From assembly GCF_026241195.1 (NCBI RefSeq), contig NZ_JAPFQO010000001.1, positions 248,001 through 312,000 on the forward strand: DNA of 64,000 bases, in the 5' to 3' direction. Each line of letters starts with the position of its first letter. Position 1 is the stretch's first letter. Under the pieces are notes generated by a model. The model was not told the origin of the DNA. It searched no databases and was given only the letters and a program-made list of their open reading frames with translations. This document shows positions 1 through 64,000 of this stretch, one piece after another. Source of the stretch: Pontibacter anaerobius (GTDB taxonomy: Bacteria; Bacteroidota; Bacteroidia; Cytophagales; Hymenobacteraceae). The position numbers and the translations under genes were made by a program.

Positions 1-1025
1 AGTACATTCACGCTATGAATCTCGTTAGGGTCCAGCTTTTTGATGGCGTCATCAGCAGTCTTAACGCCATCTATATAATATACAACCGTATCGGAAACAG
101 TGGTTGTGGGGCCGGTTACTTCCTGATTAAAGTTGCCAGCTGGCGCTTTCGGGGCTTTGTTGTAAGCCGTGGCCAAAAGAGTAGGGGCGGCAATCAGGGG
201 AATGAGCACGGCGTAGCGCACAACATGCCTCAGTGAGGTTTTGTCTTTATTCATCATAACAATTCTTGTTTTAAGTGATGGGAAATGGAACTGGTTAGCA
301 ATCTGCGGCTCTGAAGGGCCGGTGATCTTCAGGAGGAGGTACTGGTAGGCTTTTCTGTCGGCGCCGGCATCTACCACTTGTCGGTCGGCAATAAACTCAA
401 GGTTCTCTTTCAGCGCTTTTTTCAGGAGCCACACGCCTGGGTTAAACCAACAGAAAACAGTGCTCAGCTCGGCCAACAGTACATCCAGCGTGTGCCAGCC
501 CCGTACATGTGCCAGTTCATGCCGAAGTATGGCTTCCAATTCCTGCGGCTTGTGCTGCCGTGGGTTCAGGTAAATATTTTGCCAGAACGAGAAAGCCTCG
601 GTTATACTTTGGGTTGCCCTGAACGGAGTGCCCTGGTGCCTGGCAGGGGCCGAGGACGTATGGATGTTGTAAAGCGCGGTAAACTGTAGCGTCAATCTAC
701 AAACCATAACCACGGTGCCCGCCCAAAACAGGTAAACAGGGAGCTGCCAGTAGTCAAAGGGGCTTGCCTGGGCTGGTGTGGCGGTTGAAACGGCCCATGT
801 AGGAAGAGCGACCGCGTAGGACGTCACCCGTGCCAGCTCCTGGTGGCGGTTAAACAGCTCAGACAGGTTCAGGAGCGGGTACAGCGAAGAAAACAGCAGG
901 CCGAACACCAGGAACAGGCGGTTTAAAGTATAAAACGTGAGCCGCCGCAGCACAAAGTGGTAAGCCAGGTAAAAAAGCACCAGGGCAGCGTTTGCTTTTA
1001 GCAGGTACAAGGTTATCTCAGGCAT
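1..1025 (-). CDS. M56-family membrane metallopeptidase, BlaR1/MecR1-like (C-terminus off the window)
   Basis: The frame opens with ATG at 1025 and is still open at base 1, so at least 341 residues are present and the C-terminus is missing. Hydrophobic segments lie near residues 5-25, 35-52 and 95-115. The zinc-protease motif HELAH is at 169-173 and a downstream LEFIAD, expected to supply the third ligand (Glu210), is at 209-214. A further hydrophobic stretch near 275-290 precedes a periplasmic part with DTVVYYIDG, which resembles the plug-like or TonB-like tails of Bacteroidota M56 proteins. One base separates it from the blaI-like gene upstream, so the two form an operon. By family, a signal activates the protease, which relieves BlaI-type repression. 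The ligand and target genes cannot be read from here. High confidence on family, low on the signal sensed. Confidence 0.9.
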   Translation of the reverse strand, partial: MPEITLYLLKANAALVLFYLAYHFVLRRLTFYTLNRLFLVFGLLFSSLYPLLNLSELFNRHQELARVTSYAVALPTWAVSTATPAQASPFDYWQLPVYLFWAGTVVMVCRLTLQFTALYNIHTSSAPARHQGTPFRATQSITEAFSFWQNIYLNPRQHKPQELEAILRHELAHVRGWHTLDVLLAELSTVFCWFNPGVWLLKKALKENLEFIADRQVVDAGADRKAYQYLLLKITGPSEPQIANQFHFPSLKTRIVMMNKDKTSLRHVVRYAVLIPLIAAPTLLATAYNKAPKAPAGNFNQEVTGPTTTVSDTVVYYIDGVKTADDAIKKLDPNEIHSVNV

Positions 1026-1026
1026 A

Positions 1027-1392
1027 TCATTCTGATTTTTTGTTTTCAATCATGTTGATAATCTCTTTCAGCTCCTCGGCGCTTATCTGTTTTTCCTTAG
1101 CAAAAAAGGCCACCAGTTCTTTGTAGGAGTTTTTGAAGTAATCGCCCACAAAGCCTTTCATAAAGCGCTTCTTGTAGTCTTCCTGCTTTATCAGCGGATG
1201 GTAGCGGTAAGAGTTTCCCAGCTTCTCGCCCTGCACGTAGCCCTTCTTCTCCAGGTTCTTCACCGTAGAGGCGAGCGTAGTGTAGGGAGGCTTCGGCTCC
1301 GACAGAATCTCCAGAATATCTTTTATAAAACCTCCCTCCAAAGACCATATGGCCTGCATAGCCTCCTCTTCTTGTTGTGTTAGCTTCTCCAT
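1027..1392 (-). CDS. BlaI/MecI/CopY-family transcriptional repressor
   Basis: A 121-residue protein, the usual family length. The N-terminal two thirds read as a winged helix (LTQQEEEAMQAIW, then PPYTTLASTVKNLEKKGYV as the recognition region), and the C-terminal helix-rich part (EELKEIINMIENKK) fits the dimerisation and cleavage region. It is the first gene of a two-gene operon with the M56 protease and should repress its own promoter. Two abutting dyads begin four bases upstream of its ATG. The family is clear. The resistance or envelope genes it controls are not visible in this window. Confidence 0.93.
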   Translation of the reverse strand: MEKLTQQEEEAMQAIWSLEGGFIKDILEILSEPKPPYTTLASTVKNLEKKGYVQGEKLGNSYRYHPLIKQEDYKKRFMKGFVGDYFKNSYKELVAFFAKEKQISAEELKEIINMIENKKSE

Positions 1393-1395
1393 AAC

Positions 1396-1433
1396 ATTAC
1401 GATGTTTTCGTATAATTACGAAACTTTCGTAAT
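1396..1433. promoter_or_regulatory. Tandem BlaI-type operator upstream of the repressor gene
   Basis: The 19-bp palindrome ATTACGAAACTTTCGTAAT is at 1415-1433, perfect around a single central base. Directly next to it, 1396-1414 reads ATTACGATGTTTTCGTATA, a weaker copy of the same dyad. The pair ends four bases from the repressor ATG at 1392, where a bound dimer would block initiation. Dyads of this size close to blaI-type genes are the expected autoregulatory sites. The assignment rests on symmetry and position only. Confidence 0.75.
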
Positions 1434-1588
1434 AAAGTAAACGGTTTTGAATATTATTTTTTAAATATTATCCTGTTGTATCTAAAAAGCGGGTTTAGGC
1501 GTGCCGGAGGCCATTGACTGTGCAGACAGAAACCTCTTGGGCTCAGCGGCGTCTAACCTATAACCACTTAAACATCTATACTTTAAAT

Positions 1589-2569
1589 ATGAAAGCCATA
1601 CTTGTAAAACAGCCGGGCGGACCAGAGCAACTTATACTTGGCGAGTACGAGCAGCCCCTGCCAGCCCCAACCGAATTGCTGGTGAAAGTGCACGCCACCG
1701 CCCTCAACCGGGCCGATACGCTGCAGCGCCAAGGCAAGTACCCACCGCCCAAAGGTGCCAGCCCTATACTTGGGTTGGAGATTGCCGGGGAGGTGGTGGA
1801 GGCAGGCATTAACTGCACCCGCTACAAAAAAGGCGACAAAGTGTTTGGGCTGTTACCCGGTGGCGGCTACGCCGCGTATGCCGTGATTGAGGAAGCTATG
1901 GCTATGCCGGTGCCGGAGAATTTAAGCATGGAGGAGGCTGCCGCCATACCGGAGGTGTTTCTTACGGCGTGGCAGGCACTGGTGTGGCTGGGTAAACTGC
2001 AGGCCGGCGAGCGGGCACTGATCCATGCCGGGGCGAGCGGCGTGGGCACGGCGGCCATTCAGCTGGCGCGGGCGCTGAAGGCTGAGGTGCTGGTAACTGC
2101 CTCAGAGTGGAAACTGCACGCCTGCAAAGAGCTCGGAGCCAACAAAGCCATCAATTATAAGGAGGTGCCTTTTGAGGATGAGGTGCTGGCTTATACCAAC
2201 AACGAAGGTGTGGACGTGATCGTGGATTTTATCGCCGGGCCATACTTTAACCAGAACCTCGAATGCCTGCGCACCGACGGGCGCCTGGTTATACTTGCCA
2301 GCCTGGGCGGAGGGAAGGTGGATGGGGTAGACCTGCGCAAAATACTGACCAAACGCCTGCAGGTTATAGGCTCCACGCTACGCTCCAGGTCTAAAGACTA
2401 CCAGCTAAAGCTGACAGAGGACATGAGCCGCTTTGCGCTGCCGCTCTTTAAGGAAGGTAAGCTAAAGCCAGTGGTAGACTCTGTTTATTCTTGGGAGGAG
2501 GCGGCCGAGGCGCACCGCTACATGGAGCAGAACAAGAATATCGGAAAGATCGTGCTGCGGGTTAACTAA
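1589..2569 (+). CDS. NAD(P)H:quinone oxidoreductase, zinc-independent MDR family (PIG3/TP53I3-like)
   Basis: A 326-residue medium-chain dehydrogenase/reductase. The start is taken at the ATG at 1589 because the family begins with MKAI; an upstream in-frame extension to 1514 adds residues unlike the family. The N-terminal GroES-like part contains HATALNRADTLQRQGKYPPP, typical of quinone oxidoreductases, with no catalytic-zinc cysteine/histidine set. The nucleotide-binding motif GASGVGTAAIQLA lies near residues 150-162 and the C-terminal HRYMEQNKNIGKIVL is typical. By family it reduces quinones or related carbonyls with NADPH in the cytoplasm. It is transcribed away from the blaI operon and has its own spacer, so it is probably a single-gene unit. 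Confidence 0.9.
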   Translation: MKAILVKQPGGPEQLILGEYEQPLPAPTELLVKVHATALNRADTLQRQGKYPPPKGASPILGLEIAGEVVEAGINCTRYKKGDKVFGLLPGGGYAAYAVIEEAMAMPVPENLSMEEAAAIPEVFLTAWQALVWLGKLQAGERALIHAGASGVGTAAIQLARALKAEVLVTASEWKLHACKELGANKAINYKEVPFEDEVLAYTNNEGVDVIVDFIAGPYFNQNLECLRTDGRLVILASLGGGKVDGVDLRKILTKRLQVIGSTLRSRSKDYQLKLTEDMSRFALPLFKEGKLKPVVDSVYSWEEAAEAHRYMEQNKNIGKIVLRVN

Positions 2570-2731
2570 GCCTGCTATGGATAAAGGAATGCATGTAGCA
2601 GGTTTAGCGAAGCGTAAAGTATGTTTTCTGCTTGTTTATACTTTGCCGGATATTACTGAAGTATAAAGTATAGCGTCTGCCACAGTAGCCCTTGTATTTT
2701 CAAAGCAGTTTCAAACTTCTGCTATACATAG

Positions 2732-2760
2732 CCACCAGTTACGCTCCGCTAAACTTGTGG
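2732..2760. repeat. Dispersed palindromic repeat (AAGTTTAGCG family)
   Basis: The minus strand reads CCACAAGTTTAGCG followed by GAGCGTAACTGGTGG, an imperfect palindrome. Very similar units lie at 50703-50730 and 50839-50867. The rest of the 2570-2838 spacer holds several AAGTATA words and no convincing ORF. Confidence 0.7.
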
Positions 2761-2838
2761 TAGGAAGTGTAAATGGAAAGGACAAAAGAAGCTGCATGGC
2801 CTCCTTTGTCCTTCACCCTAAATCCTTTGTGAATAAAA

Positions 2839-3549
2839 CTAATGCGCCCTAAGCTGCTTTACCAGCACGGCAAAGTCCTTTGGGTAGGGGGCTTCAATTT
2901 TAACAGGCTCCCCATTCAGCAGCGTAAAACCGATGTTAAACGAGTGCAGCGCAAAACGCTTAATCAGCGGCAGTTCTTCTGTGTCCTTTTTCAAGTTGTA
3001 GCCGCGCTTCAGGTTGCTCAGGTATACATTCTCCCCGCCGTACAGCTCATCGCCTACAATTGGGGCTTTTAAGTAAGCCAGGTGCACACGTATCTGGTGC
3101 AGGCGTCCGGTTACAGGCATACACTCCACTAAAGTATGGCGGGCAAAGGTTTCCAGTGTGGTGAAGTATGTTTCGGCGGGTTTGCCTTTCGGGTTCAGGT
3201 GAGCCACACCTTTCGCGTTTGGCAGGATGGCCCTGTTTACCAGTTCATCTTCAAACTTATGCACGCCCCACGCCACGGCATGGTATACTTTATAAACCTG
3301 GCGGTGCTCAAACTGCATCGACAGGTGGCGGTAAGCCTCCGGGTTCTTGGCAAACACCAAACAGCCCGAGGTGTCTTTATCCAGACGGTGGCAGGCTTGC
3401 AGTTCGGGGTTGTGCTGCTTTGCTATTTTAAGCAGGTTGGTGGTGTTCGGGGTGCGGTCTTCCAGCGTGGCCAGAAATGGCGGCTTGTTCACCACCAGGT
3501 AATCCTCGTTCTCAAATATGATCAGGTCTTTAAAAACCGGGTACTTCAT
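2839..3549 (-). CDS. RluA-family RNA pseudouridine synthase
   Basis: A 236-residue protein that converts uridine to pseudouridine in rRNA or tRNA. The catalytic motif HRLDKDTSG (catalytic Asp in RLD) is near residues 55-63, and GRLHQIRVHLA, the second family signature, is near residues 145-155. There is no N-terminal S4 domain, so it resembles the short RluA/TruC-like or YjbO-like members rather than RluC/RluD. The exact target nucleotide cannot be deduced. It starts at an ATG with good family agreement (KYPVFKDLIIFENEDYLVVNKPP) and is flanked by spacers of about 200 bases, so it is probably transcribed alone. Confidence 0.92.
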   Translation of the reverse strand: MKYPVFKDLIIFENEDYLVVNKPPFLATLEDRTPNTTNLLKIAKQHNPELQACHRLDKDTSGCLVFAKNPEAYRHLSMQFEHRQVYKVYHAVAWGVHKFEDELVNRAILPNAKGVAHLNPKGKPAETYFTTLETFARHTLVECMPVTGRLHQIRVHLAYLKAPIVGDELYGGENVYLSNLKRGYNLKKDTEELPLIKRFALHSFNIGFTLLNGEPVKIEAPYPKDFAVLVKQLRAH

Positions 3550-3762
3550 GCGTTTTATACTTTATGCTGACCCAGCCATACGTTGCGACCGGGCATCCTG
3601 CAAAGATACAGATAATAGTTGTTGGTTACGCGCTATTGGTTGTTAGTATGGATGTATGGGTTTGAGGCAAGTCCTAAATATCGCTCCGTAAGTATAGCCA
3701 CGGGTACAGCAAGTATAAACTAAGGACCAAAAATTAATACCTGGCAACCACTAACTAAAAAG

Positions 3763-4791
3763 TTACTTCGCTTTCAGCAGCTTAAAGCGCAGGGTAGTGC
3801 CTTTCCCCACTTCGCTTTTAACGGCGATGAAAGATTTGTGCGCCTCTATGATGTGCTTGCAGATGGAGAGGCCCAGGCCGGTGCTGGTGGTGTCGCGGGC
3901 GCGGCTTTTATCTATGCGGTAAAATCGTTCGAAGATGCGATTGATGTGTTCCTGCGCTATACCTTTGCCATCATCTTTTACGGTGATAGTATACTTGCGC
4001 TTGCCCTCATCAAACATAACCCAGATATTGCCGCCTTTCCGGCCATACTTAATAGCATTATCTATCAGGTTGATGAACACCTGGCGGATGCGGTTTGGGT
4101 CTGCGAAAAGCATCACGGGCTCGTCGGCTTCCACGTGCACGGTAATCTGCAGTTCTGCAGCCTTCTGCTCCAGTTGTTCGGCCACCTCGCGCACCAGCTG
4201 CGCCACATCAAAATTACGCTTGGCCATCTTTACCACGCCCTTCTCAAACTGCGAGATACTGATCAGGTCCTGTACCAGGGCATCCAGGCCATCCAGGCTT
4301 TTGGCGGCTTTCTCCAGGAACCTTTCCCGCACGTTGGGGTCATCCATGGCGCCATCCAGCAAAGTATGAATAAAGCCCTGTGCGGCAAAGATGGGGGTCT
4401 TCAGCTCATGCGACACATCGGCCAGAAACTCGCGGCGCATTACCTGCAGGCGCTTCAGCTCGTCTATCTCCTGCTGCTTACCCTCCGCGATCATGTAAAT
4501 CTCGTCCTTTATCTTTTTGAGCGGATCAGCCACGAAGGTAGAGCGACTTTCTGCTTTCTTAAAGTCCTGACGCTTCAGCTTTTCCAGGCTGGAGTAAACG
4601 TTCTTCACTTCCCGGAACACCAGCGCCTCGTAGGAGAGGTGTACCAGCACAAAGCAGCAGACAAACACAATAACCAGCGCTACTATAAACCCTTGTGAGG
4701 AGAAGTAGCTGGCTAAAGCAAGAAAGGCGGTAAGCACAATTGCTACCGCCAGAGAGGTTAAAAGGGCAAGCGTACGGGAGTTTATATTCAT
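3763..4791 (-). CDS. Sensor histidine kinase, PhoR-like
   Basis: A 342-residue membrane kinase. Two transmembrane helices (about residues 8-28 and 34-52) with almost no periplasmic loop are followed by a linker and the HisKA box SHELKTPIFAAQGF with phospho-acceptor His128. The catalytic domain has NLIDNAIKYG (N box), DDGKGI (G1), FERFYR (F box) and TGLGLSI (G2). The short extracytoplasmic part suggests that it senses membrane or cytoplasmic cues, or uses a partner. It follows its response regulator by five bases and is surely co-transcribed with it. In Bacteroidota this PhoR/PhoB-like pair is common; the stimulus is not shown by sequence. Confidence 0.95.
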   Translation of the reverse strand: MNINSRTLALLTSLAVAIVLTAFLALASYFSSQGFIVALVIVFVCCFVLVHLSYEALVFREVKNVYSSLEKLKRQDFKKAESRSTFVADPLKKIKDEIYMIAEGKQQEIDELKRLQVMRREFLADVSHELKTPIFAAQGFIHTLLDGAMDDPNVRERFLEKAAKSLDGLDALVQDLISISQFEKGVVKMAKRNFDVAQLVREVAEQLEQKAAELQITVHVEADEPVMLFADPNRIRQVFINLIDNAIKYGRKGGNIWVMFDEGKRKYTITVKDDGKGIAQEHINRIFERFYRIDKSRARDTTSTGLGLSICKHIIEAHKSFIAVKSEVGKGTTLRFKLLKAK

Positions 4792-4796
4792 GAATT

Positions 4797-5486
4797 TTAA
4801 TCCGTGTTAAACTTATAGCCCACTCCTTTAATGGTCTTAATGTTTTCTTCGCCTATCTTCTCGCGCACTTTGCGCACGTGCACATCCACAGTTCGGGCAA
4901 TTACATACACATCATTTCCCCAGATGTTGCTCAGTAGTTCCTCGCGTGTAAACACCTTGTTCGGGGTGGCGGCCAGAAAAGCCAGCAGTTCAAACTCCTT
5001 TTTAGGCAGAGTTATCTTCTCGTCGCCTTTGTAAACGGCAAAGCTGGTTCGGTCTATCTTCAACTCCCCGGCTTCAATCACCTTGTCCTGCTCCTCGTGC
5101 TGGGCGTCGCGGCGGGCAAAGGCAGCCAGGCGGCTCAACAGGGCACGAGGTTTTATGGGTTTGGTGATAAAGTCGTCGGCCCCGGCCTCAAAGGCGGCTA
5201 CCTCTGAGAACTCCTCTGCACGGGCAGTCAGGAAGATGATATGCGTGTGCCGGAACTCCTCTAGCTCGCGCAGTTGGCGGCAGGCTGCTATGCCATCCAT
5301 CACCGGCATCATCACGTCCATCAGGATAACGTCCGGCTTTATTTGCTTCGCCATGTCGATGGCTTTTTTCCCGTTGTCTGCGGTGTCCACCTCATATCCT
5401 TCGCGGGCGAGGTTGTACTGTAGTAACTCTACGATATCCGGATCGTCATCTACAACAAGTATTTTGTACTGCGATGCTGTTTGCAC
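4797..5486 (-). CDS. OmpR/PhoB-family response regulator
   Basis: The receiver domain begins KILVVDDDPDIVELL, with phospho-acceptor Asp57 in VILMDVMMP and the conserved Lys in FITKPIKP near residue 108. The C-terminal winged helix includes LPKKEFELLAFLA, FTREELL and a final RTVDVHVRKVREKIG, the DNA-recognition helix region of the OmpR class. No ATG lies in a suitable place: translation must begin at GTG 5486 (used here, 229 residues) or at TTG 5510 (237 residues). It is the first gene of a two-gene operon with the histidine kinase, five bases apart. It acts as a transcription factor; its targets are unknown. Confidence 0.94.
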   Translation of the reverse strand: MQTASQYKILVVDDDPDIVELLQYNLAREGYEVDTADNGKKAIDMAKQIKPDVILMDVMMPVMDGIAACRQLRELEEFRHTHIIFLTARAEEFSEVAAFEAGADDFITKPIKPRALLSRLAAFARRDAQHEEQDKVIEAGELKIDRTSFAVYKGDEKITLPKKEFELLAFLAATPNKVFTREELLSNIWGNDVYVIARTVDVHVRKVREKIGEENIKTIKGVGYKFNTD

Positions 5487-5668
5487 GGTGTAAGGACTTA
5501 GATTTAGCAAAAGGATAAACTTCAGCGTTAACCAACGCGCTGTTTCAGACTAGCAAGCCTTTTTTTACTCTGTAAATATACCATACATTATAGCTATTCA
5601 GGATGGTATAATCAAATCATAATATTTTGTTAACATACTCTTAAATGCGCAAGACCGGCGGGTATATG

Positions 5669-5695
5669 AAAAGAGCCAGCTGTTAGGCTGGCTCT
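5669..5695 (-). terminator. Rho-independent terminator of the DUF3108 gene
   Basis: AGAGCCAGC and GCTGGCTCT form a 9-bp perfect stem with a 6-base loop at 5672-5695, followed on the minus strand by TTTT. It begins four bases after the DUF3108 stop. Confidence 0.85.
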
Positions 5696-5699
5696 GGTG

Positions 5700-6512
5700 T
5701 TAGTTCTTTGCAAACATGAGTTTATTCTTCAGGTTCCTGTATTCGTAGAGGTTTACTTTTACGGACCCCACAAACATCTCCGCCTCTATGAGCACGGGTA
5801 TCTTGTTCTTATCGTCCGAGAGATATACAACAATGGAGTTCTCGCCCTTAAACATCTCGTTTTTTGGCATGCGTGGCACCAGCTTAATGGCCCTGATATC
5901 GCCGGCCTTCGTGCTTACCACCTCACGGCCGCGGTACTCCACTTCCATGTTAAAGTTCTCTTCATCAAAGAAGCCCTGCACCGTTGTTTTATCGCCTACG
6001 CGCATGTTGTCGAAGTTCAGGGTGCGCAGGTAGTAAAAGCCGCTCACAATATCCTGAACGTTGTCAGTTACTCTGTAAGTCTTCTTCTCCACCTTCTTCG
6101 ATTTCTTCTTTTTCTCTACATGCGCCTTGTTGGCATAGTGGTCAAAGTCCACGGTTTCGCGCTTGCGGTAGTTGCCCTCCTCTATGTTGCGGAAAGAGCG
6201 TTGCGGCAAAATGGCGGCCGTGTCGATATAAGATTGCCAGGTATCCCGGATTCTTATAAAAAGGTCGAAAGAGCTATTGGTTTTGCCGTAAACAGTGGCT
6301 TTGTAGCAGGCGCGGTTATTTATAGTGTGTATGTCAGGCGATACGTCGATCACGGCCTCTGCGGCTGTAATAGGGCCATAGTGCACTTTATACTTCAGCA
6401 CCTCGCCAGTGCTAAAGCTGTCGTTGGGCAGCTGCCGCATTCTGTCTTTTGTGGCAAAGCCAAAAACTACAAGCGAAATAAGTATGAGTACAGGGAAAAA
6501 CTTTTTCATCAT
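5700..6512 (-). CDS. DUF3108-domain exported protein
   Basis: About 270 residues. The start is set at the ATG at 6512 (MMKKFF) because GGAAGG lies four bases upstream; ATGs at 6524 and 6509 are alternatives. The N-terminus MMKKFFPVLILISLVVFGFA is a signal peptide or membrane anchor, so the protein is exported. The body, from FSTGEVLKYKVHYGPITAAEA to the C-terminal GSVKVNLYEY, matches the DUF3108 pattern, a beta-rich periplasmic domain without a settled biochemical role. A very basic stretch (EKKKKSKKVEKK) lies near residue 135. It is a single gene with its own terminator. The family call is good, the function is unknown. Confidence 0.85.
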   Translation of the reverse strand: MMKKFFPVLILISLVVFGFATKDRMRQLPNDSFSTGEVLKYKVHYGPITAAEAVIDVSPDIHTINNRACYKATVYGKTNSSFDLFIRIRDTWQSYIDTAAILPQRSFRNIEEGNYRKRETVDFDHYANKAHVEKKKKSKKVEKKTYRVTDNVQDIVSGFYYLRTLNFDNMRVGDKTTVQGFFDEENFNMEVEYRGREVVSTKAGDIRAIKLVPRMPKNEMFKGENSIVVYLSDDKNKIPVLIEAEMFVGSVKVNLYEYRNLKNKLMFAKN

Positions 6513-6626
6513 TATGCCTTCCATTAGGTGTCAGTGTCAATTCCTGTTATCAATCAAGTTTTGTACCAACTGTTTCTCAAGGCTTAAGTTATAGAATCTC
6601 CTTTAGCTATTCAACTGATTTTTAAC

Positions 6627-6660
6627 AAAAAAGGTGCTACCATGGTAGCACCTTTTTTTT
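6627..6660. terminator. Bidirectional terminator between DUF3108 and recA
   Basis: A 20-bp perfect palindrome, GGTGCTACCATGGTAGCACC (6633-6652), has six A on the left and eight T on the right, so it can stop transcripts from both strands. It serves recA on the minus strand. Confidence 0.9.
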
Positions 6661-6682
6661 ACTTCAGATTCGGAAATAAAGT

Positions 6683-7729
6683 TCATTCGGCTGATGCAGC
6701 GGCATCGTCCAGGGCGGCGGCTACTTTCTCCGGCTCGCCTTTCACGATCGCTCTGATCTTGCCTTCTATCTCTTCCATCAGTTCCGGGTTGTCCAGCAGG
6801 ATCTGCTTCACGCCGTCGCGGCCCTGGCCCAGCTTGTCGCCATTGTACGAGAACCACGAACCGGATTTGTTCACAATGCCCAGCTCTACGCCCAGGTCCA
6901 GCACCTCGCCAACTTTAGAGATACCTTCGCCATACATAATGTCGAACTCTACTACTTTAAACGGAGGTGCTACTTTGTTCTTCACTACCTTCACGCGGGT
7001 GCGGTTACCGGTAATGTTGTCGGCACTCTCCTTGATCTGGCCCACACGGCGGATATCGAGACGCACAGAGGCGTAGAACTTAAGGGCGTTACCACCAGTG
7101 GTTGTCTCCGGGTTGCCGAACATTACACCGATCTTCTCACGAAGCTGGTTGATGAAGATACAGGTACATCCGGTTTTGTTGATCGTACCGGTCAGTTTAC
7201 GAAGCGCCTGCGACATCAAACGTGCCTGCAGACCCATCTTGCTGTCACCCATGTCGCCTTCCAGTTCGCCTTTCGGCACAAGGGCGGCCACAGAGTCAAT
7301 TACGATAATATCGATGGCGCCAGAGCGGATCAGGTGGTCGGCGATCTCAAGTGCCTGCTCACCGTTATCCGGCTGGGATATCAGAAGGTTTTCTGTGTCA
7401 ATACCTAATTTCTGGGCGTATACTCTGTCGAAGGCGTGCTCTGCATCAATAAATGCTGCCAGGCCGCCTTTTTTCTGCGCTTCTGCAATGCAGTGTAAAG
7501 TAAGCGTGGTTTTACCGGAAGATTCAGGACCGTAGATCTCTACGACGCGGCCACGTGGCAAACCGCCGATGCCCAACGCAATATCCAGACCCAGCGAACC
7601 AGTGGAGATGGCCGGAACGTCCTCAACCTTGTTGTCGCTCAACTTCATTACGGTGCCTTTGCCGTACGTTTTGTCGAGCTTATCCATGGTCAGCTGCAGG
7701 GCCTTCAGTTTTTCGTTGCTTACGCTCAT
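6683..7729 (-). CDS. recA: Recombinase RecA
   Basis: A 348-residue protein of normal RecA length. The Walker A loop GPESSGKTT is near residues 67-75, the Walker B strand [12 protein letters not shown] near 140-150, and the L1/L2 regions include the invariant GNPETTTGG. The C-terminal end is rich in Ala, Asp and Glu, as in other RecA proteins. RecA forms filaments on single-stranded DNA, drives strand exchange and triggers LexA cleavage where LexA exists. It starts at an ATG ([13 protein letters not shown]) and is followed by a strong palindromic terminator. It contains no AAGTATA/TATACTT word, unlike most neighbouring genes. Confidence 0.99.
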
Positions 7730-7889
7730 GTGTGTTTTGTTAATTAGCTTTATATTGAAGGTGAAATTACGAATTCGGAGCCAATCTGCAAAATAGTTTG
7801 CAAGTATTTTGCTAATTTTTTTAGCTGTTTGGCGCCGTCTGATTATAACACAGCTGCACCTGTTTTTGTCCCATACTTAGCTCTTTTTT

Positions 7890-9041
7890 ATGCGCTTCCT
7901 GAAAGTTTTTTTTCTGTTGATTTTGCTGATAGTAAGCCAATTTGCAAAGGCGCAGCTGAATAACCGCGCCCTGCTGCAGCAAGAGCCGGTGCAGGAGCTA
8001 AATGCTAATGATATTAGGATAGAGGTGCAGGCGCTGGGCTTTCTCAAGAACAACGAGTACTTCAACAAAATAGCCGACGGCTATACTTTATTCGGCTACC
8101 AACTTAACCCCAAACTTACTTATCAGCCCACCGGCAACGTGCGGGTGGAGTCCGGCCTGCTGCTCTGGAAAGATTTCGGGGCATCAGGCTACGAAGATAT
8201 TACGCCCACCTTTACCATAAAGGTGCAGCGGGAGCGGTGGCAGCTGCTGTTCGGTACGCTGGAGGGTAACCTGAACCACGGCTACATAGAACCGATCTAC
8301 GATTTCGAGCGGCTTATACTTAACCGGCTGGAGAACGGCGTGCAGTATAAACTGAACACGCACCGCCTGCGTCTGGATGCCTGGGCCGATTGGGTGAACA
8401 TGCTCTACCGCGGTGAGGACGATCAGGAGCAGGTGAACGGCGGCGCGGCTATGGCCATACTTTTGCTCGCGCAGGAGGGCAAGGGAAACCTGGGTGACAG
8501 TTTATACTTAACGTTGCCGCTGCAGTTTACGGCGCAGCACAAGGGCGGGCAGATAGATGCCTCCGACCTGCCGCTAACCACCGTAGCCAACGCCGCCATC
8601 GGCCTGGAGCTGGAGAAGAAGTATAACCGACGGGTGTTGCACCGGCTCTACACCAAAAACTACCTGGTCGGCTTCAAGGATCTCTCCAATGAGCGGCAGC
8701 TGCCGTATGAGCAGGGGCACGGGTTATACTTTAATATAGGCGCCGATACCAAATACCAGGACGTGATGCTGAGCTACTGGCGCGGGGATGGGTATATCGC
8801 TGAGTTGGGAGGTAAACTGTACCAGTCAGCCTCCACCACGTTTAAGAACCCCGGTTACCTGGAGGAGGAGCGGGAGCTGCTTATACTTCGGCTGATGAAA
8901 GACATTGAGTTGGTAGATGACCTGAGCCTGACCCTTCGCCTCGAGCCGCTCTGGGACTTTAACAATCCTAAGCTAGAGTTCTCCAGCGGCTTCTACCTAA
9001 ACTTTAACACCGATTTTTTCTTGGCTAAGGTGAAGAGGTAA
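7890..9041 (+). CDS. Exported, probably outer-membrane beta-barrel protein of unknown function
   Basis: A 383-residue protein with a clear signal peptide (MRFLKVFFLLILLIVSQFAKA, cleaved before QLNN). The mature part has alternating hydrophobic and polar strands rich in aromatic residues, for example LTYQPTGNVRVESGLLLWKDFG and FYLNFNTDFFLAKVKR at the end, which suggests a barrel of about 12-16 strands. I do not recognise a named domain. It has no obvious operon partner. It carries six AAGTATA/TATACTT words in 1.15 kb, one of the densest genes in the window. The localisation is an inference from strand pattern and signal peptide. Confidence 0.75.
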   Translation: MRFLKVFFLLILLIVSQFAKAQLNNRALLQQEPVQELNANDIRIEVQALGFLKNNEYFNKIADGYTLFGYQLNPKLTYQPTGNVRVESGLLLWKDFGASGYEDITPTFTIKVQRERWQLLFGTLEGNLNHGYIEPIYDFERLILNRLENGVQYKLNTHRLRLDAWADWVNMLYRGEDDQEQVNGGAAMAILLLAQEGKGNLGDSLYLTLPLQFTAQHKGGQIDASDLPLTTVANAAIGLELEKKYNRRVLHRLYTKNYLVGFKDLSNERQLPYEQGHGLYFNIGADTKYQDVMLSYWRGDGYIAELGGKLYQSASTTFKNPGYLEEERELLILRLMKDIELVDDLSLTLRLEPLWDFNNPKLEFSSGFYLNFNTDFFLAKVKR

Positions 9042-9120
9042 GTATGGAAGGACAAAGTTAGATGCTTGTTTATACTTACTGGCGCAGAAGTCCGTTAGTG
9101 CCTCTATACTTTCATAGCCC

Positions 9121-9407
9121 TGCTTTCTTTAACATGAATCAAGCTATCCTTTCTAGCTGCTGCTGCCCCTCAGTCTTACATACCTATAGTTCCATAGTTT
9201 GCTTTGGCTCCCTCCAGCCCGGGAGGGCTCGTCTTCCCGCATCGCGCTGGGACCTTTTCCTGCCCTCGTGCCTCAGGCTGCCTCGCTCACGCTCAGCACC
9301 GGAAAAACTCCAAAGGCGCTCAACGGAAAGACTGGGAACAGTTCGATAGCCACCGCCTTTGATACGCAACTGGAACCAAGTCCCCCTTCGAAGGGGGCAG
9401 GGGGATG
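9121..9407 (+). repeat. Copy A of a ~300-bp dispersed intergenic element
   Basis: The sequence is homologous to 39861-40135 (same strand) and 57419-57725 (opposite strand). Two blocks are near-identical between copies: 9216-9249 (starting AGCCCGGGAGGGCTCG and ending ATCGCGCTG) and 9313-9336 (AGGCGCTCAACGG and onward), separated by a variable part. It ends in a CCCCCTTCGAAGGGGG palindrome. Short ORFs inside (for example 9184-9441 minus) are not genes: the same peptides recur in each copy. Confidence 0.8.
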
Positions 9408-9470
9408 TAATCGTCTGCTGATATGGACAGCAGCTATGCAATTTTATACTTTGGCAACAGAAATTACAGA

Positions 9471-9504
9471 GTTCCCCTCCTCGGAGGGGTAGGGGTGGGT
9501 TTAC
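9471..9504 (+). repeat. Short C/G-rich repeat module
   Basis: GTTCCCCTCCTCGGAGGGG followed by TAGGGGTGGGTTTAC. Related modules lie at 40154-40184, 49453-49484 and (reverse) 57419-57454. The rest of the 9042-9611 spacer has only AAGTATA words. Confidence 0.7.
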
Positions 9505-9611
9505 GCCTGTCCGAGTAACGGCAGCAGCTATGAAGCTTATACTTTAGCAGTGGCAATTATAGCTTTCCCCTTCGGCAGAAAGGCTACCCGTAACTGCAAA
9601 CCAAAGTCGTC

Positions 9612-10244
9612 CTACGCTAAAGCTGTGGAACTGGCCTTTTCCTGCTGCTGCTGCGCTTGCTCAAAATCCTGGCGGGTGATGCCGTAGTAGCTCAGGTCCA
9701 GCAGTTCGTCAGAGTCAGCGCCGCGGTAGTCGCAGCGCAGTACGCCCTCTTTCACAAACCCGGAGCTTTCGGCCAGTGAGCCGTAGCTTTCGTTGGCGTT
9801 GGTGCAGCGCAAGTATACTTTGTTCATCCCCAGCGGGCCAAATGCAAACCGGATCACCTCCTCCAGCGCCTCCTGTGCCAGCTGCCTGGTAGCGGGCCAG
9901 GCGGTAAAGTATAAACCAAGCTCAGCCTTGGGTATAGAGCGGTCCAGGTTCTTCAGGGCAATGTCGCCGATGTAGTGGTTATCTTCTTTCTGCCAAACGC
10001 CAAAATCGAAGATGCGGCGGTTCTCCCAATCGGTGCGAAGCTGCTGTACCTGCATGCGGGCGTCATCTAAAACACGTACGCGGGCCATGCGGCCAGAGAA
10101 GGCCGGGCTGAGGTGGCCCATGTTCTCCTGCAGCAGGCGCATAAAATCCCGTTCGTCTCCTTCCTGGTAAGGGCGCAGGTGCAGGTGGCGTGTCTCTAAC
10201 TGTTCATCAAAGGCCTCAGAGGTTGTGTTGTATAAATAGCTCAT
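9612..10244 (-). CDS. GNAT-family N-acetyltransferase (RimJ/RimL type)
   Basis: About 210 residues from the ATG at 10244 (MSYLYNTTSEAF); a longer frame to 10283 adds 13 unlikely residues. It begins with TRHLHLRPYQEGDERDFMRLL, the usual opening of the RimJ/RimL acetyltransferase_3 group. IGDIALKNLDRSIPKAELGLYFTAW is beta strands 2-4, QLAQEALEEVIRFAFGPLGMNKVYLRC covers the acetyl-CoA-binding helix and following strand, and NESYGSLAESSGFVKEGVLR is the C-terminal part. By family it transfers acetyl from acetyl-CoA to an N-terminal amine of a protein or a small molecule; the substrate is not predictable. A C-terminal Gln-rich tail (QAQQQQEK) is not part of the domain. Confidence 0.88.
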   Translation of the reverse strand: MSYLYNTTSEAFDEQLETRHLHLRPYQEGDERDFMRLLQENMGHLSPAFSGRMARVRVLDDARMQVQQLRTDWENRRIFDFGVWQKEDNHYIGDIALKNLDRSIPKAELGLYFTAWPATRQLAQEALEEVIRFAFGPLGMNKVYLRCTNANESYGSLAESSGFVKEGVLRCDYRGADSDELLDLSYYGITRQDFEQAQQQQEKASSTALA

Positions 10245-10399
10245 GTAAATTAATATAAAAGTGTGGTGCCTTTGTTCTGTCATACGCTAACAAATGCAAA
10301 ACGTGCAGTTACTTGGGAAAGTTTATCCTTCACTAACTGTAGCTGTACTTCTGCCGTTATAAAGTATAAATAAATGATCAGTAACTTAATCTAAATCAA

Positions 10400-11263
10400 A
10401 TGGGAAACAGACTAAAAGGAAAAGTAGCCATCGTGACAGGTGGTGGTGCGGGCATAGGCGAGGCCATCAGTAAAAAGTTCGCCAAAGAAGGGGCTATGGT
10501 GGTGGTAGCAGGTTTTCCGGAGGACCCGGTGGAGGAAGTAGCCAAAGAGATAGAGGAGGAGGGAGGCACAGCCATACCTTTCACCGCAGACCTGTCCTTG
10601 CTGGCCAATGCTGAAAGTTGTGTGCAGCTGGCAGTGAAGCAGTACGGCAAACTCGATATCCTGATAAACAATGCCGGAACGTTTCCGGAAGTAAACCTGC
10701 TTTCAGATTTCTCGGAAGAGGCGTTTGATTACCTGCTCAAGAACAACATCCGGACGGCTTTTGCAATGAGTAAGGCGGCGCTGCCGGAGCTGCAGAAAAC
10801 AAAGGGTAACATAGTATGCGCCGGCTCGGAGTCAGGGGCGCTGGGCATTGCGCAGAACGCACCGTATGGCGGCACAAAAGGCTTTATGCATGCTTTTGCC
10901 AAAGGCCTGGCAGCAGAACAGGCGCAGAAGGGCGTACGCTGCAACATAGTGGCCCCCGGACCCATAGACACCGGCTGGACGCACAAGGACACCGGGCCGA
11001 TGGATAAGCAGATGGAGCAGATGGTGACGCAGGGTACGCTTATGGGCCGCAGGGGTACGCCAGAGGAGGTTGCCAATGTGTACCTGTTCCTGGCTTCGGA
11101 TGAGGCTTCTTATGTAACCGGGGCTATCTTCCCGGTAGATGGCGGTACACTCATCGCCAAAGGCCCTGCCGGCGACCAGGCAGCCCAAAGTATGAAAGTG
11201 CAGCCCGATGGCCAGCTAAAGCTGAAACACTCCAAAGAGAGCCATACTTCTATCAGAAAGTAA
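10400..11263 (+). CDS. Short-chain dehydrogenase/reductase (SDR)
   Basis: A 287-residue classical SDR. The cofactor loop TGGGAGIG is near residues 15-22, NNAG near 92-95, the catalytic Ser in GSES, and the active-site YGGTK (YxxxK) near 158-162. PGPIDTGWT follows, and VTGAIFPVDGG marks the end of the domain. A hydrophilic tail of about 35 residues (ending KHSKESHTSIRK) extends past the usual SDR end. It is an NAD(P)H-dependent oxidoreductase of unknown substrate. It is divergent from the GNAT gene and ends at a strong bidirectional terminator. Confidence 0.92.
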   Translation: MGNRLKGKVAIVTGGGAGIGEAISKKFAKEGAMVVVAGFPEDPVEEVAKEIEEEGGTAIPFTADLSLLANAESCVQLAVKQYGKLDILINNAGTFPEVNLLSDFSEEAFDYLLKNNIRTAFAMSKAALPELQKTKGNIVCAGSESGALGIAQNAPYGGTKGFMHAFAKGLAAEQAQKGVRCNIVAPGPIDTGWTHKDTGPMDKQMEQMVTQGTLMGRRGTPEEVANVYLFLASDEASYVTGAIFPVDGGTLIAKGPAGDQAAQSMKVQPDGQLKLKHSKESHTSIRK

Positions 11264-11282
11264 AACAAGAAAACCTGTAAAG

Positions 11283-11325
11283 GCAGAAAGCCACTCCCAT
11301 ACTTTAGGAGTGGCTTTCTGCTTTT
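11283..11325. terminator. Bidirectional terminator between convergent genes
   Basis: GCAGAAAGCCACTCC (11283-11297) and GGAGTGGCTTTCTGC (11307-11321) form a 15-bp perfect stem with a 9-base loop that itself contains TACTTT, then TTTT. It serves the SDR gene. Confidence 0.9.
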
Positions 11326-11339
11326 ATACTTTATACTTG

Positions 11340-11768
11340 CTACGCGTTCAGGTACGGGTAGTTAAAGTGCTTCGGGCTGTGCAGGTTCTGCTGGATCATC
11401 ATCACCTCCAGGGTATGGGCGGTCTCCTTAAAGAACTCCAGGCGGCGGTACAGCATCTCTTTCTGCAGCACGGTGCCGGTGGCGGTTCTCATATAGGCTT
11501 TCTTGTCCTCCAGTACGCGGTGCATCACCTCGTTCACCTGCGTTTCGTTCTGGGCATACCACTGCTGAAAGTCAAATAGGCGGGCCGCACCGGGTGTAGA
11601 CGATTTAAAATCCAGGCCGTGCAGGCGCACCACGTCTGCCAGCAGGTCTACCTCCAGCGGAATAGACGTGTTGTAAGGCATCGAGCGTACTTCCAGTTTG
11701 CTGTTCAGCGCGCTTACGATGCGGGCCAGGTTATCTTTAAAGCGAAGGAATAAAGCTGCCGCTTCCAT
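11340..11768 (-). CDS. Hypothetical helical protein
   Basis: A 142-residue, mostly helical and soluble protein without signal peptide. The middle, from EVDLLADVVRLHGLDF to FDFQQWYAQNETQVNEVMHRVLEDKK, is amphipathic. I do not recognise a family. It has an ATG start, base composition like its neighbours, and shares a bidirectional terminator with the convergent SDR gene, which supports a real gene. A regulatory or structural role cannot be told from sequence. Confidence 0.65.
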   Translation of the reverse strand: MEAAALFLRFKDNLARIVSALNSKLEVRSMPYNTSIPLEVDLLADVVRLHGLDFKSSTPGAARLFDFQQWYAQNETQVNEVMHRVLEDKKAYMRTATGTVLQKEMLYRRLEFFKETAHTLEVMMIQQNLHSPKHFNYPYLNA

Positions 11769-11884
11769 AAGTCTTTAAGGTAATGTTGATAAAAAAGTAT
11801 GGGCGCAAAATTACACCAATCTGAGTGAATTGCAATTATTAGAATTTTGAATGGATGAATGAGCGATTGAAAGGACGTTTTCCA

Positions 11885-11960
11885 TGTCATCCTGGAAGGA
11901 TCTTGTTGGCGAGTCACGGCTGCTTCTATACACCGCAGCCAAGATCTTTATAAGATGACA
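11885..11960. repeat. 76-bp imperfect inverted repeat, copy 1
   Basis: The left arm TGTCATCCTGGAAGGATCTT faces a right arm ending in AAGATGACA. The same design recurs at 49514-49590. It fills the spacer between two minus-strand genes and holds no ORF. Confidence 0.7.
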
Positions 11961-12001
11961 GAAGCGGGAGAATATACCCATTTCCTTATTGAGGAATTAA
12001 T

Positions 12002-12967
12002 CTACAGCAGCTCCCGAATCAGTTGTTCTTCGGTAACGCCCTCGGCCTCGGCTTTGAAGTTGCGCACGATGCGGTGGCGAAGTATAGGCAGGGCCACTTC
12101 CTGCACGTCCTCAATATCAGGGCTATACTTGCCGTTGAGGATGGCGTTGCACTTGGCACCCACTATCAGGTGCTGCGAGGCTCTCGGGCCTGCTCCCCAC
12201 TCCAAAAACTGGTTGGCCTGCTTAGAAGCCATCGGCATGTTAGGGCGAGTCTGGTGCACCAACTTTACGGCATACTCCACCACGTTATCAGTTACCGGCA
12301 CGCGGCGCACCAATTGCTGAAAGGCGAGTATATCGTCGGCATGTAGTATCCTGCGAAGTTGGTTCACGGCGGCGCCTGTGGTGTTCTTCACAATCTGCAA
12401 CTCTGACTCGTAGCTCGGATAGCCCAGTGTGATGTTGAACATGAAGCGGTCTAGCTGCGCCTCTGGCAAAGGGTAGGTGCCTTCCTGCTCAATCGGGTTT
12501 TGGGTGGCCAGTACAAAGAATGGCTCCGGCAGGCTATACCTGTGGCCGGCCACGGTAACCGCGTGCTCCTGCATGGCCTCCAGTAAGGCGGCCTGCGTTT
12601 TGGGCGGTGTGCGGTTAATCTCGTCGGCAAGTACAATGTTGGCGAAGATAGGTCCCGTCACGAACCGGAAGTTGCGGTCCTTATCCAAGGTTTCGGCACC
12701 AACAATATCAGAGGGCATCAGGTCGGGCGTGAACTGCACCCGGTTAAAGCTCATGTCGAGCGTGGAGGCGATGGTTTGGATGAGGAGCGTTTTGGCGAGC
12801 CCCGGCACCCCCACCAGCAGGCAGTGCCCCTGACAAAAAACAGCTGTAAGTACCAGTCTTACTACTTCGTCCTGCCCCACGATCACTTTCGATATTTCTG
12901 AAGTGAGCTCCCGGTAGGAGTTGTGCAGGGCGTCGGCTGCTTCTTTGTCAGAGGTGAACTGCGTCAT
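12002..12967 (-). CDS. MoxR-family AAA+ ATPase
   Basis: A 321-residue protein of typical MoxR length. The Walker A GVPGLAKT is near residues 54-61, Walker B VLADEINRTPPKTQAALLEAMQE near 112-134, and sensor 1 ATQNPIEQEGTYPLPEAQLDRF follows near 153-174. The C-terminal lid domain starts after FNITLGYP. MoxR proteins act as chaperone-like ATPases that mature von Willebrand-domain partners. In Bacteroidota they are usually next to DUF58 and Bat genes, but here it follows two periplasmic prolyl isomerases by seven bases. A BatD homologue lies 20 kb away at 32997. Confidence 0.95.
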   Translation of the reverse strand: MTQFTSDKEAADALHNSYRELTSEISKVIVGQDEVVRLVLTAVFCQGHCLLVGVPGLAKTLLIQTIASTLDMSFNRVQFTPDLMPSDIVGAETLDKDRNFRFVTGPIFANIVLADEINRTPPKTQAALLEAMQEHAVTVAGHRYSLPEPFFVLATQNPIEQEGTYPLPEAQLDRFMFNITLGYPSYESELQIVKNTTGAAVNQLRRILHADDILAFQQLVRRVPVTDNVVEYAVKLVHQTRPNMPMASKQANQFLEWGAGPRASQHLIVGAKCNAILNGKYSPDIEDVQEVALPILRHRIVRNFKAEAEGVTEEQLIRELL

Positions 12968-12974
12968 ACTTGGT

Positions 12975-14342
12975 TTATTGCGTTAGTTGCTGGAGCCCAC
13001 TGCAATCCTGGTACTCCGGGTCTACTTCTATGTATACCGTGCTGATGTTCTTCTTGAACCACTCATTTACGGCTTTGCTGCGTTTTTGTGCCAGCGCCGC
13101 GTTGGCTATTTTCTGGTAATCGTCAGTCAGGTTGGCCATGTGCGGCTTAGACTTCGATTTCAGGTAGATGATGCGTGTGGCCTCTTTCCCATCAGGCGTT
13201 GTAAAGGTTACCGGCTTGGAAATCTCACCCACCTCCATGGTGTCTATGACAAAGAAGATGGCTGGGTCCACCTGATCCATTGGGGTATAAGTGAAGCCCG
13301 TGGCGCGGCTCGTTATCATACCGCCGTTGTCTTTGGTGTTGGTATCGTCCGAGTACTCTTTTGCGGCCTGTGCAAAGGTAAGGCTGTCGCTCATGATCAG
13401 GTTGCGCACACTGTCCAGTTCGGCTGCGGATGCGGCAATGTCTACCGTAGCGGTGGCCGGCTTTATTAGAATGTGGCGCGTGTTGAACTCCTGTCCGCGG
13501 CGTTCGATCAGCTGGATCAGGTGGAAACCGAACTGCGACTCGACCACGTTCGAGATGCCTCCAGGCTCCAGGCGTAAGGCAGCTGCCTCATACTCTGGCA
13601 CCAGCTCCTTTTTCTTGAAGAAACCGAGTACGCCACCGTCCTGGGCAGAGCCCGGGTCCTGGGAGTACTGCCTGGCCAGCGTGGCGAAATCCTCACCGGC
13701 AAGTATACGCTCGCGCAGCTTCTCCAGTTTCTGGCGCGCCTCCTGCTTTTGGTCGCGGCCAATTTCTGCGTAGTTCACAATCTGGCCAATTTCCACTTCG
13801 GTAGAGAAGTATGGGAGGCTATCTTTCGGGATGTTGTTGAAGTATTTTTTGATCTCCTTCGGGGTAACGGATACTTTGCTCGTGATCTCACGCTGCATTT
13901 TCTCCATTACCAGCTGCTGGCGCACTGTTTTACGCAGTTCGTCCTTCAACTGCTTCAGGCTTTTGTTGTAGTACTGCTCCAGACGCTCGGTGCCGCCCAC
14001 CTGGCTGGCCAGGTAGTTAATGCGCTCGTTCAGCTCACTGGTCACCATGCCATCCTCAACCACTACGGAGTCAATTTCGGCGCGGGCAAGCAGCAGTTTG
14101 TCCTGTAGCAGGGACGTAAATATCTGGCACTTCAGGTCCTCGCTGGGTTTCTGCTTAGACTGGGCAAGGTACTGCAGGTAGCCAAACTCCAGGTCGGAGC
14201 GAAGGATTACCTGGTTATCTACCTTTGCGATAATACCATCCACCTGGTATTGCACAGGTGCCTGAGCATTAGCCGGGGCAGACGTTACGATGAGGCATAG
14301 TGCCGCAAAGGCCGACAGGGCAAGTTGATGAATCTTTTTCAA
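12975..14342 (-). CDS. SurA-like periplasmic peptidylprolyl isomerase
   Basis: 455 residues with a TTG start at 14342. The signal peptide MKKIHQLALSAFAALCLIVT begins exactly there and is cut after PANA. It has the SurA layout: an N-terminal SurA_N helical region (VDGIIAKVDNQVILRSDL), then two PpiC/parvulin domains at about 175-275 (containing DPGSAQDGGVLGFFKKKELVPEY) and 285-390 (containing SDDTNTKDNGGMI). It should help outer-membrane proteins fold in the periplasm. The preceding gene on this strand encodes another PpiC protein, so the pair forms a folding operon with MoxR downstream. A TTG start may keep expression low. Confidence 0.93.
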   Translation of the reverse strand: MKKIHQLALSAFAALCLIVTSAPANAQAPVQYQVDGIIAKVDNQVILRSDLEFGYLQYLAQSKQKPSEDLKCQIFTSLLQDKLLLARAEIDSVVVEDGMVTSELNERINYLASQVGGTERLEQYYNKSLKQLKDELRKTVRQQLVMEKMQREITSKVSVTPKEIKKYFNNIPKDSLPYFSTEVEIGQIVNYAEIGRDQKQEARQKLEKLRERILAGEDFATLARQYSQDPGSAQDGGVLGFFKKKELVPEYEAAALRLEPGGISNVVESQFGFHLIQLIERRGQEFNTRHILIKPATATVDIAASAAELDSVRNLIMSDSLTFAQAAKEYSDDTNTKDNGGMITSRATGFTYTPMDQVDPAIFFVIDTMEVGEISKPVTFTTPDGKEATRIIYLKSKSKPHMANLTDDYQKIANAALAQKRSKAVNEWFKKNISTVYIEVDPEYQDCSGLQQLTQ

Positions 14343-14443
14343 GGGATCTATCTTAATTTATACTTGTGCTGGAAATTAACGCACAAGTTACTTCTTTATT
14401 CTGAAATACCCGAAAAGCGGGGCAAATTCGGCAAGGTTTCGTG

Positions 14444-16744
14444 CTACTTGCGCACCAGCTTCTCTACCTCGTTTTCCTTCACCTCAACAGGGTACTTGTT
14501 GCGCAACTCCTGTACCCACTGCTCTTCCAGGAACGTCTGGTAGTCTGATATAACTGGCCCGCGCACCTCGTTCAGCTCCTTGTAGGCCGGCTCCAGCACA
14601 TCTTTTATGATGATGAGGTACTCACGGCCATTCTGCTGTGCGGTATAGGTGCCTGCCTTCCACTCCACGGCATCCAGGGCTTTGTTCTCGCCGCGCTGGA
14701 ATTTCTTCTCCGTAATCTGCACGGCCAGCGGGTTATCCTTGTTCAGGCTTTCGGCCAGGGCGCCCAACTCCGAAGTATAAAGCGCGAAAGAGGCGCGGCG
14801 GTTGCGGCGGCGACCTGTTTCGGTGTTGTCGGGGCCGGCTTGTTTGCTTTTGCCCAGGCTGTTAGTGCTTAGCTGCGCCGTTGGCACGCCTTGCTGCTGC
14901 AAGTATACTTTGACGGCTTCGGCACGGGCCTCGGCTACTTTGGTGTTTTCGCGGGCCTCGGTGTGGCCGTTAATTTCCAGCGTCAGGGTTTCATTCTGCT
15001 GCAGCATCTCTGCCAGCTCCTCAAGTTTGGCCTTATCGGCAGCGCTCAGTTCGGCTTTGTTCTGCTCAAACTGCGCATCGGTTAGCTTGGCAAACGATAC
15101 CGGGTAGCGGCGCTTGTCCAGTTGCTTCTGGGCCTGCTGCAGCAGCTGCTTATCGGCTGCGCTAATCACGATGGCATCGGCGCGCTCGCCCCACTTATAC
15201 TTCTCGCGGTTCTGGTTGAAGTAAGTGCGCAGGCCGGTAGTGTCCTCAATGGCTTTGCTCCATACTTTCTCATCCATCAACTGGAACAGCAGGATGCCGT
15301 CGTGGTACTCCTGTACCAGCATTCTGTAGTCAGTGTACTTGTTTTCGAGGTTGTTGCGCTCGTACTCCAGCAGGCTCTGCTCCGCATAGTTGTCATAGAG
15401 CAGATTCATGGCGTGTGCGGCGCTGCCAGTTGTGCGCGGACGTTGCTGCTCCTGCACATAAGTATAAAAGTCGCCCACAGTATATTTCTTGCCCTGGATA
15501 GAGAACAGCGTCTGCTTCAGCAGCTTGTCTTCCTCGTTGTAGGTCCAGTTGGCCTGTAGCAGCTCATCGGTGGCCTTGGCCAGCGCGGCAGCCTTTGCAT
15601 CGGCGTTTTCCGTAAAGTTGTTCTCCTGGCGGATGCGCTTCAGGAAAGCGGTTTTGTTCAGTTCTGCCCGGGAGTCTTTGGCTATCTTGTTGCGCAGGTG
15701 CTGCTCCATTTCCTCGTAAGGTGGCAGGCTGCGCTTCTCTATCAGTTTAATTATGTGCCAGCCGTACGGCGTGTACACAGGCTTGGAGATCTCCCCAGGC
15801 TTCTGTAGCCCGAAGGTGGCCTCCTCAAAAGACGGGATCATGCGGCCTGTGCCGAACCATGGTAACTCACCGCCGTTGCTGGCGGTGTTGGCATCTTCTG
15901 AGAACTCAGCGGCCAGTTTTCCCCAGTTCTCGCCTTTCTGCAGGCGGCGGTAGATGGCCTCTGCACGCTGCTTGGCTGCCAGCGAGTCGGCGGCAGGGGC
16001 ATCTGGTGTAGAGCGTACCATAATATGAGCTACTTTAGCCTCGCCACGCGCCTCACGCTTGTCATTTACCTTTATCAGATGGTAGCCGAAGCGGGTGCGC
16101 ACCGGCATCGATACGTCTCCTACGGCTGTTTTATAGGCGGCGTCCTCAAACGGGTATACCATCTGCAGGGCCGTAAAGTAACCGAGCTCGCCTTTGTTGT
16201 CGGCGGCGGAGGGGTCTTGTGAGTTTTCCTGTGCCAGTTTACCGAAATTCTCGCCTTTCTGCACGCGCTGGCGTAGTTCCATCGCCCGGTTGTAGGCCGC
16301 CAATGTATCTTCTGGCGCTGCTTCCGGGGCCAACGTGATGAGTATGTGCGAGGCGTTCACCTCCTGCTTCATCCGCTCATAGGCCTCCTTCACCAGCTGG
16401 TCGGTCACGCTCTTCTCCGTGAGGTAGGGTTGGGCGAGTTGCTCCTTGTATCCCTCCAGTTCCCGCTTAAATGCCATGGTGGTATCCAGGCCGCGTTTCT
16501 CGGCCTCTATTACCTTCAGTTTAAAGTTGGTGTAGAGGTTCAGGTAGTCGCTAACGCTCTCGCGGGTGTAGGCATCTTCGTTGCCGCCGTTGTTCTTCTC
16601 GTACACATAGCGGAACTCGGAAGTTGAAATAGGCTGGGAGCCGAGCGTAGCGATTGAGGGTTCTTTACTGTCGTTCTTCTTGGAGGCGGTGCAGCCGGCA
16701 ATGGCCAGGGCTGCTACCGCAACCAGTAGGTGGTTGCTGCGCAT
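14444..16744 (-). CDS. Lipoprotein peptidylprolyl isomerase with two PpiC domains and an OmpA-like domain
   Basis: 766 residues from the ATG at 16744 (MRSNHLLVAVAALAIAGC). The lipobox LAIAGC makes it a lipoprotein; an upstream TTG at 16762 is less likely. An N-terminal helical part is followed by PpiC 1 (NASHILITLAPEA, to about residue 230) and PpiC 2 (AKVAHIMVRSTPDAP, to about 340). Near residues 555-660 is an OmpA-C-like domain: LTLEINGHTEARENTKVAEARAE and the closing ETGRRRNRRASF resemble the peptidoglycan-binding fold. A tail beyond it looks like the end of the isomerase chain. The fusion would anchor a folding catalyst at the membrane and cell wall. It lies 101 bases upstream of the SurA-like gene on the same strand. 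Confidence 0.88.
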   Translation of the reverse strand: MRSNHLLVAVAALAIAGCTASKKNDSKEPSIATLGSQPISTSEFRYVYEKNNGGNEDAYTRESVSDYLNLYTNFKLKVIEAEKRGLDTTMAFKRELEGYKEQLAQPYLTEKSVTDQLVKEAYERMKQEVNASHILITLAPEAAPEDTLAAYNRAMELRQRVQKGENFGKLAQENSQDPSAADNKGELGYFTALQMVYPFEDAAYKTAVGDVSMPVRTRFGYHLIKVNDKREARGEAKVAHIMVRSTPDAPAADSLAAKQRAEAIYRRLQKGENWGKLAAEFSEDANTASNGGELPWFGTGRMIPSFEEATFGLQKPGEISKPVYTPYGWHIIKLIEKRSLPPYEEMEQHLRNKIAKDSRAELNKTAFLKRIRQENNFTENADAKAAALAKATDELLQANWTYNEEDKLLKQTLFSIQGKKYTVGDFYTYVQEQQRPRTTGSAAHAMNLLYDNYAEQSLLEYERNNLENKYTDYRMLVQEYHDGILLFQLMDEKVWSKAIEDTTGLRTYFNQNREKYKWGERADAIVISAADKQLLQQAQKQLDKRRYPVSFAKLTDAQFEQNKAELSAADKAKLEELAEMLQQNETLTLEINGHTEARENTKVAEARAEAVKVYLQQQGVPTAQLSTNSLGKSKQAGPDNTETGRRRNRRASFALYTSELGALAESLNKDNPLAVQITEKKFQRGENKALDAVEWKAGTYTAQQNGREYLIIIKDVLEPAYKELNEVRGPVISDYQTFLEEQWVQELRNKYPVEVKENEVEKLVRK

Positions 16745-16913
16745 AGGTTGATTCAAAATCAAGATTATGTTTGTCGCTGATCAGGAAGATCAGGGTATGC
16801 AATTTTAGCTAATTTTTTTGACAGATAAATCAAAAACTATAAGCATAAAACAATTGCACGGGCATTTGTTCCCGGATAACGGAATAACAGGCAGCTAAAG
16901 TATGTAAGTGGCT

Positions 16914-17324
16914 TTATTTGATTTTCTTGTAAAGCAGGCAGATGTTCTGGGAACCCTCCGTAAGAAACTCCACTTTATCCATGATGCGGTTAACCAGCGC
17001 TATGCCCACGCCGCCCTTTTTACCCATCCGGATATGCTCCTGTATGTTGGGCTCTTTGTAGTTGTTGGACTCAAAGGCCGCCCCCTGGTCCGCGATCTCA
17101 AACTTTACCTGGTCCTTCAGGGTCTGTATTTTCAGGGTGAGGTATTTGGTGGGGTCCTCGTGGTTAGCGTGTATGATGAGGTTGGCGCATATCTCATCCA
17201 CGGCCAATACGATCTGGTTCATGAGGATATCCGAAAGCGCGAGTGCCTTCAGATACTCCGTCACAAAGTCCCGTATCAGCTTCAGGTTTTTTTTAGTACA
17301 ATTTACCCGAATGGAGTTATTCAT
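16914..17324 (-). CDS. RsbW/SpoIIAB-like anti-sigma kinase (HATPase_c_2)
   Basis: 136 residues from the ATG at 17324; a TTG at 17330 is the other choice. It is a stand-alone GHKL ATPase domain: NQIVLAVDEICANLIIHAN holds the N box (E and N that bind Mg-ATP), FEIADQGAAFES the G1-like motif, and GVGIALVNRIMD the G2-like lid. Members phosphorylate a STAS antagonist on Ser or Thr and hold a sigma factor or other partner. The gene overlaps the STAS gene by eight bases, so they are translationally coupled. No sigma factor gene is adjacent, so the final target is unknown. Confidence 0.93.
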   Translation of the reverse strand: MNNSIRVNCTKKNLKLIRDFVTEYLKALALSDILMNQIVLAVDEICANLIIHANHEDPTKYLTLKIQTLKDQVKFEIADQGAAFESNNYKEPNIQEHIRMGKKGGVGIALVNRIMDKVEFLTEGSQNICLLYKKIK

Positions 17325-17661
17325 TTGCAATGGTTCTTGCTTCCTCGTAATCGGATACGATGGTCATGAGCAGGTCTAGACCGAGTATCTCGAACACGTT
17401 GCGTACCTTGTCCTGCATGTTGAAGAAGATAAGCTTGATCTGTGCGTCCTCGAATCGCTGCAGGTGCGAGATAAATACTCCAAGGCCCGCTGAGGAAATA
17501 TAGTTAAGCTTCTGGCAATCTACCAGAATCTTGCTGTATTTCATAATTTCCGGGTCCGATAACTCTTCGTCCAATATAACGGAGGAACTTGCATCCAGTT
17601 CACCATCCAGGGTCATGATGATGGTGTTGTCTTTAATTTCTTGTGTAATTTTCATCGGCAT
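17317..17661 (-). CDS. STAS-domain anti-anti-sigma factor
   Basis: A 114-residue single STAS domain like SpoIIAA/RsbV. The signature LNYISSAGLGVFISHL near residues 53-68 contains the serine pair (Ser57/Ser58) that the partner kinase would phosphorylate. DLLMTIVSDYEEA at the end is the last helix. The start may be the ATG at 17661 or 17655 (MKITQE). Unphosphorylated, it should bind the RsbW-like kinase and release its target. It sits between the phosphatase (14 bases upstream) and the kinase (8-base overlap), which gives a full partner-switching set. Confidence 0.93.
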   Translation of the reverse strand: MPMKITQEIKDNTIIMTLDGELDASSSVILDEELSDPEIMKYSKILVDCQKLNYISSAGLGVFISHLQRFEDAQIKLIFFNMQDKVRNVFEILGLDLLMTIVSDYEEARTIANE

Positions 17662-17675
17662 ACTTTACGGGTTAA

Positions 17676-19811
17676 TCATATGTTAGGTTGGGTAGGCCTG
17701 AACTTTATCACCAGCAGCGTTTGGTCGTCGTAGAGGTTGCCCGGCCCGGTAAAATCGTTCAGGTCATTTATGATAGCGTACTTAATGTCATCAGCTTCCA
17801 GGTGATAGGTTTGCTCCAGCATGTACAGCAGCCTGTCTTCGCCGTATTCTTCGTTCTTAGGGCTGCGCGCCTCCACAATACCGTCGGTGTAGATCACCAT
17901 CACGTCACCAGGGTTGTAGTCGTAGTACATCTCCCGGATGTGGCCGGCGTAGTTCTTGTCGTCCCGGATAATGCCCAGCCCCAGGCCGTCTGTCTGGAAG
18001 TAGAACACGTTATCCATCATGGAGTTATAGTATAACGTATGGCAATGCCCGGCCCGGGCGAACATAAAGCCCTTCATACGGTAATCGATTATATATAGCG
18101 CAGAAGTTATGAAAGAGGTTCGCTCCAGGCAGCGGCTCAGTGCGCTGTTGGCCTGTTTCATGAACTCGCTCGGGGCCATGTCCTGTTGCATCAGCCCATG
18201 GAAAATACCTTTCATCTGGGCCATATGGAACGCCGCCGAAATACCCTTGCCCGACACATCGCCTATAATAATGGCAATCCGCGACTCGCTTAGCTGCAGG
18301 AAGTCGTAAAAATCGCCTCCCACCTCCTTGGCCGCCACCGAGTGCGTGCTGATCTCAAACCAGCTATCGGTCGGGAATGTTTTTGGGATCAGGCTTTCCT
18401 GTACCTGTGTGGCGATCTTCAGTTCCTCCTTGTAGCGCTCGTTTTGTAGCGACTCATTGACCAGGCGCAGGTTCTCGATGGTGAGCGTGGTCTGGCTGGT
18501 AAAGGTACGCAGTACGTTCACTGTCTCCTGGTCAAACCCACCCTCCACATCCTTCAGCAAGTATAAAACGCCGGACAAGTGCTTTGTGGACTTGATCGGA
18601 AGTATGGCCATCGATTTCCAGGCCAACCCCAGGCCACGGAAGCCAGGGTTACGGCCCAGGTTGTTGTTGATGTAATCCATATTATGGATGTTGTACGCCT
18701 GAAGCAGGTGCCTTATACTTTTGATCTGGGGCTCTTTGATGTTGAGCAGGTGAGTTACCTGTGGCTCACTGTTGCGGACCACCTCAAACCAGGCTGCGCT
18801 GGCATCCGAGGCCTTGATCGTGCTCTCTACCAGCATGTCGTATACTTGCGCCTCGCTTTGCCCTTGCTGTATAGAGAGGCTCAGGCGCTGGAAGTTGAGC
18901 AGGTCCTCGCTCTTTTGCTCAAATACGCTGGAGGTAGGCAGGCTGAACAGGGACACTAGGAAAGCAGCTAATGTGTACGTGCCCACAAACAGCATGGCCA
19001 GCAGCAGGAAACCTACATCCGTGTAATCGACCACCAGTTCCGGGCTGTTGGCCATGGCCCGGAAAAAGCGGACAAAGATGTAGCAGCTTAGGAGGATGGC
19101 CCCCAGCAGTACCAGAGAGCGGCTCTTATTGTTAAAGGTGAGGTAGGCCACCCACTTCATGTTGGTGCACAGGAAAAGTATATAGAAGCCTATCAGGGCC
19201 AGCAGCGGCAGAAAAACGTAGCTGGTATAGTTAAAGTTGAAGATGGTGAGCAGCAGCGTGGCGGCCAGCAGTAACTCAAACCAATCCCAGGCAATCTGAA
19301 GAAACTTGTTCTTGTGGTAGAGCAGCAGTTGGCGCCAGATGTAAAAGGCCTTGCCCAGGAAGAGCACCATCAGCCCGAAGTTTACCTGGTACACCAGGTG
19401 CAGCAACAGCGAGGACTCCTCTTCGGCGTAGTTCGTGTACACCCTGTAAACAAGGTATAGCGCCACGCTCAGGTAAGCCGCCACCCCTGCCCGCGAGAAC
19501 AGGTTCCAGAGATAGCCAATAAAGTCCATCCCCTTGAGCATCTCGGTGTGCAGCCGCTGAAACAGGAACACCGATACGATGAAGACAACAATGAGCAGGT
19601 TGTTTAGAAAAGGGAACGCAAAAGAGGGCACACTGGCCCCTGTTACTGTGCTTTCGGCAGTAAGCAGCACATAAACCAGCAATAAGAGCCAGCTTACGAT
19701 AGCGGAGGTAGCCAGTAAGGTTTTTGCGTTGTTTTTGTATAGCATAAAACGGAAATCCGTTTTTGTGTTAGCCGCGCCTGAATTACGATGCTCCCTGGCC
19801 TGTTTTAACAT
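17676..19811 (-). CDS. Membrane SpoIIE/RsbU-type PP2C phosphatase with GAF-like domain
   Basis: 711 residues from the ATG at 19811; the frame can open at TTG 19844 or at ATG 19745. Seven or eight transmembrane helices occupy about residues 30-320. A GAF-like domain follows (from LLNFQRLSLSIQQG to FTSQTTLTIENLRLVNESLQ), and then a PP2C-SIG domain: TQVQESLIPKTFP, VGGDFYDF (metal-binding Asp), IAIIIGDVSGKGISAAFHMA and VMVIYTDGIVEARS. It should dephosphorylate the STAS protein encoded next, with input from the membrane or GAF part. It is the first gene of the three-gene partner-switch operon. The sensed ligand is unknown. Confidence 0.94.
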   Translation of the reverse strand: MLKQAREHRNSGAANTKTDFRFMLYKNNAKTLLATSAIVSWLLLLVYVLLTAESTVTGASVPSFAFPFLNNLLIVVFIVSVFLFQRLHTEMLKGMDFIGYLWNLFSRAGVAAYLSVALYLVYRVYTNYAEEESSLLLHLVYQVNFGLMVLFLGKAFYIWRQLLLYHKNKFLQIAWDWFELLLAATLLLTIFNFNYTSYVFLPLLALIGFYILFLCTNMKWVAYLTFNNKSRSLVLLGAILLSCYIFVRFFRAMANSPELVVDYTDVGFLLLAMLFVGTYTLAAFLVSLFSLPTSSVFEQKSEDLLNFQRLSLSIQQGQSEAQVYDMLVESTIKASDASAAWFEVVRNSEPQVTHLLNIKEPQIKSIRHLLQAYNIHNMDYINNNLGRNPGFRGLGLAWKSMAILPIKSTKHLSGVLYLLKDVEGGFDQETVNVLRTFTSQTTLTIENLRLVNESLQNERYKEELKIATQVQESLIPKTFPTDSWFEISTHSVAAKEVGGDFYDFLQLSESRIAIIIGDVSGKGISAAFHMAQMKGIFHGLMQQDMAPSEFMKQANSALSRCLERTSFITSALYIIDYRMKGFMFARAGHCHTLYYNSMMDNVFYFQTDGLGLGIIRDDKNYAGHIREMYYDYNPGDVMVIYTDGIVEARSPKNEEYGEDRLLYMLEQTYHLEADDIKYAIINDLNDFTGPGNLYDDQTLLVIKFRPTQPNI

Positions 19812-19971
19812 GAAAGGTAAGAAAAAAATCTGCTTTTTGGCCAAGGTGTCTTATCCTGTATAAGAAAATCACCTTGCATAACGTAAATCAGGGGGCGTAG
19901 GTTAATATTAATAAAATTAAATGTTTTAACCGCGCACCCACACTAGCTTGGTTTTGCGCCACCTGCATAAA

Positions 19972-20006
19972 AAAAGCAGCCAGTGGCTGTGCCGCGGGCT
20001 GCTTTT
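19972..20006. terminator. Terminator downstream of guaB
   Basis: AAAAGCAGCC (19972-19981) pairs with GGCTGCTTTT (19997-20006) around a 15-base loop, with a T run on the minus strand. It is 48 bases past the guaB stop. Confidence 0.82.
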
Positions 20007-20053
20007 CACTGAGACGCTCACCTTAAGGTTAGGTCTGGAGCGTGTTTTATACG

Positions 20054-21667
<1,614 letters not shown>

Positions 21668-21697
21668 TTAGACCGCTCGCGGGAGGGGTAGTCTATT

Positions 21698-21785
21698 TTC
21701 TCTCATGCGGCTCAACCTGTTTTAGAATGACTTTTTACTGAGAACCGTGGTGAAAACAGGTTGAGTGTAAGCTGGACTGAGAGAA
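21698..21785. repeat. Nested inverted repeat upstream of guaB
   Basis: The inner arms CTCAACCTGTTTT (21711-21723) and AAAACAGGTTGAG (21753-21765) match perfectly. The outer arms TTCTCTCA (21698-21705) and TGAGAGAA (21778-21785) also match. There is no T run, so it is not an ordinary terminator. The rest of the 321-base spacer shows nothing else. Confidence 0.6.
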
Positions 21786-21844
21786 GTGGCGCAAGGCAGC
21801 ATCCAGGCAAGTATCAAGTATAACGTATGGCCTGAAAATATAAA

Positions 21845-22162
21845 TTAATAAACGGCCATACTTGGGTCTACCTGCGTTGCCCACGCATGGATGCCGCCTT
21901 TCAGGTTTAGCAGGTTATCGAAACCGAGGCGCTGCGTGAGGTAGTTAATGGCCTGTGCGCTGCGGAAGCCGTGGTGGCAGATAACCACCACCGGTATATC
22001 GCGGCGGATGCGGGCCGACTGCCTGGAAAGCTCGCCAAGCGGTATCAGTTCGCCTCCGAGGTTGCAGATCTCAAACTCCTCCGGCTCGCGCACATCCAGC
22101 AGTTGTATGTTGCTGCTGTGGGCCAGCCTGTCTTTCAGTTCCTGTGCGGTAATCTCATCCAT
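21845..22162 (-). CDS. Rhodanese-domain protein
   Basis: 105 residues from the ATG at 22162 (MDEITAQELKDRL). A longer frame to 22543 runs antisense into pnuC and is rejected. It is a single rhodanese domain: LLDVREPEEFEICNLGGELIPLGEL, then the active loop ICHHGFRS with the persulfide-carrying Cys62. The six-residue loop is the sulfurtransferase size, not the longer phosphatase one. The end NLKGGIHAWATQVDPS is typical. It probably moves sulfane sulfur in the cytoplasm. It is divergent from pnuC across about 120 bases. Confidence 0.9.
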   Translation of the reverse strand: MDEITAQELKDRLAHSSNIQLLDVREPEEFEICNLGGELIPLGELSRQSARIRRDIPVVVICHHGFRSAQAINYLTQRLGFDNLLNLKGGIHAWATQVDPSMAVY

Positions 22163-22282
22163 AGTTCCTGTTCGGTAAATCGGGTATAGTTTTAGCGGTA
22201 CAAACAGCGGGAGGTTGCACCGAGCCTCAAAATTAAACAAGCTTTTGTTTACAAGAGTAGCTTTGCGGTGTAAATTGCGGCA

Positions 22283-22900
22283 ATGGAAATTTGGCAAAGT
22301 ATAGTGGAAGGCCTGAAGGCCATGAGCCTGGTAGAGCTTACGGGGGTGGTGTTTGGCATCCTGGGGGTGTGGCTGGCAGCAAAGCCCAGCGTCTGGACCT
22401 GGCCGGCTAGCCTGGTGAGTGTAGGCATGTATGTGCTGGTGTTTTACGATGCCCGCCTCTACGCCGACATGGGCCTGAACGTATTTTACGTTATTACCAG
22501 CCTCTACGGCTGGTATGTGTGGCTGTATGGAGGCAAGCACCACACAGAGCGCAAGGTGGGGCGTACCACGGCCAAAGAGCTTTCGGTATTGTTAGTGCTG
22601 GGCGCACTTTTTACCCTGGGCCTGGGGTATTTCCTGGATAACTACACCGATGCCGACCTCTCTTACACCGATTCGGCCACCACAGCCGTGAGTCTGATCG
22701 GCTACTGGATGATGGCCAAAAAGCAGCTGGAAAACTGGATCGTGTGGCTGGTGGTGGATGTGGTTTATGTAGGCGTTTATACGTATAAGGAGTTGTACCT
22801 CACCAGCTTCCTGTATATTGTTTTTCTGGCACTGTGTGTGCAGGGATATCGTAACTGGAAGAAGGAAATTGCGCAGCAACAGCAAAAGGTTGTAGCATAG
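22283..22900 (+). CDS. pnuC: PnuC-family vitamin transporter (nicotinamide riboside or thiamine)
   Basis: 205 residues, seven or so transmembrane helices, the PnuC length. The family core ADMGLNVFYVITSLYGWYVWLYGG lies near residues 70-93, and a final ENWIVWLVVDVVYVGVYTYK is conserved. PnuC proteins are facilitators that trap their substrate by phosphorylation. A NadR-like kinase follows at 23303 on the same strand, which fits nicotinamide riboside salvage. However, a TPP-riboswitch TonB receptor lies 2.5 kb downstream, and in Bacteroidota a PnuC branch (PnuT) moves thiamine, so the substrate is open. A possible -7 box TAGCTTTG is about 30 bases upstream of the ATG. Confidence 0.9.
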   Translation: MEIWQSIVEGLKAMSLVELTGVVFGILGVWLAAKPSVWTWPASLVSVGMYVLVFYDARLYADMGLNVFYVITSLYGWYVWLYGGKHHTERKVGRTTAKELSVLLVLGALFTLGLGYFLDNYTDADLSYTDSATTAVSLIGYWMMAKKQLENWIVWLVVDVVYVGVYTYKELYLTSFLYIVFLALCVQGYRNWKKEIAQQQQKVVA

Positions 22901-23021
22901 TTATACTTTATCTTTTAGTTGTTTAATTCTGTTATCGGCAGTAAAGCGTAAAAGGACTAATTACCCTTTGCTGCGACCCCTATACGGGCGTAGTTTGTTA
23001 AACCACTAACGCTGCAGCACC

Positions 23022-23198
23022 ATGAAACAACGTAAACTGGAATTACCCGATGAACTGAAATTTGAGAATCGGATGAAGTGGGGTTACGAGTCTCCGGATG
23101 AGCGACCTAAGTTTGTTTTTCTGAGACAATGTGGAGATATAAAACCCAAGGTGGTGGAAGTCTATAACTTCTACGACTACAGTTTCTCTGATAATTAA
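23022..23198 (+). CDS. Small hypothetical protein, 58 residues
   Basis: An ATG-initiated frame of 58 residues (MKQRKLELPDELKFENRMKW to VYNFYDYSFSDN) between pnuC and the kinase gene. It is hydrophilic, charged and without signal peptide, and ends just before a strong terminator at 23224. The terminator and a clean reading frame argue that it is expressed. I do not recognise a family. It could be a small regulator or an unimportant accessory gene. Confidence 0.55.
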   Translation: MKQRKLELPDELKFENRMKWGYESPDERPKFVFLRQCGDIKPKVVEVYNFYDYSFSDN

Positions 23199-23223
23199 AA
23201 CATCTGCATATAAGATGTTTTAA

Positions 23224-23262
23224 AGCGGGAGGCAGCCATTACGGTTGCCTCCCGCTGTTTTT
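23224..23262 (+). terminator. Rho-independent terminator after the 58-residue gene
   Basis: AGCGGGAGGCA (23224-23234) and TGCCTCCCGCT (23246-23256) form an 11-bp perfect stem, followed by GTTTTTA. It isolates the kinase gene from pnuC. Confidence 0.9.
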
Positions 23263-23302
23263 ATGTACTCTCCACTTCATTATTTTTCCCGACCTTTGCC
23301 TT

Positions 23303-23827
23303 ATGATCAAGATCGCCATAACCGGGCCGGAGTCTACGGGCAAGTCTACGCTGGCGGAGCAACTGGCGGCGCAGTACGGTACCGTGTGGGTGCCGGAGTA
23401 CGCCCGCAGCTACGTGGGCAACCTGGGCAGGCCTTATACTTTAGCGGATATAGAAAATATAGCCCGCGGCCAAATGGCATTGGAGCGGGAGCTGCAGCAG
23501 CAGGCCAACGCCATCCTTTTCGCGGATACTGACATGCTGGTGCTCAAGATATGGAGCGAGCACGCCTTCGGCCACACCCCTTCCTGGATACTGGAGCAAC
23601 TACAGCAACAAGACTATAACCTTTGCCTGCTGATGGGCGTTGATTTGCCGTGGGAGCCTGATCCGCAGCGCGAGCACCCGCACCTGCGCCAGTACTTTTA
23701 CGACTGGTACAAACGGGAGTTGGAGGCGCTGCAGGTGCCTTTTGTGGAGATAAGCGGGCAACAGCAGGAGCGGCTGCAGCTGGCTACGCGGCACGTAAAG
23801 GAGCTCCTGCAGAAACATCAACCTTAA
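23303..23827 (+). CDS. NadR/Ttd14-like P-loop kinase (probable nicotinamide riboside kinase)
   Basis: 174 residues. The Walker A GPESTGKSTLAEQLA is at about residues 8-22 and the conserved WVPEYARSYVG follows, both typical of the C-terminal kinase domain of NadR. ILFADTDMLVLKIWSEHAFG includes the Asp-rich strand used in phosphoryl transfer, and LMGVDLPWEPDPQREHPHLR is the LID-like segment. There is no NMN adenylyltransferase or HTH domain, so it is a stand-alone kinase. It should phosphorylate a nucleoside imported by PnuC, or thiamine if that PnuC is a thiamine transporter. It is separated from pnuC by a terminator and has its own start. Confidence 0.85.
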   Translation: MIKIAITGPESTGKSTLAEQLAAQYGTVWVPEYARSYVGNLGRPYTLADIENIARGQMALERELQQQANAILFADTDMLVLKIWSEHAFGHTPSWILEQLQQQDYNLCLLMGVDLPWEPDPQREHPHLRQYFYDWYKRELEALQVPFVEISGQQQERLQLATRHVKELLQKHQP

Positions 23828-23837
23828 ACAACCGAAC

Positions 23838-24713
23838 ATGCTATACTTCCTCGAGAACGATAACTACAAAGTGGGCATCGATACGCTGGGTGCCGAGCTG
23901 CACCACTTCATTAAGAAAGATGAGAACCTGGAGTTTATCTGGCAGGCCGACCCGCAGGTATGGGCAAGCCACGCGCCCAACCTGTTCCCAATAGTGGGGG
24001 AGCTGCCGGGGCAGCAGTATACTTTTGAAGGGCAGAAGTATGACATGAAGCGCCATGGCTTTGCTCGCCGCAAGAAGTTTGAGCTGGTAGAGGAGCACCA
24101 CGATAAGCTGGTTTTCCAGCTGACCGAGGATGAGGAGACGCTGCAGCAGTACCCGTTCGAGTTCCGGTTGCTGGTAGCCTATACCTTGGAATGGAACAAG
24201 CTGTCGGTTACCTACCATGTGGCCAACACCAGTAAGCAGAATTTATACTTTTCTGTTGGTGCCCACCCTGGTTTTAACGTGCCTTTTTACCCTAACGAGG
24301 AGTATGAGGATTACTTCATCGAGTTTGAGAAAGAAGAGACGCTGCACCGCCACCTGCTGAGCGAGGATGGCCTGCAGAACGGCAACACAGAATCGGTGAT
24401 GGAGCACGAAGGTAAACTAGCCCTGAACCGCAAGTATTTTTATAAAGATGCACTGGTTTTTAAGGATGTGCGGTCGGAGAAGGTAACATTGGGCAGCCCC
24501 AGGAACGCGCGCCGCATAGAGGTGGAGTTTGATGGATTTCCGTACCTGGGCATTTGGGGCAAACCGGAGCATCCGCGCTACGTGTGCATAGAGCCCTGGT
24601 GCGGCATAGCCGGCAGGGTAGGCGAGAGCGGCGACATCACGGAGAAAGAAGGCATCAACCAGCTGGCCCCGGAGCAGACGTTTGCCCGCACCTATACTAT
24701 CACGATACTGTAA
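23838..24713 (+). CDS. Aldose 1-epimerase family protein (LacX-like)
   Basis: 291 residues of beta-sandwich galactose-mutarotase fold. FPIVGELPGQQYTF and MKRHGFARRKKFEL near residues 52-80 and SVGAHPGFNVPF near 138-150 (active-site His) are typical of the LacX-like subgroup; CIEPWCGIAG near 255 contains the likely catalytic Glu. By family it interconverts alpha and beta anomers of an aldose or sugar phosphate. It begins 10 bases after the kinase stop, so the two are co-transcribed, but no biochemical link is apparent. ATG start with no strong Shine-Dalgarno. Confidence 0.88.
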   Translation: MLYFLENDNYKVGIDTLGAELHHFIKKDENLEFIWQADPQVWASHAPNLFPIVGELPGQQYTFEGQKYDMKRHGFARRKKFELVEEHHDKLVFQLTEDEETLQQYPFEFRLLVAYTLEWNKLSVTYHVANTSKQNLYFSVGAHPGFNVPFYPNEEYEDYFIEFEKEETLHRHLLSEDGLQNGNTESVMEHEGKLALNRKYFYKDALVFKDVRSEKVTLGSPRNARRIEVEFDGFPYLGIWGKPEHPRYVCIEPWCGIAGRVGESGDITEKEGINQLAPEQTFARTYTITIL

Positions 24714-24748
24714 GTGTCGTTGCTCGTTGGTTGATAATCTCTAACGTC

Positions 24749-24788
24749 AAAAAGCCCCGCTACACTCTAAAGTATGGCGGGGCTTTTT
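24749..24788. terminator. Bidirectional terminator after the epimerase gene
   Basis: AAAAAGCCCCGC (24749-24760) and GCGGGGCTTTTT (24777-24788) make a 12-bp stem; an AAGTATG word lies in the loop. Confidence 0.9.
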
Positions 24789-24811
24789 GTTTGCAGCGGG
24801 TATCGTAGTAC

Positions 24812-25060
24812 TCAGTGCAAGGAGGGCTCCGGAAACTTCGGAACCTTAATTTTTCTGAAGTCATACTTCGGTTCAAAATCATTTACAGGCAGCGAAATGC
24901 CTGGCGGAAGGTCCAGGTCTGGCAGGTCATCCCCTAATGGCTCGCCTCCATCGTCGTCGTTGTCGGTAGATGGCGGGCGGTTAAATCTGGTGCGTGGGGC
25001 AAAGGCATAGTATGCCAGTATGGTTAACAGTGCTACTGTGTATAAAATGCTGATCATCAT
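24812..25060 (-). CDS. Small membrane-anchored acidic protein
   Basis: 82 residues. One N-terminal transmembrane helix (ISILYTVALLTILAYYAFA) is followed by a basic turn (PRTRFNRPP) and an acidic, proline-rich cytoplasmic or periplasmic tail with NDDDGGEPLGDDLPDLDLP. Small proteins of this build occur in Cytophagales genomes; no role is known to me. It converges on the epimerase gene and shares its terminator. Either of two adjacent ATGs may be the start. Confidence 0.6.
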   Translation of the reverse strand: MMISILYTVALLTILAYYAFAPRTRFNRPPSTDNDDDGGEPLGDDLPDLDLPPGISLPVNDFEPKYDFRKIKVPKFPEPSLH

Positions 25061-25259
25061 CGCGGTTCTCTTTTATTTTTCAACTTCTGCTGATCTCTCT
25101 GCACGGCAAAAAATGTTTCCTAACAAGGAGTGAAAATTATAGTGCCTTCTATTGCATTACAACGTACTTTTGGGGTAAGTGGTTATCCGTCAGAGCCAAA
25201 ATTTAGCAGGAGCTGCAAACCTTGTGTTATGGCTTGCCCAAGTATAAATTAACACTGTT

Positions 25260-25291
25260 TTTGGTTTAGAAGAGAAAGCGATATACCTTTG
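25260..25291 (+). promoter_or_regulatory. Bacteroidota-type promoter of the TPP riboswitch/TonB receptor unit
   Basis: TTTG (25260-25263) and TACCTTTG (25284-25291) fit the -33 TTTG and -7 TAnnTTTG boxes, 20 bases apart. Transcription would begin near 25297, exactly at the edge of the riboswitch. Confidence 0.75.
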
Positions 25292-25294
25292 CCA

Positions 25295-25377
25295 GTACTC
25301 AGGGGTGCCCAAAGATTACGGGCTGAGATCATACCCATAGAACCTGATCCGGGTAATGCCGGCGAAGGGAGAGGTAC
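25295..25377 (+). ncRNA. TPP riboswitch (THI element)
   Basis: The closing stem GTACTC/GAGGTAC encloses GGGGTGCC, GGCTGAGATCATACCC, GAACCTGATCCGGGTAATGCC and GGCGAAGGGA, the invariant parts of the thiamine pyrophosphate aptamer in the right order. It sits 72 bases upstream of the TonB receptor ATG. TPP binding should switch the receptor off, either by termination or by hiding the start; I could not settle which. A G/C-rich stretch at 25392-25412 may be the expression platform. Confidence 0.96.
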
Positions 25378-25449
25378 GGGAAACAATTTTAGCGGGCTGC
25401 CGACCCCTGGCATGGCCGTATGTTTCACCATTTTCTTTTTCTATAACCA

Positions 25450-27882
25450 ATGAAAAGCTTTTTCACGGCACTGGCAGCCATCATACTGCCATTGCAACTG
25501 TTGGCGCAGCACACCCTGAGCGGGCGTGTGCGCAATGCCGACACAGGAGAGGCCCTGGCAGGTGCTACCGTAGTGCTGCAGGGCTCCAACACCGCTACCG
25601 CCACAGGCAGCGGCGGTACATTTTCTTTCCCCGATCTTCAGGCCGGGATTTATACTTTAAAAGTGACTTTCCTGGGCTTTGAGCAGCAGCAGGCAAGCGT
25701 AGACCTGCAGCAGGACGAGCAGGTGCAGATCGCGCTGAGGCCGCAGGCGTTGCAAACCGGCGAGGTGGTGGTGTCGGCCACGCGGGCCAGCGAGAAAACC
25801 GGTACCACCTTTACCAACGTTACCAAGCAGGAGATAGAAGATCGCAACTTTGGCCAGGACCTGCCTTACTTGCTGGAGCAGACGCCATCAGTGGTGGTGA
25901 ACTCCGATGCCGGCGCAGGCGTGGGCTACACGGGCATCCGCATCCGGGGCTCCGATATCACGCGCATCAACGTAACGGTAAACGGCATCCCGATAAACGA
26001 CTCGGAGAGCCACGGCACTTTCTTCGTGAATATGCCCGATCTGGCCTCTTCCATAGAGGATGTGCAGGTGCAGCGCGGGGTGGGCACCTCTACCAACGGA
26101 GCCGGAGCCTTCGGGGCAAGTCTGAATATCCGCACCATTGGCGTAAACCGCGAAGCCTACGCCGAGGCCGTGAATGCCTATGGCTCTTACAACACCTGGC
26201 GCCACTCGGTTTCTTTCGGTTCCGGCCTTATCAACGATAAGTTTACCGTAGATGGCCGCCTTTCCAAAATCTCTTCGGATGGCTACATCGACCGTGCCTT
26301 CTCCGACCTGAAATCATACTACCTGGCGGCGGGCTACCATGGCAAAACAGGTATGCTCAAGTTCGTGACTTTCTCGGGCAAGGAAAAAACCTACCAGGCC
26401 TGGAACGGCGTGCCGGAGGAGAAGCTGGAGACAGACCGCACTTTTAACTCCCTCACCTACGAGAACGAGACCGACAACTACCAGCAGGACCACTACCAGC
26501 TGCATTACTCCAAAGACCTGCTGCCGCGCCTGAACCTGGGCGGTGCCTTCCATTTTACCCGAGGCCGCGGCTACTACGAGCAGTACAAGTATAACCAGAA
26601 GCTGGCTAACTATAGCATTGCACCGGTTGTGCTGGGCGACACCACCATCAGCCGCTCCGACCTGATCCGCCAGAAGTGGCTCGATAACTATTTCTACGGT
26701 GCTACCTACGCCCTGAACTATACCGATGAGGCCGGTAAGCTGAACGCGACGCTTGGCGGCGCCTGGAACAAGTATGACGGCGACCATTACGGCGAGGTGA
26801 TCTGGGCCCGCTATGCCTCCGATAGCGAACTGGGCCAGCGCTACTACTTCAACAATGCCCTGAAGACGGACTTCAACATCTTTGGCAAAGTAAACTACCA
26901 GCTAACGGAGCGCCTGGGTGTGTTCGGTGATCTACAGTTTCGCACCATTGCCTATAGTATAGATGGCGTGGATGATGATAACCGTGATGTGACGCAGGAG
27001 GTAGATTTCAGCTTTGTAAACCCGAAGGCAGGTGTTACCTACGAGATTTCAGAAGGGCAGACTGCCTACGCCTCGTATGCCGTGGGCAACCGCGAGCCAA
27101 CCCGCTCTGACTTTACCGATAAGCCGCAGAACACACAGGCAGGCGCTGCCGATCCGGAGGCGGAAACGCTGTACAACCTGGAGGCAGGGTACCGCCTGCG
27201 CGGCGGCAGCCAAAGTATACTTGGGCAGGATACCCGCTATACTCTGGATGCCAACGTCTACTACATGGATTACGACAACCAACTGGTGCTTACCGGCCAA
27301 CTGAACGATGTGGGCTCGCCGCTGCGCACTAACATAAAGGACAGTTACCGCGCCGGGTTAGAACTGGCAGGAATGATCAATTTTAACGATGTGGTGGAGT
27401 TGAGCAGCACCGTTACCTTCAGCCGCAACAAGATCAAGAATTACACGGAGTACCTTTACGTGTATGATGCCGATTATAATGTAGAGGATGTGGTGGAGAC
27501 AAACTATAGCGAAACAGACATTTCCTTCTCGCCGGCCGTGGTGTCGGCGCACAAGCTGGAGGTGCAGCCGCTAAAGGGCTTCAGAGCCGCCATACTTTAC
27601 AAAACCGTAAGCGAGCAGTTCCTTGATAACACTGCCTCCGATGATCGCAAAATAGACGCGTACCAGGTAACTGACCTGCGCCTGCGCTATACTTTAAAGC
27701 CATCGTTTATGAAGGAGCTGGAGCTGGCGCTGCTGGTAAACAATCTCTTTAACCAAAAGTACGTGGCCAACGGCTATACCTGGAGCGAGCAGTACGTGGG
27801 CGACAACACCCGCTACGACTACAACTACTACTACCCGCAAGCCACCCGTAACTTCCTGGCCTCTGTGGGCCTCAGGTTTTAA
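25450..27882 (+). CDS. TonB-dependent receptor, probable thiamine uptake (OMR1-like)
   Basis: 810 residues. The signal peptide MKSFFTALAAIILPLQLLAQ is followed by a carboxypeptidase-regulatory-like domain (residues 22-105, HTLSGRVRNADTGEALAGAT), a plug domain (about 115-225, with GIRIRGSDITRINVTVNGIPINDSES) and a 22-strand barrel ending in the usual C-terminal Phe (FLASVGLRF). It imports a ligand through the outer membrane with TonB/ExbB/ExbD energy. The TPP riboswitch directly upstream is the basis for calling the ligand thiamine or a thiamine precursor. No TonB box could be defined with certainty. Confidence 0.93.
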   Translation: MKSFFTALAAIILPLQLLAQHTLSGRVRNADTGEALAGATVVLQGSNTATATGSGGTFSFPDLQAGIYTLKVTFLGFEQQQASVDLQQDEQVQIALRPQALQTGEVVVSATRASEKTGTTFTNVTKQEIEDRNFGQDLPYLLEQTPSVVVNSDAGAGVGYTGIRIRGSDITRINVTVNGIPINDSESHGTFFVNMPDLASSIEDVQVQRGVGTSTNGAGAFGASLNIRTIGVNREAYAEAVNAYGSYNTWRHSVSFGSGLINDKFTVDGRLSKISSDGYIDRAFSDLKSYYLAAGYHGKTGMLKFVTFSGKEKTYQAWNGVPEEKLETDRTFNSLTYENETDNYQQDHYQLHYSKDLLPRLNLGGAFHFTRGRGYYEQYKYNQKLANYSIAPVVLGDTTISRSDLIRQKWLDNYFYGATYALNYTDEAGKLNATLGGAWNKYDGDHYGEVIWARYASDSELGQRYYFNNALKTDFNIFGKVNYQLTERLGVFGDLQFRTIAYSIDGVDDDNRDVTQEVDFSFVNPKAGVTYEISEGQTAYASYAVGNREPTRSDFTDKPQNTQAGAADPEAETLYNLEAGYRLRGGSQSILGQDTRYTLDANVYYMDYDNQLVLTGQLNDVGSPLRTNIKDSYRAGLELAGMINFNDVVELSSTVTFSRNKIKNYTEYLYVYDADYNVEDVVETNYSETDISFSPAVVSAHKLEVQPLKGFRAAILYKTVSEQFLDNTASDDRKIDAYQVTDLRLRYTLKPSFMKELELALLVNNLFNQKYVANGYTWSEQYVGDNTRYDYNYYYPQATRNFLASVGLRF

Positions 27883-27914
27883 AGTATAAATTCCGTTCCG
27901 TACTTTTAAGAAGG

Positions 27915-27943
27915 AGCCCCGCCATTTTGGTGGGGCTTTTTTT
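27915..27943 (+). terminator. Terminator of the TonB receptor gene
   Basis: AGCCCCGCCA and TGGTGGGGCT pair (one G-U) around TTT, followed by a run of T. It lies 33 bases after the stop. Confidence 0.88.
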
Positions 27944-27970
27944 GACCACAGATGAAGGGGATCGGGTTGA

Positions 27971-28040
27971 TGGACAGGATTTTATTTGTTTAGCCTATCC
28001 TGTCCATCCAATAATCCTGAAAATCCTGATCCAATCCTGA
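27971..28040. repeat. AATCCTG-type dispersed repeat with inverted arms
   Basis: TGGACAGGAT (27971-27980) and ATCCTGTCCA (27997-28006) form inverted arms, followed by three AATCCTGA-like units to 28040. Relatives lie at 29344-29385, 29867-29906 and 45875-45914. Confidence 0.6.
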
Positions 28041-28049
28041 TTTAAATTT

Positions 28050-28057
28050 TATATTTG
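28050..28057 (+). promoter_or_regulatory. Probable -7 box of the acyl-CoA dehydrogenase gene
   Basis: TATATTTG matches TAnnTTTG 35 bases upstream of the ATG. No clear -33 TTTG is present; the AATCCTG repeat occupies that place. Confidence 0.45.
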
Positions 28058-28092
28058 CGTATTACCCTTCTCATCAACCTTAAAACAAAACT

Positions 28093-29271
28093 ATGGCTTA
28101 CGAATCTTCAGGTGCGCCTGATTACTTCAATATCGACGACCTGCTCACGGAAGAGCATTTGCTTATCCGCCAGACCATGCGCGACTTCGTGAAGCGCGAG
28201 ATCTCTCCTAAGATTGAGCAGTGGGCGCAGGACGCGCATTTCCCATCAGAGATTGTAAAGAAGTTTGGCGATGTGGGTGCCTTTGGCCCAACCATTCCGA
28301 CAGAGTATGGCGGCGGCGGCCTGGACTACATCAGCTACGGCATCATCATGCAGGAGATTGAGCGCGGCGATTCCGGCATGCGTTCTACTGCCTCTGTGCA
28401 AGGCTCTCTGGTAATGTACCCGATTTACAAGTATGGCTCGGAGGAGCAGCGCAATAAATACCTGCCAAAACTGGCCAGCGGCGAGTGGCTGGGCTGCTTC
28501 GGCCTCACGGAGCCGGACTTCGGCTCTAACCCAGGCGGTATGGTAACCAACATCAAGGACATGGGCGACCACTACCTGCTCAACGGCTCTAAAATGTGGA
28601 TCTCCAACTCTCCGGAGTGTCAGGTGGCTGTTGTATGGGCAAAGAATGAGGAAGGCCGCATTAAAGGCTTGATTGTGGAGCGCGGCATGGAAGGCTTTAC
28701 TACGCCAGAGATCCACAACAAGTGGAGCCTGCGCGCCAGCTGCACCGGCGAGCTGGTTTTCGATAACGTAAAGGTGCCGAAGGAGAACCTGTTGCCAAAC
28801 GTGGATGGTTTGCGCGGTCCGCTGGGTTGCCTCGACTCTGCCCGCTACGGTATTTCGTGGGGTGCCATCGGTGCCGCCATCGATTGCTACGAGTCGGCGC
28901 TGAAGTATAGCAAGGAGCGTATACAGTTCGATAAACCGATCGGCGGTTTCCAGCTGACGCAGAAAAAGCTTGCCGAGATGCTGACAGAAATTACTAAGGC
29001 GCAGCTGATGGTATGGCGCTTAGGCACGCTGATGAACGAAGGCAAAGCCACAACGCAGCAGATATCCATGGCGAAGCGCAACAGCGTAGACATGGCCCTG
29101 CACATTGCCCGCGAGGCGCGCCAGATCCACGGCGGCATGGGTATTACCGGCGAGTACCCCATCATGCGCCACATGATGAACCTTGAGTCGGTTATCACCT
29201 ACGAGGGTACACACGATATTCATCTGCTGATTACGGGCGCGGATATTACAGGTATTCAGGCGTTTAAATAA
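28093..29271 (+). CDS. gcdH: Acyl-CoA dehydrogenase, glutaryl-CoA dehydrogenase-like
   Basis: 392 residues of the acyl-CoA dehydrogenase fold. CFGLTEPDFGSNPGGM is the FAD/substrate signature, KMWISNSPECQVAVVWAK follows, and QIHGGMGITGEYPIMRHMMN with ITYEGTHDIHLLI at the C-terminus contains the catalytic Glu. The sequence context around these motifs is that of glutaryl-CoA dehydrogenases, which oxidise and decarboxylate glutaryl-CoA to crotonyl-CoA in lysine and tryptophan breakdown. The gene stands alone, so the pathway is not confirmed by neighbours. Transcription probably starts from a TAnnTTTG box. Confidence 0.9.
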   Translation: MAYESSGAPDYFNIDDLLTEEHLLIRQTMRDFVKREISPKIEQWAQDAHFPSEIVKKFGDVGAFGPTIPTEYGGGGLDYISYGIIMQEIERGDSGMRSTASVQGSLVMYPIYKYGSEEQRNKYLPKLASGEWLGCFGLTEPDFGSNPGGMVTNIKDMGDHYLLNGSKMWISNSPECQVAVVWAKNEEGRIKGLIVERGMEGFTTPEIHNKWSLRASCTGELVFDNVKVPKENLLPNVDGLRGPLGCLDSARYGISWGAIGAAIDCYESALKYSKERIQFDKPIGGFQLTQKKLAEMLTEITKAQLMVWRLGTLMNEGKATTQQISMAKRNSVDMALHIAREARQIHGGMGITGEYPIMRHMMNLESVITYEGTHDIHLLITGADITGIQAFK

Positions 29272-29343
29272 TCTGGTTATTGGTTGCTCGTTGATCGGGT
29301 GGCGATAAAGTATAGCAAAGGCAGCTGCGTGAGTGGCTGCCTT

Positions 29344-29385
29344 TTTTTGATCAGGATTTACACGATTAGTGGATGAGCAGGATTT
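29344..29385. repeat. AATCCTG-type repeat fragment
   Basis: ATCAGGATTTACACGATTAG and GAGCAGGATTT are the reverse form of the unit at 27971-28040. It opens the 786-base spacer 29272-30057, which holds four repeat blocks, AAGTATA words and no gene. Confidence 0.55.
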
Positions 29386-29489
29386 TGTTTTAATGTTTGA
29401 TTATCTCAGGTTACTTAGGAGTAGCATAATCTTAGAGCAAGTTTCCCTCTTTGGAGTAGGGCCGTTAAGTTCTACGCTTAGTTATACTA

Positions 29490-29595
29490 TGGCGCGAGCG
29501 TCCTCGCTCGTGTCGAAGTATAGTTTGGGCCTCTGGCCCAGTTGAGTCAGAGACTCAACCTTATTTGTTAGTCACGAATCTGGAGATTCGCGCCA
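29490..29595. repeat. Array of four short hairpins bounded by TGGCGCGA/TCGCGCCA
   Basis: The ends TGGCGCGA (29490-29497) and TCGCGCCA (29588-29595) are inverted copies. Inside lie CGAGCG/CGCTCG (29495-29510), TGGGCC-TCT-GGCCCA (29526-29540), GTTGAGTC-AGA-GACTCAAC (29541-29559) and CGAATCT-GG-AGATTCG (29575-29590). Each stem has a different sequence. Related arrays lie at 39744-39812 and 57803-57823. Confidence 0.75.
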
Positions 29596-29670
29596 GAAAG
29601 TGGGGAACTTAACAGCCCTGCCTCTATGGAGGGGCTACGGTTAGGGCACAAAAATAAACCGTTCAACCTA

Positions 29671-29801
29671 CCGCGAGCTTTCAACTCGTGGTTGTCCAGG
29701 GCAGCGAGCTTTCAACTAGTGTTAGCCAAATTACCGCTCAGTTCAGGCCTTCACAAGCTGAAAGCTTGCCTCATAGAAAGCCACAAGTTGAAAACTTGCG
29801 G
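29671..29801. repeat. Cluster of REP-like palindromes with fixed GAA/TTC loop
   Basis: Units are CCGCGAG...CTCGTGG (29671-29691), a partial unit at 29704-29720, CAAGCT-GAA-AGCTTG (29754-29768) and CCACAAGTT-GAA-AACTTGCGG (29781-29801). The stems differ but stay paired. A 70-residue frame across them (29626-29838) is not a gene. Confidence 0.75.
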
Positions 29802-29866
29802 CAGAACGAACTTGTGTCTTAACTGTAGCTTTCGATGAGTAGGGGGAAGTTTACATCTTAGAACAA

Positions 29867-29906
29867 AAATCCTGTATATCCACTAATCCTGCAAATCCTG
29901 ATTCAG
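29867..29906. repeat. AATCCTG-type repeat fragment
   Basis: AATCCTGTATATCCACTAAT followed by CCTGCAAATCCTGATTC, the same family as 27971-28040. Confidence 0.55.
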
Positions 29907-30057
29907 ATTATTGCTAATTATATTAGATTTATCTGTATAAACTATAAAATAATTAGCAAAATTGCGTAAATTCGTAAGCCGAAATGGAGCGAAAGCACCG
30001 CTGAAACTGTTACCTTTAGGAGCAGCGAAAGCTCAATTTTTGTAGAAGATTATACTT

Positions 30058-31101
30058 ATGAGAGAAGATTATCTCACCGGCGAAAACGACTACATGACGC
30101 CGGCCGAAAAGGACATAGACAAGGCCCTCCGCCCGCTTAGTTTCCGCGACTTTACCGGTCAGGACAAGGTGGTGGAGAACCTGAAGATATTTGTGCAGGC
30201 GGCCAAGCGCCGCGGCGAGGCCCTGGACCACGTACTGCTGCACGGCCCTCCAGGCTTGGGTAAGACCACACTCTCGCACATTATTGCCTCCGAGCTGGAT
30301 GCAGGTATAAAAATGACTTCCGGCCCGGTGCTAGACAAGCCAAGCGACCTCGCAGGCCTGCTGACAAACCTGGAGGCCAACGATGTGCTGTTTATCGACG
30401 AGATTCACCGCCTGAACCCGATTGTGGAAGAGTACCTGTACTCGGCCATGGAAGACTACAAGATCGACATTATGCTTGACTCTGGTCCGAATGCCCGCTC
30501 GGTGCAAATCAGCCTGAACCCGTTTACGTTGATCGGGGCCACCACGCGCTCCGGTTTACTCACGGCGCCGTTGCGTGCCCGTTTCAGCATTAACTCGCGC
30601 CTGGAGTACTACGATGCCGAGTTACTGCGATCTATCGTAAAGCGCTCTTCCTTTTTGCTTGGAGCGCCGATACATGAGGATGCGGCCTTTGAGATTGCCC
30701 GCCGCAGCCGCGGCACGCCGCGTATCGCCAACAACCTGCTGCGCCGCACCCGCGACTTCGCACAGGTAAAAGGCGACGGCACTATTACAGTGGACATAGC
30801 TAAATTCGCCCTGAACGCCCTGGACGTAGACCACAACGGCCTCGATGATATGGACAACAGAATCCTGAACACCATTATCGACAAGTTTAAAGGCGGCCCG
30901 GTAGGAATTACCACCATCGCCACGGCTTGTGGTGAGGAGTCAGAAACGATCGAGGAAGTATATGAGCCATTCCTGATCCAGGAGGGCTACATAAAGCGCA
31001 CCGCCCGCGGCCGTGAGGCTACCGAGATGGCTTACCGCCACCTGGGCAAGATTCCGCCGCAGGAGATTGCATCTGGCGGCTTATTTAACCAGCCGGAATA
31101 A
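30058..31101 (+). CDS. ruvB: Holliday junction branch-migration ATPase RuvB
   Basis: 347 residues. It opens with the RuvB N-terminus ([21 protein letters not shown]); Walker [11 protein letters not shown] is near residues 63-72, Walker [11 protein letters not shown] near 110-119, [16 protein letters not shown] (sensor 1 and arginine finger region) near 160-176, and the C-terminal winged helix includes [16 protein letters not shown]. With RuvA and RuvC it drives and resolves Holliday junctions. It stands alone with its own terminator; ruvA/ruvC are not nearby, as is common in Bacteroidota. Confidence 0.98.
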
Positions 31102-31123
31102 ATAAGCTGTTTGTGATATAGTT

Positions 31124-31153
31124 AAAAAGGCAGATCGAAAGGTCTGCCTTTTT
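31124..31153 (+). terminator. Terminator of ruvB
   Basis: AAAAGGCAGA and TCTGCCTTTT pair around TCGAAAGG, ending in a T run, 24 bases after the stop. Confidence 0.88.
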
Positions 31154-31232
31154 CTTTTACCCCTCTACAGCCCTTACCGTTTGGGCACATTTTGTTCCTG
31201 CCGCAGGATTGCATCTTGTGGCTTTTAATGAG

Positions 31233-31323
31233 GCAAGCTTTCAGCTTGCGAAAGTATAAACTGGGCAGCCAACGCAAGCTGAAAGCTTGCCGTCTTGAGA
31301 ATCCACGAGTTGAAAACTCGCGG
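31233..31323. repeat. Second cluster of GAA/TTC-loop palindromes
   Basis: GCAAGCT-TTC-AGCTTGC (31233-31249), GCAAGCT-GAA-AGCTTGC (31274-31290) and CCACGAGTT-GAA-AACTCGCGG (31303-31323). Same design as 29671-29801. They fill the spacer between ruvB and queG (31102-31483). Confidence 0.75.
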
Positions 31324-31440
31324 TAGGTTGTGATGTGGACAGGGATGTCCGAAACAGCTGCAGTGGAGCCTGTGCAGCTACTGCACGATCATACAAATCA
31401 TTAAAATCCCCATTAATCACCGGTTGGATTTATTTTGCCT

Positions 31441-31448
31441 TACTTTTG
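31441..31448 (+). promoter_or_regulatory. Probable -7 box of queG
   Basis: TACTTTTG fits TAnnTTTG, with TTGG at 31424-31427 as a short-spaced -33 candidate. It lies 36 bases upstream of the TTG chosen as the queG start and rules out the longer frame that begins at 31424. Confidence 0.5.
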
Positions 31449-31483
31449 TTCTGCAAAGTATAAACAGCGGCACCAAGTATAAA

Positions 31484-32431
31484 TTGAGCAAAGAGAAGTA
31501 TACATACCTTATAAAGCAGAAGGCGCAGGAGCTGGGCTTCATGTTCTGCGGCATCTCCAAGGCGGATTTTCTGGAGGAGGAGGCGCCGCGGCTGGAGAAC
31601 TGGCTGAACCAGCACATGCATGGGCAGATGCATTACATGGAGAACCACTTCGACAAGCGCCTGGACCCGCGTTTGCTGGTGGATGGGGCCAAGTCGGTCG
31701 TGTCGCTGCTGCTCAATTATTACCCCGCCAAAGAAGACCAGCAGCAAGAGGAGGAGGATACCTACAAGATATCGAAGTACGCCTATGGCACCGATTACCA
31801 CTTCGTGATCAAGGACAAGCTCAAGACCTTGCTGGCTTACATCAATGAGGAGATAGGGGAGGTGGGCGGCCGCTGCTTCGTAGACTCTGCCCCGGTGCTG
31901 GATAAGGCCTGGGCGAAAAAAAGCGGTTTGGGCTGGGTAGGCAAGAACTCCAACCTCATCACGCCACAGGTGGGTAGCTTTTACTTTATCGCCGAGCTGA
32001 TCATCGATTTAGAATTAGCGTATGATGGGCCGATAAAAGATTATTGTGGCTCCTGCACCAAGTGCTTGGATGCCTGCCCGACAAATGCCATTGTGGAGCC
32101 GTACGTTGTGGACGGCAGCAAGTGTATCTCCTACTTCACGATAGAGCTGAAGGACCAGCTGCCGCAGGAGATGAACGGGAAGTTCGGGAACTGGGTGTTC
32201 GGCTGCGACATTTGCCAGGATGTGTGCCCGTGGAACCGCTTCAGCAAACCGCACAGCGAACCTGCCTTTGCGCCGCACCCGCACCTGAAGGATTTAAAAA
32301 CCAGCGATTGGCGGGAGTTGACACACGAGGTCTTCGCGCAGCTGTTTAAAAAATCAGCTGTGAAGCGCACCGGCTACAACGGCCTGATGCGCAACATCCG
32401 CTTTGTGCAGGGCAACCCGGAAGAGAAATAA
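31484..32431 (+). CDS. queG: Epoxyqueuosine reductase
   Basis: 315 residues from TTG 31484 ([18 protein letters not shown]); the frame is open to TTG 31424 but that overlaps the promoter, and there is no ATG. The N-terminal cobalamin-binding part begins [24 protein letters not shown]. Two [4Fe-4S] motifs follow: [16 protein letters not shown] near residues 187-202 and [11 protein letters not shown] near 243-253. It performs the last step of queuosine biosynthesis in tRNA (epoxyqueuosine to queuosine) and needs B12. Members may carry HEAT-like repeats at the C-terminus, which are absent here. Confidence 0.95.
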
Positions 32432-32433
32432 TT

Positions 32434-32652
32434 TTAGACCTGGTGCTTCAGGAAAACACGGTTAAGGATGATCAGGTACATACCTGAGAACTGGTCGTAG
32501 CACCATTGCTTTAGTTGCTCAATTTCCTCCTTCACGAGTACTTTAAAAGCCTTGCGCAGCTCCTTTTCAAACAACATCTTATCGAAGCTGACCTTCACTA
32601 AGATTGTTTTAACGTATTCCAGCATTTTTGGTAAATAGTAAGCCATTTTCAT
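32434..32652 (-). CDS. Small conserved hypothetical protein
   Basis: 72 residues: MLEYVKTILVKVSFDKMLFE, then LRKAFKVLVKEEIEQLKQWCYDQF. This arrangement (two amphipathic helices, a VSFD core and a WC near the end) is known to me from small uncharacterised Cytophagales proteins. No signal peptide or membrane helix. The start may also be one of the ATGs at 32646 or 32625. It converges on queG with two bases between the stops. Function unknown. Confidence 0.65.
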   Translation of the reverse strand: MKMAYYLPKMLEYVKTILVKVSFDKMLFEKELRKAFKVLVKEEIEQLKQWCYDQFSGMYLIILNRVFLKHQV

Positions 32653-32996
32653 AGTATGGTTATACTTACGACAGGTTAAAAAATTGGTGCCGCTGTCACG
32701 TTATATTTATATTTAACATAAATAAAAGCTTGAAAATTATTGTTAAAGTATAACGCTGCTTCGGCCTCCTCCGGCATTAGGTGTAAGAGAGAAGGCCAGG
32801 GTGTATACTTTTGCTACCAGCTGTAGCGTTAAGTAAGATGGTGTAGTGCCTAAGTCAGAAAAATGCCTTTCCGGTAAGCTCAGGCTGGTTTTGCGGCCTT
32901 GCCATCCTTTAGAATAACAACGTGCTTCCAACCGAAAAAGTATTAAATTTGTCTTTATCACCTCAGGACAATAGCCGTGATAGAGCGGCCTGAACC
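32653..32996. other. Spacer of 344 bases upstream of batD
   Basis: The spacer holds two AAGTATA/TATACTT words (around 32746 and 32801) and a possible -7 box TAAATTTG at 32944-32951 for the batD gene, 46 bases upstream of its ATG. I see no ORF, repeat of the other families or RNA motif. Confidence 0.5.
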
Positions 32997-34439
32997 ATGC
33001 GAGCTTTAGCCATAACCTTTATACTTTGCTTAGCGACTCTACTGCCTGTCCGGGCACAGCAGATTGCTATTGAGTTGGGTAAGAGCCCGCTGCCGCTTAA
33101 CCAGTACTATACCATCTCTGTCCGGCTACAGAACCAGCAGCTGCAGGAGTATACTTCTTTCCCGGATATTGAGGGCTTCAAAAAAAGTAACAAATACTCC
33201 TCCACCAAAACGATCATCACCGGCGGTAACACCACCACTATCCTCACCATCACCCAGAACTATGCAGCCCTCAACGAAGGCATTTATACTTTAAAGCCTT
33301 TCACGATGAAGGTGAACGGGCAAACGCTGCAGTCGGAGGGGATGGCGATAAATGTGACGGAAATGCAGACCGATGTGCCGCAGGATGCCAACCTGCCCCC
33401 AGATTTGATTGTGCCGGAGGAAGAACAGGCGCAGCCGGACCAAGAGGCAGAGTTTGTGGATAGGGAAGATAACGCCTTCCTGACGCTGTACACCGATAAG
33501 GACGAGGTTTTTGTGGGGGAGGGCGTGAATGTGGCCTTATACTTTTACCTGGCCGAGCAGGACCAGCGCCTGCTGGATTTCTACGATTTCGCCAACCAGA
33601 TAAATGATATTCTGAGACAGCTGAAGCAGTCGCATGTGTGGGAGGAGAGCTTCGACTTTACAGAGATAACACCCGAAAACGTGACGGTGCAGGGCGAGCC
33701 ATACCTTCGCTTTAAGCTGTACGAGGCCATGTTGTACCCCATCACGGCCAAACCTTTGGTATTCCCGCAGCTACAGCTCCGGATGATAAAGTATAAAGTG
33801 GCCAAAAATCCCACACTGCTCACCGATGACCGGCAGGAAGGCTACAAAACCTTTTTCTCCAGGCCACGCGAGGTGCTGGTAAAAGAGCTGCCGCCACACC
33901 CGCTGCGCGATATGGTGCCCGTGGGTGATTACCGCCTGCAGGAGCGGCTGTCGCAGGAGGAGGTGCCCGTAAATAAGACGTTCAATTACGTGTTTCAGGT
34001 GGAGGGAACAGGAAACCTGGCAGCCATTATGCCACCATCGCCGGTGGTGCCCCCAGGCCTGGACTTTTACCCGCCCGATGTGCAGCAGGACGTTACAAGG
34101 CGTTCGGGCACGGTACTGGGCTCCAAAAGCTTCTCTTATACTGTACTTGCCCGCGAGGCAGGGGTATACGATGTGGGTCGGATGGTAAAGTGGGTTTTCT
34201 TCAATCCCACCACGGCAACGTATGATACGCTTCGCCCCACGCTGCAGGTACACGTAACCGGCGCACCCGACAGCGATGCACTGGTTATGTCGCGCGATCT
34301 GGGCTCGTTCTATAACATCATTAAAAACGAAGACAACACGCTGGTTAGTCTGCACCTGCTTAACCAGGTAAAGCGCTACACAAACATCATTCTGTTGGTG
34401 CTGCTGGCCCTGTCGGCGTTTGTCTTTTTAAAGCGATAA
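32997..34439 (+). CDS. batD: BatD-like membrane protein
   Basis: 480 residues. The signal peptide [20 protein letters not shown] leads to repeated beta-rich domains typical of BatD ([58 protein letters not shown]), and one C-terminal helix ([16 protein letters not shown]) anchors it in the inner membrane. BatD works with MoxR and von Willebrand-domain proteins (BatA/BatB) in a poorly understood oxidative-stress or envelope complex. Here it is not with those partners but directly upstream of aroC, two bases apart. A MoxR gene lies at 12002. Confidence 0.85.
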
Positions 34440-34441
34440 CT

Positions 34442-35521
34442 ATGAGCAATTCTTACGGAAAGCTTTTTCGGATAACAACCTTTGGCGAGTCGCACGGAGC
34501 GGCCGTGGGTGTGATAGTGGACGGTTGCCCGGCTGGGCTTGATATTACGTCGGAGGAGATACAGCACGCCTTGGACCGCCGCCGCCCCGGCCAGTCCGAC
34601 ATTACCACGCCCCGCAAGGAGGAAGACAAGGTAACCATACTTTCGGGTGTATTTGAGGGCAAAACAACCGGCACGCCCATTGCCATGGTGGTGAACAACA
34701 AAGACCAGCACAGCCACGACTACAGCCACATAGCCCAGGCTTTCCGCCCCTCCCACGCCGATTATACTTACACTGCCAAGTATGGCACCCGCGATTACCG
34801 TGGCGGAGGCCGCAGCTCTGCCCGCGAGACTGTGGCACGTGTAGCCGCCGGTGCGCTGGCTGCTAAGCTGCTGCAGCATTACGGCATAACGGTGCAAGGA
34901 TACGTGTCGCAGGTTGGAAGTATAAAGCTGCGCAAGCCCTACCAGAAACTCGACTTGAGTCAGGTAGACTCGAACAAAGTACGCTGCCCGGATGGCAAAA
35001 CGGCTGCCCGCATGATTGGCCTGGTAGAGCAGGCACGCGACAGCCTAGATACCATTGGCGGCGTGGTGAGCTGTGTGGTAAAGGGTGTGCCTGCCGGCCT
35101 GGGAGAGCCTGTTTTTGATAAGCTGCACGCCGAGCTGGGCAAGGCCATGCTAAGTATAAATGCGGTGAAAGGCTTTGAGTACGGCAGCGGCTTTGAAGGC
35201 GTGAAGATGCGCGGCTCCGAGCACAACGATCAGTTTTATACCGATGAAGAGGGCAACATCCGTACCCGCACCAACAACTCCGGCGGCATACAGGGCGGCA
35301 TCAGCAACGGGCAGGACATCTACTTTAACGTGGCCTTTAAACCAGTGGCTACCATCCTGCAGCCGCAAACAACTATAAACGATGCCGGCGAGGAGATTAC
35401 CCTTCAGGGCAAAGGCCGCCACGACCCCTGCGTGCTGCCCCGCGCCGTGCCTATCGTGGATGCCATGGCCGCGCTGGTGATTGCCGATTTCCTGCTGCGC
35501 CAGAAGGTAAACAAAGTATAA
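34442..35521 (+). CDS. aroC: Chorismate synthase
   Basis: 359 residues. It starts [20 protein letters not shown], the FMN/substrate-binding signature with the first active-site His, followed by [18 protein letters not shown] and [21 protein letters not shown], and later [13 protein letters not shown] and [15 protein letters not shown]. It converts EPSP to chorismate with reduced FMN, the last step of the shikimate pathway. It is translated two bases after batD, so the two share an mRNA. The stop TAA is itself part of an AAAGTATAA word. Confidence 0.98.
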
Positions 35522-35523
35522 AC

Positions 35524-36204
35524 TCAGTCTTTAGACTTATTTTCCTGATCTTTAACAAGGCCTCGCGCGCGTTTTATACTTGCACGGGAGGCCTTTTTCT
35601 TTTTGCCCCCGATCGAAATACCGAGCAGGTTAACATCGCTGGGCACCATGTAGCGGCGTTGCTGTTGGCGCATTGTCTGCTGCAAGCCATACGCTGCATT
35701 GGTTTCCGCATCCATGGCCCGCATTTTCGTTAGGTCTTTTTCCTCCAATGGCCCAAGGTCCACCTCTGGCTTCTGCACCTTGGGCAGGTTCAGGTTAGAT
35801 ACAGCCTCACGCAGGTCGCGCTCCGTGGCCCAGGGCATCACATCCACGGTGGGCAGCTCGGTGGGGCTCTCCAGAAGCTGTAGCATGGTGGAGTAGCTGT
35901 GGCCAACAAATGTTTCAGGGATGATAAGGTACTGCCTCTGATACCCTAATGCGCTTACCACTACACTGTCGCCGGGCAGCACCGGCAGCGAGAAGAAGCC
36001 TTTGGGGTTTGTGTAAGTGCCCCGGTTAGTATGCGGCACAAACACCGCCGCGCCGGCCATGCCCGTTGCGCTGTCGCCTGTTACCACCAATCCGGACAGC
36101 TGCACCACATGCTCCTGCGCCACCGCCTCCTCCGAGAAGGGAAAGAGAGCCAGGGTAAGTATAAAACAAAAGCATCCAAACAGGTGGGAGAGTTTACTTT
36201 TCAT
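35524..36204 (-). CDS. Exported protein with carboxypeptidase-regulatory-like domain
   Basis: 226 residues. The signal peptide ends in EEAVAQ. A CarboxypepD_reg-like domain (residues 33-110) contains VQLSGLVVTGDSATGMAGAAVFVPHTNRG and SLPVLPGDSVVVSALGYQ. The C-terminal part is charged and ends with a basic segment (GGKKKKASRASIKRARG). The domain is a small beta sandwich often found at the N-terminus of TonB receptors; here it stands alone on a helical tail. Function unknown. It converges on aroC with two bases between the stops. Confidence 0.8.
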   Translation of the reverse strand: MKSKLSHLFGCFCFILTLALFPFSEEAVAQEHVVQLSGLVVTGDSATGMAGAAVFVPHTNRGTYTNPKGFFSLPVLPGDSVVVSALGYQRQYLIIPETFVGHSYSTMLQLLESPTELPTVDVMPWATERDLREAVSNLNLPKVQKPEVDLGPLEEKDLTKMRAMDAETNAAYGLQQTMRQQQRRYMVPSDVNLLGISIGGKKKKASRASIKRARGLVKDQENKSKD

Positions 36205-36357
36205 AGCTTAGGGTAAGTGGTTGTGCTCGGTAATCAGGAAGATGCAGCAACACTCAAATATGCTAACATCTTTATACTTCTATATGATAACGGGATTATA
36301 CTTTTTTATTGCCTAAGCTGCTATGGCTGTGTTAAAAAGTATGAAGATAATTGGAGT

Positions 36358-37034
36358 TTAACCGAGAGCATTTGCCGGGATGTACCCCCATTGGGCCAAC
36401 TCCCCGATGTGGCGGATGCGTCTGCAGCAACCATCTGCTAAAAGTATAAGGCTGCTGCTAATCCGCAGAACAGAATGGTAGTCGTGGTCGGTTATGATGA
36501 AGCCCTTGGTGCTACGGTGAACTTGCAGGAGTTCTTCGATACGCTCCACGTAAAGTGGCTCAATGCCAGAGAAAGGCTCATCCAGCAGGAGAAACTTCAC
36601 GTCCAGGTGCAGCAGCAGCAGTAGTTCAAAGTAGCGCAACTCCCCCTTCGAAAGCTCATCAGCACACTTTGTAAGGTGTTGCCCTACCCGCTCATCCTGC
36701 TTCAGAGCCTCCTGTTTTTCAGCATCAGGCAAGTATAAATCCATAAGCCTCGTTAGCCGGATGTTTTAGGTAGGAAGTCGTGCTGTGGCAGGTAGGCCAG
36801 CAGGTTTCTGTGCAGGTAGGGTGTTTCGTACATCTGGCCGTTTACCCGGATGTGCTTGTTGGCAGTGGCTATGGTTCCGAAGATGATCTTGAGCAGAGTG
36901 GTTTTGCCGCAGCCGTTTCTGCCTAGTAGCCCTACAATCTCACCGGTTTTGCAGCTCAGGTAAACATCCGTCAGGAGTTGCCTGCCTGCCACACTGTACA
37001 GGATGCTGTCGGCCTCCAGTCTGTTCTCAAGCAT
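36358..37034 (-). pseudogene. ABC transporter ATPase, split by a frameshift at an A4 run
   Basis: One ABC ATPase is spread over two frames. The first (ATG 37034 to a stop at 36753) has Walker A GLLGRNGCGKTTLLK and the Q-loop LPQHDFLPK. The second (to 36358) has the signature ADELSKGELRYFE, Walker B FLLLDEPFSGIEP and switch His in TDHDY. Adding one A to the four at 36764-36767 joins them as KNIRLTRLMDLYLPDAE with no missing residue. So it is a recent indel, a sequencing error, or a -1 ribosomal frameshift site. Its start overlaps the small membrane protein gene by eight bases, which should be the permease partner. Confidence 0.8.
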
Positions 37035-37344
37035 ACAGGTATACTTTTAGCGTGAACAGCAGGAGGGCCAACGCCAGGTTAAACAAGTAGGAACCAAGTA
37101 TAAGCCCTGCTTTGCTGATGCCCAGGTTGTGATAAAAGTAGTATTGGTGCTGGTAGCGCTGCTCGTAAAAGTATAAAGAGAGTATAAAACTACCCGTAAG
37201 CAGGCTCAGGCTAAAGCTGTTGATAAACCCTATTGCCATTTCTTCACTGAAAGCCATACTTACCACGCCAATCAACAAAGAGAATGGAATACTAAAGCTC
37301 ATCAGGCTCTTATGGTACAGGAAGTATAGCTTTAGCTTTTGCAT
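37027..37344 (-). CDS. Small membrane protein, probable ABC transporter partner
   Basis: 105 residues from ATG 37344 (MQKLKLYFLYHKSLMSFSIP); an upstream frame to 37416 is less likely. Three or four transmembrane helices occupy nearly the whole protein (SIPFSLLIGVVSMAF, FINSFSLSLLTGSFILSLYF, KAGLILGSYLFNLALALLLF). It overlaps the ATPase start by eight bases, so the two are coupled. It is much shorter than usual ABC permeases and may work as an oligomer. Three AAGTATA words lie in this short gene. Confidence 0.65.
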   Translation of the reverse strand: MQKLKLYFLYHKSLMSFSIPFSLLIGVVSMAFSEEMAIGFINSFSLSLLTGSFILSLYFYEQRYQHQYYFYHNLGISKAGLILGSYLFNLALALLLFTLKVYLYA

Positions 37345-37392
37345 GCTTGCCTCGGTTTTACCTGATGAAGATAACCATAATTGCCCACAAAC

Positions 37393-37432
37393 AAAGCGGC
37401 CGCCCCTGCATAGCAAAGGCGGCCGCTTTTTT
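37393..37432. terminator. Terminator between the membrane protein gene and nhaD
   Basis: AAAGCGGCCGCC (37393-37404) and GGCGGCCGCTTT (37418-37429) form a 12-bp stem containing the 8-bp palindrome GCGGCCGC on both arms. T runs occur on both sides; it serves nhaD on the minus strand. Confidence 0.85.
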
Positions 37433-37448
37433 AAAGGTATACTTTGTT

Positions 37449-38840
37449 TTAGAAAAGCTTCAAGTGTACTACCAGGTACCAGATCAGGGCCAGGATTGGC
37501 AACAGGAACGGGATAGAGTAACGCAGCACATAGGCAAAGAACGTCGGCATTTTTATACCTGCGCTTTCCGCAATGGCCTTCACCATAAAGTTTGGTCCGT
37601 TACCGATATAAGTAAAGGCTCCGAAAAGCACGGCAGCCAGCGAGATAGCCTCCAACTGTACCAGGGTTTCCAGGCCTGCAGCAGAGGTGCCCGTGGCAAA
37701 CTGCTGAACCTCCGCTACGTTGTTCTGGGCCAGGTCAAACTTAGCCATGGCCAGCGACAGGAAGTTGGCATAGGTCGGAGCGTTATCCAGGAAGCCGGAA
37801 AGCGTACCCGTTACCCAATAAAGAAAGCTTGGCGTAATATACTGCGCGAAAGAAGGAGATGACGCGATCTGTGCAGATAACTGCAGCGCTGGCATCATGG
37901 TAAAGAAGATACCGAAGAACAGGAAAACCACCTCCAGGATAGGGTGGAAGTTGAAATGGTTTCCGGCCAGTGCCGTTTTGCTGGAAAAGCGGTAGCACAT
38001 GAAAGCGGCAGACAGCTGAATTATCTCGCGCAGGAAAGAGATTTTGGAGCCATCATAGTAGATGTGCGGCAATCCTTCGATCACGTTCGGGTCTAAGAAC
38101 ACGGCGCCGATAATGATGGACAGCCAAAACAGGTTACGCTTGCCAATAAAGTGGAACTCGGTCTTCTCTTCATTTTTGGCAACAACCTCTGGGCGTGGGG
38201 TATACTCTGTTTCCTTGTTACGGCGGTCAACCAGGAAGAAGATCAGGCACAACAGGACTATAGACAGAACCCAAGGCGTGAACAGGTGCTGCAGTGTCCA
38301 GAAGAACGGAACCCCCTTAATGAAACCAATGAACAGAGGAGGGTCTCCAAGCGGTGTAAGCAAACCACCCGCGTTACTCACAATAAAGATAAAGAAGATG
38401 ATATGGTAGGGCTTGATGCGGTGCACGTTAAGCCTGATAAACGGGCGGATCAGCAGGAGGGAGGCGCCGGTTGTACCAATAATACTGGCCAAAACCGCTC
38501 CAACCGCCACCAGGGCCACATTCATTGCCGGGGTGGCGTTGGCATTCACGTTCAGGTAAATACCGCCTGCAGCTATGTATAGGGAGCTAAGCAGGGCCGC
38601 AAAGGTTATGTACTCAGCCAGCGTATGCGCGGGCATGTGATAGTCTCCGAGGGCGAACAGGTAGTAAGCAAGTACAGTTAAGCCAAGCACAACGGCTACC
38701 GTTTTGTAGTTATGCTCCCAAAAGTGGCCGAATAAAATCGGACCGGCAGCGATCATACCTATCAGAATCAGAAAAGGTATGATCAGGAAGATGGGTAAGG
38801 CGTGCTGGGCCTGTGCCAGTAGAATAAAGTTGTTTAGCAT
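37449..38840 (-). CDS. nhaD: Sodium/proton antiporter NhaD
   Basis: 463 residues, about 12 transmembrane helices. GAVLASIIGTTGASLLLIRPFIRLN and FIVSNAGGLLTPLGDPPLFIGF are strong NhaD signatures, and the C-terminal half has GTLSGFLDNAPTYANFLSLA and AISLAAVLFGAFTYIGNGPNFM. It expels sodium in exchange for protons, useful in salty or alkaline surroundings. It stands alone. It has no AAGTATA/TATACTT word in 1.4 kb. Confidence 0.95.
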   Translation of the reverse strand: MLNNFILLAQAQHALPIFLIIPFLILIGMIAAGPILFGHFWEHNYKTVAVVLGLTVLAYYLFALGDYHMPAHTLAEYITFAALLSSLYIAAGGIYLNVNANATPAMNVALVAVGAVLASIIGTTGASLLLIRPFIRLNVHRIKPYHIIFFIFIVSNAGGLLTPLGDPPLFIGFIKGVPFFWTLQHLFTPWVLSIVLLCLIFFLVDRRNKETEYTPRPEVVAKNEEKTEFHFIGKRNLFWLSIIIGAVFLDPNVIEGLPHIYYDGSKISFLREIIQLSAAFMCYRFSSKTALAGNHFNFHPILEVVFLFFGIFFTMMPALQLSAQIASSPSFAQYITPSFLYWVTGTLSGFLDNAPTYANFLSLAMAKFDLAQNNVAEVQQFATGTSAAGLETLVQLEAISLAAVLFGAFTYIGNGPNFMVKAIAESAGIKMPTFFAYVLRYSIPFLLPILALIWYLVVHLKLF

Positions 38841-38993
38841 GATCTAGGTAAGTGCGTGTTAGATTTTTGGATGCAGCACAAAGATACATTTTCTGAGCTA
38901 AATAGCTAAGGATTGAGAGGGCTTGCGTGCCGATTAATGTACCTACATGCAGCAGCAGCAGCAGCTACCCATGCACTTGTCGGAAATAATGCC

Positions 38994-39001
38994 TAATTTT
39001 G
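38994..39001 (+). promoter_or_regulatory. Probable -7 box of the Nfu gene
   Basis: TAATTTTG fits TAnnTTTG, 49 bases upstream of the ATG. CTTGT at 38976-38980 may serve as a short-spaced -33 element. Confidence 0.45.
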
Positions 39002-39050
39002 GAAACTTTAAGTAATAGCCACAGGTTTTAACCTTAAACAGCGAAATATC

Positions 39051-39665
39051 ATGACAGAAAATAAAGAAAAGATGGTTTCTGTATACGCAGAGGCTAACCC
39101 TAACCCGGAGTCGATGAAGTTTGTGATGAACGTGCAGATGCTGCCCGACGGACAGAGCGTGGACTATCCAAACCTTGAGAGCGCCATGGAGTCGCCGCTG
39201 GCGCAGGAACTGTTCAACTTCGACTACGTTTCACGTGTATTTATAGCAAGCAACTTTGTTACTGTAACCAAGAACACTGACCTGGAGTGGGTAAAGATTA
39301 TCCCGGAGCTGCGTACCTTCCTGAAGTCCTACGTGGAGGCCGGCGGCCCGATCTTTAACGAAGGTTTCTCTGCTGCCAAGGCACAGCCTGCCGATGCCGG
39401 TAACGGCGAGACATCAGCCGAGGATGCCGAGATCTCCAAAAAAGTGATCGACCTGCTGGAGAACTACGTGCGCCCGGCGGTAGAGCAGGACGGTGGTAAC
39501 ATCACCTTCAAGTCTTACAATGATGGTGTGGTAACAGTGCACCTGCAGGGTTCTTGCAGCGGTTGCCCATCTGCCACCGTTACCCTTAAAGCCGGTATTG
39601 AGAACCTGCTGAAGCGCATGGTGCCTGAGGTTAAAGAAGTAGTTGCTGATGGTGTGACTATCTAA
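39051..39665 (+). CDS. Nfu-type iron-sulfur scaffold/carrier protein
   Basis: 204 residues. An N-terminal Nfu_N domain (VYAEANPNPESMKFVMNVQM to about residue 100) precedes a linker and the C-terminal NifU domain with VRPAVEQDGGNITFKSY and the cluster motif GSCSGCPSATVTLK (CxxC). It carries [4Fe-4S] clusters to client proteins and acts alongside the SUF system. It stands alone with its own terminator and probable promoter. Confidence 0.95.
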   Translation: MTENKEKMVSVYAEANPNPESMKFVMNVQMLPDGQSVDYPNLESAMESPLAQELFNFDYVSRVFIASNFVTVTKNTDLEWVKIIPELRTFLKSYVEAGGPIFNEGFSAAKAQPADAGNGETSAEDAEISKKVIDLLENYVRPAVEQDGGNITFKSYNDGVVTVHLQGSCSGCPSATVTLKAGIENLLKRMVPEVKEVVADGVTI

Positions 39666-39685
39666 TTATCAGAAGTATAAAGTAT

Positions 39686-39720
39686 AAAAGAGCCAGCCGC
39701 GTTCAGGGGCTGGCTCTTTT
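39686..39720 (+). terminator. Terminator of the Nfu gene
   Basis: AAAAGAGCCAGCC (39686-39698) and GGCTGGCTCTTTT (39708-39720), a perfect 13-bp stem ending in T, directly after two AAGTATAAA words. Confidence 0.9.
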
Positions 39721-39743
39721 GTTTGTCATCTACTGGTTTCCTC

Positions 39744-39812
39744 TGGCGCAAGTCTTCTAACTTGTATCTTACAATGATGTTGAGTTTGTAACTCAACTGG
39801 CTCGCAGAGCCA
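39744..39812. repeat. Hairpin array beginning TGGCGC
   Basis: CAAGT-CTTCTA-ACTTG (39749-39764), GTTGAGTT-TGT-AACTCAAC (39779-39797) and TGGCTC-GCA-GAGCCA (39798-39812), entered through TGGCGC at 39744. Same type as 29490-29595. Confidence 0.7.
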
Positions 39813-39860
39813 TACTTTGGCTATACTTTTATACTTGCCGATTTATACTTCCATAGTCTT

Positions 39861-40135
39861 GGCTTCCTTCAGTTTGAACCTAGCTATACTTACTAGCCTC
39901 CGTTCACCCTCAGTCTTACCAATCTATTGTTCCATCTCCGGCTTTGGCTCCCTCTAGCCCGGGAGGGCTCGTCTTCCCGCATCGCGCTGTGTTCCCTCCT
40001 TGCCTTGCTCTCGCTCAGCATGCCCTAAACGGGCACCGGATCTCACAAGGCGCTCAACGGAAAGACTGGGATCAGCTCGATAGCCTCGGCTGACGGAGCT
40101 GGAACTAAGTCCCCTTCGAAGGGGGCAGGGGGATG
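39861..40135 (+). repeat. Copy B of the ~300-bp dispersed element
   Basis: It matches copy A (9121-9407), with a 34-base block at 39956-39989 and a 24-base block at 40048-40071 that look identical, and a different middle part containing GCCCTAAACGGGC. It ends in a CCCCTTCGAAGGGG palindrome. A 106-residue minus frame here (39954-40274) is a by-product of the element. The rest of the 39666-40332 spacer is the terminators, the hairpin array and AAGTATA words. Confidence 0.8.
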
Positions 40136-40153
40136 ACAATCGGCTGCTGAAAA

Positions 40154-40184
40154 CTCCCCTCTCGGGAGGGGCGGGGGTGGGTTT
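40154..40184 (+). repeat. Short C/G-rich repeat module
   Basis: CTCCCCTCTCGGGAGGGG then CGGGGGTGGGTTT, the same module as 9471-9504. Confidence 0.65.
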
Positions 40185-40278
40185 CCACCTTAGAAGGGGC
40201 AGTGGATGACCTTGAATGACCAGGCCAACGCAACTTAAACTTATGAGGCAGCTGCTATAAAGTCTTCTCTTCAAGCAT

Positions 40279-40311
40279 AAAAAAAGCCCGAAGCGTTTGC
40301 CCCGGGCTTTT
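40279..40311 (-). terminator. Terminator of secDF
   Basis: AAAAGCCCG (40282-40290) and CGGGCTTTT (40303-40311), with seven A on the plus strand giving a T run for the minus-strand transcript. Confidence 0.85.
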
Positions 40312-40332
40312 CTGTGTTGTGTTGGCTAAAAC

Positions 40333-43317
40333 TTAGCGAACCTTCTGCACCTGTGGCGCTGTTGGCTGCGTGTTTTTCTCTTTCACGGTATCCACTACAA
40401 TTGGTGTAGCAATGAACAGGGAGGAATAAGTACCTGCCAGTACACCGATGATCATAGCCAGTGAAAAGCTGCGTAGTACCTCGCCACCAAAGATGAACAG
40501 GATCACTACCACCAGGAACAGCGTCAGGGAAGTGATAATGGTACGGCTAAACGTGCTGATCAGGGCTGGGTTTACCACCTCTCTGATGCCTGAGCGCGGG
40601 TTGTCGTTCAGGTACTCACGCACACGGTCAAAGATTACCACGGTATCGTTAATAGAGAAACCGATGATAGTCAGTACCGCCGCGATAAACACCTGGTCCA
40701 TTTCATAAGAAATACCGAACAGGTTCAGGATAGAGAAGATCGCGATAATCATCAGGGCATCGTGGAGCAAAGCTACCACTCCACCCAGTGAGAACTGCCA
40801 CTTGCTGAAGCGTACCATCACATACAGGAAGATACCAACCAGCGCCAGTAGTATGGCAATAAGCGCGGTGTTCTGGATATCGTCGGCCATGGTAGCACCT
40901 ACTTTAGAGGAGCTCAGTACCTCCGGGTTCAGGTTGCTGTACTGCTGCAGTCCCTGTCCCAGTGCTGTTCTTACCTGCTCATCCGCTTCAGTGCTTTCGT
41001 CATCTGCCATCCAGCTTGTAATAACCTTCAAACGGTTAGAGGCCCCGAAAGTCTTCACTTCTGTACCGGCCTGCTGGAAATCGTCCATCAGGTTAGACCG
41101 TACCTCAGAGGCAGGTATAGCCTGGTCAAACTCGATTACATAAGAGCGACCTCCTGTAAAGTCAACACCTAGGTTTGGCCCTTTGATAGCCATCGCTATA
41201 AAACCGAACACAAGTATGATCAGGGAGAATGCGTAAGCAGGCTTTCTATACTTCATTACATCAAACTTCACGTTGCGGAACATTTTATCAGCAAGTGAAG
41301 ATGAGAACGAAAGCTTACCGGCTCTCTTGAAAGTGCTTTCTACCAACAGTCTTGAGATAAATACGGAGGTGAAGAAAGACGTTACGATACCGATCATCAG
41401 CGTAATGGCGAAGCCTTTTACCGGGCCGGAACCGAAGAAGTACAGGATAAAGCCTACGATGAAGGTCGTAACGTTTGCGTCGAAAATGGTGCTGAACGCC
41501 TTGTCGTAACCTGCGTTGATCACCTCACGCATGCTCAGGCCTTTGGCGGCCTCCTCGCGCATACGCTCAAAGATCAGTACGTTCGCATCCACGGCCATAC
41601 CCAGTGTCAGTACAATACCGGCGATGCCAGGCAGTGTAAGCGCGGCACCGAACTGGGCCAGCACACCAAGTATAAAGAACACGTTGAAAAGCAGGGCAAG
41701 GTCAGCAATGAAACCACCGCGCGCATAGTAAGCGATCATGAAGATCACCACGATCACCAGACCAGCAATAGTTGACAGTAAGCCTTGGTTGATAGCCTCC
41801 TGACCCAGTGACGGACCTACGATGGCTTCTTCCACGATACGTGTTGGAGCCGGCATTTTACCGGCTTTCAGGATGTTGGCAAGGTCTTGCGCCTCTTCTA
41901 CGGTGAAGTTACCGGAGATAGAAGAGTTGCCGCCTGTAATCTCGCCCTGCACCACTGGGGCAGAGTATACATAGTTGTCCAGTACGATAGCAACCTGGCG
42001 GCCAATGTTGTCGCCTGTCAGGCGGGCCCACTTTCTGGCGCCGGTCGGGTTCATGGTCATGCTGATCTCAGGACGGCCAGCCTGGTCAAAGTCCTGGCGG
42101 GCATCGTTGATCACGTCGCCGCTCAGAGGGGCTTTGCCCTCACGGCCTTTCTTAATAGCATAAAGCTCCACAAACTCCTGTCCCTGGTCACCTGCAAGTG
42201 GCTTCACGCTCCAAAGGAACTTCATGTTTGGAGGCAGGATAGAACGAACCTCAGCGCTGCTGAACAGCTCGTTGATGCGGGCTGTATCGCGCACGTTAGC
42301 GCCCAGGCCACCTGGCATTTGTGTTAACAGGCTAGCCAGTACACTTGTCTGTGCATTGTTAGTCATAGAATCTACCAGCGATGCGGCAGTATCCGGAGTT
42401 TGTGCTGCAGCAACAGCCGCAGAGTCTGCAAGGGTTGAGTCGGTGCCGGCAGCCTGTGCCAGTACGTCTTCAGTGGCATCTTCAGCAACAGGTGCTTTGG
42501 CAGTAGGTGTGGATGTATTGATGTTCAGCTTGCCGAGGCGCTGCTGCTCATCAAGGTGCTGCCCTACCTGCATCAGGTATGGGTTAAACTCCTGCGGCGA
42601 CCATACTTCCCAGAACTCCAGGTTGGCCATGCCTTGCAACAGTTTACGCACACGGTCAGGGTTGTCAACACCCGGAAGCTCTATCTGGATACGGCCAGTA
42701 CCTTTCAGGCGCTGAATGTTTGGTTGTGTTACACCGAAACGGTCGATACGGGTACGGAGGATGTTGAAAGAACGCTCGATGGCGTCATCTACTTCTTTCT
42801 GGATCACCTCTACCACTTCCTCGTTGGTAGACTCAAAGCTGATCTTGCCACGGTTGGCGGTGTTAGAGAAGATACGGCTCAGGCGGCCATCCGGCTCCAC
42901 CTCGCGGTAAGCTTCTGCAAAAAGCGTTGTGAAGCGCTCCTGGCTATTGCGCTGCAGTTGCTGCGCACGCTCCAGTGCCTTCAGGAAGTTAGGGTCTTTA
43001 CTGTTGCCAGACATAGACTTGATGATCTCTACAGGCGATACCTCCAGTACCACGTGCATACCACCTCTTAGGTCTAGGCCGAGGCCAAGCTCGTTTTCCT
43101 TCACCTCCTGGTAGGTCATGCCCATAAACACGGGCTCTTTCCACATGGAGTCGAGGTAGGTTTGTTTTTTTGCAAGGTCTACGTTGCCTTGTGCATCCGT
43201 GGCATAAGCTTCCGCTTTATCCTGCACACTGTTGGCAACGAATGAGAACGACAGATAGTAAAGGCATAGCGCCGATACGATCAACGTCAGAACGATAATT
43301 AACGATTTGTTCCGCAT
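40333..43317 (-). CDS. secDF: Fused protein translocase subunit SecDF
   Basis: 994 residues, SecD and SecF in one chain. The SecD half has NELGLGLDLRGGMHVVLEV near residues 55-73, the P1 periplasmic domain with a low-complexity Ala/Thr/Asp insert (about 275-330), and GGNSSISGNFTVEEAQDLANILKAG. TLGMAVDANVLIFERMREE and, in the SecF half, GFSINDTVVIFDRVREYL are the paired transmembrane signatures. About twelve transmembrane helices. It uses the proton gradient to complete protein export through SecYEG. It has only one AAGTATA word in 3 kb. Fused SecDF is usual in Bacteroidota. Confidence 0.98.
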   Translation of the reverse strand: MRNKSLIIVLTLIVSALCLYYLSFSFVANSVQDKAEAYATDAQGNVDLAKKQTYLDSMWKEPVFMGMTYQEVKENELGLGLDLRGGMHVVLEVSPVEIIKSMSGNSKDPNFLKALERAQQLQRNSQERFTTLFAEAYREVEPDGRLSRIFSNTANRGKISFESTNEEVVEVIQKEVDDAIERSFNILRTRIDRFGVTQPNIQRLKGTGRIQIELPGVDNPDRVRKLLQGMANLEFWEVWSPQEFNPYLMQVGQHLDEQQRLGKLNINTSTPTAKAPVAEDATEDVLAQAAGTDSTLADSAAVAAAQTPDTAASLVDSMTNNAQTSVLASLLTQMPGGLGANVRDTARINELFSSAEVRSILPPNMKFLWSVKPLAGDQGQEFVELYAIKKGREGKAPLSGDVINDARQDFDQAGRPEISMTMNPTGARKWARLTGDNIGRQVAIVLDNYVYSAPVVQGEITGGNSSISGNFTVEEAQDLANILKAGKMPAPTRIVEEAIVGPSLGQEAINQGLLSTIAGLVIVVIFMIAYYARGGFIADLALLFNVFFILGVLAQFGAALTLPGIAGIVLTLGMAVDANVLIFERMREEAAKGLSMREVINAGYDKAFSTIFDANVTTFIVGFILYFFGSGPVKGFAITLMIGIVTSFFTSVFISRLLVESTFKRAGKLSFSSSLADKMFRNVKFDVMKYRKPAYAFSLIILVFGFIAMAIKGPNLGVDFTGGRSYVIEFDQAIPASEVRSNLMDDFQQAGTEVKTFGASNRLKVITSWMADDESTEADEQVRTALGQGLQQYSNLNPEVLSSSKVGATMADDIQNTALIAILLALVGIFLYVMVRFSKWQFSLGGVVALLHDALMIIAIFSILNLFGISYEMDQVFIAAVLTIIGFSINDTVVIFDRVREYLNDNPRSGIREVVNPALISTFSRTIITSLTLFLVVVILFIFGGEVLRSFSLAMIIGVLAGTYSSLFIATPIVVDTVKEKNTQPTAPQVQKVR

Positions 43318-43488
43318 TGTTTAAGTAAAGTATGAATTGATTTAATTGTTGGGTGCAAAGTGTGTATTTCTCTCCGGGTGCCTTACAAAATAACTGTAAT
43401 GCAACTACGTGCGTTCCGTTAACTGCCGTTTATAGCAGTGAAGCGGGTGAAAAAGCCGGAAAAAGGGTGATAACAGGAGAGGTACAGC

Positions 43489-43866
43489 CTACGGGGCGTT
43501 GGGCTGAAGGGTAGTTGGTAAGATACGGGCAGCAAAACCAGCGCCTGGCGGCACAGCCGTGTAGGCGGCAGGCAAAAGTGCACTGGCCGGAAAAGCAAAA
43601 GCAGGTTGTTGTGGCAGTGGCTCCATGGCCTGCTGCAGGTTAAGGGCCACAAACGAGGTAGTGCCCACCAACGAAACTTTCTGCTTTACAAGCGTTTTGT
43701 TTTCTGCATCTGGTGCAGAGGTTAGCTCAGTGCTTGTTTGCTGTGCTGCGCCATTGGCCGAAGTATACGCCACCACCTCCTGGCCGTTGAGCATGAGCGC
43801 CCACAGCAGGGTTACAGACATCAGCAGATGCCTTACGTGGCTGGATATGTTCTTGGCTTTTGGCAT
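43489..43866 (-). CDS. Hypothetical exported protein
   Basis: 125 residues from ATG 43866 (MPKAKNISSHVRHLLMSVTL); a TTG at 43878 is an alternative. A single hydrophobic helix (LLMSVTLLWALML) looks like a signal sequence, followed by a low-complexity mature part rich in Ala, Pro, Thr and Gln with no recognisable domain. It could be a cell-surface or periplasmic peptide. It stands between ktrA and secDF on the same strand. A gene is likely but not certain. Confidence 0.5.
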   Translation of the reverse strand: MPKAKNISSHVRHLLMSVTLLWALMLNGQEVVAYTSANGAAQQTSTELTSAPDAENKTLVKQKVSLVGTTSFVALNLQQAMEPLPQQPAFAFPASALLPAAYTAVPPGAGFAARILPTTLQPNAP

Positions 43867-43910
43867 GTGTAACCGCAAATATGAAATCTTTTCTGTTAAA
43901 AAAGAAAATT

Positions 43911-44603
43911 TTAACGGTTTACATCAATAAATCGCTTCACATCCTGCTTTTTACCGATAAGCAGCAGGATATCTGACGGGTAAATAATGGTATCGGCCTT
44001 TGGTACGCCGATGATGTGCTCTACCTGGGTTGGCTTGCCGTCCTGAATCTCCTCGAAAAAGCGCTTGATCGTGATGAGGTTGAGGTTATACTTCTCGCGG
44101 AGGGATATTTTGGCCACGCTGCGGTTGGCAATGTTACGCGGTGCGTTAATCTCCACGATCTCGTAGTTGTCTGGCAGCGGGAGGAAAGTACGGATACTTG
44201 GCTGCAGCAGGCGCTCTGCCACGGTTTTACCAACCTCACCCTCCGGCGACAGAATCTCCTGCACGCCCATTTTCTCCAGGATGCGGCGCTGCTGCTTGTT
44301 GGAGGCGCGGGTAATCACGCGCTTCACGTTCAGCTCCTGCAGGTTGGCGGTGGTGATGAGCAGGGCCTCAAAGTCCTCACCGATGGCTACTACCACGGCG
44401 TCCATGTCCCCGATGCTCTGGGCCTCCAGGGCGCGGATGTCAGTGGCGTCCAGGGCTACGGCATAGGCCACCTGGTCTTTTATAGACTCCACATGGTCCT
44501 CGTCGTTGTCGATAGCTATAACTTCGGCGCCGCGCTCTGCCAGGGTGGTGGCAATGGAGTGGCCGAAAATACCCAGGCCGATTACCGCAAATTTGCTCCT
44601 CAT
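43911..44603 (-). CDS. TrkA/KtrA-type potassium-uptake regulatory protein
   Basis: 230 residues. The RCK_N (TrkA-N) Rossmann domain begins FAVIGLGIFGHSIATTLAE with GxGxxG for NAD(H) or nucleotide binding, and ends near residue 140; the TrkA-C domain (IVEINAPRNIANRSVAKISL onward) follows. Such proteins form rings beneath KtrB/TrkH channels and gate K+ flow by nucleotide. No channel gene is adjacent. It overlaps udk by four bases (ATGA), so both are translated from one mRNA. Confidence 0.92.
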   Translation of the reverse strand: MRSKFAVIGLGIFGHSIATTLAERGAEVIAIDNDEDHVESIKDQVAYAVALDATDIRALEAQSIGDMDAVVVAIGEDFEALLITTANLQELNVKRVITRASNKQQRRILEKMGVQEILSPEGEVGKTVAERLLQPSIRTFLPLPDNYEIVEINAPRNIANRSVAKISLREKYNLNLITIKRFFEEIQDGKPTQVEHIIGVPKADTIIYPSDILLLIGKKQDVKRFIDVNR

Positions 44604-45220
44604 GCTTTTATTTTAGCGTTTAGGTATGTGGTGAGCACCTCCAGCCCGCGCTCAAAGTTGGCGTTGTTCGGGATGATGATGTCCGCGTCGTTCTTGTATG
44701 GTTTGATATACTTCTCGTACGTAGGTGCCACGTGGTTGGTGTAGCGGTACAGCACATCGTCCAGGTCGTAGCCGCGCTCAACTTTGTCGCGCACGATGCG
44801 GCGCTGCAGTTTGATGTACTCTTTGGCGTCGATGTATACTTTCAGGTCCAGCAGGTTGGCGATCTCCTCGAAATAAAACACGAAAATACCCTCTACCACT
44901 ACAATAGGCGCAGGCCGGAACTCCAGCTGGCGTGGCACCACATCGGGGTTGTTAAAAGTATACTCCTGGCGGTAAACGGTTTCGCCTTTGCTCACTTTCA
45001 GGATATCGTGGGCGTAGGCCTCGTCGTCGATGCACGAAGGCAGGTCAAAATTGATGACCCCGTTCAGGTCGGCAGTCTGGTGCTCGCGCGGCTTGTAGTA
45101 GTTATCCTGGGAGATCAGGCAAACGTTTTCAGGATCAAACGAAGTAAGCAGCTTGTTCAAAAAAGTGGTTTTTCCTGAAGCACTACCTCCTGTAATCCCG
45201 ACGATGAATGGCTTTTGCAT
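44600..45220 (-). CDS. udk: Uridine kinase
   Basis: 206 residues. The Walker A GGSASGKTTFLNKL is near residues 10-23; ISQDNYYKPREHQTADLNGVINFDLP and VVVEGIFVFYFEEIANLLDLKVYID are typical uridine/cytidine kinase segments. It phosphorylates uridine and cytidine with ATP or GTP for pyrimidine salvage. It is the upstream member of a two-gene unit with the KtrA-like gene. Confidence 0.95.
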   Translation of the reverse strand: MQKPFIVGITGGSASGKTTFLNKLLTSFDPENVCLISQDNYYKPREHQTADLNGVINFDLPSCIDDEAYAHDILKVSKGETVYRQEYTFNNPDVVPRQLEFRPAPIVVVEGIFVFYFEEIANLLDLKVYIDAKEYIKLQRRIVRDKVERGYDLDDVLYRYTNHVAPTYEKYIKPYKNDADIIIPNNANFERGLEVLTTYLNAKIKA

Positions 45221-45289
45221 AGGAAGCTTTAGTTTCAGACCACAAAATTAAGACTTTAGCCGCTATTTGGCTAATTCAGCACGCTATTT

Positions 45290-45874
45290 TTATACTTCCA
45301 AGCTTTTCAGGAAACGCACCAGCTCCTCTGTGGCGCGACCGCGGTGGCTGATGGCGTTCTTCTCCCCCGCGCTCATCTGGGCAAAGGTGCGGTCGTGGCC
45401 GTCGGGTATAAATACCGGGTCGTAGCCGAAGCCTTTGTCGCCCTGCCACTCGGTGGCTATACTTCCTGTTACGATGCCCTCGAACTGGTGCTGCTGCCCG
45501 TCCAGGATCAGGGTTATACTTGTGCGGAAGCGTGCACGGCGGTTTTGCTGCCCCTGCAGGCTCTCCAGTAGCTTGTTGATGTTATCGGCATCTGAGCGCT
45601 GCGGGCCAGCGTAACGGGCAGAGTACACGCCCGGCTCCCCGTTCAGCGCCTCCACCTCCAGGCCGGTGTCGTCGGCAAAGCAGCTCACGCTATAGTTGTC
45701 CCATACATACTCTGCCTTCTGCCGCGAGTTGCCTTCCAGCGTGTCCTGCTCCTCGGGCAGCTCCTCGTTGCAGCCAATGTCCTGCAGGCTCAGCAGTTCA
45801 TACTTGCCTTCCAGCATCTGGCTCACTTCGGCCAGTTTATGTCGGTTATTGGTTGCGAAGCAGAGTTTTTTCAT
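45290..45874 (-). CDS. rdgB: Non-canonical purine NTP pyrophosphatase (HAM1/RdgB)
   Basis: 194 residues. It begins CFATNNRHKLAEVSQML, the substrate-entry signature, with FADDTGLEVEALNGEPGVYSARYAG near residues 65-90 and GFGYDPVFIP with KNAISHRGRA near the end. It hydrolyses dITP, ITP and XTP to monophosphates and keeps them out of DNA and RNA. Its 5-prime end runs into an AATCCTG-type repeat, which supplies the sequence just upstream of the ATG. Confidence 0.96.
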   Translation of the reverse strand: MKKLCFATNNRHKLAEVSQMLEGKYELLSLQDIGCNEELPEEQDTLEGNSRQKAEYVWDNYSVSCFADDTGLEVEALNGEPGVYSARYAGPQRSDADNINKLLESLQGQQNRRARFRTSITLILDGQQHQFEGIVTGSIATEWQGDKGFGYDPVFIPDGHDRTFAQMSAGEKNAISHRGRATEELVRFLKSLEV

Positions 45875-45914
45875 CAGGATTTTCAGGATTTATAGATGGA
45901 CAGGATCTTTATAC
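45875..45914. repeat. AATCCTG-type repeat abutting the rdgB start
   Basis: AGGATTTTCAGGATTTATAG and GGACAGGATC, related to 27971-28040. It lies in the rdgB leader. Confidence 0.5.
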
Positions 45915-45936
45915 ACTCAAGATGTAAGGTATAGGT

Positions 45937-46452
45937 CTACAGCAGATACGCCGCTACCTCATCTTCCTGCAGCACTACCTGCACGCGCTCGCGCAGCGTG
46001 GTGGCCAGCGAGTAGCCGGTATAGGTTGAGGAGATAGGGTAGAGTGGGTGGTGGCGGTCTACGAGCGTGGCCACTTCCACCTTCTTCGGGTTCTGCGGCA
46101 GAAAAGCGTTTAACGTATAGGCAAGCGTTTTGCCGGTGTTTAGCACGTCATCCACCAGTACCACCACTTTATCTGCCAGGCTTATGTTTTCCGGCTGCAG
46201 CTGCACTGGCTCTTGCAGGGGCATGTCTTTGTTAAGTGTTACCTGCAGCAAAGACACTTTGATAGGCGATATTTGCTGTAGCTGCTCTGCCAGGCGCTCG
46301 GCCAACGTATGGCCGCTTGGATAGATGCCGGCCAGCACCAGCTCCTGCTCCTCAAAATTGCGCTCGTAGATCTCATAGGCAATGCGCTTTACCTTCTGCT
46401 CTATCTGTGTGCGGTCCAGTATCAGGTTCTGCTGTTTATGTTGTGGTGTCAT
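45937..46452 (-). CDS. Phosphoribosyltransferase (PyrR-like type I)
   Basis: 171 residues. The PRPP-binding motif VVLVDDVLNTGKTLAYTL near residues 98-115 is the classic type I PRTase loop, and ELVLAGIYPSGHTLAERLAEQL near 37-58 is the N-terminal part. The order and length resemble PyrR/Upp-like bifunctional proteins of Bacteroidota. Its base substrate is not defined, and it might be a regulator. It follows rdgB on the same strand in map order and is transcribed toward it, so both could be one unit. Confidence 0.85.
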   Translation of the reverse strand: MTPQHKQQNLILDRTQIEQKVKRIAYEIYERNFEEQELVLAGIYPSGHTLAERLAEQLQQISPIKVSLLQVTLNKDMPLQEPVQLQPENISLADKVVVLVDDVLNTGKTLAYTLNAFLPQNPKKVEVATLVDRHHPLYPISSTYTGYSLATTLRERVQVVLQEDEVAAYLL

Positions 46453-46590
46453 GGGCTGTAACTCAGGCTTTGGTGGCGCGGCAGACAGGGCCGCTTAGGC
46501 AAATTTAAAAAGATAATCGCATTGGCCGCAGCTTTTGCCGAAAGACTAAAATAATTTGGTGCATAGCGTTTTACTTTCAAAAAAACTTGT

Positions 46591-46598
46591 TAAATTTG
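46591..46598 (+). promoter_or_regulatory. Probable -7 box of rpmE2
   Basis: TAAATTTG matches TAnnTTTG and lies 41 bases upstream of the L31 ATG; GTTTTAC about 18 bases before it may be the -33 element. Confidence 0.6.
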
Positions 46599-46639
46599 CA
46601 GTCCGATTCAGAAATTAAGGTTATTTAACGTTTACGATA

Positions 46640-46885
46640 ATGAAAAAAGGCATTCACCCAGAGTACAGACAGGTGGTTTTCCAGGATATGACAAGTGATT
46701 TCAAATTCATCACTCGTTCTACTATGACTTCTGACGAGACTATCACTTGGGAAGATGGTAAAGAGTATCCGGTAATCAAAGTGGAAGTTTCTTCTGCTTC
46801 TCACCCGTTCTACACTGGTAAAAACATCTTCGTGGATACTGCTGGACGTGTGGAGAAATTCAACACGCGTTACAAGAAAAAATAA
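46640..46885 (+). CDS. rpmE2: 50S ribosomal protein L31 type B
   Basis: 81 residues: [20 protein letters not shown], then the conserved [26 protein letters not shown]. There is no cysteine, so it is the zinc-independent form (C-minus), as expected for type B L31. It is a short ribosomal protein at the subunit interface. It has its own promoter and terminator. Confidence 0.97.
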
Positions 46886-46916
46886 GCGGTTTATTCCGGT
46901 TAAAACGTTTCTAACG

Positions 46917-46952
46917 AAAAGTCTTCCTGATTCATTTTGGGGAGACTTTTTT
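46917..46952 (+). terminator. Terminator of rpmE2
   Basis: AAAAGTCTTCC pairs with GGGGAGACTTTT (two G-U pairs) around an 11-base loop, followed by T. Confidence 0.8.
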
Positions 46953-46963
46953 AGTTTTGTGCT

Positions 46964-48172
46964 ATGGAAATCATACTTTTCGACGAACCCGCCATCCGGC
47001 AGGACCTGCTGCCGCTGAGCTTTACCAGGCCCGTGGCCGACATGCGTGTAGGTATACTTACGATTGCCGAGAAATGGGCAAAGCACCTGGATAAGCCGGT
47101 GGCTTACCTCACGCAGCCATACCTGCCGCCAAAGTATAAATCCGGCAAGGGCACCCAAAGCCTGTACATCAACGGCGCCGTGATTCCGGATGCGGATCTG
47201 GCGGCAGCCGTGCAGGAGCTTAAACCTGGCGAGGCGCTTTACCAAAATGGGTTGCTGCTGGCCTTGCACAGCGATAACGCAACCTTTGAAACACCGGACG
47301 AGCTGGCAGCTTATACTTCTTCTAACCAGAAAGAGTATAGCGCCGACTGTACCGTGATCCGCGATGTGTGGGATATCTTCCTGCAGAACGGGGAACAGAT
47401 CCGCAGCGATTATACCCTGGTAACCGCAGGCCGCCAGAGCCAGCCCATCAGCGACAAGTATACCATGGTGTATAACGAGGAGAACATCTTTATAGAGGAA
47501 GGGGTGAAGATCCGCGCGGCCATTCTTAACGCCGAGAACGGCCCGATTTACCTGGGCAAAAACTCGCAGGTGCACGAAGGGGCGGTGATTAAGGGGCCTT
47601 TTGCGCTGGGCGAGGAGAGTAACGTGAACGTGGGCGGCAAAATGCGCGGCGACGTGAGCATCGGCCCGTTTTGCAAAGTGGGCGGCGAGGTGGCTGCTTC
47701 TGTTATCTTCGGCTATTCCAATAAAGGTCATGAGGGCTACCTGGGCAACTCGGTGCTGGGCGAATGGATCAATATCGGGGCCGATACCAACACCTCCAAC
47801 CTGAAGAACAACTACGCCGAGGTAAAGATCTGGAACTACACCAAAAACGGCTTTAAAAATACAGGGCAGCAGTTCTGCGGTCTCATTATGGGCGACCACA
47901 GCAAGTGCGGCATCAACACCATGTTTAACACCGGCACGGTGGTGGGCGTGAGTGCCAACATCTTCGGCCCGGGCTTCCCGCGTAACTTCATCCCTTCGTT
48001 CAGTTGGGGCGGGGCGGCAGGTTTCGAGACGTTCCAGATGCGCAAGGTGGTGGAGGTGGCCGAGAAAGTAATGGCCCGCCGCAACCAGCAGCTGAGCCAG
48101 GAGGACCGCGGCATGCTCAACCATATCTTTGAGCAGACCCAGCAATACCGCGTCTGGGATAAAAAGGCTTAA
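46964..48172 (+). CDS. GlmU-family sugar nucleotidyltransferase-like protein
   Basis: 402 residues. The N-terminal half starts EIILFDEPAIRQDLLPLSFTRPVADMRVG, the opening of the Bacteroidota GlmU-like family, and carries the nucleotidyltransferase-like fold. The C-terminal half is a left-handed beta-helix of hexapeptides (residues about 195-340, for example NAENGPIYLGKNSQVHEGAVIKG) ending GPGFPRNFIPSFSWGGAAGFETFQMRKVVEVAEKV. It probably transfers a nucleotide or an acyl group to a sugar phosphate; the exact sugar is not known. A 564-residue antisense frame here (46625-48319) is a shadow. Confidence 0.85.
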   Translation: MEIILFDEPAIRQDLLPLSFTRPVADMRVGILTIAEKWAKHLDKPVAYLTQPYLPPKYKSGKGTQSLYINGAVIPDADLAAAVQELKPGEALYQNGLLLALHSDNATFETPDELAAYTSSNQKEYSADCTVIRDVWDIFLQNGEQIRSDYTLVTAGRQSQPISDKYTMVYNEENIFIEEGVKIRAAILNAENGPIYLGKNSQVHEGAVIKGPFALGEESNVNVGGKMRGDVSIGPFCKVGGEVAASVIFGYSNKGHEGYLGNSVLGEWINIGADTNTSNLKNNYAEVKIWNYTKNGFKNTGQQFCGLIMGDHSKCGINTMFNTGTVVGVSANIFGPGFPRNFIPSFSWGGAAGFETFQMRKVVEVAEKVMARRNQQLSQEDRGMLNHIFEQTQQYRVWDKKA

Positions 48173-48192
48173 TTCCTTTACTAAAGTATAAA

Positions 48193-48250
48193 AAAGGGAC
48201 AAAAGACCAGTGAGTTGCGCTGCAATTGCTGTCTTTTGTCCCTTTGTTTT
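48193..48250 (+). terminator. Terminator of the GlmU-like gene
   Basis: AAAGGGACAAAAGAC (48193-48207) and GTCTTTTGTCCCTTT (48231-48245) are a perfect 15-bp stem with a 23-base loop, then GTTTT. Confidence 0.88.
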
Positions 48251-48254
48251 ATCT

Positions 48255-48297
48255 TTGTGATAACTCATAACTCTCAACTCATAATTCTTAACTCTTA
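48255..48297. repeat. AACTCATAATTC-type low-complexity repeat in the holB leader
   Basis: Four tandem variants of TAACTCATAA (AACTCATAACTCTC, AACTCATAATTC, TTAACTCTTAA). It ends three bases before the GTG start of holB. Confidence 0.6.
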
Positions 48298-48299
48298 AA

Positions 48300-49424
48300 G
48301 TGCAGTTCTCACAGATCATAGGTCATCAGGAAGCGAAGCAATTGTTGCTGAAATCGGTGCAGCAGAACCATGTGGCGCATGCGCAGCTGTTTCTGGGGCA
48401 GGAGGGAAGCGCGAACCTGGCCCTGGCCCTGGCTTATGCTACCTACATCAACTGTGAGGATAAACAGCCCGATGATTCATGTGGAACATGCGGCAGCTGC
48501 GTGAAAATGAACAAGCTGGTACACCCGGACTTCAACTTCGTGATGCCCGTGACAGCCACCAAGCAGGTGAGCAAGGATGCGCTGAGCTGCAAGTTCATGA
48601 ACGAGTGGCGCGAGTTTATACTTGCCAGCCCCTACCAGGGCCTGAACGAGTGGATGCAGCACATCGGGGCGGAGAATAAACAAGGCATTATCTCTAAGGA
48701 CGAGAGCCGCCAGCTGGTGAAGCTGGTGTCGCTGAAAGCGTTTGAGGGCAATTACAAGATTGTGGTGATCTGGCTGCCGGAGCTGATGCACCCCTCTGCG
48801 GCCAACGCCCTGCTGAAGCTACTGGAGGAGCCACCGGCGCAGACGCTGTTTTTGCTGGTGGCGCAGTCTGCGGAGAAGCTGCTGGCCACCATTACCTCGC
48901 GCACGCAGATCCTGCAGGTGCGCAACTTTACCGAGCAGGAGGTGATGCAGTACGTGCAGCAAAAGTATAACCTGGATAATGACCGCGCCGCGCAGGTGGC
49001 GCAGCTGGCCGAGGGCAACCTGAACGCGGCCGCCAAACTCACCAGCGAGATCAGCAGCGACTATTTCACCTTCTTTACGGCTTGGATGCGCCACTGCTAC
49101 AGCTATAAGTTCAATAACCTGGTGGAGATGAGCGAGGAGTTCCAGAAGCTGGGCCGCGAGAACCAGAAGAACTTCCTGCTGTATGCGCTTAACCTTTTCC
49201 GGAAGGTGATGCTCTACGGCGTGGATGCCTCGCTGATCGCGTTCCTGCCGCCCGCCGAGCTGGACTTCGTGCAGAAGTTCTCGAAGGTGATAACAGGAAA
49301 CAACGCCGGAGAGCTGGCCGAGGAGCTGAACCAGGCGCACTACCATATCGAGCGCAACGCCAACCCGAAGATGGTGTTCGTGGATAGTTCCCTGCAGATT
49401 GCCGGCTACCTGCGCAAAGGGTAA
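48300..49424 (+). CDS. holB: DNA polymerase III subunit delta-prime
   Basis: 374 residues with a GTG start at 48300 (QFSQIIGHQEAKQLLL). AAA+ clamp-loader fold: the P-loop position reads LFLGQEGSANLAL, without the Lys-Thr, as in other delta-prime proteins that do not hydrolyse ATP. NCEDKQPDDSCGTCGSC holds four Cys for zinc, and HPSAANALLKLLEEPP with TSRTQILQVRNF (SRC-like arginine region) follow. It is part of the clamp loader that places the beta clamp on DNA. The immediate leader is a repeat, so the promoter must lie in it or before it. Confidence 0.94.
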   Translation: MQFSQIIGHQEAKQLLLKSVQQNHVAHAQLFLGQEGSANLALALAYATYINCEDKQPDDSCGTCGSCVKMNKLVHPDFNFVMPVTATKQVSKDALSCKFMNEWREFILASPYQGLNEWMQHIGAENKQGIISKDESRQLVKLVSLKAFEGNYKIVVIWLPELMHPSAANALLKLLEEPPAQTLFLLVAQSAEKLLATITSRTQILQVRNFTEQEVMQYVQQKYNLDNDRAAQVAQLAEGNLNAAAKLTSEISSDYFTFFTAWMRHCYSYKFNNLVEMSEEFQKLGRENQKNFLLYALNLFRKVMLYGVDASLIAFLPPAELDFVQKFSKVITGNNAGELAEELNQAHYHIERNANPKMVFVDSSLQIAGYLRKG

Positions 49425-49452
49425 GTTTGGTTATTAGTTTTTGGGGCTAACA

Positions 49453-49484
49453 ATTCCCCTCCTGGGAGGGACAGGGGTGGGTTT
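49453..49484 (+). repeat. Short C/G-rich repeat module
   Basis: TTCCCCTCCTGGGAGGGACA followed by GGGGTGGGTTTAC, a relative of 9471-9504. Confidence 0.65.
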
Positions 49485-49513
49485 ACAGGCACAGATGAAG
49501 TATAAAATTTACC

Positions 49514-49590
49514 TGTCATTCTGTTAAGAAACTTGTTGGAAGGGAGGTTAAACAGTTGCTGTTAGCCACCAAGATCCTTTCAGGATGACA
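49514..49590. repeat. 77-bp imperfect inverted repeat, copy 2
   Basis: The left arm TGTCATTCTGTTAAGAAACT faces the right arm CAAGATCCTTTCAGGATGAC(A), with TTAAACAGTTGCTGTTAGCC between. It is a relative of 11885-11960. Confidence 0.7.
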
Positions 49591-49720
49591 AAATTGTAAA
49601 TAGAGGGTGTGGGTATTGAGGCCTGAAGTTTATAACTGTTATCACCCTTATTCAGAGGAAAGTATAAATTGAGGCGTTGCAGAAGTATAAACTATAATGC
49701 GACCTCACAGAAAGTATAAC

Positions 49721-50671
49721 ATGGCAGAAAACATCAAAGATAGAACCATACGCATTGGTACGCGCGGCAGCAAGCTGGCCCTGTGGCAGGCTGAGCACAC
49801 CGCCGAAAAACTGCAGGCCGCCGGCTTTAAAACGGAGTTGGTGATCATCAGCACCAAAGGCGACCAGGTGCTGGATAAATCTCTAGACAAGATCGGCTCG
49901 AAAGGCGTGTTTACCGAGGAGCTGGAAGTGGCGCTGCGCGAGGGCCAGGTGGAAATTGCCGTGCATAGCGCGAAGGATGTGCAGTCTAGTATCCCGGCGG
50001 ATCTGGAACTGGTGGCGTTTATGGAGCGCGAGCAGGTAAACGATGTAATTCTTTCATTTGACCCGAATTTTAGGCTGGAGCGCGAGAGCAACGCCGTGAT
50101 TGGGACTTCCTCTACCCGCCGCAGAGCACTGCTAAAAAAGTATTACCCGAACATCTCTACCGCAGAATCGAGAGGCAACCTGCAGACGCGCCTGCGCAAG
50201 CTGGAGGAGAAGCAGTTCGATGCGCTGATGCTGGCCTATGCCGGCGTGGTGCGCATGGGCTACGATAACCTGATCGTGCACACGTTTCCGGAGGATGAGT
50301 TTGTGCCAGCCGCAGGGCAGGGCAGCGTGGCCATTGAGTGCGCTAAAAACCTGGAGCCGGAGCTGAAGAAAGGGCTGAAGCAGGCGCTGAATCATACCCA
50401 GACGCATGTGTGTCTGCTGGCGGAGCGGGCGTTCCTGCGCACCATGGAGGGCGGCTGCAGCATCCCATCCTTCGCGCTGGCAAGGCTAACGGACGAAGGC
50501 GTAAGTATAACCGGCGGCATCGTGAGCCTGGATGGGCAGACCCTGTTGCAGGAGACACTGGAGGGGCCAACCTTTACCGCCGAGGAACTCGGTGAGGAAC
50601 TGGCTAACATTATCCTGAACCAGGGCGGTGCCGAAATCCTGAAAAGCATAAGAGCGGAGAGGGAAGAGTAA
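49721..50671 (+). CDS. hemC: Hydroxymethylbilane synthase (porphobilinogen deaminase)
   Basis: 316 residues from ATG 49721 (AENIKDRTIRIGTRGSKLAL); ATG 49697 adds eight odd residues and is less likely. It has RIGTRGSKLALWQAE, HSAKDVQSSIP, GTSSTRRRALL and MEGGCSIPSFA, where the Cys anchors the dipyrromethane cofactor. It joins four porphobilinogens into hydroxymethylbilane for haem synthesis. Other hem genes are not nearby. Two AAGTATA words precede it, one overlapping its leader. Confidence 0.97.
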   Translation: MAENIKDRTIRIGTRGSKLALWQAEHTAEKLQAAGFKTELVIISTKGDQVLDKSLDKIGSKGVFTEELEVALREGQVEIAVHSAKDVQSSIPADLELVAFMEREQVNDVILSFDPNFRLERESNAVIGTSSTRRRALLKKYYPNISTAESRGNLQTRLRKLEEKQFDALMLAYAGVVRMGYDNLIVHTFPEDEFVPAAGQGSVAIECAKNLEPELKKGLKQALNHTQTHVCLLAERAFLRTMEGGCSIPSFALARLTDEGVSITGGIVSLDGQTLLQETLEGPTFTAEELGEELANIILNQGGAEILKSIRAEREE

Positions 50672-50702
50672 CTCAATTGCTTTCAAACTAGCTTATACCT
50701 GT

Positions 50703-50867
50703 CGCAAGTTTAGCGCAGCGTAACTTGTGGCTAAGTGTGGCAGCAGTTTTCAACTGCTTTGCTTTGAAAAAGCAAGTCTTACAGCGGCTGTAGCCATACT
50801 ATATATTCTAATAAAGTATAAGCTCATATAAAGTATAGCCATAAGTTACATTGCGCTAAACTTGCGG
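50703..50867. repeat. Repeat cluster with AAGTTTAGCG palindromes
   Basis: CGCAAGTTTAGCG...CGTAACTTGTGG (50703-50730), GCAGTT-TTC-AACTGC (50743-50757) and the reverse copy CCATAAGTTACA...TAAACTTGCGG (50839-50867) occur here. This 262-base spacer (50672-50933) also has six AAGTATA/TATACTT words and no ORF. Confidence 0.7.
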
Positions 50868-50877
50868 CATACAAAAC

Positions 50878-50916
50878 AACAAGGGCCGCCTGCTTCGTGC
50901 AAGTGGCCCTTGTTTT
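50878..50916 (-). terminator. Terminator of the AGCS symporter gene
   Basis: AACAAGGGCC (50878-50887) and GGCCCTTGTT (50905-50914) form a 10-bp stem. Four overlapping TATACTT/AAGTATA words lie next to it, just inside the gene end. Confidence 0.78.
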
Positions 50917-50933
50917 ATACTTTAAAGTATACT

Positions 50934-52490
50934 TTATACTTTGGCAGCCTCTGCCTTCACAGCCTCTTTGCTGAGTGTCTTGCTACTGGTAGAGCGGGCG
51001 TAAGCCAGGAAGTCCTGCATCTCGCGCTTCACAATCGGAGACAGCAAGTATAAGCCGACCATGTTCGGAATGCTCATGGCAAACAGCATGGCATCGGAGA
51101 AGGCCACTACGCTACCCAGTTGCATCGGGGCGCCCAGCACTACAAAGGCACAGAAAAGCAGTTTAAAGCTGATGTCAGCTGTCTTGTTATGGCCAAACAG
51201 GTAGGTCCAGGACTTCAGGCCGTAGTACGACCAGGTGATCATGGTAGAGAAGGCGAAAAGGATTACCGCAGCGGCCAGGATGATCGGGAACCAGTCGATA
51301 ACAGTGGCAAAGGCCGTGGAGGTAAGCGCAATGCCGTCACCGGCAGCGTCCATCTCGTAGGCGCCTGTTACCACAATTACCAGCGCCGTCATGGTGCAAA
51401 CCACCACCGTGTCAATAAACGGCTCCAGGGAAGCTACGAACCCCTCTGTTACCGGTACGTTTGTCTTCACGGCAGAGTGCGCAATGGAGGCAGAGCCGAT
51501 ACCCGCCTCATTCGAGAACATACCGCGGCGCAAACCCTGAATCATTACGCCAACCAAGCCGCCAGCTACAGCCGAGGCAGAGAAGGCTCCTTCAAAAATA
51601 GCCACAAAAGCACCCGGTATCTGTGTGAAGTTGGAGATAAGCACAATGATGGCTGCCACAATGTAGACAGCACACATCAGCGGCACCACTTTCTCGGTTA
51701 CACGGGCAATGCTTTTCATGCCGCCAAGTATAACAAGGCCCACCAGCACAGCCATCACCAGGCCAAAGATCCAGGCGTTGCCGCCCCCGAACCAGGAGCC
51801 GGCCTCGCCGCCAGTCACGGCGATAAACTGCTGCGTAGCCTGGTTAATCTGGAACATGTTGCCGGCCCCTATGGCTCCGCCAATACACATAATGGCAAAG
51901 AAAGCTGCCAGAAACTTGCCTGCACCGGCCATGCCGCGCTCTTTCAAACCCTTTTTCAGGTAGTGCATCGGGCCACCGGACACCGTGCCGTCTTCGTGGT
52001 AGTCTCTGTACTTCACACCCAGGGTGCACGACACGAACTTAGACGACATGCCCAGCAAACCCGCCAGGATCATCCAGAACGTGGCACCAGGGCCCCCTAG
52101 AGAGATCGCAATGGCCACCCCGGCAATGTTGCCAAGGCCCACGGTACCGGATACGGCGGCTGTCAGGGCCTGGAAGTGTGACACTTCGCCAGGGGCACCC
52201 TCCTGGTTATACTTGCCGCGCACAATATCCAGCGCATGTTTAAAGCCTCTGATGTTGATGAAGCCAAGGTATACGGTGAAAAACGCAGCACCCGCCAGCA
52301 GCCACACTAGGATAAGCGGAATGCCGTAGCCGGCTACCTGAAGCTCGTAAAAGATAATGTCGGAAATAAACTGTGCCGCAGGACCGATGGCAGCGTCTAT
52401 TTTCTCGTCAACAGTGAGGGGTTCAGACTGGGCAAAAAGCGTGCTGCAGGCCCCCAGACTGAGCGCTGCAGATAGTAAGATTCGTTTCAT
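50934..52490 (-). CDS. Sodium/alanine symporter, AGCS family
   Basis: 518 residues. A signal-like N-terminus ([20 protein letters not shown]) precedes about 11 transmembrane helices. [19 protein letters not shown] is the AGCS signature and [20 protein letters not shown] a second conserved block. It should carry alanine or glycine into the cell with sodium. The N-terminal extension before the first helix is unusual for AGCS proteins and looks like a cleavable signal; this is an observation, not a proven feature. The gene stands alone. Confidence 0.93.
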
Positions 52491-52772
52491 CTATATAGGT
52501 TAGTTGATTAGTCACTTTCCTTAAATTTAACTTTTTCTGCTGCCAATGTAAAATTTTAGGCCAGATTGCCTCTGTCAGTTCATTAAAAAATCAATATTGT
52601 TCAATGTAAAGACCAAGGCGGCTCCAGGTGTACCTTGTTATACTTTGCATACTCCGGAAATGGCGACAGAAAAAGCCAAGAAAGTATAAATAAGTGCTAA
52701 AAAGGCTTAATTTTGGAATCCTGCTACTTGTAGCCAGGCACTTTTTAAACTGAAATTGACCAAGACAAAAGC

Positions 52773-53420
52773 ATGAAATTACGGACACAGATAGCTGGCG
52801 CTCTGCTGCTGGCACTGGTGCTGCCGCTGGCGGTGCTGGCCCAGAAACCGAAAGGCAAAGACCAACTCATCACCATCTCCACCCCGCAGGGTGATATCAA
52901 ACTGATTCTGTTTGACGATACGCCGCAGCACAAAGCCAACTTCCTGAAGCTGACGAAAGAGGGCTTTTACGACGGTACCACTTTCCACCGCGTGATTGAT
53001 GGCTTTATGATACAGGGCGGAGATCCTAACACCAAAGATGATAACCCGCACAACGACGGTGCCGGCAGCCCCGGCTACACAGTTCCGGCCGAGATTACGC
53101 CAGCCCACAAACATGTGCGCGGCGCTTTGGCAGCCGCCCGGCAGGACGACCGTGTTAACCCATCGCGCGCAAGCAGCGGCTCCCAGTTCTACATCGTGGA
53201 GAACCACGACGGCACCCCGATGCTGGACCAGGTATACACCGTGTTCGGGCAGGTAGTAGATGGCCTGGATGTGATTGATAAGATTGCCGAGCAGCCAACC
53301 AACGGCCGCGACCGCCCACTTTCCGACATCAAGATGAAGGTGAGCGTGGAGGACGTGAAGAAGAAAAAGATCGCCAAGAAGTACGATTACAACTACAATA
53401 CTCAGGCACTGGAGAAATAA
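52773..53420 (+). CDS. Exported cyclophilin-type peptidylprolyl isomerase
   Basis: 215 residues with a signal peptide (TQIAGALLLALVLPLAVLAQ). The cyclophilin domain has FYDGTTFHRVIDGFMIQGGDP (catalytic Arg in FHRV), SSGSQFYIVE and PMLDQVYTVFGQVVDGLDVID. A Lys-rich tail (VKKKKIAKKYD) extends past the domain. It isomerises proline bonds in periplasmic proteins. It is seven bases upstream of the RmlD-like gene and co-transcribed with it. A TAATTTTG box at 52708-52715 may be the -7 element. Confidence 0.94.
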   Translation: MKLRTQIAGALLLALVLPLAVLAQKPKGKDQLITISTPQGDIKLILFDDTPQHKANFLKLTKEGFYDGTTFHRVIDGFMIQGGDPNTKDDNPHNDGAGSPGYTVPAEITPAHKHVRGALAAARQDDRVNPSRASSGSQFYIVENHDGTPMLDQVYTVFGQVVDGLDVIDKIAEQPTNGRDRPLSDIKMKVSVEDVKKKKIAKKYDYNYNTQALEK

Positions 53421-53426
53421 CAACCC

Positions 53427-54338
53427 ATGAAACGAATTCTGATTACCGGCTCTAACGGGCTACTGGGCCAAAAGCTGGCCGAATTACTGCTGCCGAAGCA
53501 GGATCTTGAACTACTTGCCACCAGCCGTGGCGAAAACAAACTGGCCGAGCTTTACCCTACGCTGCCGTTCCGAAGTATGGATGTAACCAACCCGCAGCAG
53601 GTGGATCTAGTGGTGAGCGAATTCCGCCCTACCCACATCATTCATACCGCCGCCATGACCAACGTGGACCAGTGCGAGAACGACAAAGACGGGGCCCTGC
53701 TGCAGAACCGCGATGCCGTGCAGTACCTGGTTAATGCCTGCGAGAAGTATAACGTGCACCTTATCCACGTCAGCACAGACTTCATTTTTGATGGCGAGGC
53801 CGGCCCTTATGACGAAACGGCAGAGGCAAGCCCGGTAAACTTCTATGGCGAAACCAAGCTGATGGCAGAGGAGATCGTGAAGAAGGCGAAATGCAAGTGG
53901 GCCATACTTCGGACGGTACTGGTTTACGGCGTGGTAAACGACCAGGGACGCACCAACATCGTGCTGTGGGTGCGCGATAGCCTGCAGGCGGGAAAAGTGA
54001 TTAAAGTGGTTACCGACCAGTTCCGTACGCCAACACTGGCCGAAGACCTGGCCATGGGCTGCTGGCTGGCTGCCGAGCACGATGCGGAAGGCATTTACCA
54101 CATCTCAGGCAGCGAAATGCTGACGCCCTACGACATGGCCATGCAGGTAGCCGACTACTTCGCCCTGGACAAATCCCTGATCGATAAGGCCGATGCCAAT
54201 ACTTTCTCACAAACAGCTAAACGCCCTGCCCGCACCGGTTTCATCATCCGTAAGGCCGAAGAGGAACTGGGTTACCGTCCGCATACTTTTGCAGAAGGAA
54301 TCAGGATGGTGGCAGAGCAGGCGGCAAGGTTGAGCTAG
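53427..54338 (+). CDS. RmlD-like NAD(P)-dependent sugar reductase/epimerase
   Basis: 303 residues, extended SDR. The N-terminal ILITGSNGLLGQKLAEL holds the GxxGxxG cofactor loop; HTAAMTNVDQCENDKD, STDFIFDGEAGPYDE and the active-site FYGETK (YxxxK) are the pattern of dTDP-4-dehydrorhamnose reductases. Whether it makes dTDP-rhamnose is not established: rmlA, rmlB and rmlC are not in this window. It follows the cyclophilin by seven bases. Confidence 0.85.
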   Translation: MKRILITGSNGLLGQKLAELLLPKQDLELLATSRGENKLAELYPTLPFRSMDVTNPQQVDLVVSEFRPTHIIHTAAMTNVDQCENDKDGALLQNRDAVQYLVNACEKYNVHLIHVSTDFIFDGEAGPYDETAEASPVNFYGETKLMAEEIVKKAKCKWAILRTVLVYGVVNDQGRTNIVLWVRDSLQAGKVIKVVTDQFRTPTLAEDLAMGCWLAAEHDAEGIYHISGSEMLTPYDMAMQVADYFALDKSLIDKADANTFSQTAKRPARTGFIIRKAEEELGYRPHTFAEGIRMVAEQAARLS

Positions 54339-54499
54339 ATATGTGGCCGTAACATTAAAAATATCTGTTTTTTAATGCAGCTCTCCGAACCATTACCTAT
54401 ATTGTAACCTTAAATTTCAGCGAATTACCGCAAAACACCATTACCGAGAAACTAACAACACCTAAACAACTAAACTAACTAAACACTTCTACCTTATTT

Positions 54500-56152
54500 A
54501 TGAGTGCTAACAAAGAATCCTGGGGCTCACGCGTCGGTCTTATCCTGGCGATGGCCGGTAACGCCGTAGGTCTCGGAAACTTCCTGCGCTTCCCGGTGCA
54601 GGCGGTGCAGAATGGCGGCGGCGCCTTTATCATCCCTTACTTAGTATGCTTTTTGGTGATGGGTATCCCTTTGCTTTGGATCGAGTGGTCTATGGGCCGC
54701 TTCGGAGGCAAGTTCGGGCACCACTCCACACCTTTCATCGTAGATACCATGCACAAGAACCGCCTCTGGAAGTACATTGGCGTATTCGGTATCTGGACCA
54801 ACATCGCCGTGGCCTCTTACTACTGTTACCTGGAGTCCTGGACGCTTTCTTATGTATTCCACTCCATCGGCGGCACCTTTGCCGGTCTTGATCAGGATGG
54901 CGTGGCAGGCTTTTTTAACGAGTACGTGAGCCTGGGCAAGTCTACTTTTGGTATTCCTTATGAGCCGATAGTGTTCTTTGTTATCTGCTTGCTGCTTAAC
55001 ACCTGGATCCTTTCACAGGGTCTGGCTAAGGGTGTGGAGCGTGTGGCGAAGTTCGGTATGCCGATGCTGATTGTGTTCGGTGCGTTCCTGGCTTACAAAG
55101 GCTTCACGATTCAGGCAGGCGAGAATGGTGCCCTGAGCGACAGCGCTGCCGGCCTCAACTTCCTCTGGACCCCGAATTACGATGAGCTGTGGTCGCCGAC
55201 TGTGTGGCTTGCCGCTGCCGGTCAGATCTTCTTCACCCTGTCGGTAGGTATGGGCACGGTGCATTGCTACGCCTCTTACGTTCGCTCTAAAGACGATATT
55301 GCCCTCAACGCGATGTCGGCCGGCTGGATGAACGAGTTCGTAGAAGTAGTGCTGGGTAGCTCCATCCTGATTCCGATCTCCATCGGTTACTTGGGCATTG
55401 AGCGCGTAACAGAGCTTGTGCAGCTGGGTGGCCTGGGTCTTGGCTTTAAAACATTGCCATACCTGTTCTTCCAATGGGGCGATGTGCTGGGCGCAGTGGC
55501 TGGCTTTATGTGGTTCGGCTTGCTGTTCTTTGCCGGTATTACTTCATCGCTGGCGATGGGTACGCCATGGATAGGCTTCCTGCAGGACGAGTTTAACTGG
55601 AGACGTAAGTCTGCTGCCTGGTCTTTCGGCCTGATCGTGCTGCTGCTGGGTATGCCAACCGTGCTGTTCTTTAAGTATGGTGTGTTTGATGAATATGACT
55701 ACTGGGCCGGTACGGTATCGCTGGTAGTGTTCGCCTTGTTCGAGACCATCCTGTTTGCCTGGGTATTCGGCATGGGCAAGGGCTGGCGCGAGATCACTTC
55801 CGGGGCCGATATAAAAGTGCCTTACATCTATAAGTATATCATCAAGTTCGTGACGCCGCTGCTGCTGCTGTGGGTGTTCATCGGATCGTTGGTAACGCCT
55901 AAAGGCGGCGATTGGGGCAAGGCGTTTGCCGGAGAGTGGGTGCTGGACGATAGCTCCATCATCAACAAGATTAAAAACACCAGCCTGAAGCGCCAACTGG
56001 CAGAGGCCACAGACCCAGCTGTGATAGAGCAGCTGCAGGATACCCTGTTTTTCGTGAATGCCTCGCGAATACTGCTGGTAGCGGTGTTCCTGAGCATTGC
56101 GGGCCTTGTTTACATTGCGTATAAAAAAAGAGTTAGAGAAGGAAGGATTTAA
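54500..56152 (+). CDS. Sodium-dependent transporter, NSS family
   Basis: 550 residues, 12 predicted transmembrane helices. The first helix has LAMAGNAVGLGNFLRFP, which supplies the sodium- and substrate-binding unwound segment of the LeuT fold. IGVFGIWTNIAVASYYCYLESW and GVERVAKFGMPMLIVFGAF (helix 5) are typical. Substrates in this family are amino acids or related compounds. It is followed after six bases by a 52-residue membrane peptide. No strong Shine-Dalgarno; ATG at 54500. Confidence 0.93.
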   Translation: MSANKESWGSRVGLILAMAGNAVGLGNFLRFPVQAVQNGGGAFIIPYLVCFLVMGIPLLWIEWSMGRFGGKFGHHSTPFIVDTMHKNRLWKYIGVFGIWTNIAVASYYCYLESWTLSYVFHSIGGTFAGLDQDGVAGFFNEYVSLGKSTFGIPYEPIVFFVICLLLNTWILSQGLAKGVERVAKFGMPMLIVFGAFLAYKGFTIQAGENGALSDSAAGLNFLWTPNYDELWSPTVWLAAAGQIFFTLSVGMGTVHCYASYVRSKDDIALNAMSAGWMNEFVEVVLGSSILIPISIGYLGIERVTELVQLGGLGLGFKTLPYLFFQWGDVLGAVAGFMWFGLLFFAGITSSLAMGTPWIGFLQDEFNWRRKSAAWSFGLIVLLLGMPTVLFFKYGVFDEYDYWAGTVSLVVFALFETILFAWVFGMGKGWREITSGADIKVPYIYKYIIKFVTPLLLLWVFIGSLVTPKGGDWGKAFAGEWVLDDSSIINKIKNTSLKRQLAEATDPAVIEQLQDTLFFVNASRILLVAVFLSIAGLVYIAYKKRVREGRI

Positions 56153-56158
56153 GAAACT

Positions 56159-56317
56159 ATGAATACATCTGCACTTGTTGTGATGCTCGGTACCATGCTA
56201 CTGGTAACCAGCCTGATGATATACTTTTTCGTGCGCGTGCTGAACACGCCGCCGAAGCCGGAGCCGGACTCATACCTCGACAACGACGATGAGCCTGAGC
56301 GACAGGTAAAACCGTAA
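56159..56317 (+). CDS. Small single-helix partner of the NSS transporter (MetS-like)
   Basis: 52 residues: MNTSALVVMLGTMLLVTSLM, then IYFFVRVLNTPPKPEPDSYL and an acidic tail NDDEPERQVKP. One transmembrane helix spans about residues 4-26. It begins six bases after the NSS transporter stop and ends nine bases before the helix-hairpin-helix gene. Small subunits such as MetS of Corynebacterium stand directly after an NSS gene in the same way. The role as a transporter subunit is inferred from position and size. Confidence 0.75.
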   Translation: MNTSALVVMLGTMLLVTSLMIYFFVRVLNTPPKPEPDSYLDNDDEPERQVKP

Positions 56318-56326
56318 ATCTGATAC

Positions 56327-57262
56327 ATGAACAAATTAAGGCACTGGATACGCAGGAACTTTGGCTTTTCGCAGCGAGAGGTTAATGCGTTTCTGGTGCT
56401 ACTCACCTTACTGGTGCTGCTTTCGGCAGCACCTTTTCTTTTTACGCTTGTTGAGTCACCGGAGCCAGAGCTTGTCTCTGCCCAGGACAGCCAACTGCTA
56501 GACAGCCTGGCGGCGCAACTGGAGGAGCGGCAGCCGGAGCGCTCCGCAAAGTATAAAATATCCACCGTGGCGCTGCGGCCCTTTAACCCGAACCACCTGA
56601 CCGCGGAGGAGTGGCAGGCCTTTGGTTTGCCCAAGTACCTGGCGCAACGCATCCTCAACTACCGCAGCAAAGTCGGCGACCTTACTTACAAAGCAGAACT
56701 GGGGCGAATTTATGGCTTACCAGATTCTGTCTTCCAGCGTTTGTACCCTTACATTGATTTGCCGGAGGAGCGCCCGTCCAAGTATAAACGCTCTGAAAGT
56801 ATGGCCTCCCGCCCTTCACCAAACCCCGATTGGGCGAGCAGCAAACGAGAGAAGTTTATACTTGCCCCTTTCAACATCAACACCGCCGACACCACCCAAC
56901 TCAAGCAGATCCGGGGAATCGGCAGCAAGTTATCAGCCCGAATTATAAAGTATAGAAATGGCTTGGGAGGATTCCATAGCACAGAGCAGCTGCGGGAGGT
57001 GTATGGGCTGCAGCCGGAGGTGGTGGACAGCCTTCACAAGTATACATTTGTGGCCAAAAGCAATTCGGTACAGCAGCTAAGCATAAACACGGCTACCGCC
57101 GATGAACTGAAAGCGCACCCCTACATCTCGTCTAACGTGGCGCGGGCCATCGTGGCCTACCGGGAGCAGCACGGCAAGTATGAGCAGCTGGAGGATGTGC
57201 GACAGATAAAACTGGTGACACCAGAGCTGTACGAGAAGATCAGGCCATACTTGGCGCTGTAG
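56327..57262 (+). CDS. Helix-hairpin-helix protein, ComEA/GspK-like
   Basis: 311 residues with one N-terminal transmembrane helix (FLVLLTLLVLLSAAPFLFTL). Three helix-hairpin-helix segments follow at about residues 85-145 (AFGLPKYLAQRILNYRSKVG), 182-242 (NINTADTTQLKQIRGIGSKL) and 250-310 (INTATADELKAHPYISSNVA). The double-HhH pattern resembles the DNA-binding domain of ComEA and relatives. It might bind DNA at the membrane, for example in uptake, but this is only a suggestion. Five AAGTATA/TATACTT words in 0.94 kb make it a dense gene. Confidence 0.85.
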   Translation: MNKLRHWIRRNFGFSQREVNAFLVLLTLLVLLSAAPFLFTLVESPEPELVSAQDSQLLDSLAAQLEERQPERSAKYKISTVALRPFNPNHLTAEEWQAFGLPKYLAQRILNYRSKVGDLTYKAELGRIYGLPDSVFQRLYPYIDLPEERPSKYKRSESMASRPSPNPDWASSKREKFILAPFNINTADTTQLKQIRGIGSKLSARIIKYRNGLGGFHSTEQLREVYGLQPEVVDSLHKYTFVAKSNSVQQLSINTATADELKAHPYISSNVARAIVAYREQHGKYEQLEDVRQIKLVTPELYEKIRPYLAL

Positions 57263-57418
57263 GGTTGGAAGTCCCGTTGAACTGGATAGAGTTGCTGTAG
57301 CCGATTTCATCACCCTACCCATTCCCGGATCAAGTTCGGAATCTGCGACATCGAAGGGGAACTTTACACCACCCCGTTCTTCCCCTAAAAACAGGGGAGG
57401 GAGTCTTTGCAACATCCA

Positions 57419-57725
57419 ACCACCCCTAACCCCTCCTTATCCAAGGAGGGGAGTTCAGCTGAAGCTCTGTCAGCAATGGCTATTGAACCTGATTCCAGTC
57501 TTTTCGTGGGGGTAGGGGCCCTCGACAAAGAGCGCCTTGTGAGATTCGGTGCCCGTCAAGGGCAGCCGTAGCGCAGCGGAGGCAGGAGGGAACACAGCGC
57601 GATGCGGGAAGACGAGGCCTCCCGGCCTTGAGGGCGCCAAAGCTAGAAGTGAAACATTAGGTTTGTAAGGCTGTGGATGAAAGACAGCTAAAAAAGATAG
57701 CTTTTTTCAAGTTTAAGAAAGCAGT
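57419..57725 (-). repeat. Copy C of the ~300-bp dispersed element, with C/G-rich module
   Basis: Reverse-oriented relative of copies A and B. On the plus strand CAGCGCGATGCGGGAAGACG (57596-57615) and AAGAGCGCCTTGTGAGATTC match them in reverse. At 57419-57454 it carries the CACCCCTAACCCCTCC module, and at 57686-57706 AGCTAAAAAAGATAGCT followed by T. It fills most of the 57263-57861 spacer; no gene lies there. Confidence 0.75.
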
Positions 57726-57802
57726 GGTTAAAACACAGTTTAAGTATAGAGTATAGCTTTCCAAGACAGTCGAATTACAAGCTCAACGTCATCATAGGAC
57801 AC

Positions 57803-57823
57803 AAGTCTGAAGACTCGCGCCAG
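57803..57823. repeat. Single TGGCGC-type hairpin
   Basis: AAGTCT-GA-AGACTCGCGCCAG: the stem AGTCT/AGACT (57804-57815) ends in CGCGCCA, like the hairpin arrays at 29490 and 39744. Confidence 0.6.
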
Positions 57824-57861
57824 TTAGATTAAAAATATGCTTCAATCGCCGCTGCAAAGGT

Positions 57862-58950
57862 TTACTGCGGCTGGTTCACCGACTGTGGCTGTTTCTTCTG
57901 CTGATCATTCAGCCAAAGCAGGGTAGAGTTGTAGGCCATGTCGTGCACGCCCACGTACAGCACCAACTTCACGTTATCGGACTCACGACTGAAGACTACC
58001 TCCGGATCCCCTTTACCAAAGTATTTATCTGTAGCCTCACCCTGCATACTTTCAGGGATAGCCTGCTCCTTCACGATGTAATCCATTTGCTCTTTCGAGA
58101 TGGTATCGGCTGGGTTGGCCAGAATGTTGAAGGCGCGGATGGAGTGGCTGGGCGGGACCAGTAAATCGTTGATGCCATGGGCCAGGAAGATGGGTACTTT
58201 TTTGGCCTGGTGTATCTGTGTGCTGGGGCTGCGGCGCTTGCCTTCTTTTTCGGCAGGGGTACCCTCCAAAGGCTCGCCTCCCAAAGCGGCCACGATTTGG
58301 CTGTTATACTTGCGGTGTGGGTAGTACAGGTTAAAGTCGAACCACTCCGGGATATCAAAAACCGGCACCCAGGCCGCTACGCCTGCCCAAATCTCCGGGT
58401 GGCGGCTGGCCGTTACCAGTGCCGTCATTGCGCCCCCAGAGGACCCCACCAGGTAAATGCGCGAGGTGTCGATGTCGGCGTGCTGCTTGGCATAATCTAC
58501 GGCATCCACAATATCCTGGATGGCGACATCTGATGCCATGGCCTCCGGCTGCTCAAATACGCCGCGGTAATTCGGCTGTATAAAGGCCCAGTCATACTTC
58601 TCGGCCCAAAGGGCAAACGGGATAGAGGGAACCTGCAGGTAACCGCTGCTCCAGCTGTGCAGCACCACCAACAAAGGCTTTTTGCGGCTCGACTTAGACT
58701 CATAGAACAGCGCAGGCTCCGTTTTGCCATCCAGCGTGGACTTTATCTTCGCTACCTCAATGCCTTTCAGGTGTTTCTTCCAGTCTTCTAGACTCTCGTC
58801 GCCAACTTTGCCGGGGTATTGCTTGGTGGTGGTATACTTGTCCATGCGCTCAATAGGGGGAATAGGCTTATCCCTGTTGCAAGCAGACAGCAAGAGGCAA
58901 AGCATCAGCAAAGAGAGCAGCAATTGAGCCGAGCGGGAGTATATTTTCAT
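57862..58950 (-). CDS. Lipoprotein alpha/beta hydrolase, S9-type peptidase-like
   Basis: 362 residues from ATG 58950 (MKIYSRSAQLLLSLLMLCLL); an upstream frame to 59103 overlaps another small gene and is rejected. The lipobox LLLSAC shows a lipoprotein. KKPLLVVLHSWSSGYLQV is the oxyanion strand region, VGSSGGAMTALV holds the nucleophile Ser (GxSxG), and NDLLVPPSHSIR with HDMAYNSTL carry the likely Asp and His. It is a serine hydrolase of the prolyl-oligopeptidase/dienelactone-hydrolase fold at the envelope; the substrate is unknown. Confidence 0.85.
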   Translation of the reverse strand: MKIYSRSAQLLLSLLMLCLLLSACNRDKPIPPIERMDKYTTTKQYPGKVGDESLEDWKKHLKGIEVAKIKSTLDGKTEPALFYESKSSRKKPLLVVLHSWSSGYLQVPSIPFALWAEKYDWAFIQPNYRGVFEQPEAMASDVAIQDIVDAVDYAKQHADIDTSRIYLVGSSGGAMTALVTASRHPEIWAGVAAWVPVFDIPEWFDFNLYYPHRKYNSQIVAALGGEPLEGTPAEKEGKRRSPSTQIHQAKKVPIFLAHGINDLLVPPSHSIRAFNILANPADTISKEQMDYIVKEQAIPESMQGEATDKYFGKGDPEVVFSRESDNVKLVLYVGVHDMAYNSTLLWLNDQQKKQPQSVNQPQ

Positions 58951-59020
58951 GCTAATATTATTTCGGGCACAAAGGTATAATTTGGCTATACTTCTGAAAG
59001 AGCTATAGCGTGTAAAATTG

Positions 59021-59182
59021 TTACGCAACACTTCGGAAGGAGTAGGCAATAACAAGGAAAATAAATATAATAAAAAACAGTTGGACAGTTTTAGCAGCCG
59101 CATGTTCCTCCTCGTACTTTACTTTGCTACCTGATTTGGAAATGATGTAATAGATGATCGCTTCGTACTTTTCATCGCTCAT
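59021..59182 (-). CDS. Small C-tail-anchored membrane protein, 53 residues
   Basis: MSDEKYEAIIYYIISKSGSK, then a charged stretch and one C-terminal helix VQLFFIIFIFLVIAYSF. An ATG start with a clean frame. The 59183-59234 sequence upstream shows nothing further. Such small tail-anchored proteins exist in these genomes, but I do not recognise a family. It overlaps the extended, rejected frame of the hydrolase. Confidence 0.45.
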   Translation of the reverse strand: MSDEKYEAIIYYIISKSGSKVKYEEEHAAAKTVQLFFIIFIFLVIAYSFRSVA

Positions 59183-59234
59183 TTCAGGGAAGTTGTCGGA
59201 GGAACCCTATGTTCTGCCTCCTGAGAAAATTATC

Positions 59235-59480
59235 TTATAGAGTGGTTCTGCCCTCTTCCGGCAGGCAACTGTTATAATGCTTAACGGATTTAATTTGCTG
59301 GATAGTGTATGCCTGTAGCTGTAACGGACCGAAATCATCGGTAATGATTCTATTCCCAATTACCTCTTCTAGAAACATGAATGGTAGCAGGAGTATAAAA
59401 ACTGAAAGAACGGAAGCAAGTATAAGTGTGAATCTAATCAGTTGCAATATAAGGCCTTCCAATATGTTGTCTATTTCCAT
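59235..59480 (-). CDS. Small hypothetical membrane protein, 81 residues
   Basis: MEIDNILEGLILQLIRFTLI leads into one long hydrophobic helix (ILQLIRFTLILASVLSVFILLLPFMFL, described here by residues 11-37), followed by a polar tail with NRIITDDFGPLQLQAYTIQQ. ATG start. No family recognised. It lies divergent to the helicase gene and upstream of the 53-residue gene, so the two could share a transcript. Confidence 0.5.
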   Translation of the reverse strand: MEIDNILEGLILQLIRFTLILASVLSVFILLLPFMFLEEVIGNRIITDDFGPLQLQAYTIQQIKSVKHYNSCLPEEGRTTL

Positions 59481-59557
59481 CTCAATTTAAATCCTGCTAA
59501 CTTGCTTTGGTTGAGTAGACTTTCCGCCAAATTCTTTCGTTTACCGGGCAGTACACC

Positions 59558-62500
59558 ATGAAAGACATCCTCAAACATTACCGACGTAGGCTACTAAACC
59601 TCGGCTCCGGCAACAGGGCCCTGGTATTGCTGCGCCTGTACCGGGAACTGCACCTGGATGTGGAGTCGCTGGATTTTGTGAATGGCAAGCCTGCCTTCGA
59701 GGTGCTGGAGAAACTACTGAGCGGGAAGAAGAAAATCTCCCTGAGCCCTTATGCCGATAGCCGCCACGCGCCGGTGGCCAACGTCAGCAGGCGTTTGCGG
59801 TTTATCAAGCGCAAGGCCGAGATGATTTTTGAGGAGCGCGGCAGCAAGGAGCTATACATGGGCTGGCCCTTCGTGCACGGCAAGTTCTCCGATGGAACGG
59901 CCGTGCGAAGTCCGCTGCTGTTCTTCCCGGTGAAGCTGCAGGTAAACGCGGCGCAGGAATGGGAACTGCAACCCGACGAGGCGCAGCCGCCGCAGTTTAA
60001 CCAGAGCTTTCTGCTGGCCTACGCACACTACATGGGCACGCCGCTGGCCGAAGAGCTGCTGGAGCTGGACCTGGGCACACTGCCGCAGCAGCCGCTGGAG
60101 TTCCGCACCAAAGTATACGAACTGCTCAAAGAGCATCAGCTAAGTATAAACGCTGGCCGCGAATTTTTCACCGATAAGCTGACACGCTTTACAGACTATA
60201 AGAAAGCCGATTACGAAGCCGACCTGAAGCCGGGGCAGCTGCACCTGGAGCAGGAGGCCGTGCTGGGCATTTTCCCGCAGGCAGCCTCCTACTTGTTGTC
60301 GGATTACGACGAGCTGCTGGAGCATGGGGAGCTACAGGAGATGGAGCAGCTGTTCGGCACGCCCGATGAAAGTATAAACCAAAGTACGCAGGCACAGCAC
60401 ACCTTCACCGCTTTTGCCATGGACGCGGCGCAGGAGGCAGCCTTGCAGGCCGTGAAGCAGGGGCAGTCGCTGGTGGTGCAGGGGCCGCCGGGCACGGGCA
60501 AGTCGCAGCTGATCTGTAACCTGGTCTCCGATTTCACGGCCAGGGGCAAAAAAGTACTGGTGGTAAGCCAGAAGAGGGCCGCGCTGGATGTGGTGCACCA
60601 GCGGCTGTCGCAGCAGGGTTTGGGTACTTTTGCCGCCCTCGTGCACGACATCAACACCGACCGCAAAGCCATCTACACCCAACTACGCGAGCAGATAGAG
60701 CGGCTGGACGATTATAAGAAGCAGAACCTGGCGCTCAACAGCATCTACACCGACCGTACGTTTCTGGAGGTGAGCCGCGGCATCAACAAAAGCCTGGAGA
60801 CACTACAAAACTTCAGAGCCGCCCTGTTCGACATGAGTCGCTGCGGCTGGTCGGCCAAGGAATTATACCTGCGCAGCAGCCTGCAGCAGCCGCACATCCC
60901 GCTCAACGCATACTTCAAAAGCTTTACGGCCGCCACGGTGGCCGAGTACCTGCCGCGTTTGCGCCAGTACCTGCAAAAGGCTATCCCCTGGCAGAAGGAG
61001 GATTTTGTGTGGAAGGAGCGCCGAAGTATGCAAGACTATACTTTCCGGGAGCGGCAGGAGCTCGCAGAGGTGATCGAAAACATGCCAGAGCAGTTGCAGA
61101 AAATGCAGCAGAACGTCAGTGATCTGAGTGGCTATATTTTCACGCTGGATGAATTGCCCAGGTATACATCAGCCTTAGAGAAAATAAACCGGTTGCAGGA
61201 GCTGCTGGGGCAGGAGGGAGTAGCGCAGGCGTTGCAGCCTTTGCTGCAGCAGGAAGGGCCTGATCAGCTGCAAAAGCAGGTGCTGCGCCTTAAGGAGCTT
61301 TACCTGGTGTGCCCGGCCCCGGATGCAGCCATCGCCACCGAGGACCTGGCATCTGTTAAAGCCGCCGTGGCAAAGTATGAGCAGCAGCAGAAACAGTTGC
61401 TTGGGCGCATTAGTTGGATGTTCGCCCCCGAGAAATCGATCCTGGCGAAGGCGCTGGCTAAGTATAAATTGGAGCTGGATGAGGCAGGCGTGGGTGAGTT
61501 GCAGCGGCGTTTGGAGTTGCGGCGGCAGGCAGTGGAGCACATGCAGGAGGTTAACCAGCTTGCAAGAGTAGACCTGAAGATAGCCCAATACCCCAGCGAG
61601 GTACTGCAAAAACTGAAGACGGTAGAGGAGGCGATACAGGCACACAAACTGTTGCGCGAGCTTCACCGGGAGCAGGTGCTGCACGAGAAGCTGCTGGATA
61701 TTGTGCAGCTTCCGGAGCATCTGTCGCAACTCACCCAAAGTATAAACGAGGCGGAGGCCAGGTATGCGTTTTGGCTACAATGGCTCACAGAGGCACAAAT
61801 TGCGCAGCTGGCACAGGACGAAAAGTATAAACAGGCGCTACTGCAGGAACTGCCGGATGTATTTGAGCACTTGGTGGCGTTCGATAAGCTGCTGAGCGAC
61901 TTTACCGGTCCTGAGCGAGAGGTGGCCGAGCTGCTGCTGGGGCAAAGTATAAAGACGGCGGAGGAGGCAGAGGTCCTCTTCCTGAACAGCCTGTACCTGG
62001 CCTGGCTGCATGCATTGGAGGAGGAGCACCCGGAGCTGCGCATGCCAAGCAACGGCGAGCTGGAGCGTGTGGAGGCGGAGCTGCAGCGCCTGCTGCAGGA
62101 AAAGCAGGCGCTGAGTCAAGAGATCGTGCTGTCGCGGTTGAGGGAGCAGGCCTACAAGGATATTGAGCTGAACCGCCTCGGCAACCCGGTTACCTACCGC
62201 AGGCTGCACGCCCAGGTAAGCAAGAAGCGCAGCCTGTACCCGCTCCGCAAATTATTCTCTATGTTCTCCGGCGAGCTGCTGGACCTGGTGCCTTGCTGGC
62301 TGGCCTCGCCCGAAACCGTGTCGGCGGTGCTTCCGCTGGAGCGTTGCTTCGACCTGGTAATCTTTGACGAGGCCTCGCAGTGTTATGCCGAAACAGGCAT
62401 TCCGGCCATGTTGCGCGGTAAACAAGTAGTGGTGGCCGGCGATGCACAGCAGCTGAAGCCCTCCGACATTTACCGCGCCCGCTGGACCGGTGCCGAGGGG

Positions 62501-63499
62501 GAGGAGGAAACAGAGGAGCTGTCCGCGGAGTCGTTGCTGCAGCTGTGTGGTTTATACTTGCCGCAGACCATGCTCACGCAGCACTACCGCAGCCGCTACC
62601 CCGAGCTGATCGAGTTCTCGAACCGCTACTTCTATAAAAACAAGCTGGAGCTGATACCGGAACTCCTGGATGCCAACGCCCGCCAGCCGGCCATCAACTT
62701 CGTGAAAGTACACGGGCTGTGGCAGGCAAACCAGAACCTGGCCGAGGCGCAGCGTGTGGTGGAGCTAGTATTGCAGTACCTGCAGGTGGGGCAGGAGGAG
62801 CTGGGCGTCATCACGTTTAACTACAGCCAGCAAATGCTGGTGCAGGACCTGTTGGAGGAAGCTGCGCAACAGCAAAGTATAACCATACCGGCCTCCGTGC
62901 TGGTGAAGAACATTGAAAACATCCAGGGGGATGAAAAGGAGGTGATCATACTTTCTATAGGATATGCTCCGGATGAGAAGGGCCGGATGGCCATGCAGTT
63001 TGGCAGCCTGAACCAAGCAGGAGGGGAGAACCGCTTGAACGTGGCGGTTACGCGCGCCAAACAGCAGGTGGTAGTGGTTAGCAGCATCCGGGCGGAGCAG
63101 CTGCAGGTGGAACACACCCTCCATGCCGGGCCGAAGCTGCTCAAAGACTACCTGCACTACGCGCAGCAGGTGAGCCGCAGGTATTTTGAGTATGAGCCGA
63201 AGCAGGAAAGTATGCCCGCACAGGTGCCGCTGCTAAAAGAGGTGCTGGCGCAACAAGTACCCTACCTGAAACAGGAAGTGCCGTTTGCAGACCTCACGTT
63301 TATCAAAAACGCCGCCTACCAGGGGGTGGTGCTCACTGATGATGACCTATACTACAGCGCCCTATCGGTGCGGCACACGCATGCCGATATACCGACATTG
63401 CTCAAACAGCGCCACTGGCCCTACAAGCGCGTGTATAGCCGCCAGCTCTGGGAGAAACCGGAGAAAACGGTGGAAGGGGTTAGAAAGTTAAAGAGTTAG
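59558..63499 (+). CDS. SF1 (Upf1/Dna2-like) helicase with DUF4011-like N-terminus and nuclease-like C-terminus
   Basis: 1313 residues. The N-terminus (HYRRRLLNLGSGNRALVLLRLYREL) resembles the DUF4011 opening. Walker A VVQGPPGTGKSQL is near residues 305-317. A large helical, Gln/Leu/Glu-rich insertion (about 420-860) that looks like coiled coil separates it from Walker B DLVIFDEASQCYAETG (near 930-945). GDAQQLKPSD (motif III), TQHYRSRYPELIEFS (IV) and GGENRLNVAVTRAKQQ (VI) follow. The last 70 residues (from FADLTFIKNAAYQGVVLTDDD to RVYSRQLWEKPE) recall a Vsr-like nuclease fold with altered catalytic residues. It may act in DNA or RNA repair or in defence; neither is proven. Confidence 0.8.
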   Translation: MKDILKHYRRRLLNLGSGNRALVLLRLYRELHLDVESLDFVNGKPAFEVLEKLLSGKKKISLSPYADSRHAPVANVSRRLRFIKRKAEMIFEERGSKELYMGWPFVHGKFSDGTAVRSPLLFFPVKLQVNAAQEWELQPDEAQPPQFNQSFLLAYAHYMGTPLAEELLELDLGTLPQQPLEFRTKVYELLKEHQLSINAGREFFTDKLTRFTDYKKADYEADLKPGQLHLEQEAVLGIFPQAASYLLSDYDELLEHGELQEMEQLFGTPDESINQSTQAQHTFTAFAMDAAQEAALQAVKQGQSLVVQGPPGTGKSQLICNLVSDFTARGKKVLVVSQKRAALDVVHQRLSQQGLGTFAALVHDINTDRKAIYTQLREQIERLDDYKKQNLALNSIYTDRTFLEVSRGINKSLETLQNFRAALFDMSRCGWSAKELYLRSSLQQPHIPLNAYFKSFTAATVAEYLPRLRQYLQKAIPWQKEDFVWKERRSMQDYTFRERQELAEVIENMPEQLQKMQQNVSDLSGYIFTLDELPRYTSALEKINRLQELLGQEGVAQALQPLLQQEGPDQLQKQVLRLKELYLVCPAPDAAIATEDLASVKAAVAKYEQQQKQLLGRISWMFAPEKSILAKALAKYKLELDEAGVGELQRRLELRRQAVEHMQEVNQLARVDLKIAQYPSEVLQKLKTVEEAIQAHKLLRELHREQVLHEKLLDIVQLPEHLSQLTQSINEAEARYAFWLQWLTEAQIAQLAQDEKYKQALLQELPDVFEHLVAFDKLLSDFTGPEREVAELLLGQSIKTAEEAEVLFLNSLYLAWLHALEEEHPELRMPSNGELERVEAELQRLLQEKQALSQEIVLSRLREQAYKDIELNRLGNPVTYRRLHAQVSKKRSLYPLRKLFSMFSGELLDLVPCWLASPETVSAVLPLERCFDLVIFDEASQCYAETGIPAMLRGKQVVVAGDAQQLKPSDIYRARWTGAEGEEETEELSAESLLQLCGLYLPQTMLTQHYRSRYPELIEFSNRYFYKNKLELIPELLDANARQPAINFVKVHGLWQANQNLAEAQRVVELVLQYLQVGQEELGVITFNYSQQMLVQDLLEEAAQQQSITIPASVLVKNIENIQGDEKEVIILSIGYAPDEKGRMAMQFGSLNQAGGENRLNVAVTRAKQQVVVVSSIRAEQLQVEHTLHAGPKLLKDYLHYAQQVSRRYFEYEPKQESMPAQVPLLKEVLAQQVPYLKQEVPFADLTFIKNAAYQGVVLTDDDLYYSALSVRHTHADIPTLLKQRHWPYKRVYSRQLWEKPEKTVEGVRKLKS

Positions 63500-63516
63500 A
63501 AGGTTAGAAAGTTAAA
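63478..63516. repeat. Tandem GGTTAGAAAGTTAAA repeat at the 3-prime end of the helicase gene
   Basis: GGTTAGAAAGTTAAA occurs at 63478-63492 and again at 63502-63516 (period 24). The first copy lies inside the frame and encodes the last residues (VRKLKS) and the stop. Confidence 0.7.
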
Positions 63517-63561
63517 AAGACTGTCTCCGGCGCAAGCTTTTAAACCAGAAACAGTCTTTTT
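63514..63561. terminator. Bidirectional terminator at the end of the helicase gene
   Basis: AAAAAGACTGT (63514-63524) and ACAGTCTTTTT (63551-63561) make an 11-bp stem with a 26-base loop, with A and T runs on the sides. Confidence 0.75.
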
Positions 63562-63565
63562 ATCC

Positions 63566-64000
63566 TTACATGTTCTGCTTATCCAGGCGAATTGGCAGGA
63601 ATTGATAATTGAAAGAGTACATGCCCTGGTAAAACTTAAAGGTAATTCTAAATACTTGTTTGATGGGTTTCCCATCCACCACCGCAGGCTGCAACAGAGG
63701 CAATCGCCCTAAAACCCTTTCCAGGCCAGTGGCAATTCTATCGTTAAAAGCGTTTTTGTGCCGCAGGTTCATCAGCCTCCCATCTTCCGATACTTCACCC
63801 TCGATATGCAGCACATCGTCGTATGGCTTTAAATCTACAGTACTTAAATACTCGCTGATAACTCTTCTAATCTCCTCTTTGTAAGCTTCTACACCGTTTC
63901 TATAGTTTACCCCAACTATTTTTCTAAATGTTCTGGGCGAGGCATTGCAAAGCTCAGAGGCGATGGCCATCTTCTCGGCATTCAGAAAAGGGAGATCTGA
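63566..64000 (-). CDS. TonB-C-like protein (5-prime end off the window)
   Basis: At least 144 residues. The frame is open to base 64000, so the start lies outside and the ATG at 63970 is internal. The visible part, from EEIRRVISEYLSTVDLKPYD to KPIKQVFRITFKF, has the alpha-beta layout of the TonB C-terminal/energy-transducer domain (strands HIEGEVSEDGRL and PAVVDGKPIKQVF). Such domains bind TonB boxes or interact with peptidoglycan. No transmembrane anchor is visible, but the missing N-terminus may hold one. It converges on the helicase gene and shares its terminator. Confidence 0.6.
   Translation of the reverse strand, partial: SDLPFLNAEKMAIASELCNASPRTFRKIVGVNYRNGVEAYKEEIRRVISEYLSTVDLKPYDDVLHIEGEVSEDGRLMNLRHKNAFNDRIATGLERVLGRLPLLQPAVVDGKPIKQVFRITFKFYQGMYSFNYQFLPIRLDKQNM

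Follow-up and report, generated by a model that had tools for sequence, protein, structure and literature searches.

What kind of element are the four hairpins of unlike stem sequence that lie between inverted ends at positions 29490-29595 of a 64,000-nucleotide stretch of the Pontibacter anaerobius genome (the window), and what sets the sequence of their stems? The array is 106 bp long, begins with TGGCGCGA at 29490, finishes with TCGCGCCA at 29595, and is bounded by genes at 28093-29271 and 30058-31101, which we take to be an acyl-CoA dehydrogenase (ACAD) gene and ruvB. Four hairpins are predicted in it, at 29490-29514, 29526-29540, 29541-29559 and 29571-29595. The folding energy of the array with DNA parameters is -27.5 kcal/mol, whereas shuffled sequences average -12.7 (z -6.3), and 0 of 200 shuffles fold as low. 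The array is confirmed as a genuine structure. All four hairpins of what the initial annotation had called a tandem series do fold, but the plan is really that of two double-hairpin ends inverted to each other, in each of which about 11 bases separate an outer hairpin (TGGCGC-stem-loop-stem'-GTGNC) from an inner one. On the plus strand, the left end has its outer hairpin at 29490-29514 (TGGCGC frame, stem GAGCG, loop TCCT, tail GTGTC) and its inner hairpin at 29526-29540 (stem TGGGCC, loop TCT). The right end lies on the minus strand, with the inner hairpin at 29541-29559 (stem GTTGAGTC, reading TTGAGTC on the minus strand, and a loop of three bases) and the outer hairpin at 29571-29595 (TGGCGC frame, stem GAATC, loop TCCA, tail GTGAC).

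To see how far this plan is shared, we built a covariance model of one such end, or half-unit, from 12 hand-picked units, all carrying a G.T mismatch. The genome of P. anaerobius holds at least 150 half-units at E <= 0.0011 (the best 150 of 1365 first-look candidates were scored), so the likeness between half-units is not due to chance; 149 of the 150 listed were parsed, one on C17 being left out. The copies have in common an outer-hairpin frame, TG[GC]CGC-stem-loop-stem'-GTGNC, within which the apical stem varies. At one place in the lower stem, G stands opposite T in 138 of 146 parsed copies, a count that leans toward G.T because the model was trained on units that all carry it, and a Watson-Crick G-C pair is found there in 0 of 146. 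These figures come from a parse without tail bonus, which left out the 3 of 149 copies having fewer than four of five apical pairs; an earlier parse that rewarded GTG tails gave 141 of 149. At least four of the five apical pairs form in 146 of 149 copies, and all five in 116, rates that lean upward because stems were picked for best pairing in both parses. The expectation that the stem types come from a small set was borne out: 29 different five-base arms occur in the 146 copies, and the eight commonest account for 118 of them.

In a 12-row alignment, both partners have changed in 13 of 17 pairs and 97.5% of the cells are paired, which rules out a decayed single repeat, as the initial annotation had also suggested. 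Sliding the partners lowers pairing to 25-44%, a control that flatters the alignment because both the structure and the alignment were drawn by hand from the same sequences. The mismatch would be A.C on the opposite strand, where the right-end hairpin folds at -4.3 kcal/mol against -6.1 on the frame strand, so one strand appears to be marked. Directly before the frame, the commonest three letters are TTC (63 of 149) and TGC (18), and they differ with stem type; GT[AG]G, the canonical REP foot, stands directly 5' of the frame in 0 of 149 copies and occurs in 2 of 149 within the 8-base flank plus the first three bases of the frame. Could the four hairpins nevertheless be unrelated repeats that happen to be neighbours? 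Their stem letters do differ, but the frame, spacing and pairing are common to at least 150 half-units, which refutes this idea, and the window's pairing of left and right ends recurs twice in genome G006 (L283 and L288). The idea is almost certainly false, and the common boundary postulated at the outset is clearly present as the TG[GC]CGC frame.

Ten half-unit matches at E <= 1 were returned when the whole window was scanned with the covariance model. Close to the array, a half-unit at 29754-29803 on the minus strand is a TGCCGC variant with stem AAGTT and tail GTGGC (50.3 bits), with a weak partner at 29669-29720 on the plus strand (15.8 bits). An inverted pair lies at 31199-31248 (plus, 39.8 bits) and 31274-31325 (minus, 36.0 bits), and a weaker pair of a long-loop variant at 50700-50758 (plus, 28.4 bits) and 50819-50869 (minus, 13.2 bits). 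The initial annotation had read the locus at 39744 as a shorter relative of the array and that at 57803 as a single unit. Both readings fail, each locus being a complete two-hairpin end of a long mosaic repeat: the half-unit at 39744-39796 on the plus strand (67.7 bits) belongs to a long-repeat match at 39744-40085, and that at 57770-57822 on the minus strand (59.5 bits) to a match at 57474-57822. Further copies of the long repeat are found at L039:1501-2323, L052:1501-2094 and L072:501-1176. It has the same hairpin ends, with other hairpin families nested within, including a GGACATCC-type hairpin as found beside the RAYT gene at L009. The 823-base copy at L039 is matched somewhere by 102 of the 121 stretches examined, and over at least half of its length by 49 of them. 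At 39744-39796 and at L052:1501-1570, a third hairpin (TGGCTC...GAGCCA) follows the inner hairpin, at the place of the TGGGCC hairpin of the short element, as if the short element had given rise to the long repeat. Among known Rfam families at gathering thresholds, positions 25000-60000 returned only a TPP riboswitch, which lies at 25291-25387 (68.2 bits), upstream of an ORF at 25450-27882.

Beyond this genome, a plain DNA search with the window's array gave matches in 17 of 18 other members of the genus and in 0 of 10 members of other families. The covariance model found half-units in 19 of 19 Pontibacter genomes, 1 to 149 in each, and, with stricter filters, in 15 of the 78 genomes examined from the rest of the order, two of these in the same family. 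Among the loci examined, 32 distinct short inverted pairs were collected.

The initial annotation had pointed to a Y1 (RAYT) transposase as a possible partner of the repeat, and the genome does contain seven Y1_Tnp matches, six of them above the Pfam cut-off and several flanked by the same frame. One of them, L014, has the window's left end on both sides, inverted, around a gene split into two frames; such inverted ends also flank its intact relatives L157 and L165, which belong to two other species. The three RAYTs submitted to the profile models all passed Y1_Tnp and the NCBIfam REP_Tyr_transpos cut-off, and all three scored 18.2-26.4 bits with the NCBIfam IS200 model, below its cut-off of 55, which rules out IS200/IS605 proper. 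Of the 30 RAYT ORFs (34 loci), 24 are of 176-182 aa or near, the others being of 149-206 aa apart from three, of 126, 126 and 287 aa. They carry [NS]H[LVA]H and Y[IL][HEN][NQR]NP-like motifs, the first letter being S instead of N in some clades.

All 55 Y1 matches were taken into the locus set in the end. The frame lies within 300 bp of the RAYT gene in 23 of 29 Pontibacter loci; the 17,400 bases this near to a gene hold 38 copies, and 42,194 more distant bases hold 1. Outside Pontibacter, 8 of 21 loci, from Chryseobacterium, Epilithonimonas, Aequorivita, Gelidibacter and a Balneolaceae assembly, have it and 13 do not (19 copies within 15,706 near bases, 0 within 31,153 more distant ones; shuffles 0.005). 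When GTG was not required after the stem, it was still GTG in 29 of 30 cases in Pontibacter and in 19 of 24 in the others; at two Saprospiraceae loci, GCG or GCA stands in its place, and these loci lack the G.T. Hairpins stand on both sides of the gene at part of the loci only, and RAYT clades 1 and 2 have the stems without the frame, apart from one neighbouring copy. Across the 19 genomes, the number of half-units correlates with that of Y1 matches (Spearman 0.81, with kinship uncorrected and two counts to be read as lower bounds). The relation has exceptions: half-units (1 to 31) occur in five of the 19 without any Y1 match, and in G003 three Y1 matches go with two half-units.

The repeat is a RAYT-linked mosaic hairpin of Bacteroidota type, of an ordinary kind with an unusual anatomy, and the array is probably a non-autonomous BIME/REPIN-like mobile repeat served in trans by Bacteroidota-type RAYTs (Y1/HuH). 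In such a scheme, the outer hairpin would fold on one strand when the DNA is single-stranded, and the lower stem GGCGC/GTGNC with its G.T (A.C on the opposite strand) would offer a common grip and a strand mark. The apical stem and loop would distinguish one RAYT from another, and the enzyme would cut near the foot of the hairpin, the segment between two inverted ends being moved or copied.

Mobility can be followed by comparing sites between species. At the L002 site, the flanks enclose no element in five species and one element in G000; in G004 they enclose a different one, turned the other way, which, as judged from the sequences, is an independent insertion. Extra unmatched flank bases are present at this site, and no clear target duplication, such as would mark a MITE of a DDE element if its length were fixed, was seen there by eye. 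In G012, G013 and G014 (L198, L193 and L194), about 400 bases of another insert, resembling by eye a small gene, replace the hairpin element. At the level of the genomes compared, the insertion of such elements is shown by this between-species comparison. The ACAD-ruvB interval is 789 bp long here but 218-232 bp in each of four species, and it holds other arrays in G006, G012 and G014 and one weaker match in G018. Comparison between species gave neither a clean junction nor a target duplication at the window site; no clean junction could be read because the interval holds further extra DNA.

Another explanation could be that the repeats derive from RAYTs but that their dispersal is past, the pairing now being kept for a role in RNA, as a terminator or as a protection of mRNA 3' ends. 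Functions of this kind are stated for REPs in PMC3733652, and 143 of the 149 half-units lie outside ORFs of at least 120 aa, compared with 381 of 745 random positions from the same stretches. However, the presence of the element differs between species, and sister species without the array keep, by eye, the hairpin-plus-T-run of the upstream gene itself, which also rules out a plain terminator at the window site. A role in RNA would moreover leave the relation of stems to RAYT clades, described below, without explanation, and we consider this reading unlikely.

We then asked whether the stems vary with the transposase. RAYT proteins formed nine groups (clades) at the cut used. The typical apical stem is GGATT for clade 1, GGACA or GGATT for clade 2, GAGTC for clade 3, GAGTC or GAATC for clade 4, GAGCG with GGGCC for clade 5, GAGCT for clade 6, AAGCT, GAGCT or CAGCT for clade 8, and CAGTT for clade 9, while the two members of clade 7 have only AAGCG frame hairpins in common. 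As stems are shared by clades 1/2, 3/4 and 6/8, they are typical of a clade and not always unique to it. In the window's array, the left end is of clade-5 type, GGGCC inner hairpins flanking RAYTs of clade 5 as its outer hairpin does. The right end has an outer stem, GAATC, of clade-4 type, such as flanks the clade-4 RAYTs L168, L261 and L265, and an inner stem, GAGTC, of clade-3/4 type.

Stem similarity rises with RAYT protein identity (Mantel r 0.55, reached in 0 of 2000 permutations, n=28), in a set of 29 proteins from 34 RAYT loci, 28 of them with stems and L014 represented by its N-terminal frame alone. Similarity is 0.88 between RAYTs of the same clade in different genomes (34 pairs) and 0.51 between RAYTs of different clades in one genome (27 pairs). 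Part of this link is the descent of whole loci, since the flanks of orthologs are inherited together. Of 11 newly added intact RAYTs that share 65% identity or more across 140 aa or more, 10 have an expected stem; the exception, L267, bears the paired variant GAGCC/AGGCC. Over all 27 loci of this check, 15 reach the same identity and length; 13 of these have an expected stem, including L014, which helped to define its own set, and L267 and L167 do not. None of the 12 diverged or short loci carried one. The expected sets were drawn up after the first batch had been viewed, and those of clades 1/2, 3/4 and 6/8 overlap. Judged from these loci, the stem type tends to follow the RAYT clade across species.

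Could stems instead change by template switching within the hairpins (quasi-palindrome correction), the transposase having no part in their choice? Such a process would yield well-paired stems of changing sequence, and paired changes are indeed seen at sites that look orthologous by eye from their neighbour letters: several hairpins read GGACA/GGACG at L009 and GGATT/GGACT at L156, and at L013, L159 and L163 the outer stem differs around a constant inner stem. Template switching should, however, also repair the G.T mismatch, which is kept in most copies and never replaced by G-C (by a model that leans toward G.T), and, being local, it does not give one stem to several hairpins of a single RAYT, as is observed. 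We regard it as quite improbable as the source of the stems. As for the modular exchange of stems proposed initially, what stands is paired substitution in a fixed frame together with unlike ends; a recombinational swap is possible at most.

The two unlike ends of the array recur in other short elements. We examined 23 distinct ones with a GAGCG-type end (A). The other end differs in 21 (GGGTT in 7, GGATC, GAATC, GAGTT and GGGAA in 3 each, and AAGTT in 2) and is the same in 2, numbers that are not a frequency because most loci were chosen for resembling the window's left end, and the two A-A loci deliberately. In a pattern search, 7 of 19 genomes together gave 46 A-plus-other sites, and 5 of 19 gave 7 A-A sites with a stricter pattern; reversed-pattern controls gave 0 in both cases. 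In G006, where the window's pairing recurs, the RAYT L168 bears GAATC stems. Whether unlike ends go with particular RAYTs was looked at over the 19 genomes: the presence of a clade-5 RAYT does not predict A-plus-other elements (p 0.62), and among ten exploratory tests, too many for so few genomes, clade 3 gave p 0.009, clades 3 or 4 gave p 0.006, and the others p >= 0.12.

The ends could be unlike only because like ends form a long palindrome that the cell removes, in which case they say nothing of the choice of transposase. Clearance of palindromes is an equally simple reason for unlike ends. It was proposed for REP heterodimers in PMC3733652, and it agrees with the greater length of the two A-A elements (122 and 124 bp, the 21 A-plus-other elements measuring 99-106 bp) and with the smaller number of A-A sites, although the A-A pattern is the stricter one. 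Nevertheless, at five RAYT loci of Chryseobacterium and Epilithonimonas, the stem is GAGCT upstream and GAGCG downstream, with the unlike ends a gene apart, where clearance would be less needed. RAYT genes with different stems upstream and downstream suggest that unlike ends may be a normal substrate. We lean only slightly against palindrome removal as the whole explanation.

Returning to the RAYT-served mobile repeat, a bolder reading, which we consider clearly less likely than not, is that the apical stem is an exchangeable address on a fixed, obligatory-G.T frame, the frame being the common grip of subclass-2.6 RAYTs in Pontibacter and several Flavobacteria-type genera. The five-base stem would then set which RAYT acts, and a short element that keeps one end and changes the other stem could let a repeat population switch transposase.

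How does this repeat compare with known systems? The nearest is RAYT/TnpA_REP subclass 2.6 (Bertels group 5), to which PMC6006769 assigns proteins chiefly from Bacteroidetes that carry NH[LIV]H and YIH[QN]NP. Atypical structures lacking GT[AG]G, with copies elsewhere in the genome, lie on the flanks of their genes. The RAYTs studied here resemble this subclass in their occurrence in Bacteroidota, their size of about 180 aa, their motifs, and their flanking hairpins without GT[AG]G and with copies elsewhere. In that work the hairpins were found by manual inspection, and the description there offers no consensus; the fixed G.T frame, the double-hairpin ends and the stems that follow the RAYT clade go beyond its description. 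Like the gammaproteobacterial REP/BIME/REPIN and RAYT systems (PMC2817692, PMC3686654, PMC8266576), the present repeats form intergenic inverted pairs, and the RAYT is flanked by its own hairpins; unlike gammaproteobacterial REPs, they have no GT[AG]G foot, have two hairpins per end, and short elements usually have unlike ends. The paired stem changes at L009/L156 and L013/L159/L163 resemble the 'orthoswitch' reported in PMC3686654, a paired stem change at orthologous RAYTs of Pseudomonas and Stenotrophomonas, and the account in PMC8266576 has E. coli REP depend on stem mismatch and on strand.

CGTC-tagged palindromic repeats (PMC3733652) likewise occur as dimers of hairpins, heterodimers among them, with TGTC at the end of some, and are reported from Bacteroidetes too; they are described there with stems of 8-9 bp starting with A-T and with no transposase link recorded. 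Here, in contrast, the lower stem is mismatched, with an apical stem of five pairs above it, and the repeat is carried by RAYTs, so that its stems and its RAYT link rule out a CGTC-tagged repeat. With IS200/IS605, the repeat has in common the Y1 transposase fold and subterminal hairpins; its ends, however, are inverted copies, and the three RAYTs stay under the IS200 cut-off. In the open literature on REP/RAYT together with Bacteroidetes, Pontibacter, Flavobacterium or Chryseobacterium (the 2017 survey of RAYT groups was outside this scope), we found no description of this frame or stem code, and the sole mention of Chryseobacterium in the text of PMC2817692 concerns resistant soil isolates. 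A defined frame and stem code would allow these repeats to be searched by machine in Bacteroidota. The natural sets of RAYTs and stems make it possible to ask how a hairpin-reading transposase selects its DNA, and why the ends of many REP pairs differ, a fact that according to PMC3733652 has no obvious explanation.

Finally, the commonest stem in the window's genome is AAGTC with loop ttca. The diverged Y1 protein of L145 (G008), 56% identical to clade 9, has flanks with AAGTC-ttca hairpins, which makes it a candidate partner of that subfamily.
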